Source: Aquimarina sp. MMG016
GTDB taxonomy: Bacteria; Bacteroidota; Bacteroidia; Flavobacteriales; Flavobacteriaceae
Length of the DNA stretch: 64,000 nt
NCBI RefSeq assembly: GCF_018100805.1
Contig: NZ_JAGJEA010000002.1
Location: 620,001-684,000, forward strand
Direction: 5' to 3'
Below the pieces are notes generated by a model, which searched no databases, was not told the DNA's origin, and worked only from the letters and a program-made list of their open reading frames with translations. Within the stretch, counting starts at the first letter, position 1. Each line of letters opens with the position of its first letter. A program made the position numbers and the translations under genes. Positions 1 to 64,000 of the stretch are shown one piece after another.

Positions 1-349
1 AGATGATAGAATGTTTGGTGCTTGGTTAAAAAAGATTGTGGTCAATTCTAGCTTGACTGCTTCTCGCAAAAAAGATATTCATCGTGAAGTAGCATTGGAG
101 TCTATAGAATACACTCTTAGTGATAACGAAGGAATTTCTAATGATGACATGGCTTCTATAAAAGTTAGTACAATATTAAGTACACTAAAACAATTAAAAG
201 ACAGCTATAGCACTGCATTATCATTATACCTTATAGAAGGTTATGATTATGAAGAAATATGTCAAATCATGAATATTTCATATTCCAATTGTCGTACGCT
301 TATGTCGCGCGCTAAAGAAAGCTTACGAAAAAAATTACAACCGGTATGA
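1..349 (+). CDS. ECF-type RNA polymerase sigma factor, 5'-truncated by the window edge
   Basis: This is the C-terminal part of a sigma-70 family (ECF) factor. The reading frame is open to the window edge, so the ATG at 11 is internal and the true start lies outside. The first residues (Asp-Asp-Arg-Met-Phe then WLKKIVVNSS) look like the end of sigma region 2. After a linker, about residues 50-110 form a region 4 helix-turn-helix with YDYEEICQIMNIS followed by NCRTLMSRAKESL, the usual -35 recognition helices. The stop codon overlaps the next start (ATGA), so the two genes are translationally coupled. It probably controls the downstream surface-protein genes together with its neighbour. The family call is firm; the regulon is inference. 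Confidence 0.88.
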   Translation, partial: DDRMFGAWLKKIVVNSSLTASRKKDIHREVALESIEYTLSDNEGISNDDMASIKVSTILSTLKQLKDSYSTALSLYLIEGYDYEEICQIMNISYSNCRTLMSRAKESLRKKLQPV

Positions 350-906
350 AAAAGGATAAAATAGATGAGTTATTTGAACGTATGAGTGGTCAACTGGATA
401 TATATGAACCATCTGCTAATCATCAAACTCGATTTTTAGAAAAACTGCAACAGCAAAATAAAGTTGTACAGCTACACCCTAAGAAACGAAATTGGTATAA
501 AGCATTGGCGATTGCAGCTTCTATCTCAATATTAATTGGATTAGCTACTAGTACTTTTATATTCAAACCTGAAGAAGAGGCTGATCTAGCCAGCGTATCA
601 CCTCAGATGCAGGAAACTCAAAGTTTTTTTACCGCAGCTATACAAGTACAACTCGAGGAGATTAATAAGATTTCTTCGACTGAAACCAAAAAACTAGTTT
701 CAGACGCTATGATTCAATTAGAAAAACTAGAATCTGATTATGATACATTAAAAAAAGATCTTGTACATAGTGAAAGTGATAAAGCTGTAATTAGTGCTAT
801 GATCAAAAATTTTCAAAAACGTGCAAACTTATTAGAAGATGTACTCCAAAAAATGAACAATATAAACGATTTTAAATTATCAAAAAATGAAAACTCTTTA
901 CTATAA
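346..906 (+). CDS. Single-pass membrane protein, candidate anti-sigma factor
   Basis: This 186-residue protein has a short cytoplasmic N-terminus (about 50 residues), one transmembrane helix at about 52-73, and an extracytoplasmic part rich in Lys, Glu and Leu that should form a coiled coil (about 95-175). Size, topology and position directly after an ECF sigma gene (4-base ATGA overlap) are those of a membrane anti-sigma factor that would hold the sigma factor until an envelope signal arrives. I see no recognisable zinc anti-sigma motif (HxxxCxxC), so it is not a ZAS-type protein and the anti-sigma role rests on context. Its end overlaps the next gene by 20 bases. Confidence 0.6.
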   Translation: MKKDKIDELFERMSGQLDIYEPSANHQTRFLEKLQQQNKVVQLHPKKRNWYKALAIAASISILIGLATSTFIFKPEEEADLASVSPQMQETQSFFTAAIQVQLEEINKISSTETKKLVSDAMIQLEKLESDYDTLKKDLVHSESDKAVISAMIKNFQKRANLLEDVLQKMNNINDFKLSKNENSLL

Positions 907-1981
907 AATAATTATATTATTGCTGGTTCCTGCTATGGTTCTAGCAAATAATGGAGACCTCAAAGGAGGTAAGTATACCAAAGAAAAATCTCTAAAAAAG
1001 GAATTCTCGGTAAATAGCGATGCTTTACTAAAGATAAGTAATGATTATGGAAACTTGGATATTACCTCCTGGAATGAAAACAGAGTAGTAATGGAAATCC
1101 ATATAAAAGTAAGCGGCAATGATGAAGAAAAGGTAATTAAAAAGCTAGAAAGTATCGATGTAGAATTCGATTCTTCAAAAAGTATGGTAAGCGCTAAAAC
1201 GGTTTTTGATAAAGACAGTAAGTCGTGGTGGGACAAATTTACTAGTGGCTGGAACAATAATATGAGTTTAAAGATCAATTATACCGTAAAGGTTCCAATA
1301 ACTAATAGCATAGATCTAAACAACGATTACGGAAGTATTACACTAGATAAGATTGAAGGAAATGCTAAAATAAATTGTGATTATGGCCAGATTATTCTTG
1401 GTGAACTTATGGCCAGTAACAATTATATTAATATTGATTATACCAATAATAGTACAATTAAGTACATGAAAAGTGGAAAAATCAATGCTGACTATTGCGA
1501 TTTTGAACTTACAGAATCAGAAAATATAGATCTTAATGCGGATTATACGCAATCCAAAATAGGTTCTGTAAAAGATCTAAATTACAATTGTGATTATGGA
1601 GATATACGAGTAGAAAATGTAGGAAGTATGGTTGGTATTGGTGATTATGTTGGTATCAAGGTAGGTTCGGTATCTAACAAACTAGATGTCTCATCAGATT
1701 ATGGATCTCTTAATGTAAAAAACCTAAAATCTTCCACCAGAAGTGTTAATATCAAAACAGATTATACTGGAGTAGACCTTATGTATGAAGGTGGTTTTAA
1801 CTTTGATTTTAAAATAAAAACCTCTTATGGCGGTATCAAACTGGACCAAAACATTACAATCCAAAAAAAATATAAAAACAACTCTAATAAAGACTACGAA
1901 GGGTATAACGGGCAACCTAATAGTGGAAACACTATAAATATTAGTTCTAGCTATGGAGGTATAAAATTAATTCAAAACTAA
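887..1981 (+). CDS. DUF4097-like secreted beta-repeat protein
   Basis: The 364-residue product starts with a signal peptide (positively charged start, hydrophobic run to about residue 20, then VLA-NNG). The mature part is a chain of roughly twelve units of about 20 residues, each centred on a D-Y-G, D-Y-T or S-Y-G turn, such as NDYGNLD, NNDYGSITL, NCDYGQIIL and SSSYGGIKL. This is the pattern of a right-handed beta-solenoid and fits the DUF4097 adhesin-like family. The gene overlaps the preceding candidate anti-sigma gene by 20 bases and lies 14 bases before the head-GIN gene, so all four genes look like one operon. The function is unknown; a cell-envelope role is inferred from the signal peptide and fold. 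Confidence 0.75.
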   Translation: MKTLYYKIIILLLVPAMVLANNGDLKGGKYTKEKSLKKEFSVNSDALLKISNDYGNLDITSWNENRVVMEIHIKVSGNDEEKVIKKLESIDVEFDSSKSMVSAKTVFDKDSKSWWDKFTSGWNNNMSLKINYTVKVPITNSIDLNNDYGSITLDKIEGNAKINCDYGQIILGELMASNNYINIDYTNNSTIKYMKSGKINADYCDFELTESENIDLNADYTQSKIGSVKDLNYNCDYGDIRVENVGSMVGIGDYVGIKVGSVSNKLDVSSDYGSLNVKNLKSSTRSVNIKTDYTGVDLMYEGGFNFDFKIKTSYGGIKLDQNITIQKKYKNNSNKDYEGYNGQPNSGNTINISSSYGGIKLIQN

Positions 1982-1995
1982 TACACATATCAATC

Positions 1996-2730
1996 ATGAA
2001 AACAGCAACAATAATTTTAAGTATTGCATTATGCAGCATCACTTCATTACATGCGCAATGGTGGGGAAATTCAGAAAAAGTAAAAGGAAATGGTAATGTG
2101 GTTACCAAAAACAGAAGTACTTCTGACTATGACGAAATCAAAGTAAAAGGGAGTCTGGATGTATCTTTAATAGCAGGAAATGAAGGAAATATAAAAATTG
2201 AAGGAGAAAGCAACCTTATCGATTACATAGTTACAGAGGTAGAAGGCGAAGAACTAAAAATTTATGTAAAAAAAGGATACTACCTAAAGCCAACAAACGG
2301 AAAGGATCTAATTATCACGGTTCCTTTTAAAGACATTTCTAAAGTAATGTTATCAGGTTCAGGAGATATTTCTAGTAATGATGTGATCAAAGCCACAAAT
2401 TTTAAAACAGGTGTTTCGGGATCAGGAGATGTAAAATTAGTTGTTGATACACAAAATACTATTGGTCAAGTATCAGGAAGTGGAGATTTAGTTTTAAGTG
2501 GCTCTTCTAACAGTTTTGAAACAAAAGTTTCGGGATCAGGTGATGTAATGGCTTTTGATCTAAAAGCTAAAGATGTGACCGCTGCGGTAGCAGGATCAGG
2601 AGATGTAGAGGTAACCGCCACTAATTCTATTAAAGCAAGAGTATCAGGGTCAGGAGATATTGATTACAAAGGTAATCCGCAAAAAGAAGATAAAAGCGTT
2701 AGCGGATCAGGTGACATTACAAGGAGATAA
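1996..2730 (+). CDS. Head-GIN domain (DUF2807) secreted protein
   Basis: The 244-residue protein has a clear signal peptide ending near LHA-QWW. The motif GSGD recurs seven times from about residue 115 to the C-terminus (for example SGSGDIS, SGSGDVK, SGSGDLV, AGSGDVE, SGSGDIT), spaced about 15-20 residues apart. This is the hallmark of the DUF2807 putative auto-transporter adhesin head-GIN family, a beta-solenoid common in Bacteroidetes. It ends only three residues after the last GSGD unit and has no membrane anchor or sorting domain, so it is probably periplasmic or surface-associated. It is the last gene of the sigma-factor operon and is followed by a strong terminator. Its ligand is not known. 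Confidence 0.88.
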   Translation: MKTATIILSIALCSITSLHAQWWGNSEKVKGNGNVVTKNRSTSDYDEIKVKGSLDVSLIAGNEGNIKIEGESNLIDYIVTEVEGEELKIYVKKGYYLKPTNGKDLIITVPFKDISKVMLSGSGDISSNDVIKATNFKTGVSGSGDVKLVVDTQNTIGQVSGSGDLVLSGSSNSFETKVSGSGDVMAFDLKAKDVTAAVAGSGDVEVTATNSIKARVSGSGDIDYKGNPQKEDKSVSGSGDITRR

Positions 2731-2756
2731 AATGACTCTAAACATATAAAACATCT

Positions 2757-2794
2757 AACTGTCTGGTGATTCTTAATTATCAGACAGTTTTTTT
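2757..2794 (+). terminator. Rho-independent terminator of the sigma/head-GIN operon
   Basis: The 9-base arms AACTGTCTG (2757-2765) and CAGACAGTT (2781-2789) are perfect complements around a 15-base loop and are followed by a run of seven T (2788-2794). It sits 26 bases after the head-GIN stop codon. Confidence 0.9.
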
Positions 2795-2845
2795 ATGTAT
2801 ATTAACCAACAGTTAATTTTTAGATCACCCCCAATAACGTAGACA

Positions 2846-3583
2846 TTGTTGTTTTTGACAAAAAAAGAAATTCCTTTCGAGGAGATTATCCCCAAAGGCT
2901 ATGTAGATATACATTCACATCTACTGCCTGGTATAGATGATGGGGTAAAAACTGTATATCAATCTGCGTACATCATAGAACAATTTCAGAAACTTGGTTT
3001 TAAGAAAATTATTACTACACCTCATGTGATGCAGGAGGTTTGGCCTAATTCTTCTAATACTATAAAAAGCAAAGTATCCGATGTACAAGATGCACTTAAA
3101 ATATTAGGGCTTTCTGACATCATCTTTAGTGCTAGTGCTGAATATATGATGGATGATTTATTCGAAAAACGTATTGCAGAAAAAGATATCATCACGTTAC
3201 ATAAAAACTACATTCTGGTAGAGATGTCTACATTTAGCGCTCCAATGAATCTTAATGAAATATTATTTGAAGTCAAAGTATCTGGGTATACTCCTATCCT
3301 AGCCCATCCTGAACGGTATTCTTTTTATCACAACGACTTTAAAAAATACGAAGAGTTAAAAGAATCCGGTTTTCTGTTCCAACTTAATCTGTTATCCCTA
3401 TCAGGGTTCTACGGAGAAAAAGCCCAGCAAATTGGAATGAAATTAATAACGGAAGGTTATATAGATTTTACAGGGACTGATGTACATAATTATCACCAGT
3501 TAAAAGTATTAAAAGCTGGTTTTCTTCCTAAATATGCTCAAAAACTAAATCCTTTAATGGAAATGAATATGCAGTTTCTTTAA
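2846..3583 (+). CDS. CpsB/YwqE-type PHP-family tyrosine-protein phosphatase
   Basis: The 245-residue protein is a PHP-fold metal-dependent phosphatase of the CpsB/CapC/YwqE family, which removes phosphate from tyrosine-rich tails of capsule kinases. Visible motifs are DIHSHLLPGIDDG (first metal ligands, about residues 22-34), TTPHVM, a Glu in ASAEYMMDD, LAHPERY, and the final GTDVHNYH. There is no ATG start: an in-frame TAG lies at 2840-2842, the next codons are TTG at 2846 and 2849, and the first ATG comes after the first metal motif, so a TTG start is required. The gene runs tail to tail with the Wzc-type kinase and overlaps it by 4 bases, matching the expected kinase-phosphatase partnership. 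Confidence 0.9.
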   Translation: MLFLTKKEIPFEEIIPKGYVDIHSHLLPGIDDGVKTVYQSAYIIEQFQKLGFKKIITTPHVMQEVWPNSSNTIKSKVSDVQDALKILGLSDIIFSASAEYMMDDLFEKRIAEKDIITLHKNYILVEMSTFSAPMNLNEILFEVKVSGYTPILAHPERYSFYHNDFKKYEELKESGFLFQLNLLSLSGFYGEKAQQIGMKLITEGYIDFTGTDVHNYHQLKVLKAGFLPKYAQKLNPLMEMNMQFL

Positions 3584-5934
3584 TTTTTACTACCGTATCC
3601 ATACCCATAACCATATCCGGCATTATCAGAAGCAGCATTAAGCAAAACGGCCATATTTGGCAATCGTTTATCTTTATAGAAATTCTCAGGAACCTGAAGA
3701 ACTCTTCTATCAGTATAGTTTTCTCTCACAATATAAATACAAAGATCTGCTAGATGTCCAATTAAAAGTGTATCTGTCACCAAACTAACAGGAGCAGTAT
3801 CCACAACAATAAAATCATAGTTACTCTCTAGATATTGGAACATATCTTTTACTCTTTCTTGCATCAACAATTCAGCAGGATTAGGAGGAATAGCTCCTGA
3901 TGGTAGTATGTGTATTGGATCTTCTTCGGCTTGTTTATGAATAACATTTTTGGGTTCCAGATCAGGATTCATAATATAATTAGTGAATCCTTTAGTATCT
4001 TTTCCATTAGGAAGGTCTAAAAAATTATGAAATTTTGGATCTCTAAAATCTGTACCAACCAAAACCACCTTTTTTCCGGAAATAGCTAATGTTTTGGCTA
4101 AATTAGAAGATATTAAGGTCTTACCTTCTCCAGAAACAGTAGAGGTAACAAATATTACCTTTCCTGTGGTTTTATTAACTCCCGCCATCAAGAATCCAAG
4201 GTTTGTTCTAAGGATTCTAAATGCCTCTGCTACAGAAGATCTACTATTTTGTGAAACTACAATTTTGCTCTTTTTGGATTTTGTTTTAGGAATTGAACCT
4301 AAAATAGGCATCGATAAAGTTCTTTCCAGATCTTCTCTGGTATTGATTTTAGTATTAAATAAATCCAATAAATATATCGTCATAAATGGTAATGCAAATC
4401 CAAAAAAGATAGCTGCCAGATAAATCATTTTTTTATTTGGAGATACAGGAAAAGCTCCTAATGTTGAAGCCTTATCAATTACTCGCGCATTAGATAATGT
4501 AATGTGGCTAGTGATTTCAGCTTCTTCTCTTTTCTGTAATAAATATAAATATAATTGCTCTTTTATCCCTTGCTCTCTTCCTATAGCAGTTAATTCTTTT
4601 TGGCGCAACGGGGCAGTGTATAGTTTTCCGCTAAAATATCTGTCCTGAGTTCTTAGACTATTAAGGCTAATATTAATTGAGCTTTTTACGCTGTTCAGAC
4701 TTCCTATTAAACTTTGGCGCAAAACATCAATCTGCTCGTCAATATTAACTACTACAGGGTTTTGCTCACTAGAAGATTTTAGTAATCTTTTTCGTTGACT
4801 AATAAGTCCATTATAACGTACAACGGTTGCATTTATAGAAGGATCATCAAAACCAAGAGTAGTTGGTAAAATGTTGTATTTACCATCCTGACTTAATACA
4901 AATCTTCTTGTAGATTCGATCTTTCGCAATTGAACTTCTAACCTACTAATTTCCTGAACATTTCTAGAATCAATATCAGCAACACGTTGTGTCTGAGCTG
5001 CTACATCATTAGTTAAACCAAATTTAGATTTATAACCTGCAGCTTCATCATCTACTTCTGACAAATCACCTGATATCAAATCCAAACGTTCATTGATAAA
5101 ACCTGCCGTTCTGGCAGAAGTTTGTTTTTTATTCTCAATTGTAGATTTATTATACTCCTCGACAAGATTATTTATAATATCCTTAGCCTTTTCTTTTACA
5201 GGGTCATTTAATGACAATCTAACAATAGATGATCCTTTTCCTATGGTAGCTACAGATAATTTATTTCTATAATGCTGAGCAACATTTTTTACTGGACTAA
5301 TTTTAATATTTACAATTTTCCCTGTATTAGCTTCGATATCTTCCACACTTGGTGTAATAACAACATCCCCAACACTAGTTGTGAAAGTTTTTCCGAAAGA
5401 ATGATCGGATTGTTTGTTTCCTTCTTCATCAACTAAAGAAAAAGAAGTTCCCGAATTAATTAAGACACGAAAAACCTTAGACTTATTATGTACTACTGAA
5501 TCAGGTGATAAAAAATTAATTTCCACCCAGGATTTAGGATAATTTTCGACTTCTAATATTCTACCTTTTGTAAAATACCGAACATTCAGCTTCAGGTTAT
5601 TTACTACATTGGTTATTAATGTTCTAGATCGTATAATCTGGATTTCGTTTTCGATCTTATTATTAGATTCATTTAGCAAACCAAGATCTTTAAAAGCCGC
5701 CAGTTCTGACTCGCTTATACTTTCCTCCTGAGAGATTAGAATAGTACCTGAAACATTATACTCAGGAATAGTATATCTAATCTTTAAAAATGCCAATGTT
5801 CCAAAAACGGTGATACAAAGTGCAAACCAATACCATTTTTTAAGGTATTTGAGAACCATTTCTCTAATATCAAAACCAGATCCTGATTTTATAGTATTCA
5901 ACGAGTTTTCCGGAGAAGAATTATCCAACATCAT
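3580..5934 (-). CDS. wzc: Wzc-type polysaccharide co-polymerase and BY-kinase
   Basis: This 784-residue inner-membrane protein controls chain length and export of polysaccharide through autophosphorylated tyrosines. In order: a Wzz domain with a first membrane helix at about 33-52, a long periplasmic coiled-coil region (about 270-480), a second membrane helix at about 500-523, then a cytoplasmic bacterial tyrosine kinase domain. Walker A (SGEGKT) is near 600, Walker A' (VVLVGTDFRDPK) near 630 and Walker B (FIVVDTAP) near 710. The C-terminus carries a tyrosine cluster, YGYGYGYG, the usual autophosphorylation site. The Wza gene lies 13 bases upstream in the same transcript, and the likely phosphatase overlaps the 3' end on the other strand. 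Confidence 0.95.
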   Translation of the reverse strand: MMLDNSSPENSLNTIKSGSGFDIREMVLKYLKKWYWFALCITVFGTLAFLKIRYTIPEYNVSGTILISQEESISESELAAFKDLGLLNESNNKIENEIQIIRSRTLITNVVNNLKLNVRYFTKGRILEVENYPKSWVEINFLSPDSVVHNKSKVFRVLINSGTSFSLVDEEGNKQSDHSFGKTFTTSVGDVVITPSVEDIEANTGKIVNIKISPVKNVAQHYRNKLSVATIGKGSSIVRLSLNDPVKEKAKDIINNLVEEYNKSTIENKKQTSARTAGFINERLDLISGDLSEVDDEAAGYKSKFGLTNDVAAQTQRVADIDSRNVQEISRLEVQLRKIESTRRFVLSQDGKYNILPTTLGFDDPSINATVVRYNGLISQRKRLLKSSSEQNPVVVNIDEQIDVLRQSLIGSLNSVKSSINISLNSLRTQDRYFSGKLYTAPLRQKELTAIGREQGIKEQLYLYLLQKREEAEITSHITLSNARVIDKASTLGAFPVSPNKKMIYLAAIFFGFALPFMTIYLLDLFNTKINTREDLERTLSMPILGSIPKTKSKKSKIVVSQNSRSSVAEAFRILRTNLGFLMAGVNKTTGKVIFVTSTVSGEGKTLISSNLAKTLAISGKKVVLVGTDFRDPKFHNFLDLPNGKDTKGFTNYIMNPDLEPKNVIHKQAEEDPIHILPSGAIPPNPAELLMQERVKDMFQYLESNYDFIVVDTAPVSLVTDTLLIGHLADLCIYIVRENYTDRRVLQVPENFYKDKRLPNMAVLLNAASDNAGYGYGYGYGSKN

Positions 5935-5947
5935 AGGGCTTTCTATC

Positions 5948-6736
5948 TTATCTCACTATTAAGGTTACAACTGATAATACAACCGTAATTATACTTAATA
6001 CTAAGGCAACTGTATTTCTATTTCCTTCAGAACTTCTTACTTTGGCAGTATTGGGCTCCACATACAAGACATCATTCTGTGCAAGATAATAAGCGGGTGA
6101 ATCAAATATTGATTTAGAAGTAAGGTCGACTCTGTGATAAGTATTTACACCTTCATTCTCTCTAATTACCATAATATTACCTCTTTTACCTGTTATTGTC
6201 AAATCTCCTGCTAAACCTATGGCTTCAATTATAGTTATTCTTTCGTTAGGTATAGTAAAAGAACCAGGCCTATTCACCTCACCAATTACGGTAATTTTAA
6301 AGTTTTTAAGTCTAACGTTTACGATAGGATCCTTAATATAGATTTCTAGCTTTTCTTTTATCAGTGCTTTTACTTGTACTCTTGTTAGGCCGGATACCTT
6401 TAATTTACCAAGAACCGGAAAATCAATATTTCCATCTTCATCAATCAGATATGTGGGTTCTCCTGCTCCATTTCCAGGAGCCGCACCGGTAGCTGTATCT
6501 CCGGCAATAGGCAATGAGGTGCCCTGAAGATTAAATGGCCTCGCCGCATCCATATCAGATGCTGAAACTAGTATACTTAATACATCATCCACCTTAAAAA
6601 CAGGTGTAAATGAGTTTTTAGCTGGTATTTTCTCTAAATTGTTAGAATTCTGAAAATAAACAACGTCTGTAGGAGTTTTACACGAAAAAATAGATATTGA
6701 AATCAGTAAAACAAATAAAAATTTGTACGGCTGCAT
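5948..6736 (-). CDS. wza: Wza-type polysaccharide export lipoprotein
   Basis: The 262-residue protein has a lipoprotein signal with lipobox SIFSC (Cys19), a Poly_export domain (about 40-130, including YLIDEDGNIDFPVLGKLKVSGLT), an SLBB-like part (about 150-225, with FKITVIGEVNRPGSFTIP) and a hydrophobic C-terminal helix (about 240-261). This layout is that of outer-membrane polysaccharide export proteins of Bacteroidetes, shorter than E. coli Wza. It would form the export pore with the Wzc-like protein encoded just downstream. A well-formed Bacteroidetes promoter stands directly before it, so wza-wzc can be transcribed separately from the sugar genes upstream. Confidence 0.93.
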   Translation of the reverse strand: MQPYKFLFVLLISISIFSCKTPTDVVYFQNSNNLEKIPAKNSFTPVFKVDDVLSILVSASDMDAARPFNLQGTSLPIAGDTATGAAPGNGAGEPTYLIDEDGNIDFPVLGKLKVSGLTRVQVKALIKEKLEIYIKDPIVNVRLKNFKITVIGEVNRPGSFTIPNERITIIEAIGLAGDLTITGKRGNIMVIRENEGVNTYHRVDLTSKSIFDSPAYYLAQNDVLYVEPNTAKVRSSEGNRNTVALVLSIITVVLSVVTLIVR

Positions 6737-6763
6737 ATGATATGCTTTTAAATATATTCTAAA

Positions 6764-6805
6764 TATGCGACAAAAATATAATAATAATCAAGTTTGTCGC
6801 AACAA
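6764..6805 (-). promoter_or_regulatory. Bacteroidetes-type promoter of wza-wzc
   Basis: Read on the minus strand, a -33 TTG (6802-6800, with a second TTG just before it) is followed after 21 bases by TATTTTTG (6778-6771), which matches the TAnnTTTG -7 consensus of Bacteroidetes primary sigma factors. The expected transcription start is about 6764, giving a leader of about 28 bases before the wza ATG. The same spacing is seen at 58740-58771. The assignment is from consensus only. Confidence 0.65.
6766..6801. repeat. 9-bp inverted repeat overlapping the wza promoter
   Basis: The arms TGCGACAAA (6766-6774) and TTTGTCGCA (6793-6801) are perfect complements separated by 18 bases. The first arm covers part of the -7 box and the second touches the -33 TTG of the wza promoter. 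It could be an operator or, less likely because of the long AT-rich loop, an RNA hairpin. Confidence 0.75.
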
Positions 6806-6817
6806 TTTTATGGAAGA

Positions 6818-8746
6818 TTAAACTAATACTCCCTCTGGTTTTTCTAGCTTCTCTTCATTCTTTTTATCAATACTCTCGAAGGTAGAGTTTTTAGAAATAT
6901 ATTCTGGTACAATTTCTTTAAGTTTTCCAACGATTTGATCATCATGATTAAACAAATTCATAATACACAAATCATCTATTTTATCCTTTACCAAAGGACA
7001 ATCGGCATCATCAAACTTACTAATCATAATCTTTTTATGATATGTAGGTAATGTATTTTCTGTATCTGCCAGAAGCTCTTCGTATAATTTTTCTCCAGGT
7101 CTTAAACCAGTAATCTCTATGTTAATATCATTAGGGTAGTTAAGTCCGGATAGCCTAATCATTTTCTTAGCCAAGTCAAAGATCTTTACAGATTCACCCA
7201 TATCAAAAATAAAAATCTCACCCCCATTACCCATAGTACCTGCTTCTATTACTAGTTGAGAAGCTTCAGGTATTGTCATAAAGAATCTTGTTACATCTTG
7301 ATGAGTAACAGTTAATGGTCCTCCTTTTTCAATTTGTTTTTTAAATAAAGGAATTACAGAACCATTAGAGCCAAGTACATTTCCAAATCTAGTAGTAATA
7401 AATTTGGTCTTACTGGTCCTATGCAAACATTTAATATACATTTCTGCTACTCTTTTAGTAGCACCCATTACATTCGTAGGATTAACAGCTTTATCAGTAG
7501 AAACAAAAACAAATTTATCTACTTCATATGCAGAAGAAAGATCAGCCAATTTTCTAGTACCCAAAACGTTAATCTTAATAGCTTCACACGGATTATTTTC
7601 CATTAATGGTACATGCTTATAAGCAGCGGCATGAAATACCATGTTAGGTCTAAATTTTTCGAATATAGTTTCAATTCTCTGATGATCTCTTATATCAGCA
7701 ACTATAGGTGTGAAGTTTTTTACTCCTTTACTTAAAAGTTCTTGTTGTAAATCATACAATGGTGATTCAGCCTGATCAACTAATACCAGATGCTTATAAC
7801 TGTAATAAGATGCCTGGCGCACTATTTCACTACCAATTGAACCTGCAGCACCGGTAATTAAAATTACTTTATCATGGAGCTCTTTTTTAATATTTTGATT
7901 ATCCATTGAAATTGGAGCTCTTTCTAATAAGTCCTCAATTTGAATCTGTTTAATTTGAGAAACTTTTAGCTTTCCATCAATCCAATCATTAACTGCAGGA
8001 ATAATCTTTACCTGTACAGGTAATTTTAATAGATTATCAGAGATCTCAGATAATCTCTTTTTACTTATATGCGGTATTGATACTACAATCTCCTTGATAT
8101 TATTCTTAACAACGAAATTGTGATTAACAGTACGAGAACTATATACTTTAATTCCGTTAATAGTTTTACCTACTTTCTGAGCATTATCATCTACAAAACC
8201 TACTACTGTTATAGATCTAGTAGAGTCATTGGAAATAGCAGCAAGTGTTATTAAACCAGAATCTCCTGCTCCATATATCAAGACTCTAGAGTTTTCACCT
8301 AGTTTAGACTTAATAAAATAGTAACAATACTTGAATACTAGACGACTAGTCGTTAGCGTAATTATATTCAATAAATAATGAACACAAATAATTGATACCG
8401 GTATGTTAAGAAGCTCCGGTATAATAGACAGCCTGCTTGAAACCATCAATGCACCGCTTAGCGATATCAGGACAGTAACTGCAAGAAATAGATTGTAAGC
8501 ATCTCGCATACCCGTATGTCTAACCACGCCTTTATATGAACCAACCATTAGAAAGCTGGCAGCAGTTAACACAATCATTACCGGCATTTGGTAAATCATG
8601 TTATTAGTATCAAAATCTAGGGTAATTCCGAATCTAACTACATAAGCCAAAAAGAAATTAAACATAGTTATAGCAATGTCGATAGACAATACTAACCATT
8701 TTGATGCGTGCTTATGAGAATTATTTATTAAGAAATTCTTTATCAT
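6818..8746 (-). CDS. Membrane-bound UDP-sugar 4,6-dehydratase, WbpM/PglF/CapD type
   Basis: The 642-residue protein has four N-terminal membrane helices (within about 1-130), a first Rossmann-like domain with GAGDSG (about 160), and a second extended SDR domain starting with TGAAGSIGSE near 300. The catalytic part reads STDKAVNPTNVMGATKR near 415-430: the usual YxxxK is replaced by MxxxK, as known for WbpM and PglF. The family makes UDP-4-keto-6-deoxy-GlcNAc from UDP-GlcNAc. It overlaps the aminotransferase gene by 4 bases (ATGA), and together they give the first two steps of a bacillosamine-type pathway. The exact nucleotide sugar is inferred. Confidence 0.93.
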   Translation of the reverse strand: MIKNFLINNSHKHASKWLVLSIDIAITMFNFFLAYVVRFGITLDFDTNNMIYQMPVMIVLTAASFLMVGSYKGVVRHTGMRDAYNLFLAVTVLISLSGALMVSSRLSIIPELLNIPVSIICVHYLLNIITLTTSRLVFKYCYYFIKSKLGENSRVLIYGAGDSGLITLAAISNDSTRSITVVGFVDDNAQKVGKTINGIKVYSSRTVNHNFVVKNNIKEIVVSIPHISKKRLSEISDNLLKLPVQVKIIPAVNDWIDGKLKVSQIKQIQIEDLLERAPISMDNQNIKKELHDKVILITGAAGSIGSEIVRQASYYSYKHLVLVDQAESPLYDLQQELLSKGVKNFTPIVADIRDHQRIETIFEKFRPNMVFHAAAYKHVPLMENNPCEAIKINVLGTRKLADLSSAYEVDKFVFVSTDKAVNPTNVMGATKRVAEMYIKCLHRTSKTKFITTRFGNVLGSNGSVIPLFKKQIEKGGPLTVTHQDVTRFFMTIPEASQLVIEAGTMGNGGEIFIFDMGESVKIFDLAKKMIRLSGLNYPNDINIEITGLRPGEKLYEELLADTENTLPTYHKKIMISKFDDADCPLVKDKIDDLCIMNLFNHDDQIVGKLKEIVPEYISKNSTFESIDKKNEEKLEKPEGVLV

Positions 8747-9876
8747 CTCAATATGTTTTTAATTACCGATACTACTCTATATAAATCTTCTTCTTCAAGA
8801 TTAGACCCGCTGGGTAAGCAAAGTCCGCGATCAAATAAATCATCAGAAATTCCATTGAGGTAAGCATCACAATCTGCAAATACAGGTTGACGATGCATGG
8901 GTTTCCATAGTGGTCGTGATTCGATGTTTTCATCTGCCAGAGCTAATCGTATCCCTTCCCTTAATTCATAAGAACTAGTTTCGATACAAGAGAGCCATCT
9001 GTTAGAATAAAAACCATTTGGTTCTTCTAAGAATTTAATGTCTGAAGAGCCACTTAAATTCTTTTTATAAAATTCAAAATTATTTCTTCTATAGTTTACG
9101 TGTTTATCTAAAACTTCCATTTGCCCTCTACCTATGCCAGCAATAATATTGCTCATCCTGTAGTTATAACCAACCTCAGTATGTTGATAATGTGGTGCAT
9201 TATCTCTAGCCTGAGTAGCCAAATAAATTGCTTTTTCCTTATGATACTCAGATTTAGAAACCAAAGCACCTCCTCCAGAAGTGGTAATGATTTTGTTACC
9301 ATTGAATGAAAGAATAGCTAAATCGCCAAAAGTTCCACACTTTACTCCGTGATAAGAACTTCCGAAGGCTTCCGCACTATCTTCTAAAACAGGTATCTTA
9401 TATTCTGAAGCCACTTTATGCACAGCTTCTACATCATATGGCATACCATATAGATGGACAGCAATAATAGCCTTAGGTTTATTTCCTTTAGCAATTCTGT
9501 CTTTTATTGCAATTTCTAATTGTTCTGGACAAATATTCCAGGTATTTCTTTCACTATCAATAAAGATTGGTTTAGCTCCTAAGTACACAATTGGATTTGC
9601 CGAAGCTGCAAATGTCATACTCTGACATAAGACTTCGTCTCCTTTAGATACACCAAGTAATTGTAATCCCAAGTGAAGTGAAGCTGTACCTGAACTTAGA
9701 GCAGCAACGTGTACGTCTCTTTCTAAATAGGTTTCAATATCTTTTTCGAAACCATTTACATTAGGACCTAAGGGTGCTACCCAATTAGTATCAAATGCTT
9801 CTTTAACAAAATTTTGCTCAGTTCCGCCCATATGCGGAGACGACAGCCAGATTCTTTTTGAATCAATTATATTCAT
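8743..9876 (-). CDS. DegT/DnrJ/EryC1 sugar aminotransferase, PglE-like
   Basis: The 377-residue PLP enzyme shows the family signature: SSGTASLHLGL (about 61-71) for cofactor phosphate, EDSAEAFGS (165-173) and the PLP lysine K195 in FNGNKIITTSGGG. Size and motifs are of the ArnB/PglE group that transfers an amino group from glutamate to C4 of a 4-keto sugar. Translational coupling to the 4,6-dehydratase points to UDP-4-amino-4,6-dideoxy-GlcNAc as product. PglD-like acetyltransferases to finish N-acetylation are encoded at 16878 and 18233. It is the first gene of its minus-strand unit, after a 703-base intergenic region. Confidence 0.92.
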   Translation of the reverse strand: MNIIDSKRIWLSSPHMGGTEQNFVKEAFDTNWVAPLGPNVNGFEKDIETYLERDVHVAALSSGTASLHLGLQLLGVSKGDEVLCQSMTFAASANPIVYLGAKPIFIDSERNTWNICPEQLEIAIKDRIAKGNKPKAIIAVHLYGMPYDVEAVHKVASEYKIPVLEDSAEAFGSSYHGVKCGTFGDLAILSFNGNKIITTSGGGALVSKSEYHKEKAIYLATQARDNAPHYQHTEVGYNYRMSNIIAGIGRGQMEVLDKHVNYRRNNFEFYKKNLSGSSDIKFLEEPNGFYSNRWLSCIETSSYELREGIRLALADENIESRPLWKPMHRQPVFADCDAYLNGISDDLFDRGLCLPSGSNLEEEDLYRVVSVIKNILR

Positions 9877-10579
9877 AATTTCCCCATTAAAATGAACAAT
9901 AATTATTAGTGACTAAAAAATCATGTATAAACACAACTCATTAATCCTACATCAACATTCTAAAAAATATAAGGAAGAAGGGGGGTAGAAACTTCCAATT
10001 TTTAAATCAAACTTTAATAACTTTTCCGATTGCTAAAATAGCTTAGTTAGGCCAATTAACAATTCAAAATGTTATTTTTTAGACAGAATACTTAAAAAGT
10101 GCGTTCAATGACTCACGAAAAGCATATAATTAATCAAAATTACGGAAATACCGTAAGAAAAATATTATAATAATCGTGTTAAAATCAATGGCCTTAAGAA
10201 CTTTAAACGATGTTTTTACACTTTTTTAACTCGTATTAAGATTTTTTAACATCATTTAATCAGAAAATTCTTCATTTTCTTAAATATTAAACTTGAAATA
10301 AATATTCACACTATCTTTTTATAACACAGTACAATAATACCGTATTCATTAAATAATTTTACAAGTGTAAAACCTAAATATTAAAGGGTTATTTACCCTA
10401 TTATTTGTTTATCATTTTTATGTAAAACTCTCTATTATAGGTAAAAGAAAAAATAACTCAATTAAAATTTGATTTATATAATTAAATACATAAAATTTAC
10501 ATCCTTCAAGAGTATTAGATTTTTAATATAAGCTTGTATAACTTTCCCCCAACTTTTATTTATAATTATAATGTAATAG
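9877..10579. other. Long AT-rich divergent intergenic region
   Basis: This 703-base gap separates divergent genes and holds no convincing ORF. I see three small symmetric elements: TTACGG/CCGTAA around a 5-base loop (10140-10156), AGGGT/ACCCT around a 5-base loop (10385-10399), and the octamer ATACCGTA twice (10148-10155 and 10337-10344). A minus-strand TAATTTTG (10142-10135) matches the -7 consensus but lacks a TTG at the right distance. No exact TAnnTTTG was found on the plus strand. It probably carries promoters and leaders for both directions, but I cannot place them. Confidence 0.5.
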
Positions 10580-12031
10580 ATGTTATTCAATTCTATAGAC
10601 TTTTTTATATTTCTTCCAATAGTTTTTGCACTATATTGGTTTCTTTTTTATAAAAAACTCAAAATCCAAAATGTATTTCTTCTATCAGCGAGTTATATTT
10701 TTTATGGCTTATGGGATTGGAGATTTCTGTTTCTAATATTAGCAAGTACTGTTGTCGACTTTTTTGTTGGGCAAGTTATTTATTCTCACAATTCCAATCG
10801 TAAAAGAAAATCTTGGTTATGGGTTAGTGTTTTGTTTAATGTCGGACTCCTAGGATTCTTTAAGTACTATAATTTTTTTGTTGATTCTTGGGTAGATTTT
10901 GTATCTATTTTAGGATACGAATTAAAAAGCACCTGGACACTGCAGATCATACTACCGGTAGGTATATCTTTTTATACATTCCAGACCATGTCTTATTCTT
11001 TGGATATCTATTATAAAAGACTTACCCCCACAAAAGATTTTATATCCTTTGCAACATTTGTAAGTTTTTTTCCGCAACTCGTAGCAGGACCAATAGAAAG
11101 AGCCTCTAACCTATTATCGCAGATCACTACTAAAAGAGCTTTTAATTATACACAGTGTACTGAAGGGTTAAAACTAATTTTATGGGGATTGTTTAAAAAA
11201 GTTGTTATTGCAGACTCGATTGCACCAATTGTTGATGATATATTTGCTAATTATGCTGATTACCCTGCATCTACATTGATTCTCGGAGTTTCTCTATTTA
11301 GTTTTCAGGTATATGGTGATTTCAGCGGTTATTCTGACATCGCTATCGGAACCGCCAAGCTTTTTGGTATAGAGTTAATGTCTAACTTTAAATTCCCGAT
11401 CTTTTCAAGAAACGTAGCGGAATATTGGCAAAGATGGCATGTTTCATTATCGACCTGGTTTAGACATTATGTTTATATTCCTTTGGGTGGAAGCCGAGTG
11501 AGTAAATTAAAGTCAGTAAGAAATATTATTATTATTTTTCTGGTTAGTGGTTTCTGGCATGGAGCTAATTGGACTTTTATCGCCTGGGGAGCTTTTCATG
11601 CTCTTTTATATATTCCAGTTTTTCTGATGGGAAGAAATAGAATTTATATGGGTAATGTGGTTGCAGAAAATCGTTGGTTTCCTTCATTAATAGAAATTGG
11701 GCAAATTATACTTACATTTTCGTTAGTAACCTTCTCCAGAGTATTCTTTAGATCAGCATCTATTACTGATGCTTTTGGTTTTCTAAACCAAATCTGGACT
11801 AATTTTAGTTTTGAAACATATCATCATCCGCTGGGGTATCGAATGATAGATTATTTTATCCTGTTAATAATATTTGTGTTATATGAATTCAGAATCAGAA
11901 GAGACGAGCGCTCTCCATTCAAATTCAAATCCAAAATTGTACGATTTGTTGCCTATACTTTAGTAATTTTAGGAATGTTATTATTCTTTGATGATAATAT
12001 TGATAGATCTTTTATCTATTTCCAATTCTAA
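10580..12031 (+). CDS. MBOAT-family membrane O-acyltransferase (copy 1)
   Basis: The 483-residue polytopic protein is of the AlgI/DltB/PatA branch of membrane-bound O-acyltransferases, which move acyl groups across the membrane onto periplasmic glycans. The two conserved histidines are H287 (EYWQRWHVSL) and H327 (GFWHGANW). FFPQLVAGPIERA, YGDFSGYSDIAIG and YIPLGG are further family motifs. It is followed 6 bases later by an SGNH protein, the standard partner. This is one of three MBOAT/SGNH pairs in the locus and the only pair on the plus strand. It is very similar to copy 2 (29415-30827). The acyl donor and target sugar are unknown. Confidence 0.93.
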   Translation: MLFNSIDFFIFLPIVFALYWFLFYKKLKIQNVFLLSASYIFYGLWDWRFLFLILASTVVDFFVGQVIYSHNSNRKRKSWLWVSVLFNVGLLGFFKYYNFFVDSWVDFVSILGYELKSTWTLQIILPVGISFYTFQTMSYSLDIYYKRLTPTKDFISFATFVSFFPQLVAGPIERASNLLSQITTKRAFNYTQCTEGLKLILWGLFKKVVIADSIAPIVDDIFANYADYPASTLILGVSLFSFQVYGDFSGYSDIAIGTAKLFGIELMSNFKFPIFSRNVAEYWQRWHVSLSTWFRHYVYIPLGGSRVSKLKSVRNIIIIFLVSGFWHGANWTFIAWGAFHALLYIPVFLMGRNRIYMGNVVAENRWFPSLIEIGQIILTFSLVTFSRVFFRSASITDAFGFLNQIWTNFSFETYHHPLGYRMIDYFILLIIFVLYEFRIRRDERSPFKFKSKIVRFVAYTLVILGMLLFFDDNIDRSFIYFQF

Positions 12032-12037
12032 ATAATA

Positions 12038-13006
12038 ATGAAGAAACTTATATTCAAAAGTGCATTATACTTTTTTCTAATATTAATTGGATTAGAAATA
12101 TTAGTGCGTATATTTCATTTAGGGAAAGACACCCCTACTCGATTTTTGGATGAACACAAAGTAGAAAAATGGGTTCCTAATCAGAATGGTTTTTCTGTTA
12201 CCGGAAACCGAAGGCAAAACTTTTCAGAATATAAGATTAATAACTCTGGCTACAACTCTTATCGAGAATTCAATCCTACAAATAATAAAGTTGAAATTGC
12301 ACTAGTTGGAGATTCATTTATAGAAGGTTTTCATCAAAACTATTATAATTCAATAGGAAAAAAAGTAGAAAATGCCATACCAACAATCGAAGTTTATGAA
12401 TATGGCTATGCGGGTTATGATTTTGCAGATCAATTACATTTAGTGCAATCCTACAAAAATCAGTTTAATCTTATAGATCATGTAATTTTAGGTATCAAAT
12501 TCTCTAATGATCTAACCCGAGGAGAATATAAAGTAGTAACGGGTCGTTTGAACTTAGAATCACCTCTAAACCGTTTATTGAAAAAAAGTAAATTACTGGT
12601 GTATTGCAAAAGTATAGGAATCTTAGATCCTCCTCAAAAATTGATTTACAGGGTTAAAAGTATGCTTAGACCAGCACAAAAAGTTAAACAGCTAAGTGAT
12701 GAAGAAGCTGAACGACTAAAAGAAGAAAAAGATAAGGTGTATTTAGCTAATTTCGAAAGTTTAGTTACTACCTACGGATATGACAAAAAGAGGTTTACAC
12801 TATTACTAGATTCTAGAATAACGAGTCCTATGTTTTTATCTTATCTAAAAGAAAATGGTTTTAGCTATATCGATTTTTCGAATTCTTTCGAAAAGACCGA
12901 CAGATCAACTACTTTAATTTATGATAGACATTGGAATAATCATGGAAGAGAATTAGTTGCAAAAGTAATCATCGATTATCTGAAACAAATTGATGTTACC
13001 AAATAA
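12038..13006 (+). CDS. SGNH/AlgJ-like acyltransferase partner (copy 1)
   Basis: The 322-residue protein has one N-terminal membrane anchor (about 7-25) and a periplasmic SGNH domain. The nucleophile block is ALVGDSFIEG with Ser93. The last block reads YDRHWNNHG, giving Asp296 and His298 in the DxHW form known from AlgJ/AlgX rather than the commoner DxxH. Such proteins take the acyl group delivered by the MBOAT partner and place it on the polysaccharide. It directly follows MBOAT copy 1 and ends 20 bases before a convergent gene. Confidence 0.82.
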   Translation: MKKLIFKSALYFFLILIGLEILVRIFHLGKDTPTRFLDEHKVEKWVPNQNGFSVTGNRRQNFSEYKINNSGYNSYREFNPTNNKVEIALVGDSFIEGFHQNYYNSIGKKVENAIPTIEVYEYGYAGYDFADQLHLVQSYKNQFNLIDHVILGIKFSNDLTRGEYKVVTGRLNLESPLNRLLKKSKLLVYCKSIGILDPPQKLIYRVKSMLRPAQKVKQLSDEEAERLKEEKDKVYLANFESLVTTYGYDKKRFTLLLDSRITSPMFLSYLKENGFSYIDFSNSFEKTDRSTTLIYDRHWNNHGRELVAKVIIDYLKQIDVTK

Positions 13007-13026
13007 CCCTTATTACCTTACTGAAT

Positions 13027-14172
13027 CTATTCTAACGTAATTTTTTGCATTTTTGATTTACCAATAATCATAAAAGATTTTTGTTCCTCCGGAATCTGAA
13101 ATACCTTGACATCAGAAACGTTTTCAATGGCAGAATATAAAAAATCAAAAACCATTTTTCTGAGAAAAGCGTATTTTTCATTGTTATAGTCTACTACCGG
13201 ATATTCTTCACTAAACTGTACAGCTTCAATCTTAGAAACCGAATATTTAATTTCTTGATTTGGCTCGCTTTTCTTTCGCTTTGCTTTATAACTTTTATAC
13301 CGTACATAAGCTATTTTAAAAATATATTCTTTCAGGCTAACTTTTAGATATTCAATGTTTCCTTTAATTCTGGAAACGAACGAAGCTTTTGGATAAATAA
13401 TCTGATGTTCGAAATTATAAATATGATTACACCATTCACGTTTATAACTTAAGTCACCCATCCCCATTTCATACGATTTGTGATCATTAGCAATACACCA
13501 CTCCAACTTTTTGTAGATTTCTACACTTCCTAAACTAAATTTTCCATAATCAATATCATATGAAGAAATAGCACTAAATAATCTATTGTCGAAATGATGA
13601 CTTAGTGATACTACAATTGGATTATTACCATTCATGATCACAAACAAAGAGGCTCTCTTTTCATTAATCAAAGAAAAATACATTTCCTTATAATGATCCC
13701 ATCGCAAAAGGCTTTGACTTACATCATTACGTTGTTCGAACCTTCTTATCAGCATTTGCTCTAAACTGTTCATGTAATGATCATACTCATCCTTTTGTAT
13801 TTTGCCATAATACATTTTACAGGAAATATCAAAACAAGTTTCTAATCGATTAACTCTTCTTCTAATTCCTTTAGCGTTACTTCTAAAACGATGTTTTAGA
13901 TAAGCATTTACATCAGAGAAACCATCCAAAAAAATAGCATAACCCTTAAAAAATTGGCTAACCTTTTTGGTAATAAATCGATCATCATTAAGAATTGGTT
14001 GTAAATAATCAGGAATAAAGAAAACAGAATAAAACTGATCAAGACTACTTTTTTTATGATCAAAATTTTTCAATATTTCATCACTATTAAACTCTTGAAT
14101 CCCAGAGAATAGTTCTGGTATAGTACTTTTCTCAAAAACTTCAAAAAAATAATCTATATGCTGTTTTTTCAT
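13027..14172 (-). CDS. GNAT/FemAB-fold acyltransferase, CelD/BioF2-like
   Basis: The 381-residue protein appears to belong to the GNAT superfamily branch related to FemAB and CelD. Supporting pieces are RFRSNAKGIRRRVNRLE (about 90-107), a helix-rich middle, SLFVIMNGNNPIVVSLSHHF and YEMGMGDLSYKREW, the typical order for this family: a poly-basic RxNxRK-like segment, then a beta core, then a GMGD/KxxW end. Members transfer acyl or aminoacyl groups. The start overlaps the stop of the related gene upstream (ATGA), so the two are coupled. In this locus it may attach an amino acid or acyl group to an amino sugar; that is inference. It could also be an inactive homologue. Confidence 0.65.
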   Translation of the reverse strand: MKKQHIDYFFEVFEKSTIPELFSGIQEFNSDEILKNFDHKKSSLDQFYSVFFIPDYLQPILNDDRFITKKVSQFFKGYAIFLDGFSDVNAYLKHRFRSNAKGIRRRVNRLETCFDISCKMYYGKIQKDEYDHYMNSLEQMLIRRFEQRNDVSQSLLRWDHYKEMYFSLINEKRASLFVIMNGNNPIVVSLSHHFDNRLFSAISSYDIDYGKFSLGSVEIYKKLEWCIANDHKSYEMGMGDLSYKREWCNHIYNFEHQIIYPKASFVSRIKGNIEYLKVSLKEYIFKIAYVRYKSYKAKRKKSEPNQEIKYSVSKIEAVQFSEEYPVVDYNNEKYAFLRKMVFDFLYSAIENVSDVKVFQIPEEQKSFMIIGKSKMQKITLE

Positions 14173-15260
14173 CTATTAATAGATCTATAATATGGAAAAA
14201 AATGATTATTCAAATCCTCTTTTGGGATATTAGCATACTCAGGATCTGATGATAGAGATAACTCATCATAAATTTTTTGATTAACTATCTTTCTACCAGT
14301 ACAAAAAACAACATCTTCATCTTTCGGGAAAAGAGCTTTTTTACTTTTATACAAACCATCTCCATCTCTCATTCCACCACCTAACACATAGTGTTTTTTG
14401 TTATTAGCAATAGCCCATTCTATAATTTTAACTCTAAGAAAATCATTTGGTCTATGACTAAAATATTCTGCGTTAGTTCCTCCAAGAAATGCAAAAATCG
14501 TGTCTTTATAGCTAATTATAAGTTCTACAGAAATAGGTTTTTCTTCAACATAAGCAATAGCTATAGAAAAATTGTTGCTATTGGATAATATCAAGTTTTC
14601 AAAATATTCAATTGAGAAAAAATAAATACTATCCGCATTATTTCGCTTCATTGTATCTACATAGATATCATTAAAGATCTTGATGATATCTTTAGTTATT
14701 TCATTTTTATGATAGAACCTAAATTCTAAGTTATAATTTATAGCCTTTCTGAAATTATTTCTAACCTTAGAATTAAAAGCTGTCCATTGATCATCAAAAT
14801 TTTCTAAAAAACGCCCTCTTACATTAGACAATGTATGGATTAAATTACCCGAATATCCTTTATAGTTCTGATTTAGACTAAAACGTATAAATTCTGCGAC
14901 TACATTATTTTTCTTATACCATTGATCTATAAGTTCCCAAAAATGAATAACATCAAGTTCTGAGATGTTATCATTAAATAGCGGGCCATTATATCCATAA
15001 GGGCTTATGACATCAAAATATGAAGACTCCTTACCTTTTATCGTAATTGTTCTGAAAACCAAAGGCATTAAAACTATAGGTACATCTGATTTTTCTAAAA
15101 CAAAATATTTTAGTTTATCAGAATTTTGTGCAAAATACTGTAAATGCTCTGCTGAGTAATATACATTATTACCCCATCCATTTTGAAGAAGTGCTTTGTA
15201 TTCCAATACATCCGAACTGTCATCAAGGTTTTTAGTAAGTAGTCTGTAGTTTTGCTTCAA
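14169..15260 (-). CDS. FemAB/FemX-like aminoacyl- or acyltransferase
   Basis: The 363-residue protein has the two-GNAT layout of the FemAB family. It shows WTAFNSKVRNNFRKAINYN (the conserved SKxRNNxRKA segment, about 158-176), a helical middle, then VELIISYKDTIFAFLGGTN and HYVLGGGMRDGDGLYKSKKALFP (the GGG..GLxxFKxxF-like segment). FemX-type enzymes use aminoacyl-tRNA to add amino acids to peptidoglycan precursors, while relatives in polysaccharide loci are uncharacterised. The coupled neighbour is a related GNAT. The gene lies near the 3' end of a block with carrier-protein and adenylation genes, so both loaded carrier and aminoacyl-tRNA are possible donors. Confidence 0.72.
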   Translation of the reverse strand: MKQNYRLLTKNLDDSSDVLEYKALLQNGWGNNVYYSAEHLQYFAQNSDKLKYFVLEKSDVPIVLMPLVFRTITIKGKESSYFDVISPYGYNGPLFNDNISELDVIHFWELIDQWYKKNNVVAEFIRFSLNQNYKGYSGNLIHTLSNVRGRFLENFDDQWTAFNSKVRNNFRKAINYNLEFRFYHKNEITKDIIKIFNDIYVDTMKRNNADSIYFFSIEYFENLILSNSNNFSIAIAYVEEKPISVELIISYKDTIFAFLGGTNAEYFSHRPNDFLRVKIIEWAIANNKKHYVLGGGMRDGDGLYKSKKALFPKDEDVVFCTGRKIVNQKIYDELSLSSDPEYANIPKEDLNNHFFPYYRSINR

Positions 15261-15305
15261 ATTATTATAGGTATTAGTTAGATATCTATTTATTCGGGGG
15301 TTACT

Positions 15306-16874
15306 TTAGTTTACTTTTTTATAAAAATATTCATTTAGTTTCTGAGACAACACTTGGGATAACCATATTATTCTACCACAATGTTCTAAATGCCATACAG
15401 CTTTGCCTTCAAAAATATTACCTGCTAATAATGGCCCCATTATATGCAAATTCTCAACTGTTTCTAACGCATCATTTACTTCGAGACCAATTTTAGAATC
15501 ATTTGGTTTGCAATATCCTTTATCAATCATATTTTTCAACAATGATGGAACATCTTTCTTAGTTAAATTTGTGCTTCCGATACAGTTAACTATAATATGT
15601 ACAGGTTCTTTATACATTTTATTTTCTCCAGATGCTGTATCTAAATATTCTAATTTATATTCTCCATTATCATTTTCAATGATATTGCTAAATCTACCGG
15701 CAATATGATCAAAACGACCTTCATCTTTTAAATCATCAATGGTTTTAGAATAATGAAACCCTGCACATCGCTGCCTTCTACCAATATCATTACCATAAAT
15801 GCAAGCAAATTTCTTTAGTTCTTCCTCATTAAGTTTACCCAGCAACCCTCCAAATGCTTTTGACACAACCTCTACAGTGGATGCTGCACCAAGATGAATC
15901 TCATCTGCATGATCTAAATCTTTATATGCTGCATCTGCTATGATTTTTGCGGTTAGATCATTCTCTTCAGCTAAAGCTTGTAAATTAAAAGGAACAAAGC
16001 TCTTTTTTCTCTCTCTATCAACTACTGCATCAGGCAATAATCCTTGGGTAGAGAGAAACATAAACTTGTTAATCCGAGATTTGATGTTCTCAAGGTCGTT
16101 CAATTTATACATGATCTCCAAACCACTGGCATTAGCTCCAACGACTAGCACATTAAGTTTTTTGTCAGATAATCTTTCTGAAAACTTATCGATCTTATAT
16201 AAAGTTTCTTTTAATTCGGGTTTATATGGATCGTTAGCAAAAAGTAGATGATCTTCTTCTATTAGATCTTCTTTTTTCCAAAGATGATTAACCGGAAGAG
16301 AACCTATAGACACTACAACTTTCTCAGAAAGAATGATTTCCCCATTTTCAAGAGACAACAAATATTTGTTATCCTGCTTATCCACATCTACTACCTCTCC
16401 GTTAATATAAGTAACTTCTACAGATTGCCTGAAATCCGCTAGTCTATTTTTAACTTTCTGATCAATATAGCTGCCAAAAAAACGTCTGGGGATAAACAAA
16501 TCCTCCCAATCATTATTTTTTATTTTTTCTGCATGTTTTGAGATCCATTCTGTAGATAGGGCTCCTCCATCTTTTTTTAGCTCCTCTAGTAACCATTCTT
16601 TATTATCATTAAGCCAAATGATAAATTTACTTAATTCCGGCTCCGGCAAAAAATTCTTTAATGAAGTGATCAAATGTACAGAAAACCCTGATCTGGAGCC
16701 ATAAGGTATCCCTGTATGAAACTCATTATACTTATCTATAATATTAATACGAATCTTATTGTTGTCAGCGCCATCTTCAATACTATCTAAAAGATGTAAA
16801 ATCGTAAATGACGATGAAATTCCCGAACCAATAAAAGTGATGTTAGATATATTTGTGTTATTCTCAGACTGCAT
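15306..16874 (-). CDS. FAD/NAD(P)-binding protein, NAD_binding_9 type
   Basis: The 522-residue soluble protein starts with a dinucleotide-binding motif (FIGSGISSSFTI) and contains a second nucleotide site, VLVVGANASGLEIMYKL (about 225-245). The latter resembles the NADPH site of flavin monooxygenase-like and PF13454 proteins. DKYNEFHTGIPYG and NLHIMGPLLAGNIFEGKAVWHLEHC fit that group. It is not a normal component of capsule loci. Its neighbours are two FemAB-like transferases downstream and a PglD-like acetyltransferase 3 bases upstream. It might oxidise an amino acid or sugar intermediate before transfer. The substrate cannot be read from the sequence. Confidence 0.7.
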   Translation of the reverse strand: MQSENNTNISNITFIGSGISSSFTILHLLDSIEDGADNNKIRINIIDKYNEFHTGIPYGSRSGFSVHLITSLKNFLPEPELSKFIIWLNDNKEWLLEELKKDGGALSTEWISKHAEKIKNNDWEDLFIPRRFFGSYIDQKVKNRLADFRQSVEVTYINGEVVDVDKQDNKYLLSLENGEIILSEKVVVSIGSLPVNHLWKKEDLIEEDHLLFANDPYKPELKETLYKIDKFSERLSDKKLNVLVVGANASGLEIMYKLNDLENIKSRINKFMFLSTQGLLPDAVVDRERKKSFVPFNLQALAEENDLTAKIIADAAYKDLDHADEIHLGAASTVEVVSKAFGGLLGKLNEEELKKFACIYGNDIGRRQRCAGFHYSKTIDDLKDEGRFDHIAGRFSNIIENDNGEYKLEYLDTASGENKMYKEPVHIIVNCIGSTNLTKKDVPSLLKNMIDKGYCKPNDSKIGLEVNDALETVENLHIMGPLLAGNIFEGKAVWHLEHCGRIIWLSQVLSQKLNEYFYKKVN

Positions 16875-16877
16875 GTA

Positions 16878-17522
16878 CTATGGTTGTTTGGTTTTAATTA
16901 CTCTCGCTGGATTACCGACTACGGTAGTATACTCCGGAACATCTTTTATTATTACTGTTCCTGCTCCAATTAACGTATCTCTTCCAATTTCCTTAACTCC
17001 TGTCATAGCGGTAACCCCCATTCCTACATATGCATTTTCCCTAACATTTATTAAAGCTCCAATATTTACTCCAGAAGACATAAAAACTCCGTCTTCTAAC
17101 GTTACATGATGTGCAATAGTACTATCCATATTGATCATAATATAATTACCAATATTGGTATGTGGCATTACTATATTACCTGCCAGCATATATACCGCCT
17201 CACCTATAGTAACATCAGGTGCTATTGATACTGTATGATGCAAAAAACTAGGAATTCCGTACCCTTCTTTTTTTAAAGTTGATAGATATTCTACTCTTAC
17301 TGCATTTACTCCTATTGGACAATACACGTCCTGAATTTTAGATTTAAATTCGTCTAAAAATAAATCCTCGTATTTGCCTAGCACAGGAATACCTATTACC
17401 TCCTGTCCTTCTAGATCTGGGTTATCATCTATAAAGCCGATGATATTAATTCCAGCCTCCTTTAGGTAAGAAGCATATACTTGCCCCTGTGTTCCTGCCC
17501 CAATGATTACTGAGTTTTTCAC
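16878..17522 (-). CDS. NeuD/PglD-family sugar acetyltransferase (copy 1)
   Basis: The 214-residue protein has an N-terminal PglD-type Rossmann segment (VIIGAGTQGQVYASYL, then GFIDDNPDLEGQEVIGIPVLG) and a C-terminal left-handed beta-helix of hexapeptide repeats (VTIGEAVYMLAGNIV, IGNYIMIN, then VIIKDVPEYTTVVGNPARV). A candidate catalytic histidine is in TIAHHVTLEDG. The family N- or O-acetylates nucleotide sugars, for example the 4-amino group in bacillosamine synthesis. It lies 3 bases before the FAD protein and 40 bases after a PglC-like transferase in the same transcript. Which of the two PglD-like copies serves the PglF/PglE product is not decided. Confidence 0.88.
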   Translation of the reverse strand: MKNSVIIGAGTQGQVYASYLKEAGINIIGFIDDNPDLEGQEVIGIPVLGKYEDLFLDEFKSKIQDVYCPIGVNAVRVEYLSTLKKEGYGIPSFLHHTVSIAPDVTIGEAVYMLAGNIVMPHTNIGNYIMINMDSTIAHHVTLEDGVFMSSGVNIGALINVRENAYVGMGVTAMTGVKEIGRDTLIGAGTVIIKDVPEYTTVVGNPARVIKTKQP

Positions 17523-17562
17523 TTGTTTGTAGTTAAGTTTTTAGTGGTTTAATTTCTTATGG

Positions 17563-18168
17563 TTAATTATTGCCCGTAAAAGTAGGCATATTCACGTTTT
17601 TTCCGCTATTAATATCTTCTTTAAAAAATACTTTTTTAATGGTTAATAACAAAATTTTTATATCTGTTTTCAGACTTATATGCTCTGTATACCAAACATC
17701 TAGTTTAAATTTTTGATCCCAGGAAATAGCATTTCTTCCATTTATCTGTGCCCAACCAGTAATACCAGGCCTGACATCATGTCTTTTTTTCTGGAAATCA
17801 TTGTACAAAGGTAAATACTTTACTAAAAGTGGCCTCGGGCCAATTAGACTCATATCTCCTTTTAAAACATTAAATAATTGTGGAATTTCATCTAAAGAGT
17901 ACTTTCTTATAAATGCTCCTGTTTTAGTTATTCTTTGCTCAAAGGGTAACAACTCTCCATTTTCATCCTTATTATCATTCATACTTTTGAACTTGATAAT
18001 TTTGAATATACTTTCATTCTTGCCGGGGCGAGGTTGTAGGAAAAAAGCCTTACCTTTATTAGCTATGCTTAATAATACTATTAAGACTAAAATAATTGGT
18101 GATAATAACAAAATCCCCACGAAGGAAGCTGTAAAATCAAATAAACGTTTTATGTATGGGTTATACAT
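17563..18168 (-). CDS. PglC-like initiating sugar phosphate transferase (copy 1)
   Basis: This 201-residue monotopic phosphoglycosyltransferase starts the chain by moving a sugar phosphate from a UDP-sugar to undecaprenyl phosphate. It has a re-entrant N-terminal helix (about 12-36), RPGKNE (47-52), the catalytic dyad Asp93-Glu94 in SLDEIPQLFN (the same numbering as Campylobacter PglC), DMSLIGPRPLL and PGITGWAQINGRN. Length and lack of extra N-terminal helices place it with PglC rather than WbaP. A close paralogue lies at 21896-22501. The expected substrate is UDP-diNAc-bacillosamine or a related sugar. Confidence 0.93.
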   Translation of the reverse strand: MYNPYIKRLFDFTASFVGILLLSPIILVLIVLLSIANKGKAFFLQPRPGKNESIFKIIKFKSMNDNKDENGELLPFEQRITKTGAFIRKYSLDEIPQLFNVLKGDMSLIGPRPLLVKYLPLYNDFQKKRHDVRPGITGWAQINGRNAISWDQKFKLDVWYTEHISLKTDIKILLLTIKKVFFKEDINSGKNVNMPTFTGNN

Positions 18169-18232
18169 ATATTATTTTTTAAAAAATCTAAATTCAATCA
18201 TTTAATTTATTTTAAACTATCACAAAAAGGTT

Positions 18233-18901
18233 TTAAGATTTAGATATATATTTTTCACCTTTCTTAATAGTCCTTATTTCTTTACCCGGAACTCCATAAA
18301 CTAGCTTAAAATCATCAACATCATTCAATATCAGTGAACCAGCACCTATAATACTATGTTTGCCAATGGTAATACCCTGAATGATATTAGCTCCGAGGGA
18401 TATTGCCGAGCAAAAATTAATTTTCACATTTCCTCCTACAGTTACACCAGGAGCAATACTAGAAAAATCACTTAGCGTTCCATCATGTCCAAAACTGGAA
18501 TTAGTATTCAGGATACATCCTTCTCCAATTTCTGCCAATGTATTTATTTTTACTGAAGCCAATACTACTGTTCCTTTTCCAATTTTAGCACTAGGGCTTA
18601 TAATAGCCGATGGATGTATCACAGTTATAAATTCAAAATCAGGTGCTATTTCTTTGATCTTAGCTTGCATCAAACATCTTGTCCAATTATCCCCAATTGC
18701 AACAACTCCTTTACGAACATCTTTTTTTACCAAATCCTTTATTAGATCTTCAGTGCCTAGGATTTCATATCCTAGGATTTTCTGACCTTTAGGTTTAAAT
18801 GAATCAACAAGTCCATAAATCTGGTATTCTGCACCTATTTCTATACTTTCAATAATTACCTTGGCATGACCCGAGGCTCCGATAATGATAATTTTATCCA
18901 T
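18233..18901 (-). CDS. NeuD/PglD-family sugar acetyltransferase (copy 2)
   Basis: The protein has the PglD layout: MDKIIIIGASGHAKV at the start, GLVDSFKPKGQKILGYEILG, then a hexapeptide left-handed beta-helix. The segment SSFGHDGTLSDFSSIAPGVTVGG matches the PglD catalytic-histidine region better than copy 1 does, so this copy is the better candidate for acetylating UDP-4-amino-4,6-dideoxy-GlcNAc. I start it at the ATG 18901-18899, since family members begin right at the Rossmann strand; an in-frame ATG at 18922 would add seven residues. A minus-strand TAATTTTG (18988-18981) resembles a -7 box but has no well-placed TTG. Confidence 0.88.
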   Translation of the reverse strand: MDKIIIIGASGHAKVIIESIEIGAEYQIYGLVDSFKPKGQKILGYEILGTEDLIKDLVKKDVRKGVVAIGDNWTRCLMQAKIKEIAPDFEFITVIHPSAIISPSAKIGKGTVVLASVKINTLAEIGEGCILNTNSSFGHDGTLSDFSSIAPGVTVGGNVKINFCSAISLGANIIQGITIGKHSIIGAGSLILNDVDDFKLVYGVPGKEIRTIKKGEKYISKS

Positions 18902-19007
18902 TCTTTCTGATATTCTGTACATTGATTGACAGATAAAGAAATGAATACATTAATCAGTATACTATGATAAAAATCATTCGCAAAATTACAATTCTAACTA
19001 TCTAATC

Positions 19008-19253
19008 CTATTGTCCTAATTCAGAAGTTATAGTTTTAATCAAATCTCCTACATTGTTCATGTTCATTAAATCCATCAACTTGAATTTAATATTAAATGT
19101 CTTTTCTACTTCTGTAATAATCATCATATGCGTAACAGACTCCCATCCGTCCACATCATCAGCTGTAGTTTCGTCCGTAAGCTGAAAATTATTATGTTCT
19201 AAAACCGATACAAATGCTTCAGTTACTTTAGATAGTATTTCTTCTTTATTCAT
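19008..19253 (-). CDS. Acyl/aminoacyl carrier protein (module 1)
   Basis: The 81-residue acidic protein has the carrier-protein fold with the phosphopantetheine serine at Ser39 in GWESVTHMMI. It follows the adenylation gene by 9 bases and is clearly a paralogue of the 83-residue carrier at 37792-38043 (shared pattern ADDVDGWxSxxHMMIITxxE). It would carry the group activated by the adjacent ligase as a thioester. The downstream receiver is probably the GNAT-like protein encoded first in this mini-cluster (20783-21880), since no MBOAT gene adjoins this module. Confidence 0.9.
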   Translation of the reverse strand: MNKEEILSKVTEAFVSVLEHNNFQLTDETTADDVDGWESVTHMMIITEVEKTFNIKFKLMDLMNMNNVGDLIKTITSELGQ

Positions 19254-19262
19254 TTTGGTTGT

Positions 19263-20759
19263 TTAGTTAATATCAAAATATGTTTTTAATTCTTTTCTAT
19301 TGATCTTACCATTAATACTATGTGGAAACTCTTTTACAAATCTCACGTGCATTGGGATCATATAATCCGGCATTTTAGATTTCATATGCTCAAAGATTTC
19401 TGAAGTATCAAACTCATCAGACTCGATAGCCAAGCCTAACTCAGCGTTACCAAGATTATTGGTTATATCCAAAGCTACCATATTGACTTTCTTTTCTGAT
19501 TTAGCTTTGGCATGAAACTCTATTTCTGCTAATTCTACTCGATAGCCCCGTATCTTTACCTGAAAATCTGCTCTTCCAACATATAAATAATCTCCTTCTT
19601 CATCTTTTAGACAAAGATCTCCGGTTTTATAATACCTTATACTTTTGCTTTCTTCTACTCGAGTAAAAAAACTCTGAGCGTTTTTTTCAGGATTTCTCCA
19701 GTATCCCGGTGTAATCTGTGCTCCTCCTAAACATAATTCGCCTGTTACACCAACCGGAACCTCCTTGTTATTTTCATCTACTACAAGATATGATGTTCCC
19801 GCCTGTGGAGTACCAATGGCGATAATGCCATTATGATTTTTGGTATCTGTCTCTTTATGATATGGATAAAAACCACTGTATACAGTAAATTCAGTAGGTC
19901 CGTAATAATTAAAGATTTTACAATTCGGTAAACAATCACTCCACTCCTTTGCAATATCACTATGCAACGCTCCTCCTCCAAAACTACAATATCTTACATC
20001 CGGAGCATTTATTTCTGGGAAATACGGTCGTAAATAGTTTATAATTGATGGCACCATTGTAAGCACCGTAAGCTTTTGTTCTTTGATTAACTTAAAAATA
20101 TAGAAATACTTAATCGCTCCTTTCGGAATTGTATAAATACAAGAACCCGCCAACAACGGAAATAAATAGGTTACTACAGAAAAGTCAAATGTAAGTTCAA
20201 ACATTTGCAAGCATCTATCTGAAGGTACTAAATTAAAATCAGGTTCTTCATCAATAGCATAGATTAGTCCTTCTACATTATCAAATGTAATTGGGACACC
20301 TTTTGGCAACCCAGTAGTTCCTGAAGTAAATAAAATATAAGCTAATTGATCTCCAGAAAATTCCTTAGGCTTTAAATTGATCTCTGCTTCAGGCAAAGAC
20401 TTGGATGCTATAACTATGTGATCTTTATAAATAGATGTTTCTGAAGAATCAATTACATATTTGGTTTCTGTTAACTCAAAAACTTTTGTATTACGTTCTA
20501 TAGGAGCTATAGGATTAACCGGCACATATGCTTTTCCTTCTAACCAAAGTGCTATAATACTGGCATATGTCTGAATATCGTCATTTGTTACCAAACCGAT
20601 TAATTTTTCGGAATCATCAATAGTATTGACGATTGCTGACCTTATTTTAGAAATTTCTATAGCAAAATCTGCATAGGTATAAAAAACTCCATTGATACAC
20701 AATACATTATGATCAGCGTGTTTTTCTATGGATTCTTGTAGTCTTTTTACAAATTTCAT
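19263..20759 (-). CDS. DltA-like adenylation enzyme (module 1, variant pocket)
   Basis: The 498-residue AMP-forming ligase of the NRPS A-domain/DltA class would activate a carboxylic acid, probably an amino acid, and load it on the adjacent carrier. Motifs are FTSGTTGLPKGVP (144-156), FDFSVV with Asp192 (the residue that binds the alpha-amino group in A domains), YYGPTE, YKTGDL, GRADFQVKIRGYRVE and the A10 lysine Lys485 in INGKINRK. At the position where Bacillus DltA has its pocket Cys269 this enzyme has Gly261 (SFGGGAL), and Gly263 replaces a Glu. The paralogue at 38046-39533 keeps Cys and Glu there. A larger or different substrate is therefore inferred. Confidence 0.9.
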   Translation of the reverse strand: MKFVKRLQESIEKHADHNVLCINGVFYTYADFAIEISKIRSAIVNTIDDSEKLIGLVTNDDIQTYASIIALWLEGKAYVPVNPIAPIERNTKVFELTETKYVIDSSETSIYKDHIVIASKSLPEAEINLKPKEFSGDQLAYILFTSGTTGLPKGVPITFDNVEGLIYAIDEEPDFNLVPSDRCLQMFELTFDFSVVTYLFPLLAGSCIYTIPKGAIKYFYIFKLIKEQKLTVLTMVPSIINYLRPYFPEINAPDVRYCSFGGGALHSDIAKEWSDCLPNCKIFNYYGPTEFTVYSGFYPYHKETDTKNHNGIIAIGTPQAGTSYLVVDENNKEVPVGVTGELCLGGAQITPGYWRNPEKNAQSFFTRVEESKSIRYYKTGDLCLKDEEGDYLYVGRADFQVKIRGYRVELAEIEFHAKAKSEKKVNMVALDITNNLGNAELGLAIESDEFDTSEIFEHMKSKMPDYMIPMHVRFVKEFPHSINGKINRKELKTYFDIN

Positions 20760-20782
20760 TCTTTGATTAGTTGAATAGTTTT

Positions 20783-21880
20783 TTAGTAAAAATGGCCATC
20801 TCTATTTAGCATCTCCAAACTATCAAAATCTAATATAGTTTCGTTATGCGCTAGTCCTTTTTTCTCTACTTTATGTGTAAAGATTGTTTTATATCTCTTC
20901 GTAATATTATCCGATAGCTTAGTATCATCAGTAAATATAAACTTGGTACCCACTTTAGCAAAATTCTCCATTAAGGCATCCACACAAAGATCATAATCAT
21001 TCTGATCCTTTACTAGAAAGTATTTTACATTCAATTCATTAAAATTAATAATATAAGATATAAATCCGATAATTTTATTTTCTTTAATAACATTCAGATT
21101 ATGGATATGAATATTATTACTTATTCCTGTTTGTAAAGCTTTATAAGGGTGTTTCGTTGCGATTGGAGTTTGTGTATATTGACTATTATCAATCTGCCAG
21201 TTTACATATTCTTTGGTTTTATGAATCAAGTCATTTTTACATAAGGGTTCAATAAAATCCCAGGTTTCATTATCGATTTGATTAATATAATCGTACGAAA
21301 GTTCTTTTGTGTTTTTCTTAAATCTAGCAATATTCATCCATCTTACCATTGAATATACAACTGCATCTATTCTATCTAAAATAAATTTGAACGACTTCAA
21401 AAACTTAAATCTACCAATTAGCATAGAAGAGTCTAAACTAAAAAATATAGTGTGCCGTAATCTGGAAGCAACTACCTTAAAAGGTTGTTTTTCATAAAAT
21501 GTAGTAACATTTTCTGCATATGATTTAATTAATACCTGTTTGGCAGAAAGATTAACCGCTTCATTATAAATATAAGTACTTAAGACCGTATTTTTATAAC
21601 TTTTATGAACCCACCAGGATATCATCCAATATACTTTCTTTGGCATATTATCTTTAGCGTTAGCGAAGTCTGGAAACATAAAAATGAAAGAAATCATCTT
21701 ATCGTCTTCAAAACCTAAAACGCCACAATAATCATCATCCTGTATTCTAGTGTTAGAAACTAACCACAATGCCTTACCTTTTGGCATAGGTGATAATTCA
21801 TCTTTCCAATAAGTATTATTCTCAATAGCTTCGCTTAACATCTTCTTTGTTAAGCCAATTACTTGTAGATTTTTGCCCAT
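20783..21880 (-). CDS. GNAT-like transferase tied to adenylation/carrier module 1
   Basis: I do not recognise a named family for this 365-residue soluble protein. The N-terminal half has GNAT-like features: an open strand pair (ALWLVSN, CGVLGFEDDKMISFIFMFPDF), then a helix after WISWWVH-type residues, and ENVTTFYEKQPFKVVASRLRHTI, which resembles the GNAT end segment N..FYEKxGF. A second, weaker alpha/beta unit follows (KENKIIGFISYIINF). It lies 23 bases upstream of the ligase gene, so transferase, ligase and carrier form a transcriptional triplet. Its most likely job is to move the carrier-bound group onto an amino sugar. This is an inference from context. Confidence 0.6.
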   Translation of the reverse strand: MGKNLQVIGLTKKMLSEAIENNTYWKDELSPMPKGKALWLVSNTRIQDDDYCGVLGFEDDKMISFIFMFPDFANAKDNMPKKVYWMISWWVHKSYKNTVLSTYIYNEAVNLSAKQVLIKSYAENVTTFYEKQPFKVVASRLRHTIFFSLDSSMLIGRFKFLKSFKFILDRIDAVVYSMVRWMNIARFKKNTKELSYDYINQIDNETWDFIEPLCKNDLIHKTKEYVNWQIDNSQYTQTPIATKHPYKALQTGISNNIHIHNLNVIKENKIIGFISYIINFNELNVKYFLVKDQNDYDLCVDALMENFAKVGTKFIFTDDTKLSDNITKRYKTIFTHKVEKKGLAHNETILDFDSLEMLNRDGHFY

Positions 21881-21895
21881 TTATTACTACACAAA

Positions 21896-22501
21896 CTAAT
21901 TATTACCGTTAAAATATTCAGAAGTTTGGTCTTCTGAAAGATTAACATCATCCTTTTTCACAACTTTTTTAAGAGTTAAACCAATTATTTTTAGGTCTAA
22001 CAAAAAATTATAATTTTCTACATACCAAACATCATATTCGAACTTCTTTTTCCAGCTAATAGAATTTCTACCATTAACCTGAGCCCAACCGGTTATTCCC
22101 GGTCTTACATTATGACGTTTTTTTTGGGTGTTATTATAAATGGGGAGGTATTCTATGATCAATGGTCTTGGTCCAATCAATGACATTTCACCTTTGAGAA
22201 CATTAATCAATTGGGGAATTTCATCTAAAGATGTTTTTCTTATAATATTTCCAATTTTTGTAAATCTTTCGTTATCTGGTAACAAGTTTCCATGCTCGTC
22301 TTTTTTATCGTTCATGGTCTTGAATTTTACAATACTAAAAATCTTTTCATTCTTACCTGGCCGTCTTTGAATAAAGAAAGGTTTTCCTACATTAGCAATT
22401 GCCAGAAAAACAATCAGAAATAGTAATAGTGGCGAAACTAAAATCAACACCACAAATGAAACCACAATATCTAAGCTCCTCTTGATAAAAAATTTATACA
22501 C
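21896..22501 (-). CDS. PglC-like initiating sugar phosphate transferase (copy 2)
   Basis: The 201-residue protein is exactly the same length as copy 1 and aligns without gaps: N-terminal re-entrant helix, RRPGKNE (46-52), Asp93-Glu94 in SLDEIPQLIN, EMSLIGPRPLI and PGITGWAQVNGRNSISW. Both copies keep all visible catalytic residues, so neither looks dead. Two initiating enzymes of the same class in one locus suggest either two primer sugars, two polymers, or redundancy. The gene lies between a CapK-like ligase (18 bases upstream) and the GNAT-like gene (15 bases downstream). Confidence 0.93.
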   Translation of the reverse strand: MYKFFIKRSLDIVVSFVVLILVSPLLLFLIVFLAIANVGKPFFIQRRPGKNEKIFSIVKFKTMNDKKDEHGNLLPDNERFTKIGNIIRKTSLDEIPQLINVLKGEMSLIGPRPLIIEYLPIYNNTQKKRHNVRPGITGWAQVNGRNSISWKKKFEYDVWYVENYNFLLDLKIIGLTLKKVVKKDDVNLSEDQTSEYFNGNN

Positions 22502-22519
22502 AACTCGTAAAATTACTAA

Positions 22520-23824
22520 TTATGAGTTTATCATTTGGTTAACCATAACCCTTCGTTTTCCGGACGCAAGTAACGGAATTTCATCCACATATTCTACAGT
22601 AATTATAGCATCTTCGCCCAAATACACTTTAAATTCGTTAAGCAGCTCATCTTCCTTATAAAATTCCCGTTCAGAATTTAGTTTTACCAGATATTTTCCC
22701 TGTGATTCTTGAATAAGTTGGCATTGTCTTAACTCTGGATACTTATTAACCAATAACACTATATTTATATTGACCACCTCCCCTTTAGTATTATAGATCT
22801 GATCAATTTTTCTACCTCTTACTTCCAGCAACACTGCTTTGGAATCAACAACTCCTTTGATTCCTATATCACCTGTATCATATCTAATCATTGGCATGCT
22901 ATAATTAAATAAATCTGTAATTACTATTCTTCCCGGTTTACCATCTTCTACCTGGTTATCAGAATCCACTTCTAAAATCTCCACCACATAACTAGCATCG
23001 TTGATGATAAAATATTTTTTATTACCCAAAGGTTGCTGAGCAATAATACCATTTTCTACATTAGAATATCTAGAAACTACTTCGGTATTAAAATATTTAT
23101 ATATACTCTCCTTTGTATAGGTATTAAGACTTTCGGAAATTGCAATAACAGATTTTAGGTTATTAGGTATAGTAGAAGATTCTTTTTGATCTAAATAGGT
23201 ACAAATATCTTCGTAAGCAGAGGCATACCCTAGCCAGCTATTAGAATACTTGCTACTAGAAAGATCTTGAATTATACTTTCAATTTTACCTTTGGCTTTT
23301 AACTCAAAAACATCCACAGGAACTATATTCTGAAGTAAACGAGTTATCTTTCCTTTTTGCTCAAAAGCATTCCAAAGTCTAAAAAAAGTTAATCTATACC
23401 CTATCCGAAATCCTGCTTTCTCTGAAAAATATATAGTATCAACCATATTTCTAATTCGTTTACCACCATTTTGGTATATTTTAAATGGTGTGCCGGTGGA
23501 GCCACTAGTGCTGACAGTAAACTTAGGTAACTCAATAAAATCTTTTGATTGAAAACCATCAAAATGACTTCTAATAACATTCTTATTAATTACAGGAAAA
23601 TCCTCTAAAGAATTGTATTCGGAATATTGCTTATAAAATTCTGTAGAATTTATAGCATGTTCTAAGATATTTTGAAGATGTTGCTTTTTGCTATGAATTG
23701 ATTCAGGAGAATTAGGATTCTCAATTATAGATTTAATATTATTATAGTGACTCCTTTTCTTTCCTCCCTTCAATAGATCTATACACCAAAATGCTTTATT
23801 TCGTATTAACTCTGTTAGTCTCAT
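22520..23824 (-). CDS. CapK/PaaK-like adenylate-forming protein (copy 1)
   Basis: The 434-residue protein belongs to the phenylacetate-CoA ligase-like CapK group found in capsule loci. The phosphate-binding loop reads STSGSTGTPFKIY, followed by SRYSNVENGIIAQQ (A5-like), MIRYDTGDIG and RGRKIDQIYNTKGEVV (the hinge and C-terminal subdomain) and GKRRVMVN near the end. The group is common beside glycosyltransferases but its reaction in capsule synthesis is not established; acyl-CoA formation or acyl transfer to sugars is assumed. It is 12 bases downstream of the ATP-grasp gene. A second member is at 30846-32249. Confidence 0.85.
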   Translation of the reverse strand: MRLTELIRNKAFWCIDLLKGGKKRSHYNNIKSIIENPNSPESIHSKKQHLQNILEHAINSTEFYKQYSEYNSLEDFPVINKNVIRSHFDGFQSKDFIELPKFTVSTSGSTGTPFKIYQNGGKRIRNMVDTIYFSEKAGFRIGYRLTFFRLWNAFEQKGKITRLLQNIVPVDVFELKAKGKIESIIQDLSSSKYSNSWLGYASAYEDICTYLDQKESSTIPNNLKSVIAISESLNTYTKESIYKYFNTEVVSRYSNVENGIIAQQPLGNKKYFIINDASYVVEILEVDSDNQVEDGKPGRIVITDLFNYSMPMIRYDTGDIGIKGVVDSKAVLLEVRGRKIDQIYNTKGEVVNINIVLLVNKYPELRQCQLIQESQGKYLVKLNSEREFYKEDELLNEFKVYLGEDAIITVEYVDEIPLLASGKRRVMVNQMINS

Positions 23825-23836
23825 AATTGTTCAACA

Positions 23837-24886
23837 TTAAGCTTCCTGCATTATCTCTTTAAACATAGGATGTTTTAGATAACCTCCATAAGCAATATCA
23901 GGTGTTACAAAAGAATTATTATCATTTCCTTCTATAATTAACGGCCCATCCTTACTTATAGCAATATCCCAACCAATTATACGGTCAGGAATTAAGGATA
24001 CTGCTTTTCTAATCAATTCACAAGATTCTGTAAAGTATGGTATTTTATAACCTTCAAAAACTATTCCTGTATCCGGGTGAGCGTCTAAACGTTCTCCTCC
24101 GTATTTCATAAGTTGATGGCTACATCCTATTAGAGTTCCTTTTTCCATATTTACGGAAAGATAGAATCCTCCTGCACTGCCATTATCAATAAAACTTCCG
24201 CCTTGTCCAAACCTCATAAATGCCGATAAGATATGTATATTTTTATTTTTATCTATATAGGTATCAAAACGTATGGTATTAATACTATCCGCATAAATTG
24301 TATTTATAAGATCATGCTGCTTTACAACTTCTTGAAAGATATAATCACCGGTTAGAATACTATCGCCATATGAATCGATATCACTCTTTAGTGTTTGATG
24401 AGTAATAAGATAACATCCCGTACCTCCCATCTCGGCAATAGCTTTTATAAAAACCTCTGTGCTATTGTTTATCGTAAAAAGATCATTGAAGTATTTGTAA
24501 AGTTCATTTTTATCAGAAATTGAATAATTTTTATTCTTTAAGAAAAAGTTATTTCCAAGATTATAACCTATCATAGACGGAACCGGCATATTATTCTTTT
24601 CCATAAATAATGCAAAAGCCAGTTTGTTTCTTAATAAGGAGCTATATTGATAATGATGTAAATTCTTAGAAAGAGTAATTTTATCCACTTCAGCACTACT
24701 TAAATAATCTTTATAGTTTCTAACATCTTTGCGGTATAGAAACTTTCCAAAATAAAAATATGGAAGTTCTTTTTTAACTATCCAAAACATTATTGCTTCC
24801 CAAAGTATGATAAGGAGCCCTTTTCGTTCTTTATCCTTCAGAAGAACTAAAAGTCTTTTTCTTAATAAAACTAGTTTCTGCTTCAT
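23837..24886 (-). CDS. Sugar-transfer-associated ATP-grasp protein
   Basis: The 349-residue protein has the ATP-grasp fold of the capsule-linked ATPgrasp_ST family: FIKAIAEMGGTGCYLI (ATP lid region), TIRFDTYIDKNKNIHI, FMRFGQGGSFIDNGSAGGF and the metal-binding end GWDIAIS then IIEGNDNNSF. ATP-grasp enzymes join a carboxylate to an amine through an acyl phosphate, so an amide link between a sugar acid or amino sugar and an amino acid is one option. No transmembrane helix is evident apart from a moderately hydrophobic N-terminus. It sits between a glycosyltransferase and a CapK-like ligase in the same transcript. Family call good; substrate unknown. Confidence 0.85.
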   Translation of the reverse strand: MKQKLVLLRKRLLVLLKDKERKGLLIILWEAIMFWIVKKELPYFYFGKFLYRKDVRNYKDYLSSAEVDKITLSKNLHHYQYSSLLRNKLAFALFMEKNNMPVPSMIGYNLGNNFFLKNKNYSISDKNELYKYFNDLFTINNSTEVFIKAIAEMGGTGCYLITHQTLKSDIDSYGDSILTGDYIFQEVVKQHDLINTIYADSINTIRFDTYIDKNKNIHILSAFMRFGQGGSFIDNGSAGGFYLSVNMEKGTLIGCSHQLMKYGGERLDAHPDTGIVFEGYKIPYFTESCELIRKAVSLIPDRIIGWDIAISKDGPLIIEGNDNNSFVTPDIAYGGYLKHPMFKEIMQEA

Positions 24887-24921
24887 AGTATAAGGGGGTA
24901 AAAACAGAATTTTATATATTT

Positions 24922-26073
24922 TTAATTAAGCAGTGATTTATATTCTTTCAATATTTGCTCCCAAACATATACTCTTTCATATCTAGTGGTAATAGATTCT
25001 CTGGCATTATTGGAAATATCGTTTCTTAGTTTATCATCTGCAACTAACTTTTTCACACTAATATATAGAGCTTCAGCATCTTCCACCGGGATGATCAAAC
25101 CATTATTACCTTCGGTTATAATTTCATTACAGCCATTAATATCTGTAACAACACTGGCCAGCCCCATAGCTGCAGACTGCATTACTACATTAGGAAACCC
25201 TTCTCTATAGCTCGGAAAGGCTAAAATATCTGATATAGCAAAATAAGGTCGAACATCATTCTGCCAACCTACAAATATAATACTAGGATTTGTATTTATT
25301 TCATCTTCAGTCTCAGGTAATAAAGGATCCAGATCTTTTTCATAAGTCCCCACTAATAAAAGTTTACAATCCGTATGTTCTTTACTTAATCGCTTAAAGG
25401 CAAGAATTAATTCATTAATTCCTTTGTCTTTTACCAATCGACCTACAAAAACAATAACCTTGTCATTAGGAGTTATCTCTAATTCATTACGAAGCTTTAG
25501 ATTATCCTCCTCTGAATATAATGCAGGATCAAAAAATGATGTGTCTATACCATTAGAGCTACCATTTGCAAGAACCTTGAGTTTACTTGGTTTTGTGTAT
25601 TTATTTTGAATTATGATATCATTCAGCCCAAATGAATTTGGATAAATCATGGTAGCACAGCCATAGGTTAGTTTTTCTACCGCATCTAATAATTTTCTTT
25701 TAGACCCTTTAGCTACAAGTAAAGGTAAACCAGCAATGGTATGCAAACGATGTGGCACTCCGGCTAATTTTGCTGCCATCATAGAAAGTGTTCCAGCTTT
25801 AGGTGTATGACTATGAACAATATCCGGTTTTTCTTTTTTAAAAAGTTTATAAAGTTTATAAACTGCCTTTAAATCTTGTACCGGAGTAATTTTTCGGGTC
25901 ATTTCTATTGGAATAACTTCAATCCCTTCTTTTTTTCCTACTTCTTCAAGACGTCCTTCTCCAGTACTAGAAACTCCTATAACTTGATAATGTTGAGACA
26001 TAAACTTCAACTGCCCTTGTAGTAATCCTCCTAATGATCTAGGTACTGTTGTAACTCTAATGATTTTACCCAT
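24922..26073 (-). CDS. GT4 glycosyltransferase, PglA-like
   Basis: The 383-residue GT-B enzyme has the early motif GGLLQGQLKFM, PDIVHSHTPKAGTLSMMAAKLAG, an N-linker, IVFVGRLVKDKGINELI and the EX7E site in FPSYREGFPNVVMQSAAMG. The HSHTPKAGTLS start region is typical of PglA/WbpY-like enzymes that add the second sugar to an undecaprenyl-linked bacillosamine-type primer. This makes it a good candidate for the first chain-extending step. It is the first gene of the block 26073-13027; a minus-strand TATATTTG (26130-26123) resembles a -7 box about 50 bases upstream. Confidence 0.9.
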   Translation of the reverse strand: MGKIIRVTTVPRSLGGLLQGQLKFMSQHYQVIGVSSTGEGRLEEVGKKEGIEVIPIEMTRKITPVQDLKAVYKLYKLFKKEKPDIVHSHTPKAGTLSMMAAKLAGVPHRLHTIAGLPLLVAKGSKRKLLDAVEKLTYGCATMIYPNSFGLNDIIIQNKYTKPSKLKVLANGSSNGIDTSFFDPALYSEEDNLKLRNELEITPNDKVIVFVGRLVKDKGINELILAFKRLSKEHTDCKLLLVGTYEKDLDPLLPETEDEINTNPSIIFVGWQNDVRPYFAISDILAFPSYREGFPNVVMQSAAMGLASVVTDINGCNEIITEGNNGLIIPVEDAEALYISVKKLVADDKLRNDISNNARESITTRYERVYVWEQILKEYKSLLN

Positions 26074-26454
26074 GCTTAAGCTATAATAAAAGATGTGTGT
26101 TTTCTTTCTTTTTTTCCGAGTACAAATATATATATAACATCCTCTTTTAATGTTTTATTCATGTTTTTCTTACACATAATACTTTTTAATTATCTATTTT
26201 TAGACATTCTTTTAAAGAAAAACGAATCATAAGAATAAAAATCGTTAAACAGAATATGAATTTTTATGGTAATCCCGTAATTCACTAACAACTAAAGCAT
26301 AAAACTTTACAATTAACATATATTTAACATAATTTTATCGATGTAATACACAATAATATCGATGAAATTCAGTTTATTTGTAACCAAATATAAAAACAAC
26401 GTATGGCATAACACTACTTCAGACTAAATTTTATAACCAAATTTTTAGAAAGCC
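26074..26454. other. Divergent AT-rich intergenic region
   Basis: This 381-base region separates the PglA-like gene (minus) from the beta-helix lipoprotein gene (plus). On the minus strand TATATTTG (26130-26123) fits the -7 consensus, but no TTG lies 17-23 bases further up. On the plus strand the nearest match is TTTATTTG at 26372-26379, one base off consensus. The clearest structure is a direct repeat at 26336-26364. No ORF is apparent. Confidence 0.5.
26336..26364. repeat. Direct repeat TATCGATG with 21-base period
   Basis: TATCGATG occurs at 26336-26343 and again at 26357-26364, so equivalent bases are 21 apart, about two helical turns. Each copy contains the palindrome ATCGAT. It lies about 90-120 bases before the beta-helix gene, a plausible place for an activator or repressor bound as a side-by-side dimer. 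Confidence 0.55.
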
Positions 26455-28410
26455 ATGAAGAGGATACCCTATTATCTAGTTGTTTTTTTAACCTTATTTT
26501 TTGTTTCTTGTAGTAATGAGAGTATTGAAGAAATCATTAACGAAGAAATTGTTGACCCAAATCCAGAACCAGACCCTGATCCAGACCAATCTACAGATCC
26601 ATGTGATTTTGACTTAAGCGGTTTAGCAGCTAATAGTACAGTTGTTATGGATTGTGTATTAGACTTAGAAGGAAAAACTATTGATTTACCAGCAAATGTA
26701 AATTTTGACTACCAAGGAGGTGCCATAATTAATGGTACGCTAAAATTCTCAGGGGGTTATATCGCTGGTCCTCTATTAAATTCTGAATTAGGAATTCAGG
26801 GTGATGCTAGATTAAAAGAAACTACTTTTAAGTTTATCCCTGCAAAATGGAAAAATATTGTACAAGGCCAAACTAGTTCTGCAATTGCTTTAGAAAACAC
26901 TGCAAACTTAGAAGAATTAATGTTCTTCACTAAAGAACTAGGTGCTACAACTTTTGAAATTGATCAATTTGATGCATATTTTGAAACTACAAAAGTAACC
27001 AGTACTACTACAAATCAAAACTTCTACGCTTCGTTGGAAGCCGTGAATATCCCTTCGGATTTTACTCTTCAAATGTCCAATAATACATATTTACGTCAGT
27101 TTCCAGCAGTAGCAGGAATTGAGAATGGTACTATTCTAGCTGTACGTGATGTAAGTAATGTGAAAGTAATTGGTGGAAATTTAGTTGGAGATAGAAATGA
27201 GCGTCCTTATTCTGCAAATGATGTTGGTTTAGAAGGAACTCACCTATTCCATGTACATTCAGGAAGAAACATCACTATAGATGGCGTTAATTTCATTGAG
27301 GGGTCAAAAGGAGCTATTGCCATATATTCATTTGGTTTTTCTTTTAACCCTGATTACAAACCAACTACAGGTGTAGATATTATTAATTGTACTTTTAAGG
27401 ATATTAGAAGAATGGGGATAGCCCTCACAGATGGTCGTAATATCTTGATAGAAGGCAATACTTTTACTAATGTAGGTCAATCGATGCCAGGTTCTGACGG
27501 TGGTGAAGTGGGTTATGCAATTAATGTTGAAGCATATAGAACTAGAGATGCTCAAGGCAATCTTAGAGAAAATGAAAGAGCTTTTGATATTGATATTAGA
27601 AAAAATACAGAGACTAATAGCCGAGTTGGATTCGTATCTGTACATATAGGCCAGACAGTAACAGTAGAAGATAATGATGTAGGAACACGTGTAGTATTTT
27701 CTCTTACTAATGGAACAAAAATCTTACGAAACAGATTTAAAGCAAGTAGCAGTAATGAAGATTTTGCAATTTTTGCCGCAGGTTCAGGTGAGACAGTATA
27801 TAACAACGAGGTTGGATATAATGAAATCAGTGGCTATGGTTTAGGAATTGCAGCTAAAACTAAAGATGTAGAAGTACATCATAATACTATTACTAATAGT
27901 GATATAGGAATACAGGTGAATAACACTATTGACTCACAATTCCACGATAACACTATCAATGTATCTAACAACGGTATTAGCGCTACAAGTACTTATGCAA
28001 ATAATGTAGCATTTGTTAATAACCAAATTACTGCAGGAGGATTTCATGCTAAGTTTTCTTTACTAAATAAAAATGCTGGTCAAGAAAACTACAGAGTTAC
28101 ATTAGAAGGTAACAAGTTTTTAAATAATAAAAGAGTAAACTTCTTTAATACTAATGGTGTAATCTTTAAAAACAACGAAGTTAATGGTGGACTAGAGATC
28201 GGAGATGCAACTTCTAATATAGAAATCTCTGCGACTAATAAAATTACACCTTCTAATAGCGATGGTATTCGTATCTATGGTTCTCATACTGCAATTTCTA
28301 TTGCTAATAATATTATTGCAGAACCAACTGGAGAAGCTAGATTTCAATGTATTAATAATGATTCTAATACTCCGGGAGCTATTACTTTAGCAAACAATAC
28401 TTGTAATTAG
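26455..28410 (+). CDS. Right-handed beta-helix surface lipoprotein
   Basis: The 651-residue protein has a lipoprotein signal (lipobox FFVSC, Cys19), an acidic proline-rich tether (NPEPDPDPDQS) and then a long right-handed parallel beta-helix. PbH1-like turns such as NVKVIGGNLVGD, NITIDGVNFIEGS, NILIEGNTFTNVG, VEVHHNTITNSD and IEISATNKI cover most of residues 200-640. The fold is that of pectate-lyase-like, mannuronan epimerase-like and tailspike depolymerase proteins. It is the only non-assembly protein in the locus and the only plus-strand gene between 13007 and 48968. It may trim, epimerise or bind the polysaccharide at the cell surface. Catalytic residues cannot be assigned, and a pure surface-adhesion role remains possible. 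Confidence 0.82.
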   Translation: MKRIPYYLVVFLTLFFVSCSNESIEEIINEEIVDPNPEPDPDPDQSTDPCDFDLSGLAANSTVVMDCVLDLEGKTIDLPANVNFDYQGGAIINGTLKFSGGYIAGPLLNSELGIQGDARLKETTFKFIPAKWKNIVQGQTSSAIALENTANLEELMFFTKELGATTFEIDQFDAYFETTKVTSTTTNQNFYASLEAVNIPSDFTLQMSNNTYLRQFPAVAGIENGTILAVRDVSNVKVIGGNLVGDRNERPYSANDVGLEGTHLFHVHSGRNITIDGVNFIEGSKGAIAIYSFGFSFNPDYKPTTGVDIINCTFKDIRRMGIALTDGRNILIEGNTFTNVGQSMPGSDGGEVGYAINVEAYRTRDAQGNLRENERAFDIDIRKNTETNSRVGFVSVHIGQTVTVEDNDVGTRVVFSLTNGTKILRNRFKASSSNEDFAIFAAGSGETVYNNEVGYNEISGYGLGIAAKTKDVEVHHNTITNSDIGIQVNNTIDSQFHDNTINVSNNGISATSTYANNVAFVNNQITAGGFHAKFSLLNKNAGQENYRVTLEGNKFLNNKRVNFFNTNGVIFKNNEVNGGLEIGDATSNIEISATNKITPSNSDGIRIYGSHTAISIANNIIAEPTGEARFQCINNDSNTPGAITLANNTCN

Positions 28411-28440
28411 GATATTTGATTTTCAATATAAATTTGATAG

Positions 28441-28468
28441 AAAGCCAGAACAAATGTTCTGGCTTTTT
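28441..28468 (+). terminator. Rho-independent terminator after the beta-helix gene
   Basis: Perfect 11-base arms AAAGCCAGAAC (28441-28451) and GTTCTGGCTTT (28456-28466) close a 4-base loop and run into five T. It reaches the stop codon of the convergent SGNH gene. On the minus strand it has only three T after the stem, so it would act more weakly there. Confidence 0.9.
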
Positions 28469-29411
28469 ACTTTATAATAAGATTTTTTTCCAAAATCTTA
28501 TCTGCTAATAGTTTTGTAAATAACTTAGCTCCATCATCATTAAGATGCGAAGGGTCGTGAAATAATTCTCCTTTATTCAAAAATTGTGTATCGTTAAATA
28601 AATCAATAAATGGAACGTTTTCTTTTCCTGCAATCTCCTTAATCAAGCTAAAAGATTTATTTTCTGAATAATTAACCTTATTGTAAGTTGGTGATGTCGC
28701 AAATACCAAATTAATATTGTTTTCTTTGGCATTATTGATAAATGTTTTTAAAGCATTTACAAAGTCTTTTTCTATAACTTCTATATACTCTTTAACTTCC
28801 TGCTGATCGTGTTTTTTGGTATTAGAGTTTACTTTACCATATAGTGGTCTATACCCTTTATAATCCACCTGTGGCGATACATAATATCGTAGTGCATGAA
28901 TGATAGTAGAGTTGGTCTGATAAGACTTAAAAAAAAGTTTAAAATCTATAAGATTTGATTTCAAACCAAGAATCGGCCTAAGTGCTTCGCTATGATCGTC
29001 ATAATATGGATGTAAATCACTTAATCGATCATAAGCTATATCTGATAAATATAGAAAGCTATCGTCTATATTTAAGATCATTAGATCTGGCTTTTTTCTT
29101 TTAATAATCATTTCCTGAAGTGCTGTATGAAAAAGTAATTGTTGCCCCTCTGCACCAGCATTATAGCAAGTTTTATTAAGTTCTTTTTCAAAAACCTCTG
29201 GCACATAATGTCGGTGAGCATGAGAGCTTCCAAAAATTAGAACTTCAGCATTACTTTTTTCAACGGCGTAAGTAGCCCTTGCATACTTTCCAGTTTTTTG
29301 GCTAAAGAATATTTTTTGAGAAACACTCCCCAACACAAAATCTGCAACCAAAATAATGATCACAAATTTTATGATTTTAAGAAATGATACTCTGTATTCT
29401 TTAATATTCAT
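28467..29411 (-). CDS. SGNH/DltD-like acyltransferase partner (copy 2)
   Basis: The 314-residue protein has one N-terminal membrane helix (about 12-30) and a periplasmic SGNH domain. The nucleophile block is VLIFGSSHAHRHY with Ser63 (GSS form, as in DltD). The last block is FHDPSHLNDDG with Asp286 and His289 (DxxH). The gene follows MBOAT copy 2 by 3 bases. Copies 1 and 3 differ strongly in the active-site blocks (GDS..DxHW and GDS..DxxH), although their MBOAT partners are much more alike. This suggests that the SGNH proteins set the target specificity. Confidence 0.82.
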   Translation of the reverse strand: MNIKEYRVSFLKIIKFVIIILVADFVLGSVSQKIFFSQKTGKYARATYAVEKSNAEVLIFGSSHAHRHYVPEVFEKELNKTCYNAGAEGQQLLFHTALQEMIIKRKKPDLMILNIDDSFLYLSDIAYDRLSDLHPYYDDHSEALRPILGLKSNLIDFKLFFKSYQTNSTIIHALRYYVSPQVDYKGYRPLYGKVNSNTKKHDQQEVKEYIEVIEKDFVNALKTFINNAKENNINLVFATSPTYNKVNYSENKSFSLIKEIAGKENVPFIDLFNDTQFLNKGELFHDPSHLNDDGAKLFTKLLADKILEKNLIIK

Positions 29412-29414
29412 AAC

Positions 29415-30827
29415 CTAAAATTGAAAATATATAAACTGACTTTTCCCAAATACTCCAAAATACAGAATCATAAAGATCACTGCTGCATACCCTCCCAATC
29501 TTAAAATTTCTATCCTACTTCTTGAAACTGAAAATAGATTATCAAAATATTCTTTTTTGGTTTCTACAAGAAAGAGAATGGTTATTGCCAAAACTGCATA
29601 AATTGATGCAGCTATATCATCTCCACTTCCAATATATAATCTTCCGGGAGAAGTAATAATAGTTTTTACAATATATAACGCTTGTTCTATACTATTAGCT
29701 CTAAAAAATATCCAGGCAAAATTGATTAATATAAATGTGATTAAGACATTAAATATTCCTTTCCTATCTTTTTTAAAAAGCAATACTTCCGCAATTAAAT
29801 ATATTCCGTTCAAAGCTCCCCAGAATACAAAAGTCCAGTTAGCACCATGCCATAAACCACTTATTAAAAATGTAATGAATAAATTAAATAACCATCTAGG
29901 CTTAACAACTCTATTTCCCCCAAGTGGGATATATAGATAATCTCTAAACCAAGTTGATAAAGATATATGCCATCTTGTCCAGAACTCACTCACCGAAGCT
30001 GAAAAATAAGGTCTTCTGAAATTGGTCATCAAATCAAAACCAAAAAGCTTAGCTGTGCCAATAGCAATTAAAGAATATCCTGCAAAATCTCCATAAATCT
30101 GAAAAGCAAATAATATAGTAGCGGCTATAAAACTTAACCCTTCGTGGTTTTCGACATTGTTATATACAGCATTTACATAAATAGCAGCTCGATCGGCTAC
30201 AACAAGCTTTAAAAAGAAACCCCATATCATTAACTTAGCACCATATGAAAATGTTTTATAGCTAAAGCTTCTTTTTTGCAAAAATTGTGGTAATAGGTTG
30301 GTAGCCCTTTCTATTGGACCGGCTACTAATTGTGGAAAAAAGGAAACAAAAGCAGCAAATGCAATGAAATCTCTTGTAGGCTTTAGCTTTTCTCTATAAA
30401 TGTCAATCGAATATGACATAGTCTGGAATGTATAAAAAGAAATTCCAACAGGTAAAATAACTTGTAGGGTCCAGGTGCTTTCTGATTGATATCCGAAAGA
30501 AGATAACATATCTATCCAGGAATCAATAAAAAAATTATAGTACTTAAAAAAACCAAGTAATCCCAGGTTAAATACCATACTTAACCAAAGCCATCTCTTT
30601 CGATGTTCTTTATTTGTTGACTCGTATATCCTGAAACCAACAAAATAATCCATTACTGTACTCAACGCTATTAAGGATAGAAACCGCCAATCCCACCAAC
30701 CATAAAATACATAGCTGGCAATCAATAATAGGATGTTTTGTAATTTAATATGTTTATAAACGATAAACCAGTACAACAATAGTACAATGGGTAGGAATGC
30801 AAAAAATTCAAACGAGTTAAATAACAT
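29415..30827 (-). CDS. MBOAT-family membrane O-acyltransferase (copy 2)
   Basis: The 470-residue polytopic protein has conserved histidines H287 (EFWTRWHISL) and H327 (GLWHGANW), plus SFFPQLVAGPIERA and IYGDFAGYSLIAIG. It aligns almost gap-free with copy 1 over the first 330 residues (shared stretches GLLGFFKYYNFF and ILPVGISFYTFQTMSYS), so the two look like a within-locus duplication. Spacing is 18 bases to the CapK-like gene upstream and 3 bases to the SGNH gene downstream, all in one operon. It presumably takes an acyl group from a cytoplasmic donor such as acyl-CoA, acyl-CapK product or acyl-carrier. Confidence 0.93.
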   Translation of the reverse strand: MLFNSFEFFAFLPIVLLLYWFIVYKHIKLQNILLLIASYVFYGWWDWRFLSLIALSTVMDYFVGFRIYESTNKEHRKRWLWLSMVFNLGLLGFFKYYNFFIDSWIDMLSSFGYQSESTWTLQVILPVGISFYTFQTMSYSIDIYREKLKPTRDFIAFAAFVSFFPQLVAGPIERATNLLPQFLQKRSFSYKTFSYGAKLMIWGFFLKLVVADRAAIYVNAVYNNVENHEGLSFIAATILFAFQIYGDFAGYSLIAIGTAKLFGFDLMTNFRRPYFSASVSEFWTRWHISLSTWFRDYLYIPLGGNRVVKPRWLFNLFITFLISGLWHGANWTFVFWGALNGIYLIAEVLLFKKDRKGIFNVLITFILINFAWIFFRANSIEQALYIVKTIITSPGRLYIGSGDDIAASIYAVLAITILFLVETKKEYFDNLFSVSRSRIEILRLGGYAAVIFMILYFGVFGKSQFIYFQF

Positions 30828-30845
30828 ATTGTCTTGAATTTTTTA

Positions 30846-32249
30846 TTATAATTCTATCTCAAAATTACGTTTTACAGCATCAAATTTACCATTAGGACCT
30901 AGAGGAATATCATTCACCGTATTTATCTGGTATTCTACATTTTGACCTAACCTATCTTGCAGATTGTGTAACAAAAGTTCTTGCATAGCAGCATTATACT
31001 CTTCATTTGCAATCAAATTCACTACAATTTCTTTTGGGCTTTCTTGTATGATTTGACTCTTAATAATACCCTTCAATCCTTTATATGCGGTATCCATTCT
31101 ACCTACATATCCTTTTTCTTCGGTCCAAAGGATATCATCTTCTCTACCAGTTAATTTTTCAATAATTGGCATAGAACATCTACAATTGCAAGTTTTTCCT
31201 TCTTCAGCAAGTAATACGGTATCTCCAATACTATATCTTATTAAAGGAGTTTTTAGATTTGTAAAGCTGGTCACCACTAACTGGGCTACATCTCCCGGGT
31301 TAGCCGTTTCTCCTTTAGTATTAATAAATTCAAAAACTCCCGAATCTAAATTTAAATGTAAATTACCTTGTACACATTCTGTAATAAAAGGACTTCCTTC
31401 ACTTGATGCATATTGATTAAACACCTGACAACCAAAAGCCTTCTCAATTTCTAATCGTTGATAATCATATAATGTCTCAGCAGTCACAGCAATTGCCTTT
31501 GGAGTAAAATCAAGTGTTATATTGTTTTCATTAATAAATCGGCTAATGATATAAATTGCGGATGGATAACCATCTAATAACTTAGGTTTAAAACGATTAA
31601 GTTTTTTGATATAATGAGGTAGATTATTTTCTGTCAAGTGATAAGTTGACATAAGTAATTGACGCTCAAAATAGTTGTATACCCAAAAACGAGCTTTTTT
31701 GGCATCCGGACGAACGATTAATCGACCAGAAAAACGAACTTGTCGTACCTTTTTGGTATTTAACCCTATCGCCTTATGAAACCTTCTCCATAAAGCAAAA
31801 GAACGGTGTATTGATTCTGAATCTAGATAATTAATAGTTGGTGCTCCAGAGGTTCCACTTGTATACCCTACTCCATCCGTGTTTCGTTGTTTATTTACAA
31901 TTTGATCCGGATGTGATTTTCGTTCTGCCTTCTGAAGAATAGACATTTTGGCCAAGGCAGCATAAGGATCCAAAGAAATATCATCAGATGTTATGCCTAA
32001 TTCCTTCATAATTTTACTATACCAATCTGAATATTCATATGCCTCAGAAAGGAGTTGAGTTAACTTCTCCTTTTGATACAGAAGAATCACATCAATATCT
32101 GCATCCCATAAATCAATATACTCTTTTAGATATTTATCAAACTCTTTGGTATATCGTTGTTTAGTATTTTGATATGCCTTTACATTTAATAATAAAAATT
32201 TAAACGGATAAGGCAGGCTATTGTATATTTTCTCTTGTAACTTCCCCAT
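30846..32249 (-). CDS. CapK/PaaK-like adenylate-forming protein (copy 2)
   Basis: The 467-residue protein shows GYTSGTSGAPTINYL (phosphate loop), FNQYASSEGSPFITEC (A5-like), TPLIRYSIGDTV and KLTGREDDILWTEEKGYVGRMD. A cysteine group, CNCRCSMP, lies just before the hinge, the place where several phenylacetate-CoA-ligase-like proteins bind zinc. It is only moderately like copy 1 (22520-23824). It directly precedes MBOAT copy 2, so one reading is that it makes the acyl donor used by that MBOAT/SGNH pair. Biochemistry of the group is not established. Confidence 0.83.
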   Translation of the reverse strand: MGKLQEKIYNSLPYPFKFLLLNVKAYQNTKQRYTKEFDKYLKEYIDLWDADIDVILLYQKEKLTQLLSEAYEYSDWYSKIMKELGITSDDISLDPYAALAKMSILQKAERKSHPDQIVNKQRNTDGVGYTSGTSGAPTINYLDSESIHRSFALWRRFHKAIGLNTKKVRQVRFSGRLIVRPDAKKARFWVYNYFERQLLMSTYHLTENNLPHYIKKLNRFKPKLLDGYPSAIYIISRFINENNITLDFTPKAIAVTAETLYDYQRLEIEKAFGCQVFNQYASSEGSPFITECVQGNLHLNLDSGVFEFINTKGETANPGDVAQLVVTSFTNLKTPLIRYSIGDTVLLAEEGKTCNCRCSMPIIEKLTGREDDILWTEEKGYVGRMDTAYKGLKGIIKSQIIQESPKEIVVNLIANEEYNAAMQELLLHNLQDRLGQNVEYQINTVNDIPLGPNGKFDAVKRNFEIEL

Positions 32250-32251
32250 AA

Positions 32252-33394
32252 TTACACTGAAGTTTGTTCTCTATAAAACTCTTCTATCATTTTTGTATTG
32301 GATACAATATCGTAGTTTCCTTTGACTATTTTATGCGTATTATCACCCTTTTTTGAAGCGTCTATCTCTTGTATTTTTTTTGCCCAAAGTTCTGCAGGTT
32401 GTTCTATCGAAAGAAACTCAATATCATCAGTTAGGTGAACTTCACTAGTTATAGTATCTGAAGCCAGGATTTTAACACCAGCTGCTTGAGCTTCGATTAA
32501 GGTTACCGGAAGTCCTTCATAAAAAGAAGGAAAAACAAACATGTCAAACATCTGAAACAATTCAGGAATATCTGCCCGAACTCCCAAGAAATGTACTTTA
32601 TCCTCGATACCTAATGTTTTTACCTCATTCTCCATATTTTTCCGTAATGGACCATCACCCACCATAACTAAAGCACAATCTTGTTTTTCTCTTAGCAAAG
32701 CTGCAAAAATTTGTATCAAAAAAGAGTGGTTCTTTTGACTTGCAAAACGACCAACGTGCCCAATAATTAACTGGTCCTTAAGCTCAAATCTATCCTTATA
32801 TACTTCGGATACAGATTCATTATATTTAAATTTCCTTGTATCAATTGCATTATTCATCATTGTAAAAGAGGCTTTCTCTCCAAACAACCAGTTTCCTGCT
32901 TTTTCACCGCAAGAAAAAAGATGGCTTGCATCTTTCTTGACTTTCTTTTTTAATTGAAGTTTAATCAACTTCTTAAAAGTTTCTTTAACACTTTCCTTTT
33001 GAGAGAAAAGAGATGAAATACCAACATCATCAATAGCTATATGTGCATGAGCTATACGACAAGGAATATTAAATTCTTTAGCAATTTTTAATGGAAAACA
33101 ACTAAATGTATTTAGATGAGAATGTACAATAGCATATTCATTATGTTTCTTAAAAAAAGCTCTTAGCTCACCATAATATTTACCAGGAAATAAAGGATTA
33201 ATCGGATCCATTCTATAGATCTTACCTCCCAGGTTCTCTATTTCATCATCAAAAGCTGCTTTTTCTTTTCTATGCACCAAAAAGTCAAACTGAATTTTAT
33301 CCCGATCAATCTGTCTGTAATAATTCATGATCATGGATTCTGCTCCTCCTCGATTCATTATCGTAAAAACTTGTAAAACTCGTATCGCGCCCAT
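32252..33394 (-). CDS. GT4 glycosyltransferase, EpsF-like
   Basis: The 380-residue GT-B enzyme shows FTIMNRGGAESMIMNYYR at the start, AIVHSHLNTFSCFPLKIA, IGHVGRFASQKNHSFLI and the EX7E site in FPSFYEGLPVTLIEAQAAG. The NRGGAE start is typical of the EpsF/CapM-like group of capsule transferases. The start codon shares one base with the preceding stop (TAATG), so it is translationally coupled to the GT2 gene. Donor and acceptor sugars are not predictable. Confidence 0.9.
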   Translation of the reverse strand: MGAIRVLQVFTIMNRGGAESMIMNYYRQIDRDKIQFDFLVHRKEKAAFDDEIENLGGKIYRMDPINPLFPGKYYGELRAFFKKHNEYAIVHSHLNTFSCFPLKIAKEFNIPCRIAHAHIAIDDVGISSLFSQKESVKETFKKLIKLQLKKKVKKDASHLFSCGEKAGNWLFGEKASFTMMNNAIDTRKFKYNESVSEVYKDRFELKDQLIIGHVGRFASQKNHSFLIQIFAALLREKQDCALVMVGDGPLRKNMENEVKTLGIEDKVHFLGVRADIPELFQMFDMFVFPSFYEGLPVTLIEAQAAGVKILASDTITSEVHLTDDIEFLSIEQPAELWAKKIQEIDASKKGDNTHKIVKGNYDIVSNTKMIEEFYREQTSV

Positions 33395-34284
33395 TAAAAT
33401 TCACCTTTAGTTTTAAATCTGATGTATAAATTCAATAATATCCCAAACGGAATTGCCAAAAATGTTATAAACTTTCGCGGAGACTCTTTTAAAAAGGAGC
33501 CATTCTTGGTAAACATAGCGCTGGACACATAGTGAATAGCGTTTTTGAATCTGTCCTTAAAATTTTTAGCCAATTTCATTCTGCTTTTTCTTGAAAACGC
33601 AAATCCCTTTGGATGTCTTCTATATTGTTTAAGAATATTAAGACTTGATCCATCAGGCATATATTCTACATCACACAATACTTCATTAAGGGGTAATAAT
33701 TTATAATCCTGATCAATAAGTTGATATAGATATCCAAGTGGCACAAACCGCTCTCCTTCAAAAATTGGGTATGCAGGATACTTTTTTACTACTTCTGTTC
33801 TATACACTAATTTCTTATCCCCTAAAACTTTATGTACATTATATAAATCATATAAAGTAGTCTCTTTTATGCTTTCGGGTATAGTAGTTCCTATTATTTT
33901 ACCATCAGGATCTGCATCTAATCCAACTATTCCTGCAAACTCAGGTTTATCTTTAATATGCTCCCACGCATCCAATATCTTCTGAATTGCATTTTCTCCC
34001 ATATTATCATCACTATCAATACATACATTAAGAGTCGTCTCCGTTAGTCTGTATGCTGCATTATGACCACCATGCATTCCTTGGTTTTCCTGATAATGAT
34101 ATACAATATCAATTTTACCATCTTTAATCCAAGAAGCTACTAATTCTTCTGTATTGTCAGTAGAACCATCATCGATGATCAGCCATACAAAATCCTGATT
34201 AGGTTGCTTTACCAAGCTTTCGTAACACTTATGCAAGCAATATGCTCGATTATATGTTGGTGTAAATACTGTTATGGTTTTCAT
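33394..34284 (-). CDS. GT2 glycosyltransferase
   Basis: The 296-residue GT-A enzyme has the standard start TVFTPTYNRAYCLHKCYESL, the nucleotide-binding IIDDGSTDNTEELV (about 36-49) and the DXD-like CIDSDDNMG (about 88-96). A typical GT2 C-terminal part follows with EVEYMP-like residues (VLCDVEYMPDGSS). No membrane helices are present apart from a hydrophobic stretch near the C-terminus that could be peripheral. It is 19 bases after the EpsG-like polymerase and overlaps the GT4 gene by one base. Confidence 0.92.
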   Translation of the reverse strand: MKTITVFTPTYNRAYCLHKCYESLVKQPNQDFVWLIIDDGSTDNTEELVASWIKDGKIDIVYHYQENQGMHGGHNAAYRLTETTLNVCIDSDDNMGENAIQKILDAWEHIKDKPEFAGIVGLDADPDGKIIGTTIPESIKETTLYDLYNVHKVLGDKKLVYRTEVVKKYPAYPIFEGERFVPLGYLYQLIDQDYKLLPLNEVLCDVEYMPDGSSLNILKQYRRHPKGFAFSRKSRMKLAKNFKDRFKNAIHYVSSAMFTKNGSFLKESPRKFITFLAIPFGILLNLYIRFKTKGEF

Positions 34285-34303
34285 AGTTAGTTAATAGTTA
34301 ATG

Positions 34304-35398
34304 TTATCCCCAATATAAATAGTACATAGCATAAGTGAATGAAAAATAAATAAGCATCACTTTACCTATCATAAAATGTTGATTTTTAAAAAATTGTTGC
34401 TTTAGAAACGGATAAATGATAACAATTGCCATCATAAACCAAGACAAATATGCAAACCTGTTAGAAAAATTTGCCCGGATCACTAATACCCAAAATCCAT
34501 TGCAAATCAAATATGTATTTAACAATTGAAAATAGAATTTATCTTCAAATTTTCTCTTAAACACAAAATACCAGCCTGCAAACACTGCAAAGGCACTATG
34601 GAACAAAAAATCCCATCGAAACCCTGTACTGGCAAAAGTACCGGCATCTGCTTGAGATGTTAGATATCCGGTTAGTCTGTCATCACCAAAACCTAGACTA
34701 GCAAATAATGAGATGAATACACTCCCCAGTACTAATGAAATAGGTATACAGGCCAACCACCCCTTAAAAAATACTTTAGGATTATTATAAAAAAAGGTGA
34801 TAATGAATGCAAAAATTGGAAGGAATAAGGTTTTATGAAACAGCGTTGCCCATAAAAAGAATAGCCCCATTATAATCTTATTTCTATGAAAGCTTAATCC
34901 CCAAAGAAATAAAGATGTTGCAGCACCATTACGCATTCCATTCACTCCATAGGTCCAAAAAGAAAAGGATACCACAAACATAACAAAAGCATAGTACCAA
35001 TATTTTCCAAAAAACTCTTTTGAAATTTTATACATCGGAAAAATGTATATAAAAGCACAAATTGTAAAAAAGATATGATATGGAACCAGGGTAGCCAGTG
35101 TTTTCATAAAAAAGTGCCACCCATAATCATTCACTTCAGGTATTTCACCACCATATCGATAATGGTCAAATGTAACTATGTAGTTTACTGTATCTCCAAA
35201 GATCCCACTAATTGGTCTTTGTCCTATATACAGAATTAAAAACGTAAGTAATAGATAACCCGAGAAATTTATAAATACAACATTCTTCGTTTCTTCCATT
35301 TTTAGAACTACCGTATGCAACAAAGTAAAAAGTACCAAAAACAGGCACAGATTAATGTACAATGGATAATAAAATTCTAATGGAACAAACGTATTCAT
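34304..35398 (-). CDS. EpsG-family polysaccharide polymerase (Wzy role)
   Basis: The 364-residue polytopic protein (about ten membrane helices) has the EpsG features YIGQRPISGIFGDTVNYIVTFDHY and YGVNGMRNGAATSLFLWGLS followed by LATLFHKTLFL, the R..G.A and HxT/S pattern of EpsG/Wzy proteins. It is the only polymerase candidate in the locus and would join flipped repeat units in the periplasm. It lies 4 bases after the SGNH copy 3 gene. The class assignment is good, but sequence identity in this family is always low. Confidence 0.85.
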   Translation of the reverse strand: MNTFVPLEFYYPLYINLCLFLVLFTLLHTVVLKMEETKNVVFINFSGYLLLTFLILYIGQRPISGIFGDTVNYIVTFDHYRYGGEIPEVNDYGWHFFMKTLATLVPYHIFFTICAFIYIFPMYKISKEFFGKYWYYAFVMFVVSFSFWTYGVNGMRNGAATSLFLWGLSFHRNKIIMGLFFLWATLFHKTLFLPIFAFIITFFYNNPKVFFKGWLACIPISLVLGSVFISLFASLGFGDDRLTGYLTSQADAGTFASTGFRWDFLFHSAFAVFAGWYFVFKRKFEDKFYFQLLNTYLICNGFWVLVIRANFSNRFAYLSWFMMAIVIIYPFLKQQFFKNQHFMIGKVMLIYFSFTYAMYYLYWG

Positions 35399-35402
35399 GG
35401 TA

Positions 35403-36326
35403 TCAATTATCTTTTAAGGTTTGATATATTGATTCACAAAGGGTTCTTGTAAACTCCTTCCCCGAAAACTTATTTAGGTGATGACCATCATAGGTTTCAT
35501 AAGACTTGTTATGTTTATTAAAGTCAAAATAAGGTATTTGATTCTTATCAGCTACTGAACTTACTATCCTATCAAATTCTGGAAAATACTTTTCTTCATA
35601 ATTTAAGAAATCTTTATCGATAGGCATTCTGACCAAATATACATGACCATATTTATCTAATTCTGTGATCAGATCACTTAAGCTTTGAATTCTTACTTCA
35701 GAAAACTTGGATATCACAGCATCTTTGAGAAATAAATCAATCTGGTTCTTCTTCCAATCTTCAAAAACCTTTTTACTTGTCGGTAAATTAGTTTCTTCTA
35801 ACCATCCATTTTTATGAACTGTAGATTTCTTTCTAAACATTGCTCTAAAGTGAAAGAAAGAAAGATTCTTGATCAAATACTCATAATTAGGATTCATACT
35901 CACATATTTCATATTATGAGGAGGTTGACCTACTTCTCTATACTCTCCACCAGCATTATTATATCCTTCATGCTCTGTTAACATTTCAGGAGTAACAGAA
36001 ATGATAAAAATTCCGTTACTAACAGATGTATCTAATTTCTTTAGAATACTTTCATTATATAATGGGCCAATAATAGCCTGAGCAATTGTAAAACTATAAT
36101 TCAGTATGGGTACATCAACTCCTTTTCCTTCAAAATATTCATCAATTACTGCTGGTTGTATTCCCTGGAAACTTCTGGAGTCTCCAATAATTAGTGAATT
36201 AGCTTTGGGAGTAGTAAACTTTTCATAAAAATAATCAATGTTACCACCATAATTCATTAATATAAAAGAGACTATCCCCAAACAAATGGTGAAGAAAAGT
36301 CCCAGTTTTATAAATAATTTCTTCAT
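35403..36326 (-). CDS. SGNH/DltD-like acyltransferase partner (copy 3)
   Basis: The 307-residue protein has one N-terminal membrane helix (about 7-25) and a periplasmic SGNH domain: LIIGDSRSFQG with Ser50, LNYSFTIAQ (block II), and YDGHHLNKFSG with Asp280 and His283 (DxxH). It is encoded 6 bases after MBOAT copy 3 and closes a ligase-carrier-MBOAT-SGNH series, equivalent in parts to DltA-DltC-DltB-DltD. In such a set it would be the periplasmic enzyme that puts the D-alanyl or similar group on the polysaccharide. Confidence 0.8.
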   Translation of the reverse strand: MKKLFIKLGLFFTICLGIVSFILMNYGGNIDYFYEKFTTPKANSLIIGDSRSFQGIQPAVIDEYFEGKGVDVPILNYSFTIAQAIIGPLYNESILKKLDTSVSNGIFIISVTPEMLTEHEGYNNAGGEYREVGQPPHNMKYVSMNPNYEYLIKNLSFFHFRAMFRKKSTVHKNGWLEETNLPTSKKVFEDWKKNQIDLFLKDAVISKFSEVRIQSLSDLITELDKYGHVYLVRMPIDKDFLNYEEKYFPEFDRIVSSVADKNQIPYFDFNKHNKSYETYDGHHLNKFSGKEFTRTLCESIYQTLKDN

Positions 36327-36332
36327 TGTGAT

Positions 36333-37781
36333 CTAAAATTGAAAATAAATAAATGTTTCTGCACTTCTTCCGAAGAATATCAATAGTAAAAAGATGAAAA
36401 TATATGAACTCCATCTTAGCAAAACATGATAGTTACTAATCTCAAAATCGTGTTTCTTCTCTCGATTGATCCATTCTATAATGATAAAAAAAGCAGTTAA
36501 TATCAATGTTGTTAACGTTGCTGTACCTGTTAACACAGAAGGAAAATCAATAATGCTAGACGAAAATATCTTTATAAGATAAGCAAATGCTTCGGTAACA
36601 CTAGGTGCTCTAAAGAATACATCTGTAAGCATAATAAGAAAAAACAATAGCCCTATTTTAATAATTTCCTTTATAGAGGGAAACCACTTTCCTTTGGCTA
36701 CAATCTCTGAAGTATTCATTTTACCCGAATATACTAATGGGATAAAATAAATACCGTGTAAAAGTCCATACACTACAAAAGTCCAATTTGCACCATGCCA
36801 AAACCCAACAAGTACAAATGTCGCCACAATAGCAATCATTAAACCTCGCTTCTGATGTCTTCTTAAAGTAAATGACAATGGTGTAAATACATAATCCATC
36901 ATCCAAGTAGTTAGGGATATATGCCATTTTCTCCAAAAATCTGCAATATTGGTGGAGAAAAACGGAGTAGAAAAATTACGCATTAGCTGTATTCCAAATA
37001 GTTTAGAAACTCCTATCGCCATATTAGAATACCCTGAAAAATCCGCATATAGTTGGATTGCATAAAAGAATGTTCCTAATAATAATGTACTACCTGATTG
37101 GTCTTCATAAGTATTAAAGATAGGGTTAGCAATAGCAGCGCAATTTTCTGCAATTACCACTTTGGCAAATAATCCCCATAAAATCTGTCGTAAGCCATCT
37201 ACAAAAACCTCATAGGTGAGCGTTCTCTTTATTTGAGTTTGAGGTATAAAACTAGCTGCTCTTTCTATTGGTCCTGAAAGTATCTTAGGAAAAAAAGTAA
37301 CAAATACAGAAAACTCTAAAATATCTTTACTAGGTTCTATCTCTTCATTATACACATCAATAAGATATCCCAAAGTCTGAAACGTAAAGAAGCTAATTCC
37401 TAACGGTAATAATATCTGTAGTGTACTATAACTCAGATCTGCACCAAATATATTTAGTAAGTCAAAGAAACCTTCGTAGAAGAAATTGAAATACTTAAAA
37501 TATAATAATAGCCCAACATTAAAGACTAAACCTATGTATAGAAAAATATTGCGCTTTCTGTCATCATCTTCTGATTGGTAAATTTTTAATCCTAGGTAAT
37601 AATTGATACCAGTACTGGCAATTAGCAATGCCAGGAATCTCCAGTCTGCCCAAGCATAAAAAAACAAACTTGCTACTAATAACAATATGTTTTGATATAC
37701 ACCAGATTTCCTAAAAACTAACCAATACAGCAATAGTACCGGAATAATAAAACCTACAAAATCAAAAGAATTAAAAACCAC
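36333..37781 (-). CDS. MBOAT-family membrane O-acyltransferase (copy 3, DltB position)
   Basis: The 482-residue polytopic protein has histidines H287 (DFWRKWHISL) and H329 (GFWHGANW). It is more distant from copies 1 and 2 than they are from each other: VAGPIERA becomes LSGPIERA, YGDFSGYS becomes YADFSGYS, and the YIPLGG motif is replaced by FTPLSF. It is encoded 10 bases after the carrier protein of module 2, so it probably accepts a carrier-bound group as DltB does. The change at the PLGG loop, near the catalytic funnel in DltB structures, may reflect use of a carrier protein rather than CoA; that is speculation. Confidence 0.92.
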   Translation of the reverse strand: MVFNSFDFVGFIIPVLLLYWLVFRKSGVYQNILLLVASLFFYAWADWRFLALLIASTGINYYLGLKIYQSEDDDRKRNIFLYIGLVFNVGLLLYFKYFNFFYEGFFDLLNIFGADLSYSTLQILLPLGISFFTFQTLGYLIDVYNEEIEPSKDILEFSVFVTFFPKILSGPIERAASFIPQTQIKRTLTYEVFVDGLRQILWGLFAKVVIAENCAAIANPIFNTYEDQSGSTLLLGTFFYAIQLYADFSGYSNMAIGVSKLFGIQLMRNFSTPFFSTNIADFWRKWHISLTTWMMDYVFTPLSFTLRRHQKRGLMIAIVATFVLVGFWHGANWTFVVYGLLHGIYFIPLVYSGKMNTSEIVAKGKWFPSIKEIIKIGLLFFLIMLTDVFFRAPSVTEAFAYLIKIFSSSIIDFPSVLTGTATLTTLILTAFFIIIEWINREKKHDFEISNYHVLLRWSSYIFIFLLLIFFGRSAETFIYFQF

Positions 37782-37791
37782 GCCTTACAGA

Positions 37792-38043
37792 TTAAGCTTT
37801 AGTTTGAATTAAAGAAACCAAAGACCCCATATTTTTTAACTTATTCAGTTCTCTAAGTTTAAAACGAATACCAAATTCTTCTTCTATCTTGGTGATAATC
37901 ATCATATGTGATAAAGAATCCCAGCCATCTACATCTTTAGCCGTAAGCTCATCGTGAATTTCAAAATTGTTATGCTCTAATATCGAAGCTAAAACTTCAC
38001 CTACTCTTTCTTTAATAGTATCTATTTCCATACTCTTCTTCAA
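37792..38043 (-). CDS. Acyl/aminoacyl carrier protein (module 2, DltC position)
   Basis: The 83-residue carrier protein has the phosphopantetheine serine at Ser43 in GWDSLSHMMI. It begins 2 bases after the ligase stop and is followed 10 bases later by the MBOAT gene. A second ATG four codons in (Met5) could be the real start. It resembles the module 1 carrier more than Bacillus DltC, which has a DSMG-type site. The local order ligase-carrier-MBOAT-SGNH marks it as the shuttle for the module 2 acyl group. Confidence 0.9.
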   Translation of the reverse strand: MKKSMEIDTIKERVGEVLASILEHNNFEIHDELTAKDVDGWDSLSHMMIITKIEEEFGIRFKLRELNKLKNMGSLVSLIQTKA

Positions 38044-38045
38044 TT

Positions 38046-39533
38046 TTAACTAAACATTGCCGTTAACTTATTTCTATCTATTTTTCCGTTGGTATTCAAC
38101 GGAAAACTCTGTATAAACTTCATCTGTGTCGGTATCATATACGCGGGAAGCTTTGTTTTCATATAGTCCACAAGTTCTTGTGTATTAAAATCTTCTGACT
38201 CTATCACCACTCCTATTTCAGTATTATGAATACTATTGGTAAAAGCAATAGCAACTACGTTGATTTTATCCAAAGCTGCTTTCGCATGAAACTCAATCTC
38301 GGATAATTCTACGCGGAAACCCTGAATCTTTGCCTGAAAATCTACTCTTCCTAAATATAAAATATCTCCTTCTTCATCTCTACTGCATAAATCTCCGGTT
38401 CTATAAAACCTGGTATTCTTGCCCTGATATTCTTTATGAAAAAAAACTGCTTTATTCTTTTCCTTATTCTTCCAATACCCAGTTGTAAGTTGTGCTCCGC
38501 TTAAACATAGTTCTCCACTTTCTCCTATGGCAACTTCATTATTATCTTCATCCACAATAATAGTGGTGGTGTTTTTCATGTCCTTTCCTATTGTAAGCAC
38601 ACCGTTATGGGTTTTGTTTTCCCCTTCTCGATTATAGGTATAGTCAGTACAATAAATCGTACACTCTGTTGGGCCATATACGTTGGCAATTGTGGCATTA
38701 GGTAAACATTTACTCCACTCCTCTGTAACATCCAACGGCAAAGCTTCTCCACAAAACATACTATATTTCATCGCCGGGCAATCGATCTCATCAAAATATG
38801 GTCGTAAATAATGTAAAATCGAAGGCACCATTAATGAGAAAGTCAACTTATGATCTTCCATAAGTTCGAAGATATAACTATACTTAATTTCATCTTTAGG
38901 TATAGTATATATACAAGCCCCTTTAAGCATTGGTGCCAGATATGATACCACAGATAAATCAAATGTGAGTTCGAACATCTGCAAACATCTATCGTCACTT
39001 GTAATTGGGTAATCTAAAGCCCAAAAAGCATCCATAAAACCTGATAAATTACCAAAGTTAATAGGTACTCCTTTTGGTGTTCCTGTAGTTCCTGACGTAA
39101 AGAAAATATAAACTAAACCTTCTTCTGAAACAGTAACCGGCGTTAAATCAATTTCAGAATTCTCCAGGTTTTTAGTTAATATGGTGTGATGTTCTTCAAA
39201 TACTTGTTCTTTTGAAGAATCTAAAATGGTTATAATATCCGCTTGCTGGATTACCATTTGGTTTCTGCTTTCAGGAAACTCAGGGTTTAAAGGAACATAA
39301 GCTCTACCTTCCATCCATAAGGCAATGATAGAAGCATAGGTTTGTATGTCATCATTGGTAATTAAACCAAAGGTGATTTCTTCCTTTTTTGAAGACACCT
39401 GAATAGCTTTTCGAATATCTGATACTACCTGACCAAATTCCTTATAAGTATAATATTCCTGACCAATATAAAATGCATTATGATCGTGATGCTTTTCTAT
39501 AGATTGCTGTATGTCTACAATTAAATTCATCAA
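38046..39533 (-). CDS. DltA-like adenylation enzyme (module 2, classical pocket)
   Basis: The 495-residue AMP-forming ligase has FTSGTTGTPKGVP (145-157), FDLSVV with Asp192, VYGPTE, YRTGDL, GRVDFQAKIQGFRVE and Lys484 in TNGKIDRN. At the substrate pocket it reads MFCGEALP (259-266), which is the DltA signature including the Cys reported to matter for D-/L-alanine choice in Bacillus DltA. It is a clear paralogue of the module 1 ligase and has the same numbering through this region. It directly precedes its carrier gene. D-alanine or another small amino acid is the best guess, by family resemblance only. Confidence 0.92.
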   Translation of the reverse strand: MMNLIVDIQQSIEKHHDHNAFYIGQEYYTYKEFGQVVSDIRKAIQVSSKKEEITFGLITNDDIQTYASIIALWMEGRAYVPLNPEFPESRNQMVIQQADIITILDSSKEQVFEEHHTILTKNLENSEIDLTPVTVSEEGLVYIFFTSGTTGTPKGVPINFGNLSGFMDAFWALDYPITSDDRCLQMFELTFDLSVVSYLAPMLKGACIYTIPKDEIKYSYIFELMEDHKLTFSLMVPSILHYLRPYFDEIDCPAMKYSMFCGEALPLDVTEEWSKCLPNATIANVYGPTECTIYCTDYTYNREGENKTHNGVLTIGKDMKNTTTIIVDEDNNEVAIGESGELCLSGAQLTTGYWKNKEKNKAVFFHKEYQGKNTRFYRTGDLCSRDEEGDILYLGRVDFQAKIQGFRVELSEIEFHAKAALDKINVVAIAFTNSIHNTEIGVVIESEDFNTQELVDYMKTKLPAYMIPTQMKFIQSFPLNTNGKIDRNKLTAMFS

Positions 39534-39538
39534 ATTAT

Positions 39539-40120
39539 TTACTTAGATGATACTCGTTTTCCGTCTTTTTTAATAATTCTGGCAGGATTACCAACTACCA
39601 CACAATTATCAGGAACGTCCTTAACGACAACTGATCCTGCTCCAATTACACAATTATCCCCAATAGTAATATCTCCTATAATAATCGATCCTGTATTTAC
39701 AGAAACATTATTTCCAATAGTTGGTCTTTTTCCGTTAACTTCTCCGACCGTAACTAAATGATTTACATAAAAGTTTTCGCCGATCGAATCTGCGTTAAGT
39801 ATAGTACTATATGGGTGACCTGTCAAGATTCCTCCACCCAGTTTTGTACTTATATCTATTCTAAAATACTTTTCTCTTCTACAATACATATTCAGCAACC
39901 TTGCTATTACACCTCTATTTCTGAAGTAAAAAATGGTTCTAAAATCTGTAGAATATGTCAAAAAATAAACCAATAACTTTGTTTTACTTCCCTTTAGGTT
40001 CTTTTCTTCGGCCCATCTGGCAATATCCTTATCAATCAAATCTTTATTAGCACTGCGCTTATATAAGATCACGTGCGGAATCAATAATATGCTATATATG
40101 AACTTCTCTAGTAATTTCAT
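39539..40120 (-). CDS. Hexapeptide acetyltransferase, CysE/WcaB-like
   Basis: The 193-residue protein has a helical N-terminal part and a left-handed beta-helix of the serine-acetyltransferase type. It shows [61 protein letters not shown] and [20 protein letters not shown]. The catalytic His pattern (GHPY then NHLVTVG) fits O-acetyltransferases of polysaccharide loci. The start overlaps the preceding glycosyltransferase stop by 4 bases (ATGA), and the module 2 ligase begins 5 bases downstream. It likely acetylates a sugar hydroxyl in the cytoplasm. Confidence 0.87.
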
Positions 40121-41337
40121 AAATCTATATTTTCCCTTTTTTCCAGATATTGATTTGCAACTTTTTCTAAATCAAATTTTGCTAACAAAGCTTCCTTATT
40201 ATTCTTAAGATGTTTTTTATATTCATCAGAAGATAATATATTCTGAAGTGCCTTAGCTAATAGTTCTTCTTCAGGGATAAAATCATCATTATCAGGAATA
40301 CCCAGTTTTCCTTTAAATAAATTAGGAGTAATTATTCCGCTTTCTACAGTAAAATTAGCTTCTACCTCCGGGTGTTGTTTTAAACTCATTAATTCCACAA
40401 TACCTTCCGTACAGTTTGATGATACAATTGGAGTTTCTAAACAGATAGCTTCTACAATCACATTAGGTGTACCTTCATAATGAGATGCCAGGGCTAATGC
40501 CCTTGCTCTAACCAGATATTTATAAGGGTTTGATTTTCTACCTAAAAAGACAATATTATTTTCTATACCTAAGTCTGAAATCAGTTTTTTGAGATGATCT
40601 ACAACAGATGGATCTCCATCTCCTATAATAGCCAGCTTTGCTTCAGGTTCTTTTTTAAGCACCAGTGAAAAAGCCTTTATCAGATGCCAAGGAGATTTTT
40701 GGGTAGATAATCTTCCTAAAAAAAGAATTGTTTTATCCCCAAATAGTTGCTCTTCCTCTTCATCCAATGATTCTTTTGATCGTCTTTGTATTTCCTGTAC
40801 ATCGTGAGGATTATAAATCACTTCCAGATTACGATCATTGGGATAACCACAGTTTTCGAGTAGGTCTTCCTTTATCGCTTTACTGATACATACTAATTTA
40901 TCAAACTTAGTATAGGTATTTTTAAAACCGAATCTAGTAAGTTTACTAAGCATAGAATTATTACTCAACTCTACACTTTTAAGCGCATGCATACTTCCAA
41001 TTTTAAATTCATTAGTGAAGGCTACAGAGCTATAAAAATTTGGTGGATCACCAAAAGCAATAGAATGTGTAATCTTGTGCTTTTTGATCAATTTACGTAA
41101 TCGTAATGGTGCTATAATATTAAAAGCCAAACGTTTTGGCTTAGACATATGTACATAATCTTTATCAGAAAAATACAGCTCATCTTCGCCAAAATTAATG
41201 ATATCCGTATCTAGTTTAATAAACTTAACTGCCTTGATAAAATGCCCTTGACTTTTATAATAATTATAAAATGAAAAAGCCAAACGCTCCATTCCTCCAA
41301 CGCCCCCATAAGGAATAATTAATAATATACGCTTCAT
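40117..41337 (-). CDS. GT4 glycosyltransferase
   Basis: The 406-residue GT-B enzyme shows [21 protein letters not shown] at the start, [33 protein letters not shown] and the EX7E-type site in [20 protein letters not shown]. It shares one base with the preceding stop (TGATG) and overlaps the next gene by 4 bases, so three genes here are translationally coupled. It resembles WbnH/PglH-like transferases, but the sugar it adds cannot be predicted. Confidence 0.9.
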
Positions 41338-42452
41338 CAGTTAGTTTGTTTTAAAACTTGTTGTACTCCTTTAGTTTTTAAGCTCACAAATAATTCGTTC
41401 CAGGTTTTTGTAATGACCTCTGGTAAATATGATTTTACACTTTCGCGAGCCTTACCCCCCATATTACTTCGCTTTTGATCATCTTCAATAAGATTAATAA
41501 TTCTTTCTCCTAATACATTTGTATCTCCATTCGTAACTAGATAACCATCTGTTCCATCTGTAATAATATCAGATGGCCCATAGGGACAATCAAAGGATAC
41601 ACAAGGCACCCCATAAGCCATCGCTTCTGTCAATACCATACCAAATCCTTCATATCTGGAGGACATCGCATAGATAGATGCTTCTTTATATTTATCTGCT
41701 ATATTTTTTACCGGAGCATGAAAATGTACAGTTTCTGATATTCCTAAATCAGTAGCCAACTCATCTAATCCTTCACTTTTATTAATGGTACCATAAATAT
41801 CCAGGCTCCAATCGGGGTGTTTTTCTATGACCTGTTTCCAGCTTTGCAGCAATCGGTCATACCCTTTCTGAAAGCTTTGCTTACCCACAGCCAACACTTT
41901 TTTGTTCTTTAGAGAACTTTGTTCTTCAGGATAGAATGATAAAGGATTCGGAATTACCTTTAGATTTTTAAAAGTCCACTCATTTAAGTTTCCTTTAGTC
42001 AATACTATAAAATGATCATAGAATTTACCTCCGTAGTTCATCAATCCCAGTTTAATTTTACCAGCTATTGATGTATTATCTTTTACCGTAGCATTTCTAG
42101 ACACATGCCTTTCATAGACCATTGGACAGGGTTTCCCTAATATCAACGGTACCAAAAACCCTTTTAAACCATCATCACATACCGCAATAACATCAGGATT
42201 TAGTTTTTTTATCGTTTTACGTAAACCTGAAGCATATTTATATGCGTGGATCAATGGATTACCTCTGGCTATGATATTATGATAGGTTAGCTTAGGACTA
42301 AACTCATAAAAAAGATCACTCTCTTTTTGATTTAATGTAACTATATGCACATCATAATCATAATGATCCGCCAGCATACTTGCCTTAATGGAAAGTACCC
42401 TTTCTAACCCCCCCGGGCCATCTATACGATTAACAATGTATACAAGTTTCAT
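41337..42452 (-). CDS. GT4 glycosyltransferase
   Basis: The 371-residue GT-B enzyme shows NRIDGPGGLERVLSIKASML, KNKKVLAVGKQSFQKGYDRLLQSW and the EX7E site in SSRYEGFGMVLTEAMAYG. The PGGLERVLS start is of the PglJ/WbaZ-like group of GalNAc or similar transferases found in capsule loci. It is 12 bases after the pyruvyltransferase gene and coupled to the next GT4 by a shared base. Confidence 0.9.
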   Translation of the reverse strand: MKLVYIVNRIDGPGGLERVLSIKASMLADHYDYDVHIVTLNQKESDLFYEFSPKLTYHNIIARGNPLIHAYKYASGLRKTIKKLNPDVIAVCDDGLKGFLVPLILGKPCPMVYERHVSRNATVKDNTSIAGKIKLGLMNYGGKFYDHFIVLTKGNLNEWTFKNLKVIPNPLSFYPEEQSSLKNKKVLAVGKQSFQKGYDRLLQSWKQVIEKHPDWSLDIYGTINKSEGLDELATDLGISETVHFHAPVKNIADKYKEASIYAMSSRYEGFGMVLTEAMAYGVPCVSFDCPYGPSDIITDGTDGYLVTNGDTNVLGERIINLIEDDQKRSNMGGKARESVKSYLPEVITKTWNELFVSLKTKGVQQVLKQTN

Positions 42453-42464
42453 AACTTAGAATAC

Positions 42465-43436
42465 TTATGAGTTTAATTTACTATTTACTTTTTCTTTTAA
42501 TGCATTTGCCAATTCGTGATGCTTTTCAAGGTTTTTTACGATGGTATTAGCATCTATTTTTCCTTCCAAACCAAAATTATTGGTAGTCTCACCAGTTTTA
42601 CTATTGATATCAATACGGTTAAAAAGCTCCAAAATCCCATCGAATCGACAAGAATCTACAAAACTATCAAAGCCATTTACAAAAATCACAGGCGTTCCCA
42701 TCGCCAAACATGGCAGTGCACAATGAATTCTGGAAGTGATCACCAATTTTGCTTTTGCATAGTTATTTAGAAGCTTCTCTGCCATGGCAAATTTTTCTTC
42801 ATCAGTATATTGATTAGAAGGTGGTTCCTGGTTAACAAAATGTGCAGTCTCCAGCAGCTCTTTACTAATAAACTTCTTCAAATGTTTATTCTTTTTTCCC
42901 AGTTGAAAAGCTTGCCCGTTAAGAATATTCTTTACAGTTAGTTTGGCATTGTAAAATACTTTTTCAGGTCGTGGGTAGCTATATAATGGATCTACGATAT
43001 AGATATCATCTCCCCTTTCTGAATCATCTACTTTATAAGAGTCAAGGGTTAGTGTTAAACATCCGGTGAAATAGGCATCGATTCCCTTTGCTTTTAGCGT
43101 ATCCGCAGTAAATTGATCCCTACAACCAATAGGTTCATGTTTCTTTAGGTAAGCAATTCCCTTTTCACTAAGCATAGCGGAAGCTGCCGTATTATTCATA
43201 TGAAAGGAAACGAATATTGGATTTATCTTTTCAGATGGCACCCAATTATGAGTGTTATGTGTAAACCAACCATTCATGATTAATTTTACAGGATCTCCAT
43301 CATACTCTCCAAGTCTTTCTCTGTTTAGAAAAACATCAACCTCAGGCAGAAACTGTTTTGCAGCAAGGCTTTGCACATTGTCTCCAACATTAAAAAACCT
43401 CTTGTTTTCATCGTAAGTAAGTAATCCGTACTTCAT
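42465..43436 (-). CDS. Polysaccharide pyruvyl transferase family protein
   Basis: The 323-residue protein has the PS_pyruv_trans (PF04230) layout: GLLTYDENKRFFNVGDNVQSLAA at the start, a middle with GCRDQFTADTLKAKGIDAYFTGCLTLTLD, and the conserved nucleotide-binding end VITSRIHCALPCLAMGTPVIFVN. The family transfers pyruvate from phosphoenolpyruvate to sugars as a ketal, as in Vibrio and Bacillus capsules, although several members do other sugar transfers. Its immediate upstream neighbour (3 bases) is a PP-loop protein, an unusual pairing. Confidence 0.88.
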   Translation of the reverse strand: MKYGLLTYDENKRFFNVGDNVQSLAAKQFLPEVDVFLNRERLGEYDGDPVKLIMNGWFTHNTHNWVPSEKINPIFVSFHMNNTAASAMLSEKGIAYLKKHEPIGCRDQFTADTLKAKGIDAYFTGCLTLTLDSYKVDDSERGDDIYIVDPLYSYPRPEKVFYNAKLTVKNILNGQAFQLGKKNKHLKKFISKELLETAHFVNQEPPSNQYTDEEKFAMAEKLLNNYAKAKLVITSRIHCALPCLAMGTPVIFVNGFDSFVDSCRFDGILELFNRIDINSKTGETTNNFGLEGKIDANTIVKNLEKHHELANALKEKVNSKLNS

Positions 43437-43439
43437 TTG

Positions 43440-44717
43440 TTATTTTATTTTTTTATATAGCTTTATTAACCAAGGAAATTTATTCCTTATGATAAACTTA
43501 ACTCTTCCTACACCTTTATTAGGGTTATTAATTTTTTCTTCTAAAAGACGATCAATTTTACCTTCTCGTATCAGATCAATTTGTTTGGTTTCAGCTTCTT
43601 TATCACTAAAAACATAAAAATCATCTGTCTTTTTAGCTTTCTCCATGAGTTCCCACCAAAAGTAACGAACTCCTTTACTGGCGCCTCCAATATCTAATAC
43701 TCGATAAAACTCGTTATAGATATTTCCATCTACATTAAAACCATAGTCATTAGGATTCTTTCCATTAAGGATAAGACCTAATATCGTCCTAAAACACTTT
43801 TCGCAGATACTACAATTAAATTCTGTTCGCTTCTCAGAATAACATACTCTAAGTTTAAACTTGGTATCTGTTTTGGAAGCAAAGTCAGCGATCAGATCTA
43901 CTTTATCTTGCCTCTGAAGCTCATATCCATCGTGTACTACTTTTATTCCTCCTGCCCAAGTAATCTTCTCATCAATCTCTGGTGTTGATCCCCAATCAAT
44001 ATCGATATGATCCGTATATGACGAAGCGATATATACCGAACCGTATTTATAAACATAAGATAACGGAGCTATCGAACCTACCAATGCTAACCCATGCTGT
44101 ACTTTTCCCCACCAACCTATATCTTTTAATAACAATTCTACCTGGTAGGTATAGAAGTCTCTGAGGTTGGTCTCGATATATTCTTTATGGTTTTCTTTTA
44201 AAAGTTCTTCGGTATCAATAAAACCAGTAAAGTCTCCCCATTGCTCCTGATCCTTAATTTCTATATCTGCCCCACGTAATGTAATAAGGTCAGGTTTCTG
44301 ATCATAGATTCTAATGTATGTAGCATAGGCATCTACTCCACCGCTAAAAAGCATTGAAGCTTTAGATCCTTTGAAGTCATTCTTCACTAATTTACGAGCT
44401 ACCAATGTACCTGTAAATTCTCGGGTTGTATCTCGTTTTGCAAACTCTTCCTTAATCAATTCCTGAGCATGATAAAATGCTTCATCGACTTCATCTACCT
44501 CAATCGTAAACCCTGCGAACCATGCTATAGGAAGCATATTAGACAGAAAAGGAATTACTGCTATGCTATCAGGTGTGCTACTAACATCTATCTGATACTT
44601 AGCATACAACTGATTATCAGTAAAAAACTTCTGAATCTGAGCATCAGCAGTATAATCGTAGGCTATTTTTTTGCCTTCGTCTGCATACGATATATGTTGA
44701 AGTTTTAGTTTTTCCAT
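43440..44717 (-). CDS. PP-loop ATPase-like protein of unknown function
   Basis: The 425-residue protein carries a PP-loop-like motif, MLFSGGVDAYAT (Ser125-Gly-Gly-Val-Asp129), the signature of N-type ATP pyrophosphatases such as QueC, asparagine synthetase and tRNA thiolases, except that Ala follows Asp. Near the end Cys292, Cys302, Cys305 and Cys308 (in FNCSICEKCFR) could bind zinc, as a Cys4 group does in QueC. The N-terminal 115 residues are not recognisable. The class adenylates a carboxylate or carbonyl and adds an amine, so amidation of a uronic acid such as GalNAcA is a possible role. It is 5 bases after the flippase gene. Confidence 0.65.
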   Translation of the reverse strand: MEKLKLQHISYADEGKKIAYDYTADAQIQKFFTDNQLYAKYQIDVSSTPDSIAVIPFLSNMLPIAWFAGFTIEVDEVDEAFYHAQELIKEEFAKRDTTREFTGTLVARKLVKNDFKGSKASMLFSGGVDAYATYIRIYDQKPDLITLRGADIEIKDQEQWGDFTGFIDTEELLKENHKEYIETNLRDFYTYQVELLLKDIGWWGKVQHGLALVGSIAPLSYVYKYGSVYIASSYTDHIDIDWGSTPEIDEKITWAGGIKVVHDGYELQRQDKVDLIADFASKTDTKFKLRVCYSEKRTEFNCSICEKCFRTILGLILNGKNPNDYGFNVDGNIYNEFYRVLDIGGASKGVRYFWWELMEKAKKTDDFYVFSDKEAETKQIDLIREGKIDRLLEEKINNPNKGVGRVKFIIRNKFPWLIKLYKKIK

Positions 44718-44722
44718 TACAA

Positions 44723-46264
44723 TTATTTTCGCTTCAATACAGAAGCTATGGGTTTAGTAAATAGTTGTTTTTCATATTCAAGCATTCCAAGAAAATACAT
44801 CAATATGGCAAATATCCCGGTATAGGTAATTCCTTTTAGCAAAAAATTCAACCACCCATCACCTGGAATGTAATTGATGAAATAACCTATAAAAATCATA
44901 ATCAATACTACCAAAGATGATTTGTGCAGCAGCTCTTTGAAAAATCTAAAAATGTTTAATCCTATCGTTTTATGATAATAAAAATTCATCACATTCTGTA
45001 CGATCAACCAGCCTCCTACAAGTCCTGCAATCATACCGATAGCACCATATTCATATGCTAATAACCAGCCTGCAATGGCTCCCAAAAACATAAAAACAAG
45101 GTATAATATTGCTTTAAAAGACAACTTGTTCTTCGCTTCGAGTATAGAGTTTCCAAAAGCTTGTAATAAAGGTAATGTGTACCCTACCATAATAGCAAGC
45201 GCAATATAATAGATCTCTCTACACTCACTTAGCGTATATCTACCTGAATTTCCGGATTCTCCGCCACCAACCCATAAATTGATAAACTGTTCTCCATATA
45301 ACATAAAAGCACCAAGCACATACATCAAAATAATAAACGACAGCCTGCCTAATTTGATCATCATACTCGTCAACTCTTCTCCAGAAGCATTATTTACAGA
45401 CATCTGGGTTGCTCTTGGAAGAAAAACACTAGATATAGCTGTTGAGAAGGTACCATAATAGGTTCCCAGTGCAATTCCAATTCCGTAGATACCTAATACC
45501 TTAGGTAGACTCATAGAACCTAATACCCAACTTCCTGATTTCCACTGTAGCATTCCTACCAATGAAAACACAAATATCCAACCAGAATATTTAAAGATTT
45601 GAAGAATGTATTTTTTAGAAAGTTGATGAAGTTTAAACCTTACTTTTAATTTCTTAAATACATAATATCCGGTAACGCTAATAGTAAATAAGTTAAATAA
45701 TGAATCTACTATGACCAATGATATCGCTTTACCACCAAACAAAAGTACTGCTACCACAGTAGCTGATCTAAGAAGGTACCTAATAATACCTACAGATTCA
45801 GGAAAAACAAAAGCTTCATAACCTTTACATATTCCTGTAAAAATCATACCGGGAAGATATATTGCCAGATTTAGAATCAAGATCACAAACATGATCTTGG
45901 TAATTCTAATTTCTTCGGCATTAAATTTGGTAAAATAACTATCCAGGAAAAAATAGAAAACAATACCTAATGATATAACCAGTAATGAAATTACAAAATA
46001 TATAAGCCTTACTGTAGCCAGAAAATTCTCTTCTCCTTCTCTGTCTTTTTCTGCTCTGTATTTTGCTACAAAGCGGACTACGGTGTTTGTTAACCCAAAA
46101 TCCAACAGAGCAATCGTACCTATCAATGCTCCAACAGCATTAAATATACCGTACTCGTCCTTTCCAATGTTACTAACAATGAATGGTGTCATCATTATTC
46201 CTATAACATTGGTAAGCACTATTTTTAAGTACGTCAGTAACGCTCCTTTTTTTAGTTGGCTCAA
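44723..46264 (-). CDS. Wzx-type polysaccharide flippase
   Basis: The 513-residue polytopic protein has about fourteen membrane helices and belongs to the MOP/PST exporter superfamily. It begins KGALLTYLKIVLTNVIGIMMTPFIV, the usual first helix of Wzx proteins, followed by GKDEYGIFNAVGALIG and LLDFGLTNTVVRFVAKYRA. It would flip undecaprenyl-linked repeat units to the periplasm for the EpsG-like polymerase. It is the only flippase in the window and sits 52 bases after the dehydrogenase gene, downstream of TviC/TviB. Confidence 0.92.
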   Translation of the reverse strand: MSQLKKGALLTYLKIVLTNVIGIMMTPFIVSNIGKDEYGIFNAVGALIGTIALLDFGLTNTVVRFVAKYRAEKDREGEENFLATVRLIYFVISLLVISLGIVFYFFLDSYFTKFNAEEIRITKIMFVILILNLAIYLPGMIFTGICKGYEAFVFPESVGIIRYLLRSATVVAVLLFGGKAISLVIVDSLFNLFTISVTGYYVFKKLKVRFKLHQLSKKYILQIFKYSGWIFVFSLVGMLQWKSGSWVLGSMSLPKVLGIYGIGIALGTYYGTFSTAISSVFLPRATQMSVNNASGEELTSMMIKLGRLSFIILMYVLGAFMLYGEQFINLWVGGGESGNSGRYTLSECREIYYIALAIMVGYTLPLLQAFGNSILEAKNKLSFKAILYLVFMFLGAIAGWLLAYEYGAIGMIAGLVGGWLIVQNVMNFYYHKTIGLNIFRFFKELLHKSSLVVLIMIFIGYFINYIPGDGWLNFLLKGITYTGIFAILMYFLGMLEYEKQLFTKPIASVLKRK

Positions 46265-46316
46265 TTTAATTGGTGTATTAGTTGTTTAGTTTCAAAAATT
46301 GAAAAACCAGATCTGT

Positions 46317-47597
46317 TTATAACCTTCCGTGTACTTCTTCTTCTATTATTCCTTTCACATCATATAAAACACCATTAGGCACCAATAATGATTTAAGATC
46401 AAGGTCTAAATATTCTTTATGAGCTACAGTTAAAACCACTGCATCATATATCGCGTCAGGAAGTTCGTTTATAGTATCCAGATTATATTCGTGTTGTACC
46501 TCTTCTGCACTTGCCCATGGATCATATATAGTAACATCGGTACCAAAATCCTTAAGATGGTTAATTACATCAACTGCTCGTGTATTACGAACATCAGGAC
46601 AGTTTTCCTTAAATGTGATTCCTAATACCAAAACTTTAGCTCCCTTTATTCTAATGTCGTGTTTTACCATGAGCTTGATTACTTCAGAAGCAACATATTG
46701 TCCCATACTATCATTTAATCGTCTCCCGGCGAGAATAATTTCCGGGTGATAACCAAACTCCTGTGCTCGCTGCGCTAAGTAATATGGATCCACTCCTATA
46801 CAGTGTCCTCCTACTAGTCCAGGTTTAAAAGGCAAGAAATTCCACTTCGTTCCTGCTGCTTTCAATACTTCATTAGTATCAATATCCATAAGATTAAAAA
46901 TCTTAGCCAATTCATTGACAAAAGCAATATTGATATCTCTCTGAGAATTCTCAATCACCTTAGCCGATTCAGCTACTTTGATAGTAGGTGCCAAATGTGT
47001 TCCTGCTGTAATTACAGAAGCATATAATGCATCTACTTTTTCTCCGATCTCCGGAGTAGAACCTGCAGTGACTTTTAAGATTTTTTCTACAGTATGTAGT
47101 TTATCTCCCGGATTAATACGCTCCGGTGAATAACCCGCATAAAAGTCTTTATTAAACTTAAGGCCACTTACTCGTTCCAATACCGGTACACATTCTTCTT
47201 CTGTAACACCAGGATACACTGTAGATTCATAGATCACTATATCACCCTTCTTTAAAACCTTCCCAACGGTTTCACTAGACTTATATAACGGTGTAAGATC
47301 AGGTCTGTTATTTTTGTCTACAGGAGTAGGAACAGTAACTACAAAGTAATTGCAATCTGCAATATCATTTAAATCTGAGGAACAGTATAATCCAATTTCC
47401 TTACTTGATGACTCTTTTAAAACAGCCTGTAAAACATCGTCTTCTACTTCTAAGGTAGTATCCGTACCAGAACGTAGTTCATCTATTCTGTTTTGATTAA
47501 TGTCAAATCCTAGGGTGTCGTATTTTGTTGCGAAAAGCCTTGCTAAAGGTAATCCTACATATCCTAATCCAATAACGGCGATCTTTATATCTTGCAT
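46317..47597 (-). CDS. tviB: UDP-N-acetylhexosamine 6-dehydrogenase, TviB/WbpA class
   Basis: The 426-residue enzyme has the UDP-sugar dehydrogenase layout: NAD motif VIGLGYVGLPLA (8-19), TVPTPVDKNNRPDLTPL (88-104), STVYPGVTEEECVP, AESAKVIENSQRDINIAFVNELA and the catalytic cysteine Cys266 in GLVGGHCIGVDPYYL. The sequence resembles Salmonella TviB throughout, which oxidises UDP-GlcNAc at C6 to UDP-GlcNAcA. It follows the TviC-like epimerase gene by 29 bases. Together they would supply UDP-GalNAcA. The orthology is my reading; the product needs biochemical support. Confidence 0.92.
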   Translation of the reverse strand: MQDIKIAVIGLGYVGLPLARLFATKYDTLGFDINQNRIDELRSGTDTTLEVEDDVLQAVLKESSSKEIGLYCSSDLNDIADCNYFVVTVPTPVDKNNRPDLTPLYKSSETVGKVLKKGDIVIYESTVYPGVTEEECVPVLERVSGLKFNKDFYAGYSPERINPGDKLHTVEKILKVTAGSTPEIGEKVDALYASVITAGTHLAPTIKVAESAKVIENSQRDINIAFVNELAKIFNLMDIDTNEVLKAAGTKWNFLPFKPGLVGGHCIGVDPYYLAQRAQEFGYHPEIILAGRRLNDSMGQYVASEVIKLMVKHDIRIKGAKVLVLGITFKENCPDVRNTRAVDVINHLKDFGTDVTIYDPWASAEEVQHEYNLDTINELPDAIYDAVVLTVAHKEYLDLDLKSLLVPNGVLYDVKGIIEEEVHGRL

Positions 47598-47626
47598 GGT
47601 TGGTTGTTTAGTTATTAGCTTTTATA

Positions 47627-48625
47627 TTATTTTAGGTTTTCCCAATACCATTTTACTGCTTCTTTTAACCCCAATTTCATATCAAATTTAGGATCATACT
47701 CCAGTAGTGTTTTGGCTTTATCAATAGACGCTAAAGAATGTGGTACATCTCCTCTACGTTCTGGTCCATATTTTACCTCTACATCAGCAATAGCGGAGTC
47801 ATAATCAGATAAATATTCTTTTAATAAGGTAACCAGCTCATTTAGTGTAGTTCTTTCTCCAAAAGCAGTATTATATACATTATTCCATGCTTCAGGATTA
47901 TCAGAAACTATGGCTCTCATATTCATTTGGATTACATTATCAATATATGTAAAATCCCTGGAAAAAGAACCATCCCCGTTGATTACTGGAGATTCATGTT
48001 TCATAAATTGCATCACAAATTTAGGAATCACTGCTGCATAAGCTCCGTTAGGATCTTGTTTTCTACCGAATACATTAAAATATCGTAAACCAATGGTATC
48101 CAAGTCATATGTCTTCTTAAAGTTATCAGCATATAACTCATTTACAAATTTCGTAATGGCGTATGGAGATAAAGGTTTCCCTATCTTATCTTCTACTTTT
48201 GGTAATGCTTTAGAATCTCCATATGTAGAAGAACTTGCTGCATAGATAAAACGTTTTACACCTGCATCTCTAGAAGCCACTAACATATTCAGAAAACCTC
48301 CTACATTAACATCATTACTAGTAATAGGATCATTAATAGACCTAGGTACAGAACCCAAAGCTGCCTGATGTAGCACATAATCAACACCATTACACGCCTT
48401 ATGGCAATCTTCTATATTTCTGATATCGCCTTCTATAAAAGAGAAGGAATTATGCTGCTCAAGAGGTGTAATATTTTTTTTGTGACCTGTAGCAAAATTA
48501 TCTAACCCTACTACTTTTGCGCCTATTTCTAAAAGTGTTTCACATAGATTAGAGCCTATGAACCCTGCAGCCCCAGTCACTAAAACCTTAGAGGAACCAA
48601 GAAGTTCCAACTGATCTTTATTCAT
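47627..48625 (-). CDS. tviC: UDP-N-acetylhexosaminuronate 4-epimerase, TviC-like
   Basis: The 332-residue extended SDR has VTGAAGFIGSNL (16-27), VLHQAALGSVPRS (84-96), the SSST site at 131-134, catalytic Tyr155 and Lys159 in SPYAITKF, RYFNVFGRKQDPNGAY and DGSFSRDFTYIDN. These match Salmonella TviC/WbpP closely; that group converts UDP-GlcNAcA or UDP-GlcNAc to the galacto form. It is the first gene of the longest minus-strand run (48625 to 28467), so its leader is the main regulatory region for the late part of the locus. Confidence 0.92.
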   Translation of the reverse strand: MNKDQLELLGSSKVLVTGAAGFIGSNLCETLLEIGAKVVGLDNFATGHKKNITPLEQHNSFSFIEGDIRNIEDCHKACNGVDYVLHQAALGSVPRSINDPITSNDVNVGGFLNMLVASRDAGVKRFIYAASSSTYGDSKALPKVEDKIGKPLSPYAITKFVNELYADNFKKTYDLDTIGLRYFNVFGRKQDPNGAYAAVIPKFVMQFMKHESPVINGDGSFSRDFTYIDNVIQMNMRAIVSDNPEAWNNVYNTAFGERTTLNELVTLLKEYLSDYDSAIADVEVKYGPERRGDVPHSLASIDKAKTLLEYDPKFDMKLGLKEAVKWYWENLK

Positions 48626-48968
48626 GAATTATATTTTTACCCAAATTGTTTTTCCCAATGGCTAACCCCTTAGCCAGCGCGAAATTAAGATTTACAATCA
48701 GAACTTACAACATAAGTCAATGGGGATTTTGACCCTATTTAGAATTCGTAATGTTCTGTTAACGTCAAAAACATACACTTCATAGCCAAACAAAGCACAA
48801 ATAATTGATAACCAAATATTTACAGGTTTCATCTTTTTTATTAACAAAAACGTTTTCGTGATTATGATCTACTATTCGTTAAGTTTCTATTAAGCGATGT
48901 AAGATTCATATTACAATTAAAAAAGGGTTATTTCGTTTATAGTACTAATTAACCAAATTTTTCACTCT
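48626..48968. other. Divergent intergenic region before the long polysaccharide operon
   Basis: This 343-base region holds the start signals for the long minus-strand operon and for the plus-strand DoxX-like gene. I found no exact TAnnTTTG box on either strand. The closest element on the minus strand is AATATTTG (48828-48821 area), one base off. A perfect hairpin lies at 48659-48676 within the expected leader. A weaker inverted repeat GTCAA/TTGAC (48716-48720, 48729-48733) lies just upstream of it. No ORF is apparent. Confidence 0.5.
48659..48676 (-). promoter_or_regulatory. Leader hairpin upstream of tviC
   Basis: TGGCTAA and TTAGCCA form perfect 7-base arms around a loop that reads GGGG on the minus strand. 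It ends 33 bases before the tviC ATG and is not followed by a T run, so it is not a terminator. It could be an RNA structure in the leader or a protein-binding site. Confidence 0.55.
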
Positions 48969-49346
48969 ATGAATCCAAAAGTTATTATGGCCGTTAGAAT
49001 TCTATTTGGCTTGGCAATTCTTTTTTTCGGAGCTAATAAGTTATTTTATTTTATGGATCCTCCGGAACCACCTACTAAAACAGCAGCAAGTTTTTTAAGA
49101 ATGTTAACTATTTCTAAAACAATGATGCTAGTAGCTATCGTAGAAATTGCAGCCGGAATTTCTTTATTAGCTAATAAGTATGCGCCACTGATGATGATTG
49201 TTTTGATGAGTATTTCTATCAATGCATTACTCTACCATCTTAAGTTAGATCCAAAAAACATCGTGATAGGAATTGTTTTTCTAGCTATGAATGGTCTTAT
49301 GATCTTTATATACAGAGATCATTATAAAGAGCTCTTAAGATCATAA
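48969..49346 (+). CDS. DoxX-like small membrane protein
   Basis: The 125-residue protein has four membrane helices (about 5-25, 47-67, 72-92, 96-116) with the DoxX-like pattern ILFGLAILFFGANKLFYFM and LVAIVEIAAGISLLANKY. Members of the family are small quinone- or redox-linked membrane proteins of uncertain function. The gene stands alone between the divergent tviC gene and a strong terminator, so it forms its own transcript. No link to the polysaccharide locus is visible. Confidence 0.82.
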   Translation: MNPKVIMAVRILFGLAILFFGANKLFYFMDPPEPPTKTAASFLRMLTISKTMMLVAIVEIAAGISLLANKYAPLMMIVLMSISINALLYHLKLDPKNIVIGIVFLAMNGLMIFIYRDHYKELLRS

Positions 49347-49367
49347 CAATACTTGTTTGATAGTAAC

Positions 49368-49392
49368 AAGCGCCTCTACAGGCGCTTTTTTT
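49368..49392 (+). terminator. Rho-independent terminator after the DoxX-like gene
   Basis: Perfect 7-base arms AAGCGCC (49368-49374) and GGCGCTT (49381-49387) around a 6-base loop are followed by seven T. It lies 21 bases after the stop codon. Confidence 0.92.
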
Positions 49393-49479
49393 ATACTATA
49401 GATAAATGAGATGACATGTATTGTATTAGAAAACCAATTAATAGAATCAAATTTTAATATTGCAAGCGCAAAATTACTT

Positions 49480-49713
49480 CTAACCTTTATCTGCATTCAT
49501 ATAATAACTCAATGCTCCTGACGGACATTGGGTTATTTGTTGTTTTAAATTTTCCGTGGTCGCATTTTCAGGTGTGATCCACGGTTTTGCAGATGGGTCA
49601 TATACATCGGGTAAGGTTTTCACACATATACCTGCATGAATACATTTACCCGGTTTCCAAACAACTGTAAGCTCTCCGTTAGTATATTCTTTTCTGATAT
49701 CATTGGTTGCCAT
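49480..49713 (-). CDS. 4Fe-4S mono-cluster protein, YjdI type
   Basis: The small protein matches the Fer4_19 family: WKPGKCIHAGICVKTLPDVYD with Cys24 and Cys30, WITPENA, and ITQCPSGALSY with Cys63. I start it at the ATG 49713-49711 (MATNDIRKEY), where relatives begin; an upstream in-frame ATG at 49770 would add 19 poorly conserved residues. The length of about 77 residues is normal for the family. It probably acts as a small electron carrier. It is a single-gene unit, divergent from a GNAT gene across a region with a perfect inverted repeat. Confidence 0.85.
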   Translation of the reverse strand: MATNDIRKEYTNGELTVVWKPGKCIHAGICVKTLPDVYDPSAKPWITPENATTENLKQQITQCPSGALSYYMNADKG

Positions 49714-49834
49714 ATGGATATGTTTTAGTAATAAAATGTCTATGTTATTGTACTTCCTTAAAGATACCATTATTTTTAGCTTTATTAATCATCATACACC
49801 ATCTATCTACTAATCCTACATTGAATATATATTC

Positions 49835-49851
49835 TTAACAATTTTTGTTAA
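49835..49851. repeat. 17-bp perfect inverted repeat between divergent genes
   Basis: TTAACAA (49835-49841) and TTGTTAA (49845-49851) are perfect complements with a 3-base centre (TTT). It lies about 120 bases from the 4Fe-4S gene start and about 90 bases from the GNAT start. Its symmetry and size suit a homodimeric regulator site serving one or both genes. It does not fit the CRP consensus TGTGA-N6-TCACA. Confidence 0.6.
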
Positions 49852-49941
49852 AATTCATAAAACTTAAGGGTCTCAAAAAAGAAATCTATTGTATTACATC
49901 TGTATATGTTATTTTTAGGATTATTTACACAACTACTTATA

Positions 49942-50328
49942 ATGAAATATAGTATCACGACAGAAAAACTTCCTCAAGCATTTGAACTGCTTCCTCTGTT
50001 CTCGCAAACTACCTGGGCAAAAGACAGATCAGCAGAAGGAATAGCATTGTTGCTAAACAAGACAGAGACCTATGTTGTAATCAGGGATAATGACCAGCTT
50101 ATCGGATTTGGACGAGCACTTACGGATGGAATTTACAGAGCTCTGCTAGACGATATTATAGTTCATGAAAAATATAGAAAACAAGGTATTGGTAAACTTA
50201 TCGTTAATAAACTATTGGATCAACTTAAAGACGTCGAACAAATATTCTTAACCACTAAACCGGAATTAGAAAGTTTTTATAAACCCTATGGTTTTTCTAA
50301 ATCAAAAGGATTAACAATGAGTTTATAG
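49942..50328 (+). CDS. GNAT-family N-acetyltransferase
   Basis: The product shows a single GNAT domain: YVVIRDNDQLIGFGRALTDGIYRALLDDIIVHEKYRKQGIGKLIVNKLLD carries motifs C/D and A with the acetyl-CoA loop RKQGIG, and FYKPYGFSKS is the end segment. I start it at the ATG 49942 (MKYSITTEKL), giving 128 residues; an in-frame ATG at 49906 would add a hydrophobic 12-residue stretch not usual for the family. The substrate is unknown; small-molecule amines are likely. The next gene, a nucleotidyl cyclase, starts 24 bases later and may be co-transcribed. Confidence 0.88.
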   Translation: MKYSITTEKLPQAFELLPLFSQTTWAKDRSAEGIALLLNKTETYVVIRDNDQLIGFGRALTDGIYRALLDDIIVHEKYRKQGIGKLIVNKLLDQLKDVEQIFLTTKPELESFYKPYGFSKSKGLTMSL

Positions 50329-50352
50329 ATTATAAATAATTATTATAGCTGT

Positions 50353-51435
50353 ATGAATCGCAATCTAAAACAATATTTTCATCTTCTATGGCAATCGGTA
50401 CTCTTTTGGTCTATTGTTATGGGGTTATATTCTATTTTCAGGTATTACGGTATTGATGAAGAAGAAGGCTTTACTGTAATTAAGGAGTATAGCGGACATC
50501 AAGGAACCATAAGAGCTTTGATAGGGTTTACCAGCATCGGAGCTTTAATTGGTTTTTTATACTCAACTATAGATGTGCTTTTTAGCAAATTTGCTTCTAT
50601 CAAGCAATCTCTGGTTTATGGACTTATCATCAGAACATTCTTATATTTTATAACTACTATTGCAGTTTTTACATTAATCATGGATATATTCTCTGAGCTT
50701 TATGGTATCAACCTGAATACAGATCAGGGCTGGTGGAAGGAGAATAAATCATTTTGGGCAACGATTTTATATATTGTGATGGTTTCTTTTGTCTTTTCCT
50801 TCATCAAAATCGCCACAGAAAAATTCGGCAAGGGCGTTTTTATAAAAATGCTTTTAGGAAAATATAAAAACCCCCAGGAAGAGAAACGTATTTTTATGTT
50901 TCTGGACCTTAAAGACTCTACTACCATAGCTGAAAACCTGGGACATTTTAAATACAGTCAATTTATACAAGACTGCTTTTATGACCTCAATGAGGTAGTG
51001 CCCAAATATGATGCAGAAATCTATCAATATGTGGGTGATGAAGCCGTATTAAGTTGGCCTTATAAAAAAGGCTTAGCCAACAATAACTGTGTAGATCTGT
51101 TTTTTGCTTTTCAGCAGAAAAAACAAAGCAAAACCAAGTATTATGAGGAGAAGTATGGTGTCATTCCTGAATTCAAAGCTGGGCTTCATGGAGGAACCTT
51201 AATGGTTACCGAAGTTGGTGTTATCAAAAAAGAAATAGCTTATCACGGTGATGTTATCAATACCTCAGCACGTATCCAGGCAGAATGCAACAAACATAGA
51301 GTATTACTACTTATTTCTGAACGATTGTTACAAGATTTAAAAATTGGTAATTATCTATCTTCTAAATTCTTAGGAAGTGTCTTATTGAAGGGAAAACAAG
51401 AGGAGGTAAATATTCATACCATTGATAAGGTGTAA
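50353..51435 (+). CDS. Membrane-bound class III adenylate/guanylate cyclase
   Basis: The 360-residue protein has four membrane helices (about 12-30, 52-72, 86-110, 135-155) and a cytoplasmic class III nucleotidyl cyclase domain (about 175-350). The metal-binding aspartates are visible as Asp185 in FMFLDLKDSTTIAE and Asp229 in YVGDEAVLSW. KAGLHGGTLMVTEVG and GDVINTSARIQAECN complete the catalytic core. The four-helix N-terminal domain without any known sensor fold is typical of Bacteroidetes members. Whether it makes cAMP or cGMP cannot be told by eye. Confidence 0.88.
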   Translation: MNRNLKQYFHLLWQSVLFWSIVMGLYSIFRYYGIDEEEGFTVIKEYSGHQGTIRALIGFTSIGALIGFLYSTIDVLFSKFASIKQSLVYGLIIRTFLYFITTIAVFTLIMDIFSELYGINLNTDQGWWKENKSFWATILYIVMVSFVFSFIKIATEKFGKGVFIKMLLGKYKNPQEEKRIFMFLDLKDSTTIAENLGHFKYSQFIQDCFYDLNEVVPKYDAEIYQYVGDEAVLSWPYKKGLANNNCVDLFFAFQQKKQSKTKYYEEKYGVIPEFKAGLHGGTLMVTEVGVIKKEIAYHGDVINTSARIQAECNKHRVLLLISERLLQDLKIGNYLSSKFLGSVLLKGKQEEVNIHTIDKV

Positions 51436-51726
51436 TTAATTACTACATTTTTATGTTATGATATTGCTTTTACTGTTTAGAGTCGTAATAATCGTTTGCT
51501 TTTAATTTTTATTCACAAAATATTTTTTTTCTACCAACGGTAAATTTTACTCTCTTAAATAAACATTATTCTCTTCTAACAGAATATCGAGACAAACTAA
51601 GATTTTAGGGGAACGTCAATGCTGTTCAGCAAAAAAATTTATTCTCAAAGGTTACCTTACCTATCTTAGTTATTATCAAGGAAACGAGCAGCTTTATAAT
51701 ATATAATATCGACTAAATTCATCTAT
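51436..51726. other. Intergenic region without recognised features
   Basis: This 291-base AT-rich gap precedes the NTF2-like protein gene. It contains a short GCTG-TT-CAGC palindrome next to an A run (about 51622-51639), which lacks the geometry of a terminator on either strand. I see no promoter box of the TAnnTTTG type and no ORF. Confidence 0.4.
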
Positions 51727-52995
51727 ATGAAAAGAATACTCATACTACTAATTCTGTATACTACTTTCACACAAGCACAGCAGGAAATTACTAAAAAACA
51801 CTTCAGACATTTACAATATAACCATGTATCACCTCATATTCCTATTATAGGTATTTATGAAATCAATCAGAAGCAGGCCAAACAAGCATCTCATTATATA
51901 TTCACATATAACACCTCTGGTCGGTTAATTGAAATTATTAATAATCATTATCACAATGTGCGAAATCATCCTCTACATACCCTAGGCGCATACAAAACTG
52001 TTTTTAGCTATACGGATACTACGGAAACAAGAATATATTTTGATAAGAAGAACGAGAGAATGAAAAATGAAAGGGAAGTATACAAGGAAGTATTCGCTTA
52101 TGATACAAAAGGGTTTAAAAAGTCTCTACATTTTTACGACCTGGATGACAACCCCATGGAATCCAACTGGAATGTTGCTTATTATCAATGGAGTAAACAT
52201 AAAGAATTAGTGATTGAGCATAGATATAACCTTAAAGATGAAGCAGTAAATATCTCTCCATATTTTGAATTTGGAATTACAGGAATATTATACAATAAAG
52301 ATGATACTCCTAAAGTCAATTATAACTTAAACACTGCTCTAAAAACAACAGAAAACTCATTCGGTATTGCATCATATCAGGATACATATGATACTAATGG
52401 AAATCATATACAATACTCCTATCACGATAAAAATGGTCAATTCACTAACAATCAATGGGGATTTGCTATAGGTAAAAAAGGATATGACATTTTTGGTAAT
52501 CATATTAACAAATCTGCTTACGATAAAAATCAAAAATTGATCGATAGTCGAGAAGAGCCTTCAAATATCAATATCAAGATTGCTACCTCTGCTACTCAAA
52601 AGGACTCCGTGGCGATAAGAACAAAATCGTTGGCTTATTTAAGAGCATTACAGGAATTAGATTCCACACTAATGAAAAGTGCCTTCCATCCTGATTTGGC
52701 TAAAAGAACTTTAGGATATGACAGAAAAGAAAAAAAAGAAATCATTCGTGAGACTACTTACGAGCAAATGATTGAATTTTCAAAATCATGGAATAAAGTA
52801 GGGAATAAGTTTCCGCCCAATCCCAATAACCAGGCTATTATTTTAGATATCTATAATCGCATTGCGACAGTAAAGCTAATCTCTGATAATTGGGTTGAAT
52901 ACCTCCAGCTAGTGCAAACTAATAATGAATGGAAAATTATTAATCTCTTATGGCAACATAAAGATACTTCCAGATACCCAGATATTAAATCATAA
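51727..52995 (+). CDS. Secreted protein with C-terminal NTF2/lumazine-binding-like domain
   Basis: The 422-residue protein has a signal peptide (LLILYTTFTQA-QQE), a middle region of repeated short units such as YTFNTSGRLIE-like, YDTKGFKKSLHFYD, YDTNGNHIQYSYHDKNG and YDIFGNHINKSAYDKNQK (YD-repeat flavour, about residues 50-280), and a C-terminal domain (about 290-415) resembling the putative lumazine-binding/NTF2-like family: YLRALQELDSTLMKSAFHPDLAKR and WVEYLQLVQTNNEWKIINLLW. The S41 peptidase gene follows after 20 bases, so the two may be one transcript. Its function is unknown. Confidence 0.7.
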   Translation: MKRILILLILYTTFTQAQQEITKKHFRHLQYNHVSPHIPIIGIYEINQKQAKQASHYIFTYNTSGRLIEIINNHYHNVRNHPLHTLGAYKTVFSYTDTTETRIYFDKKNERMKNEREVYKEVFAYDTKGFKKSLHFYDLDDNPMESNWNVAYYQWSKHKELVIEHRYNLKDEAVNISPYFEFGITGILYNKDDTPKVNYNLNTALKTTENSFGIASYQDTYDTNGNHIQYSYHDKNGQFTNNQWGFAIGKKGYDIFGNHINKSAYDKNQKLIDSREEPSNINIKIATSATQKDSVAIRTKSLAYLRALQELDSTLMKSAFHPDLAKRTLGYDRKEKKEIIRETTYEQMIEFSKSWNKVGNKFPPNPNNQAIILDIYNRIATVKLISDNWVEYLQLVQTNNEWKIINLLWQHKDTSRYPDIKS

Positions 52996-53015
52996 ATCAT
53001 CGTTATCATCAAATT

Positions 53016-54338
53016 ATGAAAAATAAATTAGTGCTACTTGGCAGCATCATATTAGTTTCTAAAGTTCTATCTGCACAGTCTAATACTGATATCATTAAGT
53101 CAGTTCAGAAGCTAATGACCGAAAATTACATTTTTCTGGATAAAGCAGAAAAAGTAAACGAGCATCTAGATACTCTAATCAATAAAAGATATTTTAATAG
53201 ATATAAGAAACCTAAAGAGTTTGCAGAAGCATTAACGAAAGAGGTGCAAAAAATTACAAATGATAAGCACCTAAATATAGCTCCACCCAAGCCACAAAAT
53301 AATCGACCAAGCAGTCCTCCAGAATTTATCCCAATGCATCTCCAAAATATTGAAAGATTTCGTCAGGGCGGATTTGGAGAAGTTAGTTTTTTTGAAGGTA
53401 ATGTAGCCTATATCCGTCTAAAAGGGTTTAGAGTAGAAGATACAATAAAAGTAGATCCATTAATGAAATATGTATCTACAGCAGATGCCATTATAATTGA
53501 TTTAAGAGACAATGGAGGGGGTAATGGCCCTGTTGGTATTAATTTAAGTAGTTATTTTCTTCCTGAAAACTTACCCCTAACCAGTGTTTATACCAGAAGA
53601 ACAGACACTATGGAAGAATACAGTACAATACATGTACAAGGAAAACAAAAGCTGGATGTACCTTTATTTATACTAACCAATAACAGAACATTTTCTGCGG
53701 CTGAAGCTTTTGCCTATGATCTACAAGCCAGAAATAGAGCTACAATAATAGGTGAAGTTACAGGCGGAGGTGCTCATCCAGTAAATTTTATGCGATTACC
53801 CCAAGGATACAGACTTATTGTTCCCATTGCGCGTTCCATAAATCCGGTAACCAACACAAACTGGGAAGGAGTCGGAGTAATCCCTGATATCAAGTTACCT
53901 GCAAAAGATGCTTTGGCAAAAGCCAAAAAAATAGCCAAAACGCAAGCTAAGGAGTATAGAGAAAAACCATTTAGAAGACTAGAGCATCTTCTAGAAAAAG
54001 ATGAGATTACAAAAGAAGATGAAGATATTGTTTGTCAACTCCTGGAAATTATTGTCAAAAGAGAGCACCTGGAAAGTTTTATGGTTAATGATATGGGGTA
54101 CAATTATCTTAGAAGAAGAAATATAAATGGTGCATTAGCAATTCTAAGAGCTGGTACTATACTCTTCCCCAATTCTCCAAATGCTCAGGATAGTTATGCA
54201 GAAGTTTTAGTTAGAAATAATCAAAATACATTAGCTCTAAAATATTACCAAGAGGCTGTTTTTCTTGCCAAAAGACAAAAGGATGAGAAAATAGAGTTAT
54301 ACCAAAAAAACCTGGAGCATTTTAAAGCTAAAATGTAG
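53016..54338 (+). CDS. S41-family peptidase with C-terminal TPR
   Basis: The 440-residue secreted protein has a signal peptide (to about residue 20), an N-terminal helical segment of IRBP/tricorn type, and an S41 catalytic core: NVAYIRLKGF, AIIIDLRDNGGGNGP and the nucleophile Ser227 in NNRTFSAAEAFAY, then GEVTGGGAHPV. Unlike CtpA-type proteases it has no PDZ domain. The C-terminal part (about 360-440) carries TPR-like helices (ALAILRAGTILFPNSPNAQDSYAEVLV). Such S41B members are usually extracytoplasmic and poorly characterised. It ends 16 bases before the convergent response-regulator gene. Confidence 0.88.
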   Translation: MKNKLVLLGSIILVSKVLSAQSNTDIIKSVQKLMTENYIFLDKAEKVNEHLDTLINKRYFNRYKKPKEFAEALTKEVQKITNDKHLNIAPPKPQNNRPSSPPEFIPMHLQNIERFRQGGFGEVSFFEGNVAYIRLKGFRVEDTIKVDPLMKYVSTADAIIIDLRDNGGGNGPVGINLSSYFLPENLPLTSVYTRRTDTMEEYSTIHVQGKQKLDVPLFILTNNRTFSAAEAFAYDLQARNRATIIGEVTGGGAHPVNFMRLPQGYRLIVPIARSINPVTNTNWEGVGVIPDIKLPAKDALAKAKKIAKTQAKEYREKPFRRLEHLLEKDEITKEDEDIVCQLLEIIVKREHLESFMVNDMGYNYLRRRNINGALAILRAGTILFPNSPNAQDSYAEVLVRNNQNTLALKYYQEAVFLAKRQKDEKIELYQKNLEHFKAKM

Positions 54339-54354
54339 TACCATAAATATTCAC

Positions 54355-55068
54355 TTATCTCCAACCTTTTTTACCGGTGTTGTATATTTTTTTCAAGGCT
54401 TCATCACGATACCCTCTACCTACTGGAATACTATGATCCTCGATCTCCAGCGTATTCCCTTCCATAGCGGTTACATAATGAAAATTGACTATAAAAGATT
54501 TATGAACCTGCACAAACTGAGTAGGTGGTAATACTTCTAATACTCCCGTGAGTGTTTGATAGGTCACCAGAGAACGATCAGTGAGAATAACTTTAATATA
54601 ATCCTTTAAGCTTTCGATATAAAGAATGTCTGTAAAGTGAACTTTGATTTTTCGCTTATCAACTTTAAAAAATATTGCATCTGTAGTTAAGACTTCTGGA
54701 ATATCTTGAGTCACTCTTCCTCTTACCTTCTCTACCGCTTGCACAAAGCGGTAAAACGGAATTGGTTTTATCAGATAATCTACAGCATTAAGCTCAAAAC
54801 CATCTACTGCATAATCCCGATGAGCTGTGGTAAAAATAATTTTTGGAGGAATGGATAATGTTTTTACAAAATTGATCCCATCCAGCATAGGCATCTGGAT
54901 ATCCAAAAAAATAAGGTCTACAGTATTATTATGCAAATATTCTATAGCAGATAGTGCATCCAGAAATGTTCCGACTTCTGATAAAAAATCAAGCCTTCCT
55001 ATATAGTCAGAAATCACATCGTGAGCCAAAGGCTCATCATCTACTATAATACACGTTATTTTACCCAT
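54355..55068 (-). CDS. LytTR-family response regulator
   Basis: The 237-residue protein has a receiver domain (acidic Asp10-Asp11, phospho-acceptor Asp56 in LIFLDIQMPMLDG, Lys in YLIKPIP) and a C-terminal LytTR DNA-binding domain (about 135-232, with ILYIESLKDYIKVIL and QVHKSFIVNFHYV). It is 12 bases after the histidine kinase gene, forming a LytS/LytR-type two-component pair. Targets are not visible; the adjacent peptidase gene is convergent. Confidence 0.94.
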   Translation of the reverse strand: MGKITCIIVDDEPLAHDVISDYIGRLDFLSEVGTFLDALSAIEYLHNNTVDLIFLDIQMPMLDGINFVKTLSIPPKIIFTTAHRDYAVDGFELNAVDYLIKPIPFYRFVQAVEKVRGRVTQDIPEVLTTDAIFFKVDKRKIKVHFTDILYIESLKDYIKVILTDRSLVTYQTLTGVLEVLPPTQFVQVHKSFIVNFHYVTAMEGNTLEIEDHSIPVGRGYRDEALKKIYNTGKKGWR

Positions 55069-55080
55069 TCATTAACTTAT

Positions 55081-56115
55081 TTAACTCAACTGTATACATA
55101 CATCTGCATAAAACTTCTTTTCCCGTTCTTCTAATTTAAAAGTATGTTTTTTGGGATACATAATCTGTAGTCTTTTGGATAAATTCTGTACACCAATTCC
55201 ATTCTTTTTTCCTTCTTCCATCTTATTCTTTACAGGATTGATCGTACTGATCTGTAATTCATTATTTTGTATAGCAATAGAAATTTGTATCTCTACATCT
55301 CCCCTTTCATTTAGTGCACAATGCTTAAATGCATTTTCTGCCAACGGAATGATAATCAATGGTGGAATCATCACTTCATTAAAATCTCCCATCAACTCTA
55401 GTTGTAACTTCAATCTGTTTCCAAATCTTAGCTTTTCTAATTCTATATAATCATTGAGGTGATGAATTTCTTTTTCTAATGAGATCTTATCTTCCACCCC
55501 ATCATATAGCATATAGGATAATAAGTTAGACAATTGCAGCAATGCCTCTGGAGTCCTCTTAGAACCTTTTAATGCTAGTGAATACAAATTGTTTAGCGTA
55601 TTAAACAAAAAGTGTGGATTCATCTGCGACTTTAAAAAATTAAGCTCGCTGATCTTCTGTTCTTTCTCTACCTTCTCCAGATTGATCTTATTGGCATAAT
55701 AATCCCTGAATACTTTTATGGCTGTTGCTGGACCAAACCATAATAGTATGGCTCTGGTGAGGCCAAGTACCCTGGTAAATGAAAAGAAATCTTCTGGTAG
55801 TTTGGGCACTTCTAATAATATTGGATAGATTATGTAATACTCTGCCAATAATACCAGATAAGCATTAAAAATTAGTAATGGAATAAAAATCAAAAAGTAG
55901 TATCCATAGCGTTTTGTGTCAATGTACTTTGGCCACAAATAATACATATGTAAATAATAGAACGGAATCTCAATGAAGCATCCCAGATAGCGAGAACATG
56001 CATTAAGAAACGGAATCCCCCGCATAACATCTAACAATACCCAAAGTAACCAATATAAAATCCAGAAGATTACATGCTTCAAGATACGGTTATTAAATAA
56101 AGAGGTATTATTCAT
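55081..56115 (-). CDS. LytS-like sensor histidine kinase
   Basis: The 344-residue membrane kinase has four N-terminal helices (about 12-30, 46-60, 72-92, 112-132), a short coiled coil, the His_kinase domain with phospho-accepting His168 in SQMNPHFLFNTLNNLYSLA, and an HATPase end with IPPLIIIPLAENAFKH and GIGVQNLSKRLQIMY. It lacks a dedicated extracellular sensor domain, so the signal is probably sensed in the membrane. It pairs with the LytTR regulator directly downstream. TATTTTTG (56138-56131) is -7-like but has no TTG at the right distance. Confidence 0.93.
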   Translation of the reverse strand: MNNTSLFNNRILKHVIFWILYWLLWVLLDVMRGIPFLNACSRYLGCFIEIPFYYLHMYYLWPKYIDTKRYGYYFLIFIPLLIFNAYLVLLAEYYIIYPILLEVPKLPEDFFSFTRVLGLTRAILLWFGPATAIKVFRDYYANKINLEKVEKEQKISELNFLKSQMNPHFLFNTLNNLYSLALKGSKRTPEALLQLSNLLSYMLYDGVEDKISLEKEIHHLNDYIELEKLRFGNRLKLQLELMGDFNEVMIPPLIIIPLAENAFKHCALNERGDVEIQISIAIQNNELQISTINPVKNKMEEGKKNGIGVQNLSKRLQIMYPKKHTFKLEEREKKFYADVCIQLS

Positions 56116-56237
56116 AGAATATTATGAAATCAAAAATAAATCCACAATATCTATAAATAATGATTAATATGCTATTTTTTTATCTCAACGACAACTACTG
56201 CTCGATGAAATCAGAAGTTTAATATTCAGACACTTTT

Positions 56238-56999
56238 CTACTCCATTATTGCCACAACTCTGGCAGGAGCGGCAGAAGCACCTACAATCTTTAACGGAAA
56301 AACTGCCACCTTAAAACCTGAGTATGGCAATGCATCGAGGTTTACAAGTTGCTCCATATGACAATATTCTTTTCGTTGTCCTACCAAGTGTGCTTCCCAA
56401 AACAGTTCGGGATTATTAGTTTCCTTAGCCTTTTTCATCATATAAGGTAATGGCAAATCCCATCCCCAGGCATCAATCCCCATCACTTTGATTCCTTGAT
56501 CGATCAACCATTCAGTCGCCTCCGCACTCATCCCTGTACCTATTTTATGAAAATCTTTGGTACCATTAAATTTATCTCGTCCGGTTTTAATCAGTACTAT
56601 CATACCGGGTGCTATTGCTAAATCGTTAGTCTCCAAAAATGATGTTAGATCAGTTACCGTAATCGGATCAAAATCTTGTTTATGTTTCATATCGATCACT
56701 AACCCCTGGCCATAACACCATTCTAATGGTATCTCATCAATAGTTTTGGCTTTTTCTCCATTAACCGTGGGAGCATAATGCCATGGAGCATCAATATGAG
56801 TCGTGGAATGGACTCCCATCTTTTTTATGGTATCGTCTGCCCAACCGGTAAATCCTTTAGGAAATAATCTAAAAGGCAATCCTAATACACGAATTAGCCA
56901 TTTTGCCTTGCGGTGAGGTTTATGCTTTATTTTTACTTTCATAAACCAAGGATCAGATGCATTGTATTGAATAGGTTTTGAGAGATCGATGATTTTCAT
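56238..56999 (-). CDS. Cyclase-family metal hydrolase (kynurenine formamidase fold)
   Basis: The 253-residue protein belongs to the PF04199 cyclase family. The metal-binding motif HSTTHIDAPWHY gives His64, His68, Asp70 and His74, matching HxGTHxDxPxH with Ser-Thr in place of Gly-Thr. IKVMGIDAWGWD and EAHLVGQRKEYCHMEQLVNL are also family features. Known members hydrolyse amides such as N-formylkynurenine or isatin, or act in polyketide cyclisation. It is a single gene, 115 bases downstream of the retinol-saturase-like oxidoreductase; the pair may work on related substrates, but nothing proves it. Confidence 0.85.
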   Translation of the reverse strand: MKIIDLSKPIQYNASDPWFMKVKIKHKPHRKAKWLIRVLGLPFRLFPKGFTGWADDTIKKMGVHSTTHIDAPWHYAPTVNGEKAKTIDEIPLEWCYGQGLVIDMKHKQDFDPITVTDLTSFLETNDLAIAPGMIVLIKTGRDKFNGTKDFHKIGTGMSAEATEWLIDQGIKVMGIDAWGWDLPLPYMMKKAKETNNPELFWEAHLVGQRKEYCHMEQLVNLDALPYSGFKVAVFPLKIVGASAAPARVVAIME

Positions 57000-57114
57000 G
57001 GTAGTTGTGGTTTTATGAGTTTTTTTGATACTATAGTTCTTACTTCCGTAAAAGGAAATATTACTGTTTTTAGTGAATACTATTTAGATCTTACTATACT
57101 TTGGAGCGTTTGAA

Positions 57115-58704
57115 TTAGGATTTAAAAATCTTTCTTCCAAAATTGGTTCCTGTAGCAGCAGAAGCAGTAACAACACCTGCAAACAAAGCTCCTCCCACCC
57201 CAGCCGTTACAATATCTTGTCCCGTAAGGTATAATCCCTTAATAGGTGTTCTGGGTTGTAAGAACTTTTGGCGAAATCGATCAGGGGTATGATCAATCCC
57301 ATAGATCTCTCCTTTTTCGTAGTTCACAAAATGTTTTGTACTTAGTGGTGTAGAAAGTTCATAATAATCCACTTGTCCTTCCAGGTGTGGTAATTGTTTG
57401 AATAACTCCTTCATTAATCGTTGGGCAATTTTTTCTTTCCATTCCTCATACGATTCTCCACGTTTCATCCATCGGGTACCTTCCCAGTTCGCACATGCTT
57501 CATACGGAACCAGGGTAATAATATCTATAGTACTTCTACCCGGGTATCTATTGGTCCAATCAGGGTCTTTGGCAGATGGAAAAGATACATATACTACAGG
57601 AAAAGGTGCGTCCTGATCTTTCAGGTATCTCGCCACACAAGTATCGTGGTCACCATCATCAGGATAGATCCAAAAATTAGTTTTAGGCAGCTGCAATGCT
57701 TCCGGAGAACTCTTAAGTCCCATATATAAACATGCATGTGAAACAGATGGAGTTACTTTTTGTAATTGCTCTTGTAATTTATGCTGAATACGTGCTTGTT
57801 TAGGAATCAACTTTTCGAAAGTATTAAAAACACCGGCTCCACTAATAATAGTATCGGCATAAAATTCCTTACCATCAATCATACGCACACCTTTGGCATT
57901 ATTATCTTCTATGATCACTTCCTCCACAGCAGCGTTAGTCAATATCGTACCAGAAGCATCAGCAATAACAGGATCAATCGTATCCGCAATTCTAGAAGAT
58001 CCACCAACAGGAAAGTTACCGCCAGAAAAATAATGCCTTGCTACAGAAGCATGCATTGCAAAACTACTTTGCTTAGGAGGTAAACCATAATCCCCATACT
58101 GCGCCGTTAATACCTTTATTAATTCTTGGTTATCTGTTAGTTTGCTTAATACTGCATACGTAGTTTGATCAGCATATTTCAGATATGGCCTTCTCATAAA
58201 ACCACCAATCAAAAAACGCAAAAAACCAGGTAATGCCTTTTCTTTATAGAACGTACTCATTACCTTATTTGCTTTGAAAACCAAACTAATATATTGCTCA
58301 ATAGCTTTTTCCTCATTAGGAAAATATTCTAGCATTTTATTTTTAAAGTTCTCTACTCCTTTTACAAAATCATAGGATTTATCCCCAATAATAATTCGAT
58401 CATATACTTCGCCCATATCAGCCCACTCTAACTTATTATCAGAAACGTAATCAAACAACTTGCGTATAGGACTATGCTCTTGTTGTACACCACCTATATA
58501 ATGAATACCTACATCCCACTCATATCCTTTACGTTTAAATACATGGGTAAACCCTCCTGCTGTATAATGACGTTCCAGAACTAATACTTTCTTACTTTCT
58601 TTTGCTAATATAGCTCCAACAGTAAGGCTTCCCATTCCGGATCCAATAATAATCACATCATAGGTATCTTCTAATTGTGGGCGTTGTTTATAGGATTGTA
58701 TCAT
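57115..58704 (-). CDS. Phytoene desaturase/retinol saturase-like FAD oxidoreductase
   Basis: The 529-residue protein has an N-terminal FAD motif, VIIIGSGMGSLTVGAILA (17-34), followed by VLVLERHYTAGGFTHVF and WDVGIHYIGG, typical of the CrtI/RetSat group. The C-terminal FAD segment is GLYLTGQDIVTAGVGGALFAG. The length is close to retinol 13,14-reductase. It would oxidise or reduce a polyene or isoprenoid-like substrate. A Bacteroidetes-type promoter lies directly upstream with a leader of about 29 bases. No other carotenoid gene is in the window. Confidence 0.87.
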   Translation of the reverse strand: MIQSYKQRPQLEDTYDVIIIGSGMGSLTVGAILAKESKKVLVLERHYTAGGFTHVFKRKGYEWDVGIHYIGGVQQEHSPIRKLFDYVSDNKLEWADMGEVYDRIIIGDKSYDFVKGVENFKNKMLEYFPNEEKAIEQYISLVFKANKVMSTFYKEKALPGFLRFLIGGFMRRPYLKYADQTTYAVLSKLTDNQELIKVLTAQYGDYGLPPKQSSFAMHASVARHYFSGGNFPVGGSSRIADTIDPVIADASGTILTNAAVEEVIIEDNNAKGVRMIDGKEFYADTIISGAGVFNTFEKLIPKQARIQHKLQEQLQKVTPSVSHACLYMGLKSSPEALQLPKTNFWIYPDDGDHDTCVARYLKDQDAPFPVVYVSFPSAKDPDWTNRYPGRSTIDIITLVPYEACANWEGTRWMKRGESYEEWKEKIAQRLMKELFKQLPHLEGQVDYYELSTPLSTKHFVNYEKGEIYGIDHTPDRFRQKFLQPRTPIKGLYLTGQDIVTAGVGGALFAGVVTASAATGTNFGRKIFKS

Positions 58705-58732
58705 AGATCTGGTAACAATTTTGGTTATAAGT

Positions 58733-58771
58733 TGTTTCTCAAATCTAAGAAGATAATTAATGTTAAACCAA
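58733..58771 (-). promoter_or_regulatory. Bacteroidetes-type promoter of the RetSat-like gene
   Basis: On the minus strand, TTG (58771-58769) is followed by 21 bases and then TAGATTTG (58747-58740), a full TAnnTTTG match. The expected start at about 58733 gives a leader of about 29 bases. Spacing and leader length equal those of the wza promoter. Confidence 0.62.
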
Positions 58772-58925
58772 TATTCAGAAAATATTAAATCCTACTCTTT
58801 GTTTGTCAAAGAACTCTTTTTATAGAATATGCCTAAAGAAAACTAAATATATGGAATCGAGTATAGGAAACTCTGAAGCACCCCCACTTCAGAAGTAACC
58901 TAAGCCCGATATGGATGTATCCTTG

Positions 58926-60920
58926 TTATTTTTTAAGTTTTAAATCCTTTACTAATGCTACAATCCTTTCATTAATACCTGGATTTATTCTAATACATTC
59001 TTCAAAGTGTATAATAGCTTCTTGGATATTACCGTCGTTATGATATGCATACCCGAGCATTTCATAAGCAGTATGGGAACTAGGGTAATTTTTTATATTC
59101 ATTTTAAAAAGCTCATAAGCCTCTTTTCGTTCATTGCCATTAAATTTAGCCCAGGCAGTCATATTGACAACATTCTCCGGAGGCAAAAAACTAACGCCTA
59201 AATTCTCTGACAAGGTATCATAATGATCTATGATATCGTTCTTAGTAATGGTCCTTGATAAAGGCAATACATAATCTTTAAAAATAAATTCCAATCCGTG
59301 GTATAAACTAATCAAAGAAACACTTCTGTGATCTTCTTTTTCGAAAATCTGAAATTTAACATTGGAGTGCGATATCCCCTGATTTTTTAGCCTTGCATAA
59401 AAGTGCTCATGGCTATTTCTCATCTTTGCAATCTTGCCATTGGTGTTTTTATAACTATTAGCCCCAGAAAGGTAGAAACGTTTCTTCTGTATTTCATGAG
59501 CTAAACTAGTATCGATCTTTCTAATGATATATTGGTCATCCCACCAATAGTTTGGATCGATTGCCAGATATGCATTAAACACAGTATTATCTAAGTATGC
59601 TTCAGTAACTATGGTGCCTCCCAGAGCATGACCTACTAATACATTGTAGTTTTTGGTTCTATATTTTTTTTTGACTTCCGGAAGAAGTTCTTTCTCCAGA
59701 AACTTAAGAAACTGCTTTCCGTTTCCGCTATCTTTCTGTGCAATCTTATGATCCTTTCCGTCATAACCAATTAATGATTTGGTAGGAGAAAAGTCTCTTA
59801 CCTTGCTTTGATGCGTAGAAATTGCGACAATAATCATTTCAGGTATTTGTCCTTCCTTGCTCATCACCTCTACTGTAGTACTTGTCGAAAACACATGATA
59901 ATCACCATCCAAAAGAAATAAGACAGGATGATTTATCGCAGTATTGTTTTGGTATGATGGAGGAAGACTAATGGTATACTCTCTTTCTTCTCCTAATGAC
60001 TCTGAATATAACGTATGTTTTATCGTATTTAAATATACTCCTTTACCTTCCTGGTTAAAACCTTTGACTTTTTCACTTTCTAACTGAACATCATTCTCTG
60101 ATATATAGGTATCATAATTCTGATAAACATATAGAAGTCCTTCATATAAACTTCTATAGGCGGAAGTACCATGGTTTTCATCTTCAAAATATTCTAATTT
60201 TATATGAGTATAGGGCACTCCATAATTTTTAAGCGTGCTGCAGAAAAGCTCGTGAGCATTACGCATAGCTGTAACTCCTTGTTTATTTCTTTCATAATTG
60301 TCAGCACTAGAAATATACATCCTTTTATGCTTGATTTTTTTAACCAAATCCGAGTTAATTCTTTTGGTCAATAGCTGCGAATCCCACCAAAAACTTGGAT
60401 CTGTAGCGATGTAGGCATTAAATGTACTATTAGAAAGATATGCATATCCTGCAAAAAGACCTCCCAGAGAATGTCCGGTTAATATTCTATATGAATTGGT
60501 TCTAAACTTTTTATCCACTTCTGATAAGAGTTCTTTTTCGATAAAATTCAAAAAATCTTCTCCTCCTCCACTCGAATTAGCATACGCTGTCTGTGTAGGT
60601 GTTAGATCTCTATTTCTATCCGTATTAGGTATAGCCACAATTATAGTTTCAGGAATTCTATGCGTTTTACTTAGATATTCTATTAAACCAGAGGTATAAA
60701 TAAACCGATAATCACCATCTGATAGTACCAAAACAGGATAACGCTTTGTCGTTTCTGCATACGATGCAGGAAGGCTGACGATGTAGCTTCTTTTTTCTTT
60801 TAAGATTGTTGATGTAATGGTATACTCAGTTCCGATCCTGAGTTTTTCAGATTCTTGTGCAATGACACTAAAGAGTGACATAAAAATTAACACCTGTACA
60901 ACTGCTATAATTCTTTTCAT
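58926..60920 (-). CDS. Secreted tandem esterase (one domain lacking its serine) with TPR end
   Basis: The 664-residue protein has a signal peptide (to about residue 21), two consecutive IroE/Fes-type esterase domains (about 30-272 and 295-555) and TPR helices at about 585-650 (AYEMLGYAYHNDGNIQEAIIHFEECIRINP). Domain 1 has the nucleophile Ser151 in TGHSLGG and His250 in DENHG. Domain 2 keeps the same flanks but reads VGHALGG, with Ala432 in place of Ser, while His531 is kept. Domain 2 should therefore be catalytically dead by the classical mechanism. The gene follows the ChaN/EreA-like gene by 9 bases. A hydrolase of ester-linked siderophore or carbohydrate is likely. Confidence 0.87.
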   Translation of the reverse strand: MKRIIAVVQVLIFMSLFSVIAQESEKLRIGTEYTITSTILKEKRSYIVSLPASYAETTKRYPVLVLSDGDYRFIYTSGLIEYLSKTHRIPETIIVAIPNTDRNRDLTPTQTAYANSSGGGEDFLNFIEKELLSEVDKKFRTNSYRILTGHSLGGLFAGYAYLSNSTFNAYIATDPSFWWDSQLLTKRINSDLVKKIKHKRMYISSADNYERNKQGVTAMRNAHELFCSTLKNYGVPYTHIKLEYFEDENHGTSAYRSLYEGLLYVYQNYDTYISENDVQLESEKVKGFNQEGKGVYLNTIKHTLYSESLGEEREYTISLPPSYQNNTAINHPVLFLLDGDYHVFSTSTTVEVMSKEGQIPEMIIVAISTHQSKVRDFSPTKSLIGYDGKDHKIAQKDSGNGKQFLKFLEKELLPEVKKKYRTKNYNVLVGHALGGTIVTEAYLDNTVFNAYLAIDPNYWWDDQYIIRKIDTSLAHEIQKKRFYLSGANSYKNTNGKIAKMRNSHEHFYARLKNQGISHSNVKFQIFEKEDHRSVSLISLYHGLEFIFKDYVLPLSRTITKNDIIDHYDTLSENLGVSFLPPENVVNMTAWAKFNGNERKEAYELFKMNIKNYPSSHTAYEMLGYAYHNDGNIQEAIIHFEECIRINPGINERIVALVKDLKLKK

Positions 60921-60929
60921 GTTTCTATA

Positions 60930-62084
60930 TTATTGTTTATTAAGTAATACACGATAACGAGATTTTACATCTGCATACCCTTTTATCTGTTTCCAATATT
61001 CATCAAGGTTATCCACTTCTCCGTGCCAATGTGGATCCGGGAGCTGTAACTTAGTATTGATCCAGTCCTTATTTTTAAAGAAATCCTGGTCTATCGTACA
61101 AGGCTCCATATTTTTAAATGGTACTAAGAAAATGTACCCATCAAACAATTTGTCTAATGTAAAATCAGGATAGCAGGTTGCATAATTACTATCATCTCTC
61201 AACTTGCCAAGCGGAGTGTCTTGTAAATCAAATCCCACCGGGATGTTATCCCTTTTTTCAATAAGCGCTTCTATATTACCATTGGCCGGTGATAGCAGAA
61301 ATGGTGCTTTGTTTGGTTTGTTATAAAATGGTCCGTGCAAGAAAATAGAAAAGACTTTAGAAGGATATTGTTGATAAAGCCTGTTTCCCAGACTTCCATC
61401 ATCGTAGTGACAAAAATCATCTTGATTAGCTGCTAATGAAGCCTGCTTGTATTTGGTATACGCATGAGGAGTTCCCACTAACAGCACAATTTTGTCTTCT
61501 TTGCTTACTATTTCTTTAGTTATGACTTCTGTCCTAAATTTATTGGGAGTTCCTTTATAAAATACGTTAGACATATTCTCAGGTGTGGGTGTACCTTCGA
61601 ATTCACTCCAATCATATTGATAGCTAATATTTAGTATTCTAAATTTCCTTTGATCTGGAGAAAGGTTTGTATTAAATTTCCATACTGTTTTATAAATATC
61701 CATATACTCCCTATATGCCCAGCCAACATTATAGAAATACATCATATCTCTGGCTACTTGCTCGTCATACGTTTTACCGGTGACTAACGAATCCAGGGTA
61801 GCTTGTTTTTCATAAGCTCCAAACTCCATTCCTAAGGTGTATACACCAGCTTCATATAGTTGGGGAATTAGTTGTGTCACAAAATCGAGATTGTTTTTAA
61901 TCGCATGATCTTCTCCCAGAATCACCATATCATATTCTTTGGTTTTGTTAACCACATACGATATCGGATCAAGGCCTTTCTGATCTAAATACTGTAATTC
62001 TTCAGAAAAACCGGTACTTTGACCTATACCGCTATAAAAAACTATAAAGGCAATAGCAATCCATATGTTATCTCTTAAATCCAT
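60930..62084 (-). CDS. ChaN/EreA-like superfamily secreted protein
   Basis: The 384-residue protein has an N-terminal hydrophobic signal (about 7-22) and then MVILGEDHAIKNNLDF and YTLGMEFGAYEKQA, the two motifs (His and Glu pairs) of the ChaN/erythromycin-esterase-like fold, plus VLLVGTPHAYTKY later. Known relatives bind haem (ChaN) or hydrolyse macrolides (EreA), but here the role is unknown. It is 9 bases upstream of the tandem esterase gene and lies just after a hairpin terminator of the Sus pair, so its transcript probably arises partly by read-through. Confidence 0.7.
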   Translation of the reverse strand: MDLRDNIWIAIAFIVFYSGIGQSTGFSEELQYLDQKGLDPISYVVNKTKEYDMVILGEDHAIKNNLDFVTQLIPQLYEAGVYTLGMEFGAYEKQATLDSLVTGKTYDEQVARDMMYFYNVGWAYREYMDIYKTVWKFNTNLSPDQRKFRILNISYQYDWSEFEGTPTPENMSNVFYKGTPNKFRTEVITKEIVSKEDKIVLLVGTPHAYTKYKQASLAANQDDFCHYDDGSLGNRLYQQYPSKVFSIFLHGPFYNKPNKAPFLLSPANGNIEALIEKRDNIPVGFDLQDTPLGKLRDDSNYATCYPDFTLDKLFDGYIFLVPFKNMEPCTIDQDFFKNKDWINTKLQLPDPHWHGEVDNLDEYWKQIKGYADVKSRYRVLLNKQ

Positions 62085-62105
62085 ATCATATAACTATACT
62101 ATATT

Positions 62106-62136
62106 AAAAAAGGGGCTATGTGGTTTTAGCCCCTTT
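62106..62136 (-). terminator. Rho-independent terminator after the SusE-like gene
   Basis: On the minus strand perfect 9-base arms AAAGGGGCT (62136-62128) and AGCCCCTTT (62117-62109) enclose a 10-base loop and run into T (to 62106). It lies about 95 bases after the SusE-like stop and only about 20 bases before the ChaN/EreA-like ATG. Confidence 0.85.
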
Positions 62137-62231
62137 AAAGTCAAAATGAAACTACAAAAACTAATTCAACACACATAAAATAGCTTCTATCAAACAATTA
62201 AAAAACAAATCCAATTCTATTAAAACTCCTA

Positions 62232-63281
62232 CTACCTCGATTTGATACTATATTCCAGGGTTATAGGATTAAACGTAATGATATAGGTTCCCGGATTTAC
62301 TGCAATATTATTATTAAGAGTTCCTGGTTCCAGTACCCCATCATTATCAACATCTCCGTAGTTTATGGCCCAATCATTATTAAATCTAATCTTCATATTT
62401 CCTTGCACCAATGTTACATCAGCTTGCCAATTATCAAATAAAGGATCATAGGTCAATGGCATATCCGGACCATCCCATCCATTTATAGTAGCATCTCCGA
62501 CCAATCCCCAGGAATAAGGTGCTACAGAATAGCTTAATGAGTTTTCATTAAACAGGATTTTATAAGTTCCGGCGGATATGGCAATATTATTATTTAAGGT
62601 TCCTGGTTCCAGCACCCCATCATCATCTACATCTCCATAGTTTATAGTCCAATCATTATCTGCTCTTACTTTAATAAAACCATCCGTGAGTGTCACATAA
62701 GCCACAAAAGTACCTGCCGGCAAGCTACCATCCGTAGATTGATAAAATGGCATATCCGGGCCATCCCATCCATTTATGGTCGCATCTCCAACTAATCCCC
62801 ATCTTGATGATAAATCTAATGTAGATGCATATGGTGTTACTTGAAGCGAACTCTGTTCAGAAAATAAGCTGGTATCACTAGACAGTACCGTTTCTATTTT
62901 TACCAAAAGCTCTATTGCTGCTCCGGGATTAGCACCCAGGTTAATCAAAATCTGATTTAACTCTGCTGCAGTAAATGTTGTAGAAAAACCACTGGTCACT
63001 GCTTGTATCTGCGGAGCACTAAAATCACCATCAGCCAAATCAAATAATAATTGATATCCTATAGATCCTGCGCTATATCCCAAATCCGGTTCCTGAAATG
63101 TAATGGTCAACACCTCTGCATCTTCATTATTTCTATCCAAAACAATACTGTTTACAGAAAAATTAGCCACTCCGGTAGAAGCTGTTGGAGAAAGGGTGAT
63201 AAGGTCATCATTATCCTCACAGGATACTATAAATATCGATGCTATCAGTACGATAACTATGTTGTTATATATATTCTTCAT
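62232..63281 (-). CDS. SusE-like outer-membrane lipoprotein with duplicated C-terminal domain
   Basis: The 349-residue lipoprotein has lipobox FIVSC (Cys21), an N-terminal SusE domain (about 30-155) and two tandem copies of a domain of about 93 residues (161-253 and 258-349). Both copies contain WGLVGDATINGWDGPDMP, a DxDxDG-type loop in NYGDVDxDGVLEPG and GTLNNNIA. The copies are also alike at the DNA level, so the duplication is recent. Such proteins sit beside SusC/SusD pores and bind the glycan at the cell surface. The SusD gene is 20 bases upstream in the same operon. Confidence 0.87.
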   Translation of the reverse strand: MKNIYNNIVIVLIASIFIVSCEDNDDLITLSPTASTGVANFSVNSIVLDRNNEDAEVLTITFQEPDLGYSAGSIGYQLLFDLADGDFSAPQIQAVTSGFSTTFTAAELNQILINLGANPGAAIELLVKIETVLSSDTSLFSEQSSLQVTPYASTLDLSSRWGLVGDATINGWDGPDMPFYQSTDGSLPAGTFVAYVTLTDGFIKVRADNDWTINYGDVDDDGVLEPGTLNNNIAISAGTYKILFNENSLSYSVAPYSWGLVGDATINGWDGPDMPLTYDPLFDNWQADVTLVQGNMKIRFNNDWAINYGDVDNDGVLEPGTLNNNIAVNPGTYIITFNPITLEYSIKSR

Positions 63282-63301
63282 AATGTTAACTACTATTTAA
63301 A

Positions 63302-64000
63302 TTAATATCCCGGAGTTGGAACAAGATTAGGATTGGCATTGAGCTCTGCACTTGGCATTGGATATAGGTCTCTAAATTTCTCAGTCGTTCTTCCTGCGGC
63401 GATATTTCCTTTCCAGGGCCATACGCCTTGATCAGAAAATTGCCCGAAACGAATAAGGTCTGTTCTACGATGACACTCCCAGTATAATTCTCTGGATCTT
63501 TCATCAAGTATAAAATCTAAATTTAGATCTGCTGCTCTAATATTACCGCTGGTATCGCCATACGCTCGTTCTCTAAGGTCATTAATATACCCTACTGCTG
63601 TATTGGCATCACCGCCACCTCCTCTTAAAAAAATTTCGGCATACATCAGATACGCATCCGCTAGTCTAAACATCGGAAAATTAACATCGACATTATTCCC
63701 TGAAGCGTCAGAACCAATATTACCATCAACATCTACATTACGATATTTGGTCACTGCATATCCTTGTGTAAAATCAAATGGGTTGGCAATCTCCAAAGTC
63801 TGCCCATCCGTATGAAACATCGCTCTAGTATCCGTATTTCCTGTGATATCATCGAACTTATCCACAAAGGCACTTGTACTTCTAAGTCCTCCCCATCCGG
63901 CATTTACTCCAAATAATGCAGGATCCATATTACCGCCAATTGCAGCATGTACCAAGTAGGTCGTTCCTCCAAAAGAACCATTAGCAATACCATCAAAAAG
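63302..64000 (-). CDS. SusD/RagB-family nutrient-binding outer-membrane protein, 5'-truncated
   Basis: The reading frame is open to the window edge, so this is the C-terminal 232 residues of a longer gene (SusD proteins are usually 450-600 residues). Features of the family are FPMFRLADAYLMYAEIFLRGG, TAVGYINDLRERAYGD, FILDERSRELYWECHRRTDLIRFGQF and the proline-rich end YPMPSAELNANPNLVPTPGY. The protein binds glycan at the cell surface and opens into a SusC-type pore, whose gene should lie beyond the window. It is upstream of and co-transcribed with the SusE-like gene. Confidence 0.93.
   Translation of the reverse strand, partial: LFDGIANGSFGGTTYLVHAAIGGNMDPALFGVNAGWGGLRSTSAFVDKFDDITGNTDTRAMFHTDGQTLEIANPFDFTQGYAVTKYRNVDVDGNIGSDASGNNVDVNFPMFRLADAYLMYAEIFLRGGGGDANTAVGYINDLRERAYGDTSGNIRAADLNLDFILDERSRELYWECHRRTDLIRFGQFSDQGVWPWKGNIAAGRTTEKFRDLYPMPSAELNANPNLVPTPGY

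Follow-up and report, generated by a model that had tools for sequence, protein, structure and literature searches.

A Dlt-like, probably carrier-fed polysaccharide acylation module in an Aquimarina polysaccharide locus

Four adjacent genes in a 64,000-nucleotide stretch of the Aquimarina sp. MMG016 genome (hereafter the window) probably encode a carrier-fed polysaccharide acylation machine, in which a small amino acid would pass via a carrier protein to a surface polysaccharide, a reading to which we assign a probability of about 0.72. Directly observed are the gene set, its motifs, the predicted folds, the genetic linkage and a statistical link between carrier genes and a docking segment of the membrane acyltransferase (MBOAT). 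Carrier-linked Bacteroidota MBOATs lack the PLGG turn of ordinary MBOATs and have a helix there, at the place where DltB binds DltC. "Dlt-type" describes the mode of working of the module, not its family identity.

The tightly spaced set of ligase (LIG1), carrier (ACP1), MBOAT (MBOAT1) and SGNH (SGNH1) genes described in the first-pass annotation was confirmed as four minus-strand ORFs at 35403–39533 (Table 1), separated by gaps of 6, 10 and 2 bases, the two outermost lying 4 and 5 bases from their neighbours, and its placement as a complete set within a Gram-negative polysaccharide locus is supported, the locus being of Aquimarina (Flavobacteriaceae) type. For carrier and ligase, the listed start codon is TTG, but translation may begin at an ATG slightly further in. 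The residues singled out by that annotation are all present in the translations: Ser43 of the carrier, Asp192 and FCGEALP (with Cys261 inside the motif) of the ligase, His287 and His329 of the MBOAT, both invariant, as is Tyr479, among 50 aligned MBOATs, and Ser50, Asp280 and His283 of the SGNH protein, invariant among 28 aligned SGNH proteins. ACP1 has 2lml as its best PDB match (E 1e-12), and one phosphopantetheinyl transferase scored above cut-off in the genome. SGNH1 had no Pfam or NCBIfam match at E ≤ 1e-3; its predicted model (pLDDT 94.4) adopts an SGNH-esterase fold, with PatB as the top Foldseek row and DltD not among the matches listed. Absent from the first-pass annotation were a second ligase and carrier (LIG2/ACP2, 19008–20759; LIG2 is 53% identical to LIG1), two ordinary MBOAT/SGNH pairs (10580–13006 and 28467–30827) and the FIYFQF end of MBOAT1.

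Table 1. Features of the acylation module and adjoining genes (positions within the window)
Feature	Position	Strand	Assignment and basis
EpsG-type polymerase (context, adjoins module)	34304..35398	-	EpsG 2.1e-23
SGNH1	35403..36326	-	membrane-anchored extracytoplasmic SGNH acyltransferase (predicted); Ser50/Asp280/His283
MBOAT1	36333..37781	-	membrane acyltransferase, His287/His329, fused shuttle motif; Pfam MBOAT 4.6e-22
FIYFQF C-terminus of MBOAT1 (Tyr479)	36336..36353	-	acyl-tyrosine shuttle motif FXYXXF; translation, motif as given in part of PMC12148441
TPLSFTLRRHQKR segment of MBOAT1, residues 300-312	36846..36884	-	helix in place of PLGG turn, proposed carrier-docking site; alignment and signature tests
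ACP1 carrier protein	37792..38043	-	Pfam PP-binding 1.1e-05; Ser43 phosphopantetheine site
Ser43 codon of ACP1	37915..37917	-	read from translation
LIG1 stand-alone adenylation ligase	38046..39533	-	Pfam AMP-binding 4.1e-59
FCGEALP pocket motif of LIG1 with Cys261 (DltA Cys268 position)	38736..38756	-	ligase alignments
Asp192 codon of LIG1	38958..38960	-	alpha-amino anchor of adenylation domains; invariant, 11 aligned ligases
Hexapeptide acetyltransferase (context, adjoins ligase, outside the machine)	39539..40120	-	Hexapep 1.2e-08

The DltA D-alanine pocket residues Asp197, Leu198 and Cys268 are matched in LIG1 by D192, L193 and C261, a set that is not D-alanine-specific. AlmE, a glycine-activating ligase, has the same pocket Leu and Cys, according to the part of PMC11253843 that describes it. 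The Cys261 position is occupied by Cys in 20 of 24 close ligases and by Ala in the other four. Among 28 ligase rows linked to an MBOAT, which include several genes represented twice, 26 have Cys there. At the position of the LIG1 pocket motif, LgrA carries CGEA, and its second module is presumably a glycine module. Given the AlmE pocket and the LgrA motif, the signature does not settle D-alanine, and FCGEALP as proof of that substrate was rejected on these grounds together with the Ala found in 4/24 close ligases. Of the DltA pocket signature claimed earlier, the fit to an alpha-amino acid stands and the specification of D-alanine does not follow; judging from sequence, LIG1 would act on a small alpha-amino acid, most likely glycine or D-alanine.

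Should the ligase instead load a hydroxy acid or a simple carboxylic acid with no amino group, the product would be an acyl rather than an aminoacyl ester, which we regard as unlikely. FkbH-type and acyl-ligase-type carrier–MBOAT sets do occur in relatives, so the machine itself is not tied to amino acids: in L038, L193, L210, L247 and L250 the same kind of MBOAT has an FkbH gene beside it together with one for a carrier, and the genes adjoining carrier–MBOAT pairs in relatives encode an amino-acid ligase, an FkbH enzyme or another acyl ligase. Against this, the Asp192 amine anchor is invariant in the 11 aligned ligases (three Firmicute DltA included), where Lys484 is also kept, and the best family match of LIG1 is the amino-acid adenylation model AA-adenyl-dom, although its 309.6 bits fall 8 bits short of the 317.4 cut-off. 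Moreover, a GNAT-type gene lies between ligase and MBOAT in the related modules L054, L055, L060, L063 and L064 (Pfam Acetyltransf_1 1.6e-13 in L063 and 0.0017, under cut-off, in L055, the two covered by the scan), and L055 has, once, a formyltransferase gene. The presence of these genes in sister modules suggests a carrier-bound amine.

An MBOAT1-type protein is present in 15 of 52 genus genomes (65–100% identity), and ligase, carrier and SGNH genes lie beside it in all 15 (the 1.5 kb flanks truncate the ligase genes); the four-gene set is therefore more than a chance assembly. This linkage bears on a slightly less probable alternative still, that ligase and carrier serve another enzyme, such as an amide-forming transferase, and that MBOAT1 and SGNH1 are merely an adjacent, ordinary acetyl-CoA-dependent O-acetylation pair. 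In its favour, LIG2 and ACP2 of the window adjoin a GNAT-like gene (weak Pfam match, 0.0022) and have no neighbouring MBOAT. Besides the constant linkage in the genus, it has to contend with the genus relative G177, which carries an ordinary MBOAT in the same slot and retains an SGNH1-like protein (47%), while the LIG1-type ligase and its carrier are not present, and with MBOAT1 itself, which lacks the PLGG turn although the window's other two MBOATs, MBOAT2 and MBOAT3, retain theirs.

In place of that turn, the TPLSFTLRRHQKR segment aligns gap-free with DltB Met302–Met309. DltC contacts the horizontal helix of DltB at Met302, Val305, Ile306 and Met309 (as described in part of PMC11035591), positions that align with T300, S303, F304 and R307 of MBOAT1, and we propose, from this alignment, that the helix of residues 300–312 is the carrier-docking site of MBOAT1. 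With its carrier gene 10 bases away, MBOAT1 belongs to a proposed carrier-fed group, defined by replacement of the PLGG turn (P-[LIVM]-x4-R) and a same-strand carrier gene within 4 kb.

The association was examined in a sample of MBOATs chosen by similarity to the carrier type, from Bacteroidota only, with non-redundant picks favouring the longest flanks. A first classifier sorted 77 non-redundant MBOATs into 46 with PLGG and no carrier, 19 with another sequence and a carrier, and 12 with another sequence and no carrier. Once sequences like ISLGG and IPMGG had come to light, the turn motif was widened to [PSI][LMFI]GG, and a nearby carrier was then found for 19/23 MBOATs without the turn and 0/54 with it; because the widening followed inspection of the rows, this table is partly post hoc. 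Among all 150 MBOAT rows, 4 of the 47 without the turn have no nearby carrier gene, and 3 of the 103 with it (L050, L192, L210) have a carrier within 4 kb, each near the carrier of another module. Sixty regions added after the idea arose, and also used for regex adjustment, contained 70 MBOATs, with a carrier within 4 kb in 11/15 without and 1/55 with the turn (11/15 and 0/42 among 57 non-redundant ones). When a rule written in advance was applied to 40 new regions with 42 MBOATs, all 36 GG MBOATs were without a carrier and two of four signature MBOATs had one; two MBOATs fitted neither rule, both without a carrier. Of the signature MBOATs without a carrier, L304 adjoins two genes resembling, by eye, the MaoC/SDR pair of L192, and L320 had no carrier or charging gene seen around it. 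Tree-based independent pairs agreed in direction in 3–5 of 6 cases, with none opposite (sign test, p 0.06–0.25, not significant).

Membership in Dlt, as distinct from the Dlt-type working named in the first-pass annotation, is not supported by family models and trees. MBOAT1 scored 184.6 bits against the DltB model (cut-off 375; MBOATs of the window's two ordinary pairs, 140.2 and 146.1) and LIG1 276.5 bits against the DltA model TIGR01734 (cut-off 559.85), about half of the cut-offs, and with three DltB and three DltA rows sampled they fall outside the DltB and DltA clades. In the MBOAT tree, the three DltB rows split at 100 from 77 other MBOATs, and MBOAT1 groups with five Bacteroidota carrier MBOATs at 99. 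No separate DltX occurs in the module, whose gaps of 2–10 bases inside and 4 and 5 at the ends leave no room for its gene, and the only other minus-strand ORF of at least 60 aa (36721–36936, inside the MBOAT gene) is without the motif. The tyrosine of FXYXXF was demonstrated to be an acyl carrier in PatA and DltX, as stated in the portion of PMC12148441 dealing with it. With its shuttle on the MBOAT, no DltX gene, this tree and these scores, the module is most unlikely to be a genuine dlt operon that came from Firmicutes and diverged in sequence, and we rejected that origin.

The following course is our inference, in each chemical step as well as in carrier docking, choice of amino acid and acceptor. 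LIG1 would adenylate a small alpha-amino acid and load it as a thioester on ACP1, and charged ACP1 would dock at the cytoplasmic MBOAT1 helix standing in for the PLGG turn. Using His329, MBOAT1 would then transfer the aminoacyl moiety to Tyr479, in the FIYFQF shuttle at its own C-terminus, from which it may pass to Ser50 of SGNH1; SGNH1 would finally esterify a hydroxyl of the polysaccharide that the neighbouring genes produce and so make it more positively charged.

This scheme parallels Dlt D-alanylation of teichoic acids in Gram-positive bacteria (DltA-DltC-DltB-DltX-DltD) in the role order of ligase, carrier, MBOAT, tyrosine shuttle and SGNH protein, in a docking helix equivalent by alignment and in the amine-anchor Asp and pocket Cys, but the module sits in a Gram-negative polysaccharide locus, its shuttle is fused to MBOAT1 instead of residing on a separate DltX, and its substrate is not fixed as D-alanine. 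FkbH enzymes load glyceryl groups on carriers; they accompany the same MBOAT kind in relatives, but FkbH is not in this window. In the AlmE system (with AlmF and AlmG), an unrelated acyltransferase carries out the final transfer to lipid A, whereas the module here has an MBOAT plus an SGNH protein. AlmE itself resembles LIG1 as a DltA-like ligase from a Gram-negative organism with a Leu/Cys pocket, and it activates glycine for an envelope polymer (lipopolysaccharide glycylation; from the relevant part of PMC11253843). PatA/PatB O-acetylation likewise pairs an MBOAT ending in FXYXXF with an SGNH partner, but PatA uses acetyl-CoA (PMC12148441), and the module here has a ligase, a carrier and a changed docking segment.

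According to that 2025 PatA/PatB paper (PMC12148441), Dlt is the one MBOAT/SGNH pathway with such a carrier protein, the others having none similar, a statement on which our finding bears directly. Full-text searches within a collection of open-licence papers found none on carrier-fed Bacteroidota MBOATs. The module would extend Dlt-like, carrier-dependent chemistry to Gram-negative surface polysaccharides and, if correctly read, points to positively charged (aminoacylated) or otherwise unusual exopolysaccharides in marine Flavobacteriaceae, with a short sequence signature helping to tell carrier-fed from carrier-free bacterial MBOATs. We lean slightly towards a broader view, in which Bacteroidota possess a modular class of MBOAT-SGNH polysaccharide acylation machines that draw on acyl-carrier proteins in place of acyl-CoA, arisen several times from ordinary MBOATs by exchange of the PLGG turn for a DltB-like carrier-docking helix, with a charging enzyme that can be exchanged (amino-acid ligase, FkbH or acyl ligase) and a constant SGNH partner and acceptor. 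Such a natural mix-and-match system would place varied acyl groups on polysaccharides, and the docking segment would help to predict the surface polymers with aminoacyl, glyceroyl-like or other carrier-made esters. Outside the Bacteroidota sample, one exception was seen in Microbulbifer (L095), where an adenylation–carrier–thioesterase protein (domains assigned by eye) is joined to an MBOAT with PLGG.

The four genes of the module are separated by only 2–10 bases. Glycosyltransferase, acetyltransferase and flippase genes form one flank, and the other flank holds an EpsG-type polymerase; the nearest named relatives of the ligase are from Aquimarina. The residues that the first-pass annotation had named in support of a Dlt-type module were all found in the proteins and are conserved in our alignments.

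Genes of the acylation module in transcription order
Gene	Product	Length	Position	Strand
LIG1	adenylating ligase	495 aa	first gene of 39533 to 35403	minus
ACP1	carrier protein	83 aa	second gene	minus
MBOAT1	MBOAT	482 aa	third gene	minus
SGNH1	SGNH protein	307 aa	fourth gene, to 35403	minus

In the majority of ordinary MBOATs, among them the other two in the window, the first catalytic histidine is followed by YIPLGG(S/N) (the GG or PLGG turn), where MBOAT1 has FTPLSFTLRRHQ. HMMER aligned this segment without gaps to FMRLVIVLMRNK of DltB (PDB 6bug), and in the predicted MBOAT1 model helix 288–305 continues into the putative docking segment. PMC11035591 seats DltC on a horizontal DltB helix with Met302, Val305, Ile306 and Met309, for which equivalents in L. 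plantarum appear in PMC9338922; the stretch of DltB aligned with the MBOAT1 segment is this DltC-bearing helix.

MBOATs were sampled within Bacteroidota on the basis of similarity, and the motif class was broadened following an initial inspection. The loci gathered gave 150 MBOAT rows, some being one gene fetched twice; a same-strand carrier gene lay within 4 kb in 43 of the 47 lacking the GG turn versus 3 of the 103 with it. In a non-redundant set (70% identity, n = 77), these values were 19 of 23 and 0 of 54 (Fisher p = 1.7e-14). The signature P-[LIVM]-x4-R, fitted after the fact on the 47 rows without the turn, matched all 43 carrier-linked and none of the four carrier-less ones. When the written rule was then applied to 40 new regions as an advance test, a carrier was absent for 36/36 GG MBOATs and present for 2/4 signature MBOATs, with two MBOATs matching neither rule; the turn therefore foretells carrier absence well, and the signature carrier presence less surely. 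On trees the turn changes at least six times (nine with its own columns dropped), and three to five of six independent tree pairs agree and none disagrees, too few for significance. An odd case is Microbulbifer L095:9833-15226, where an apparent adenylation–carrier–thioesterase fusion adjoins an MBOAT that has PLGG and ends in FLYFNF.

MBOAT1 ends in FIYFQF, and its Tyr479 is invariant in an alignment of 50 MBOATs. PMC12148441 describes the C-terminal FXYXXF tyrosine of DltX and PatA as relaying acyl groups from the MBOAT to its SGNH partner. The module would therefore combine Dlt-like supply (ligase, carrier) with PatA-like delivery, the shuttle apparently being built into MBOAT1 itself.

LIG1-type ligases (≥73% identity) occur in 3 of 199 family genomes, its own included, and named relatives include Flavivirga, Gaetbulibacter, Algibacter and Mariniflexile. 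MBOAT1-type genes (≥65%) occur in 15 of 52 genus genomes, adjoined in all 15 by ligase, carrier and SGNH genes; further modules were found in one Chryseobacterium and one Ferruginibacter MAG. Within 4 kb of the 19 non-redundant carrier-linked MBOATs lay a LIG1/LIG2-type ligase in six, an FkbH enzyme in five and another acyl ligase in six, and no charging enzyme was found in two; Pfam labels were obtained for examples of these. Genus genomes differ in what fills the slot at the polymerase: some have the ligase module there, whereas L193 has an FkbH module and L047 a plain MBOAT pair. In G070, a relative from the family, a ligase module precedes an FkbH module. SGNH1-like partners (≥47%) are retained across these differing contents, which suggests that the donor side may be swapped and the acceptor side kept. 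In other Bacteroidota (L258, L261, L263, L265), an acyl ligase of ~575 aa clusters tightly with a carrier and an MBOAT that lacks the GG turn, adjoined in L261 by a protein with a GDSL match slightly below the Pfam cut-off. L192:4245-14804 (G467) has two carrier-linked MBOAT/SGNH pairs together with two carriers, a single FkbH enzyme and a MaoC–SDR pair, a set that suggests further alteration of a carrier-bound acyl group.

The LIG1 pocket code reads D L V M C V T I Y K at 192, 193, 196, 259, 261, 285, 289, 293, 294 and 484, positions that we picked by adenylation-domain numbering; Asp192 and Lys484 would mark an alpha-amino acid ligase. The best PDB match is LgrA, whose second module, which we take to be its glycine module, shares CGEA and an Ile-Tyr pair with LIG1. 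LgrA activates valine and glycine (PMC11253843), DltA recognizes D-Ala through Asp197, Leu198 and Cys268 (PMC8972799; PMC11253843), comparable to D192, L193 and C261 of LIG1, and the glycine-activating AlmE has the same Leu and Cys as DltA (PMC11253843). As substrates, glycine and D-alanine have roughly equal likelihood. GNAT-type or formyltransferase genes of sister modules are compatible with a carrier-bound, cappable amine. The Ferruginibacter row (L055:9950-15964) comprises ligase, formyltransferase, carrier, GNAT-type gene, second carrier, MBOAT and a further ORF, possibly an N-formyl or N-acyl aminoacyl ester module. In L197:6650-12290 and L198:1836-7476 (G487, G509), two tandem LIG1-type ligases differing in pocket code have a single carrier, MBOAT and SGNH protein between them, and possibly deliver two amino acids through one machine.

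Elsewhere in the window, LIG2 (53% identical to LIG1; pocket FGGGALH versus FCGEALP) and its own carrier ACP2 (19008-20759, minus strand) adjoin a GNAT-like gene (20783-21880) and a sugar transferase, and no MBOAT adjoins them in the window; ligase, carrier and GNAT-like gene stand together in 8/8 family relatives picked for a ligase match. This pair possibly serves amide-type aminoacylation of a sugar. Two more MBOAT/SGNH pairs of the same locus (10580-13006, plus; 28467-30827, minus) have the PLGG turn and FIYFQF end, are adjoined by no carrier and are likely ordinary O-acetylation pairs. In two related genera, the same locus contains tandem arrays matching the GNAT/FemAB-like gene at 13027-14172 (six and seven matches; L034:13598-19980 and L038:15624-L039:3346).
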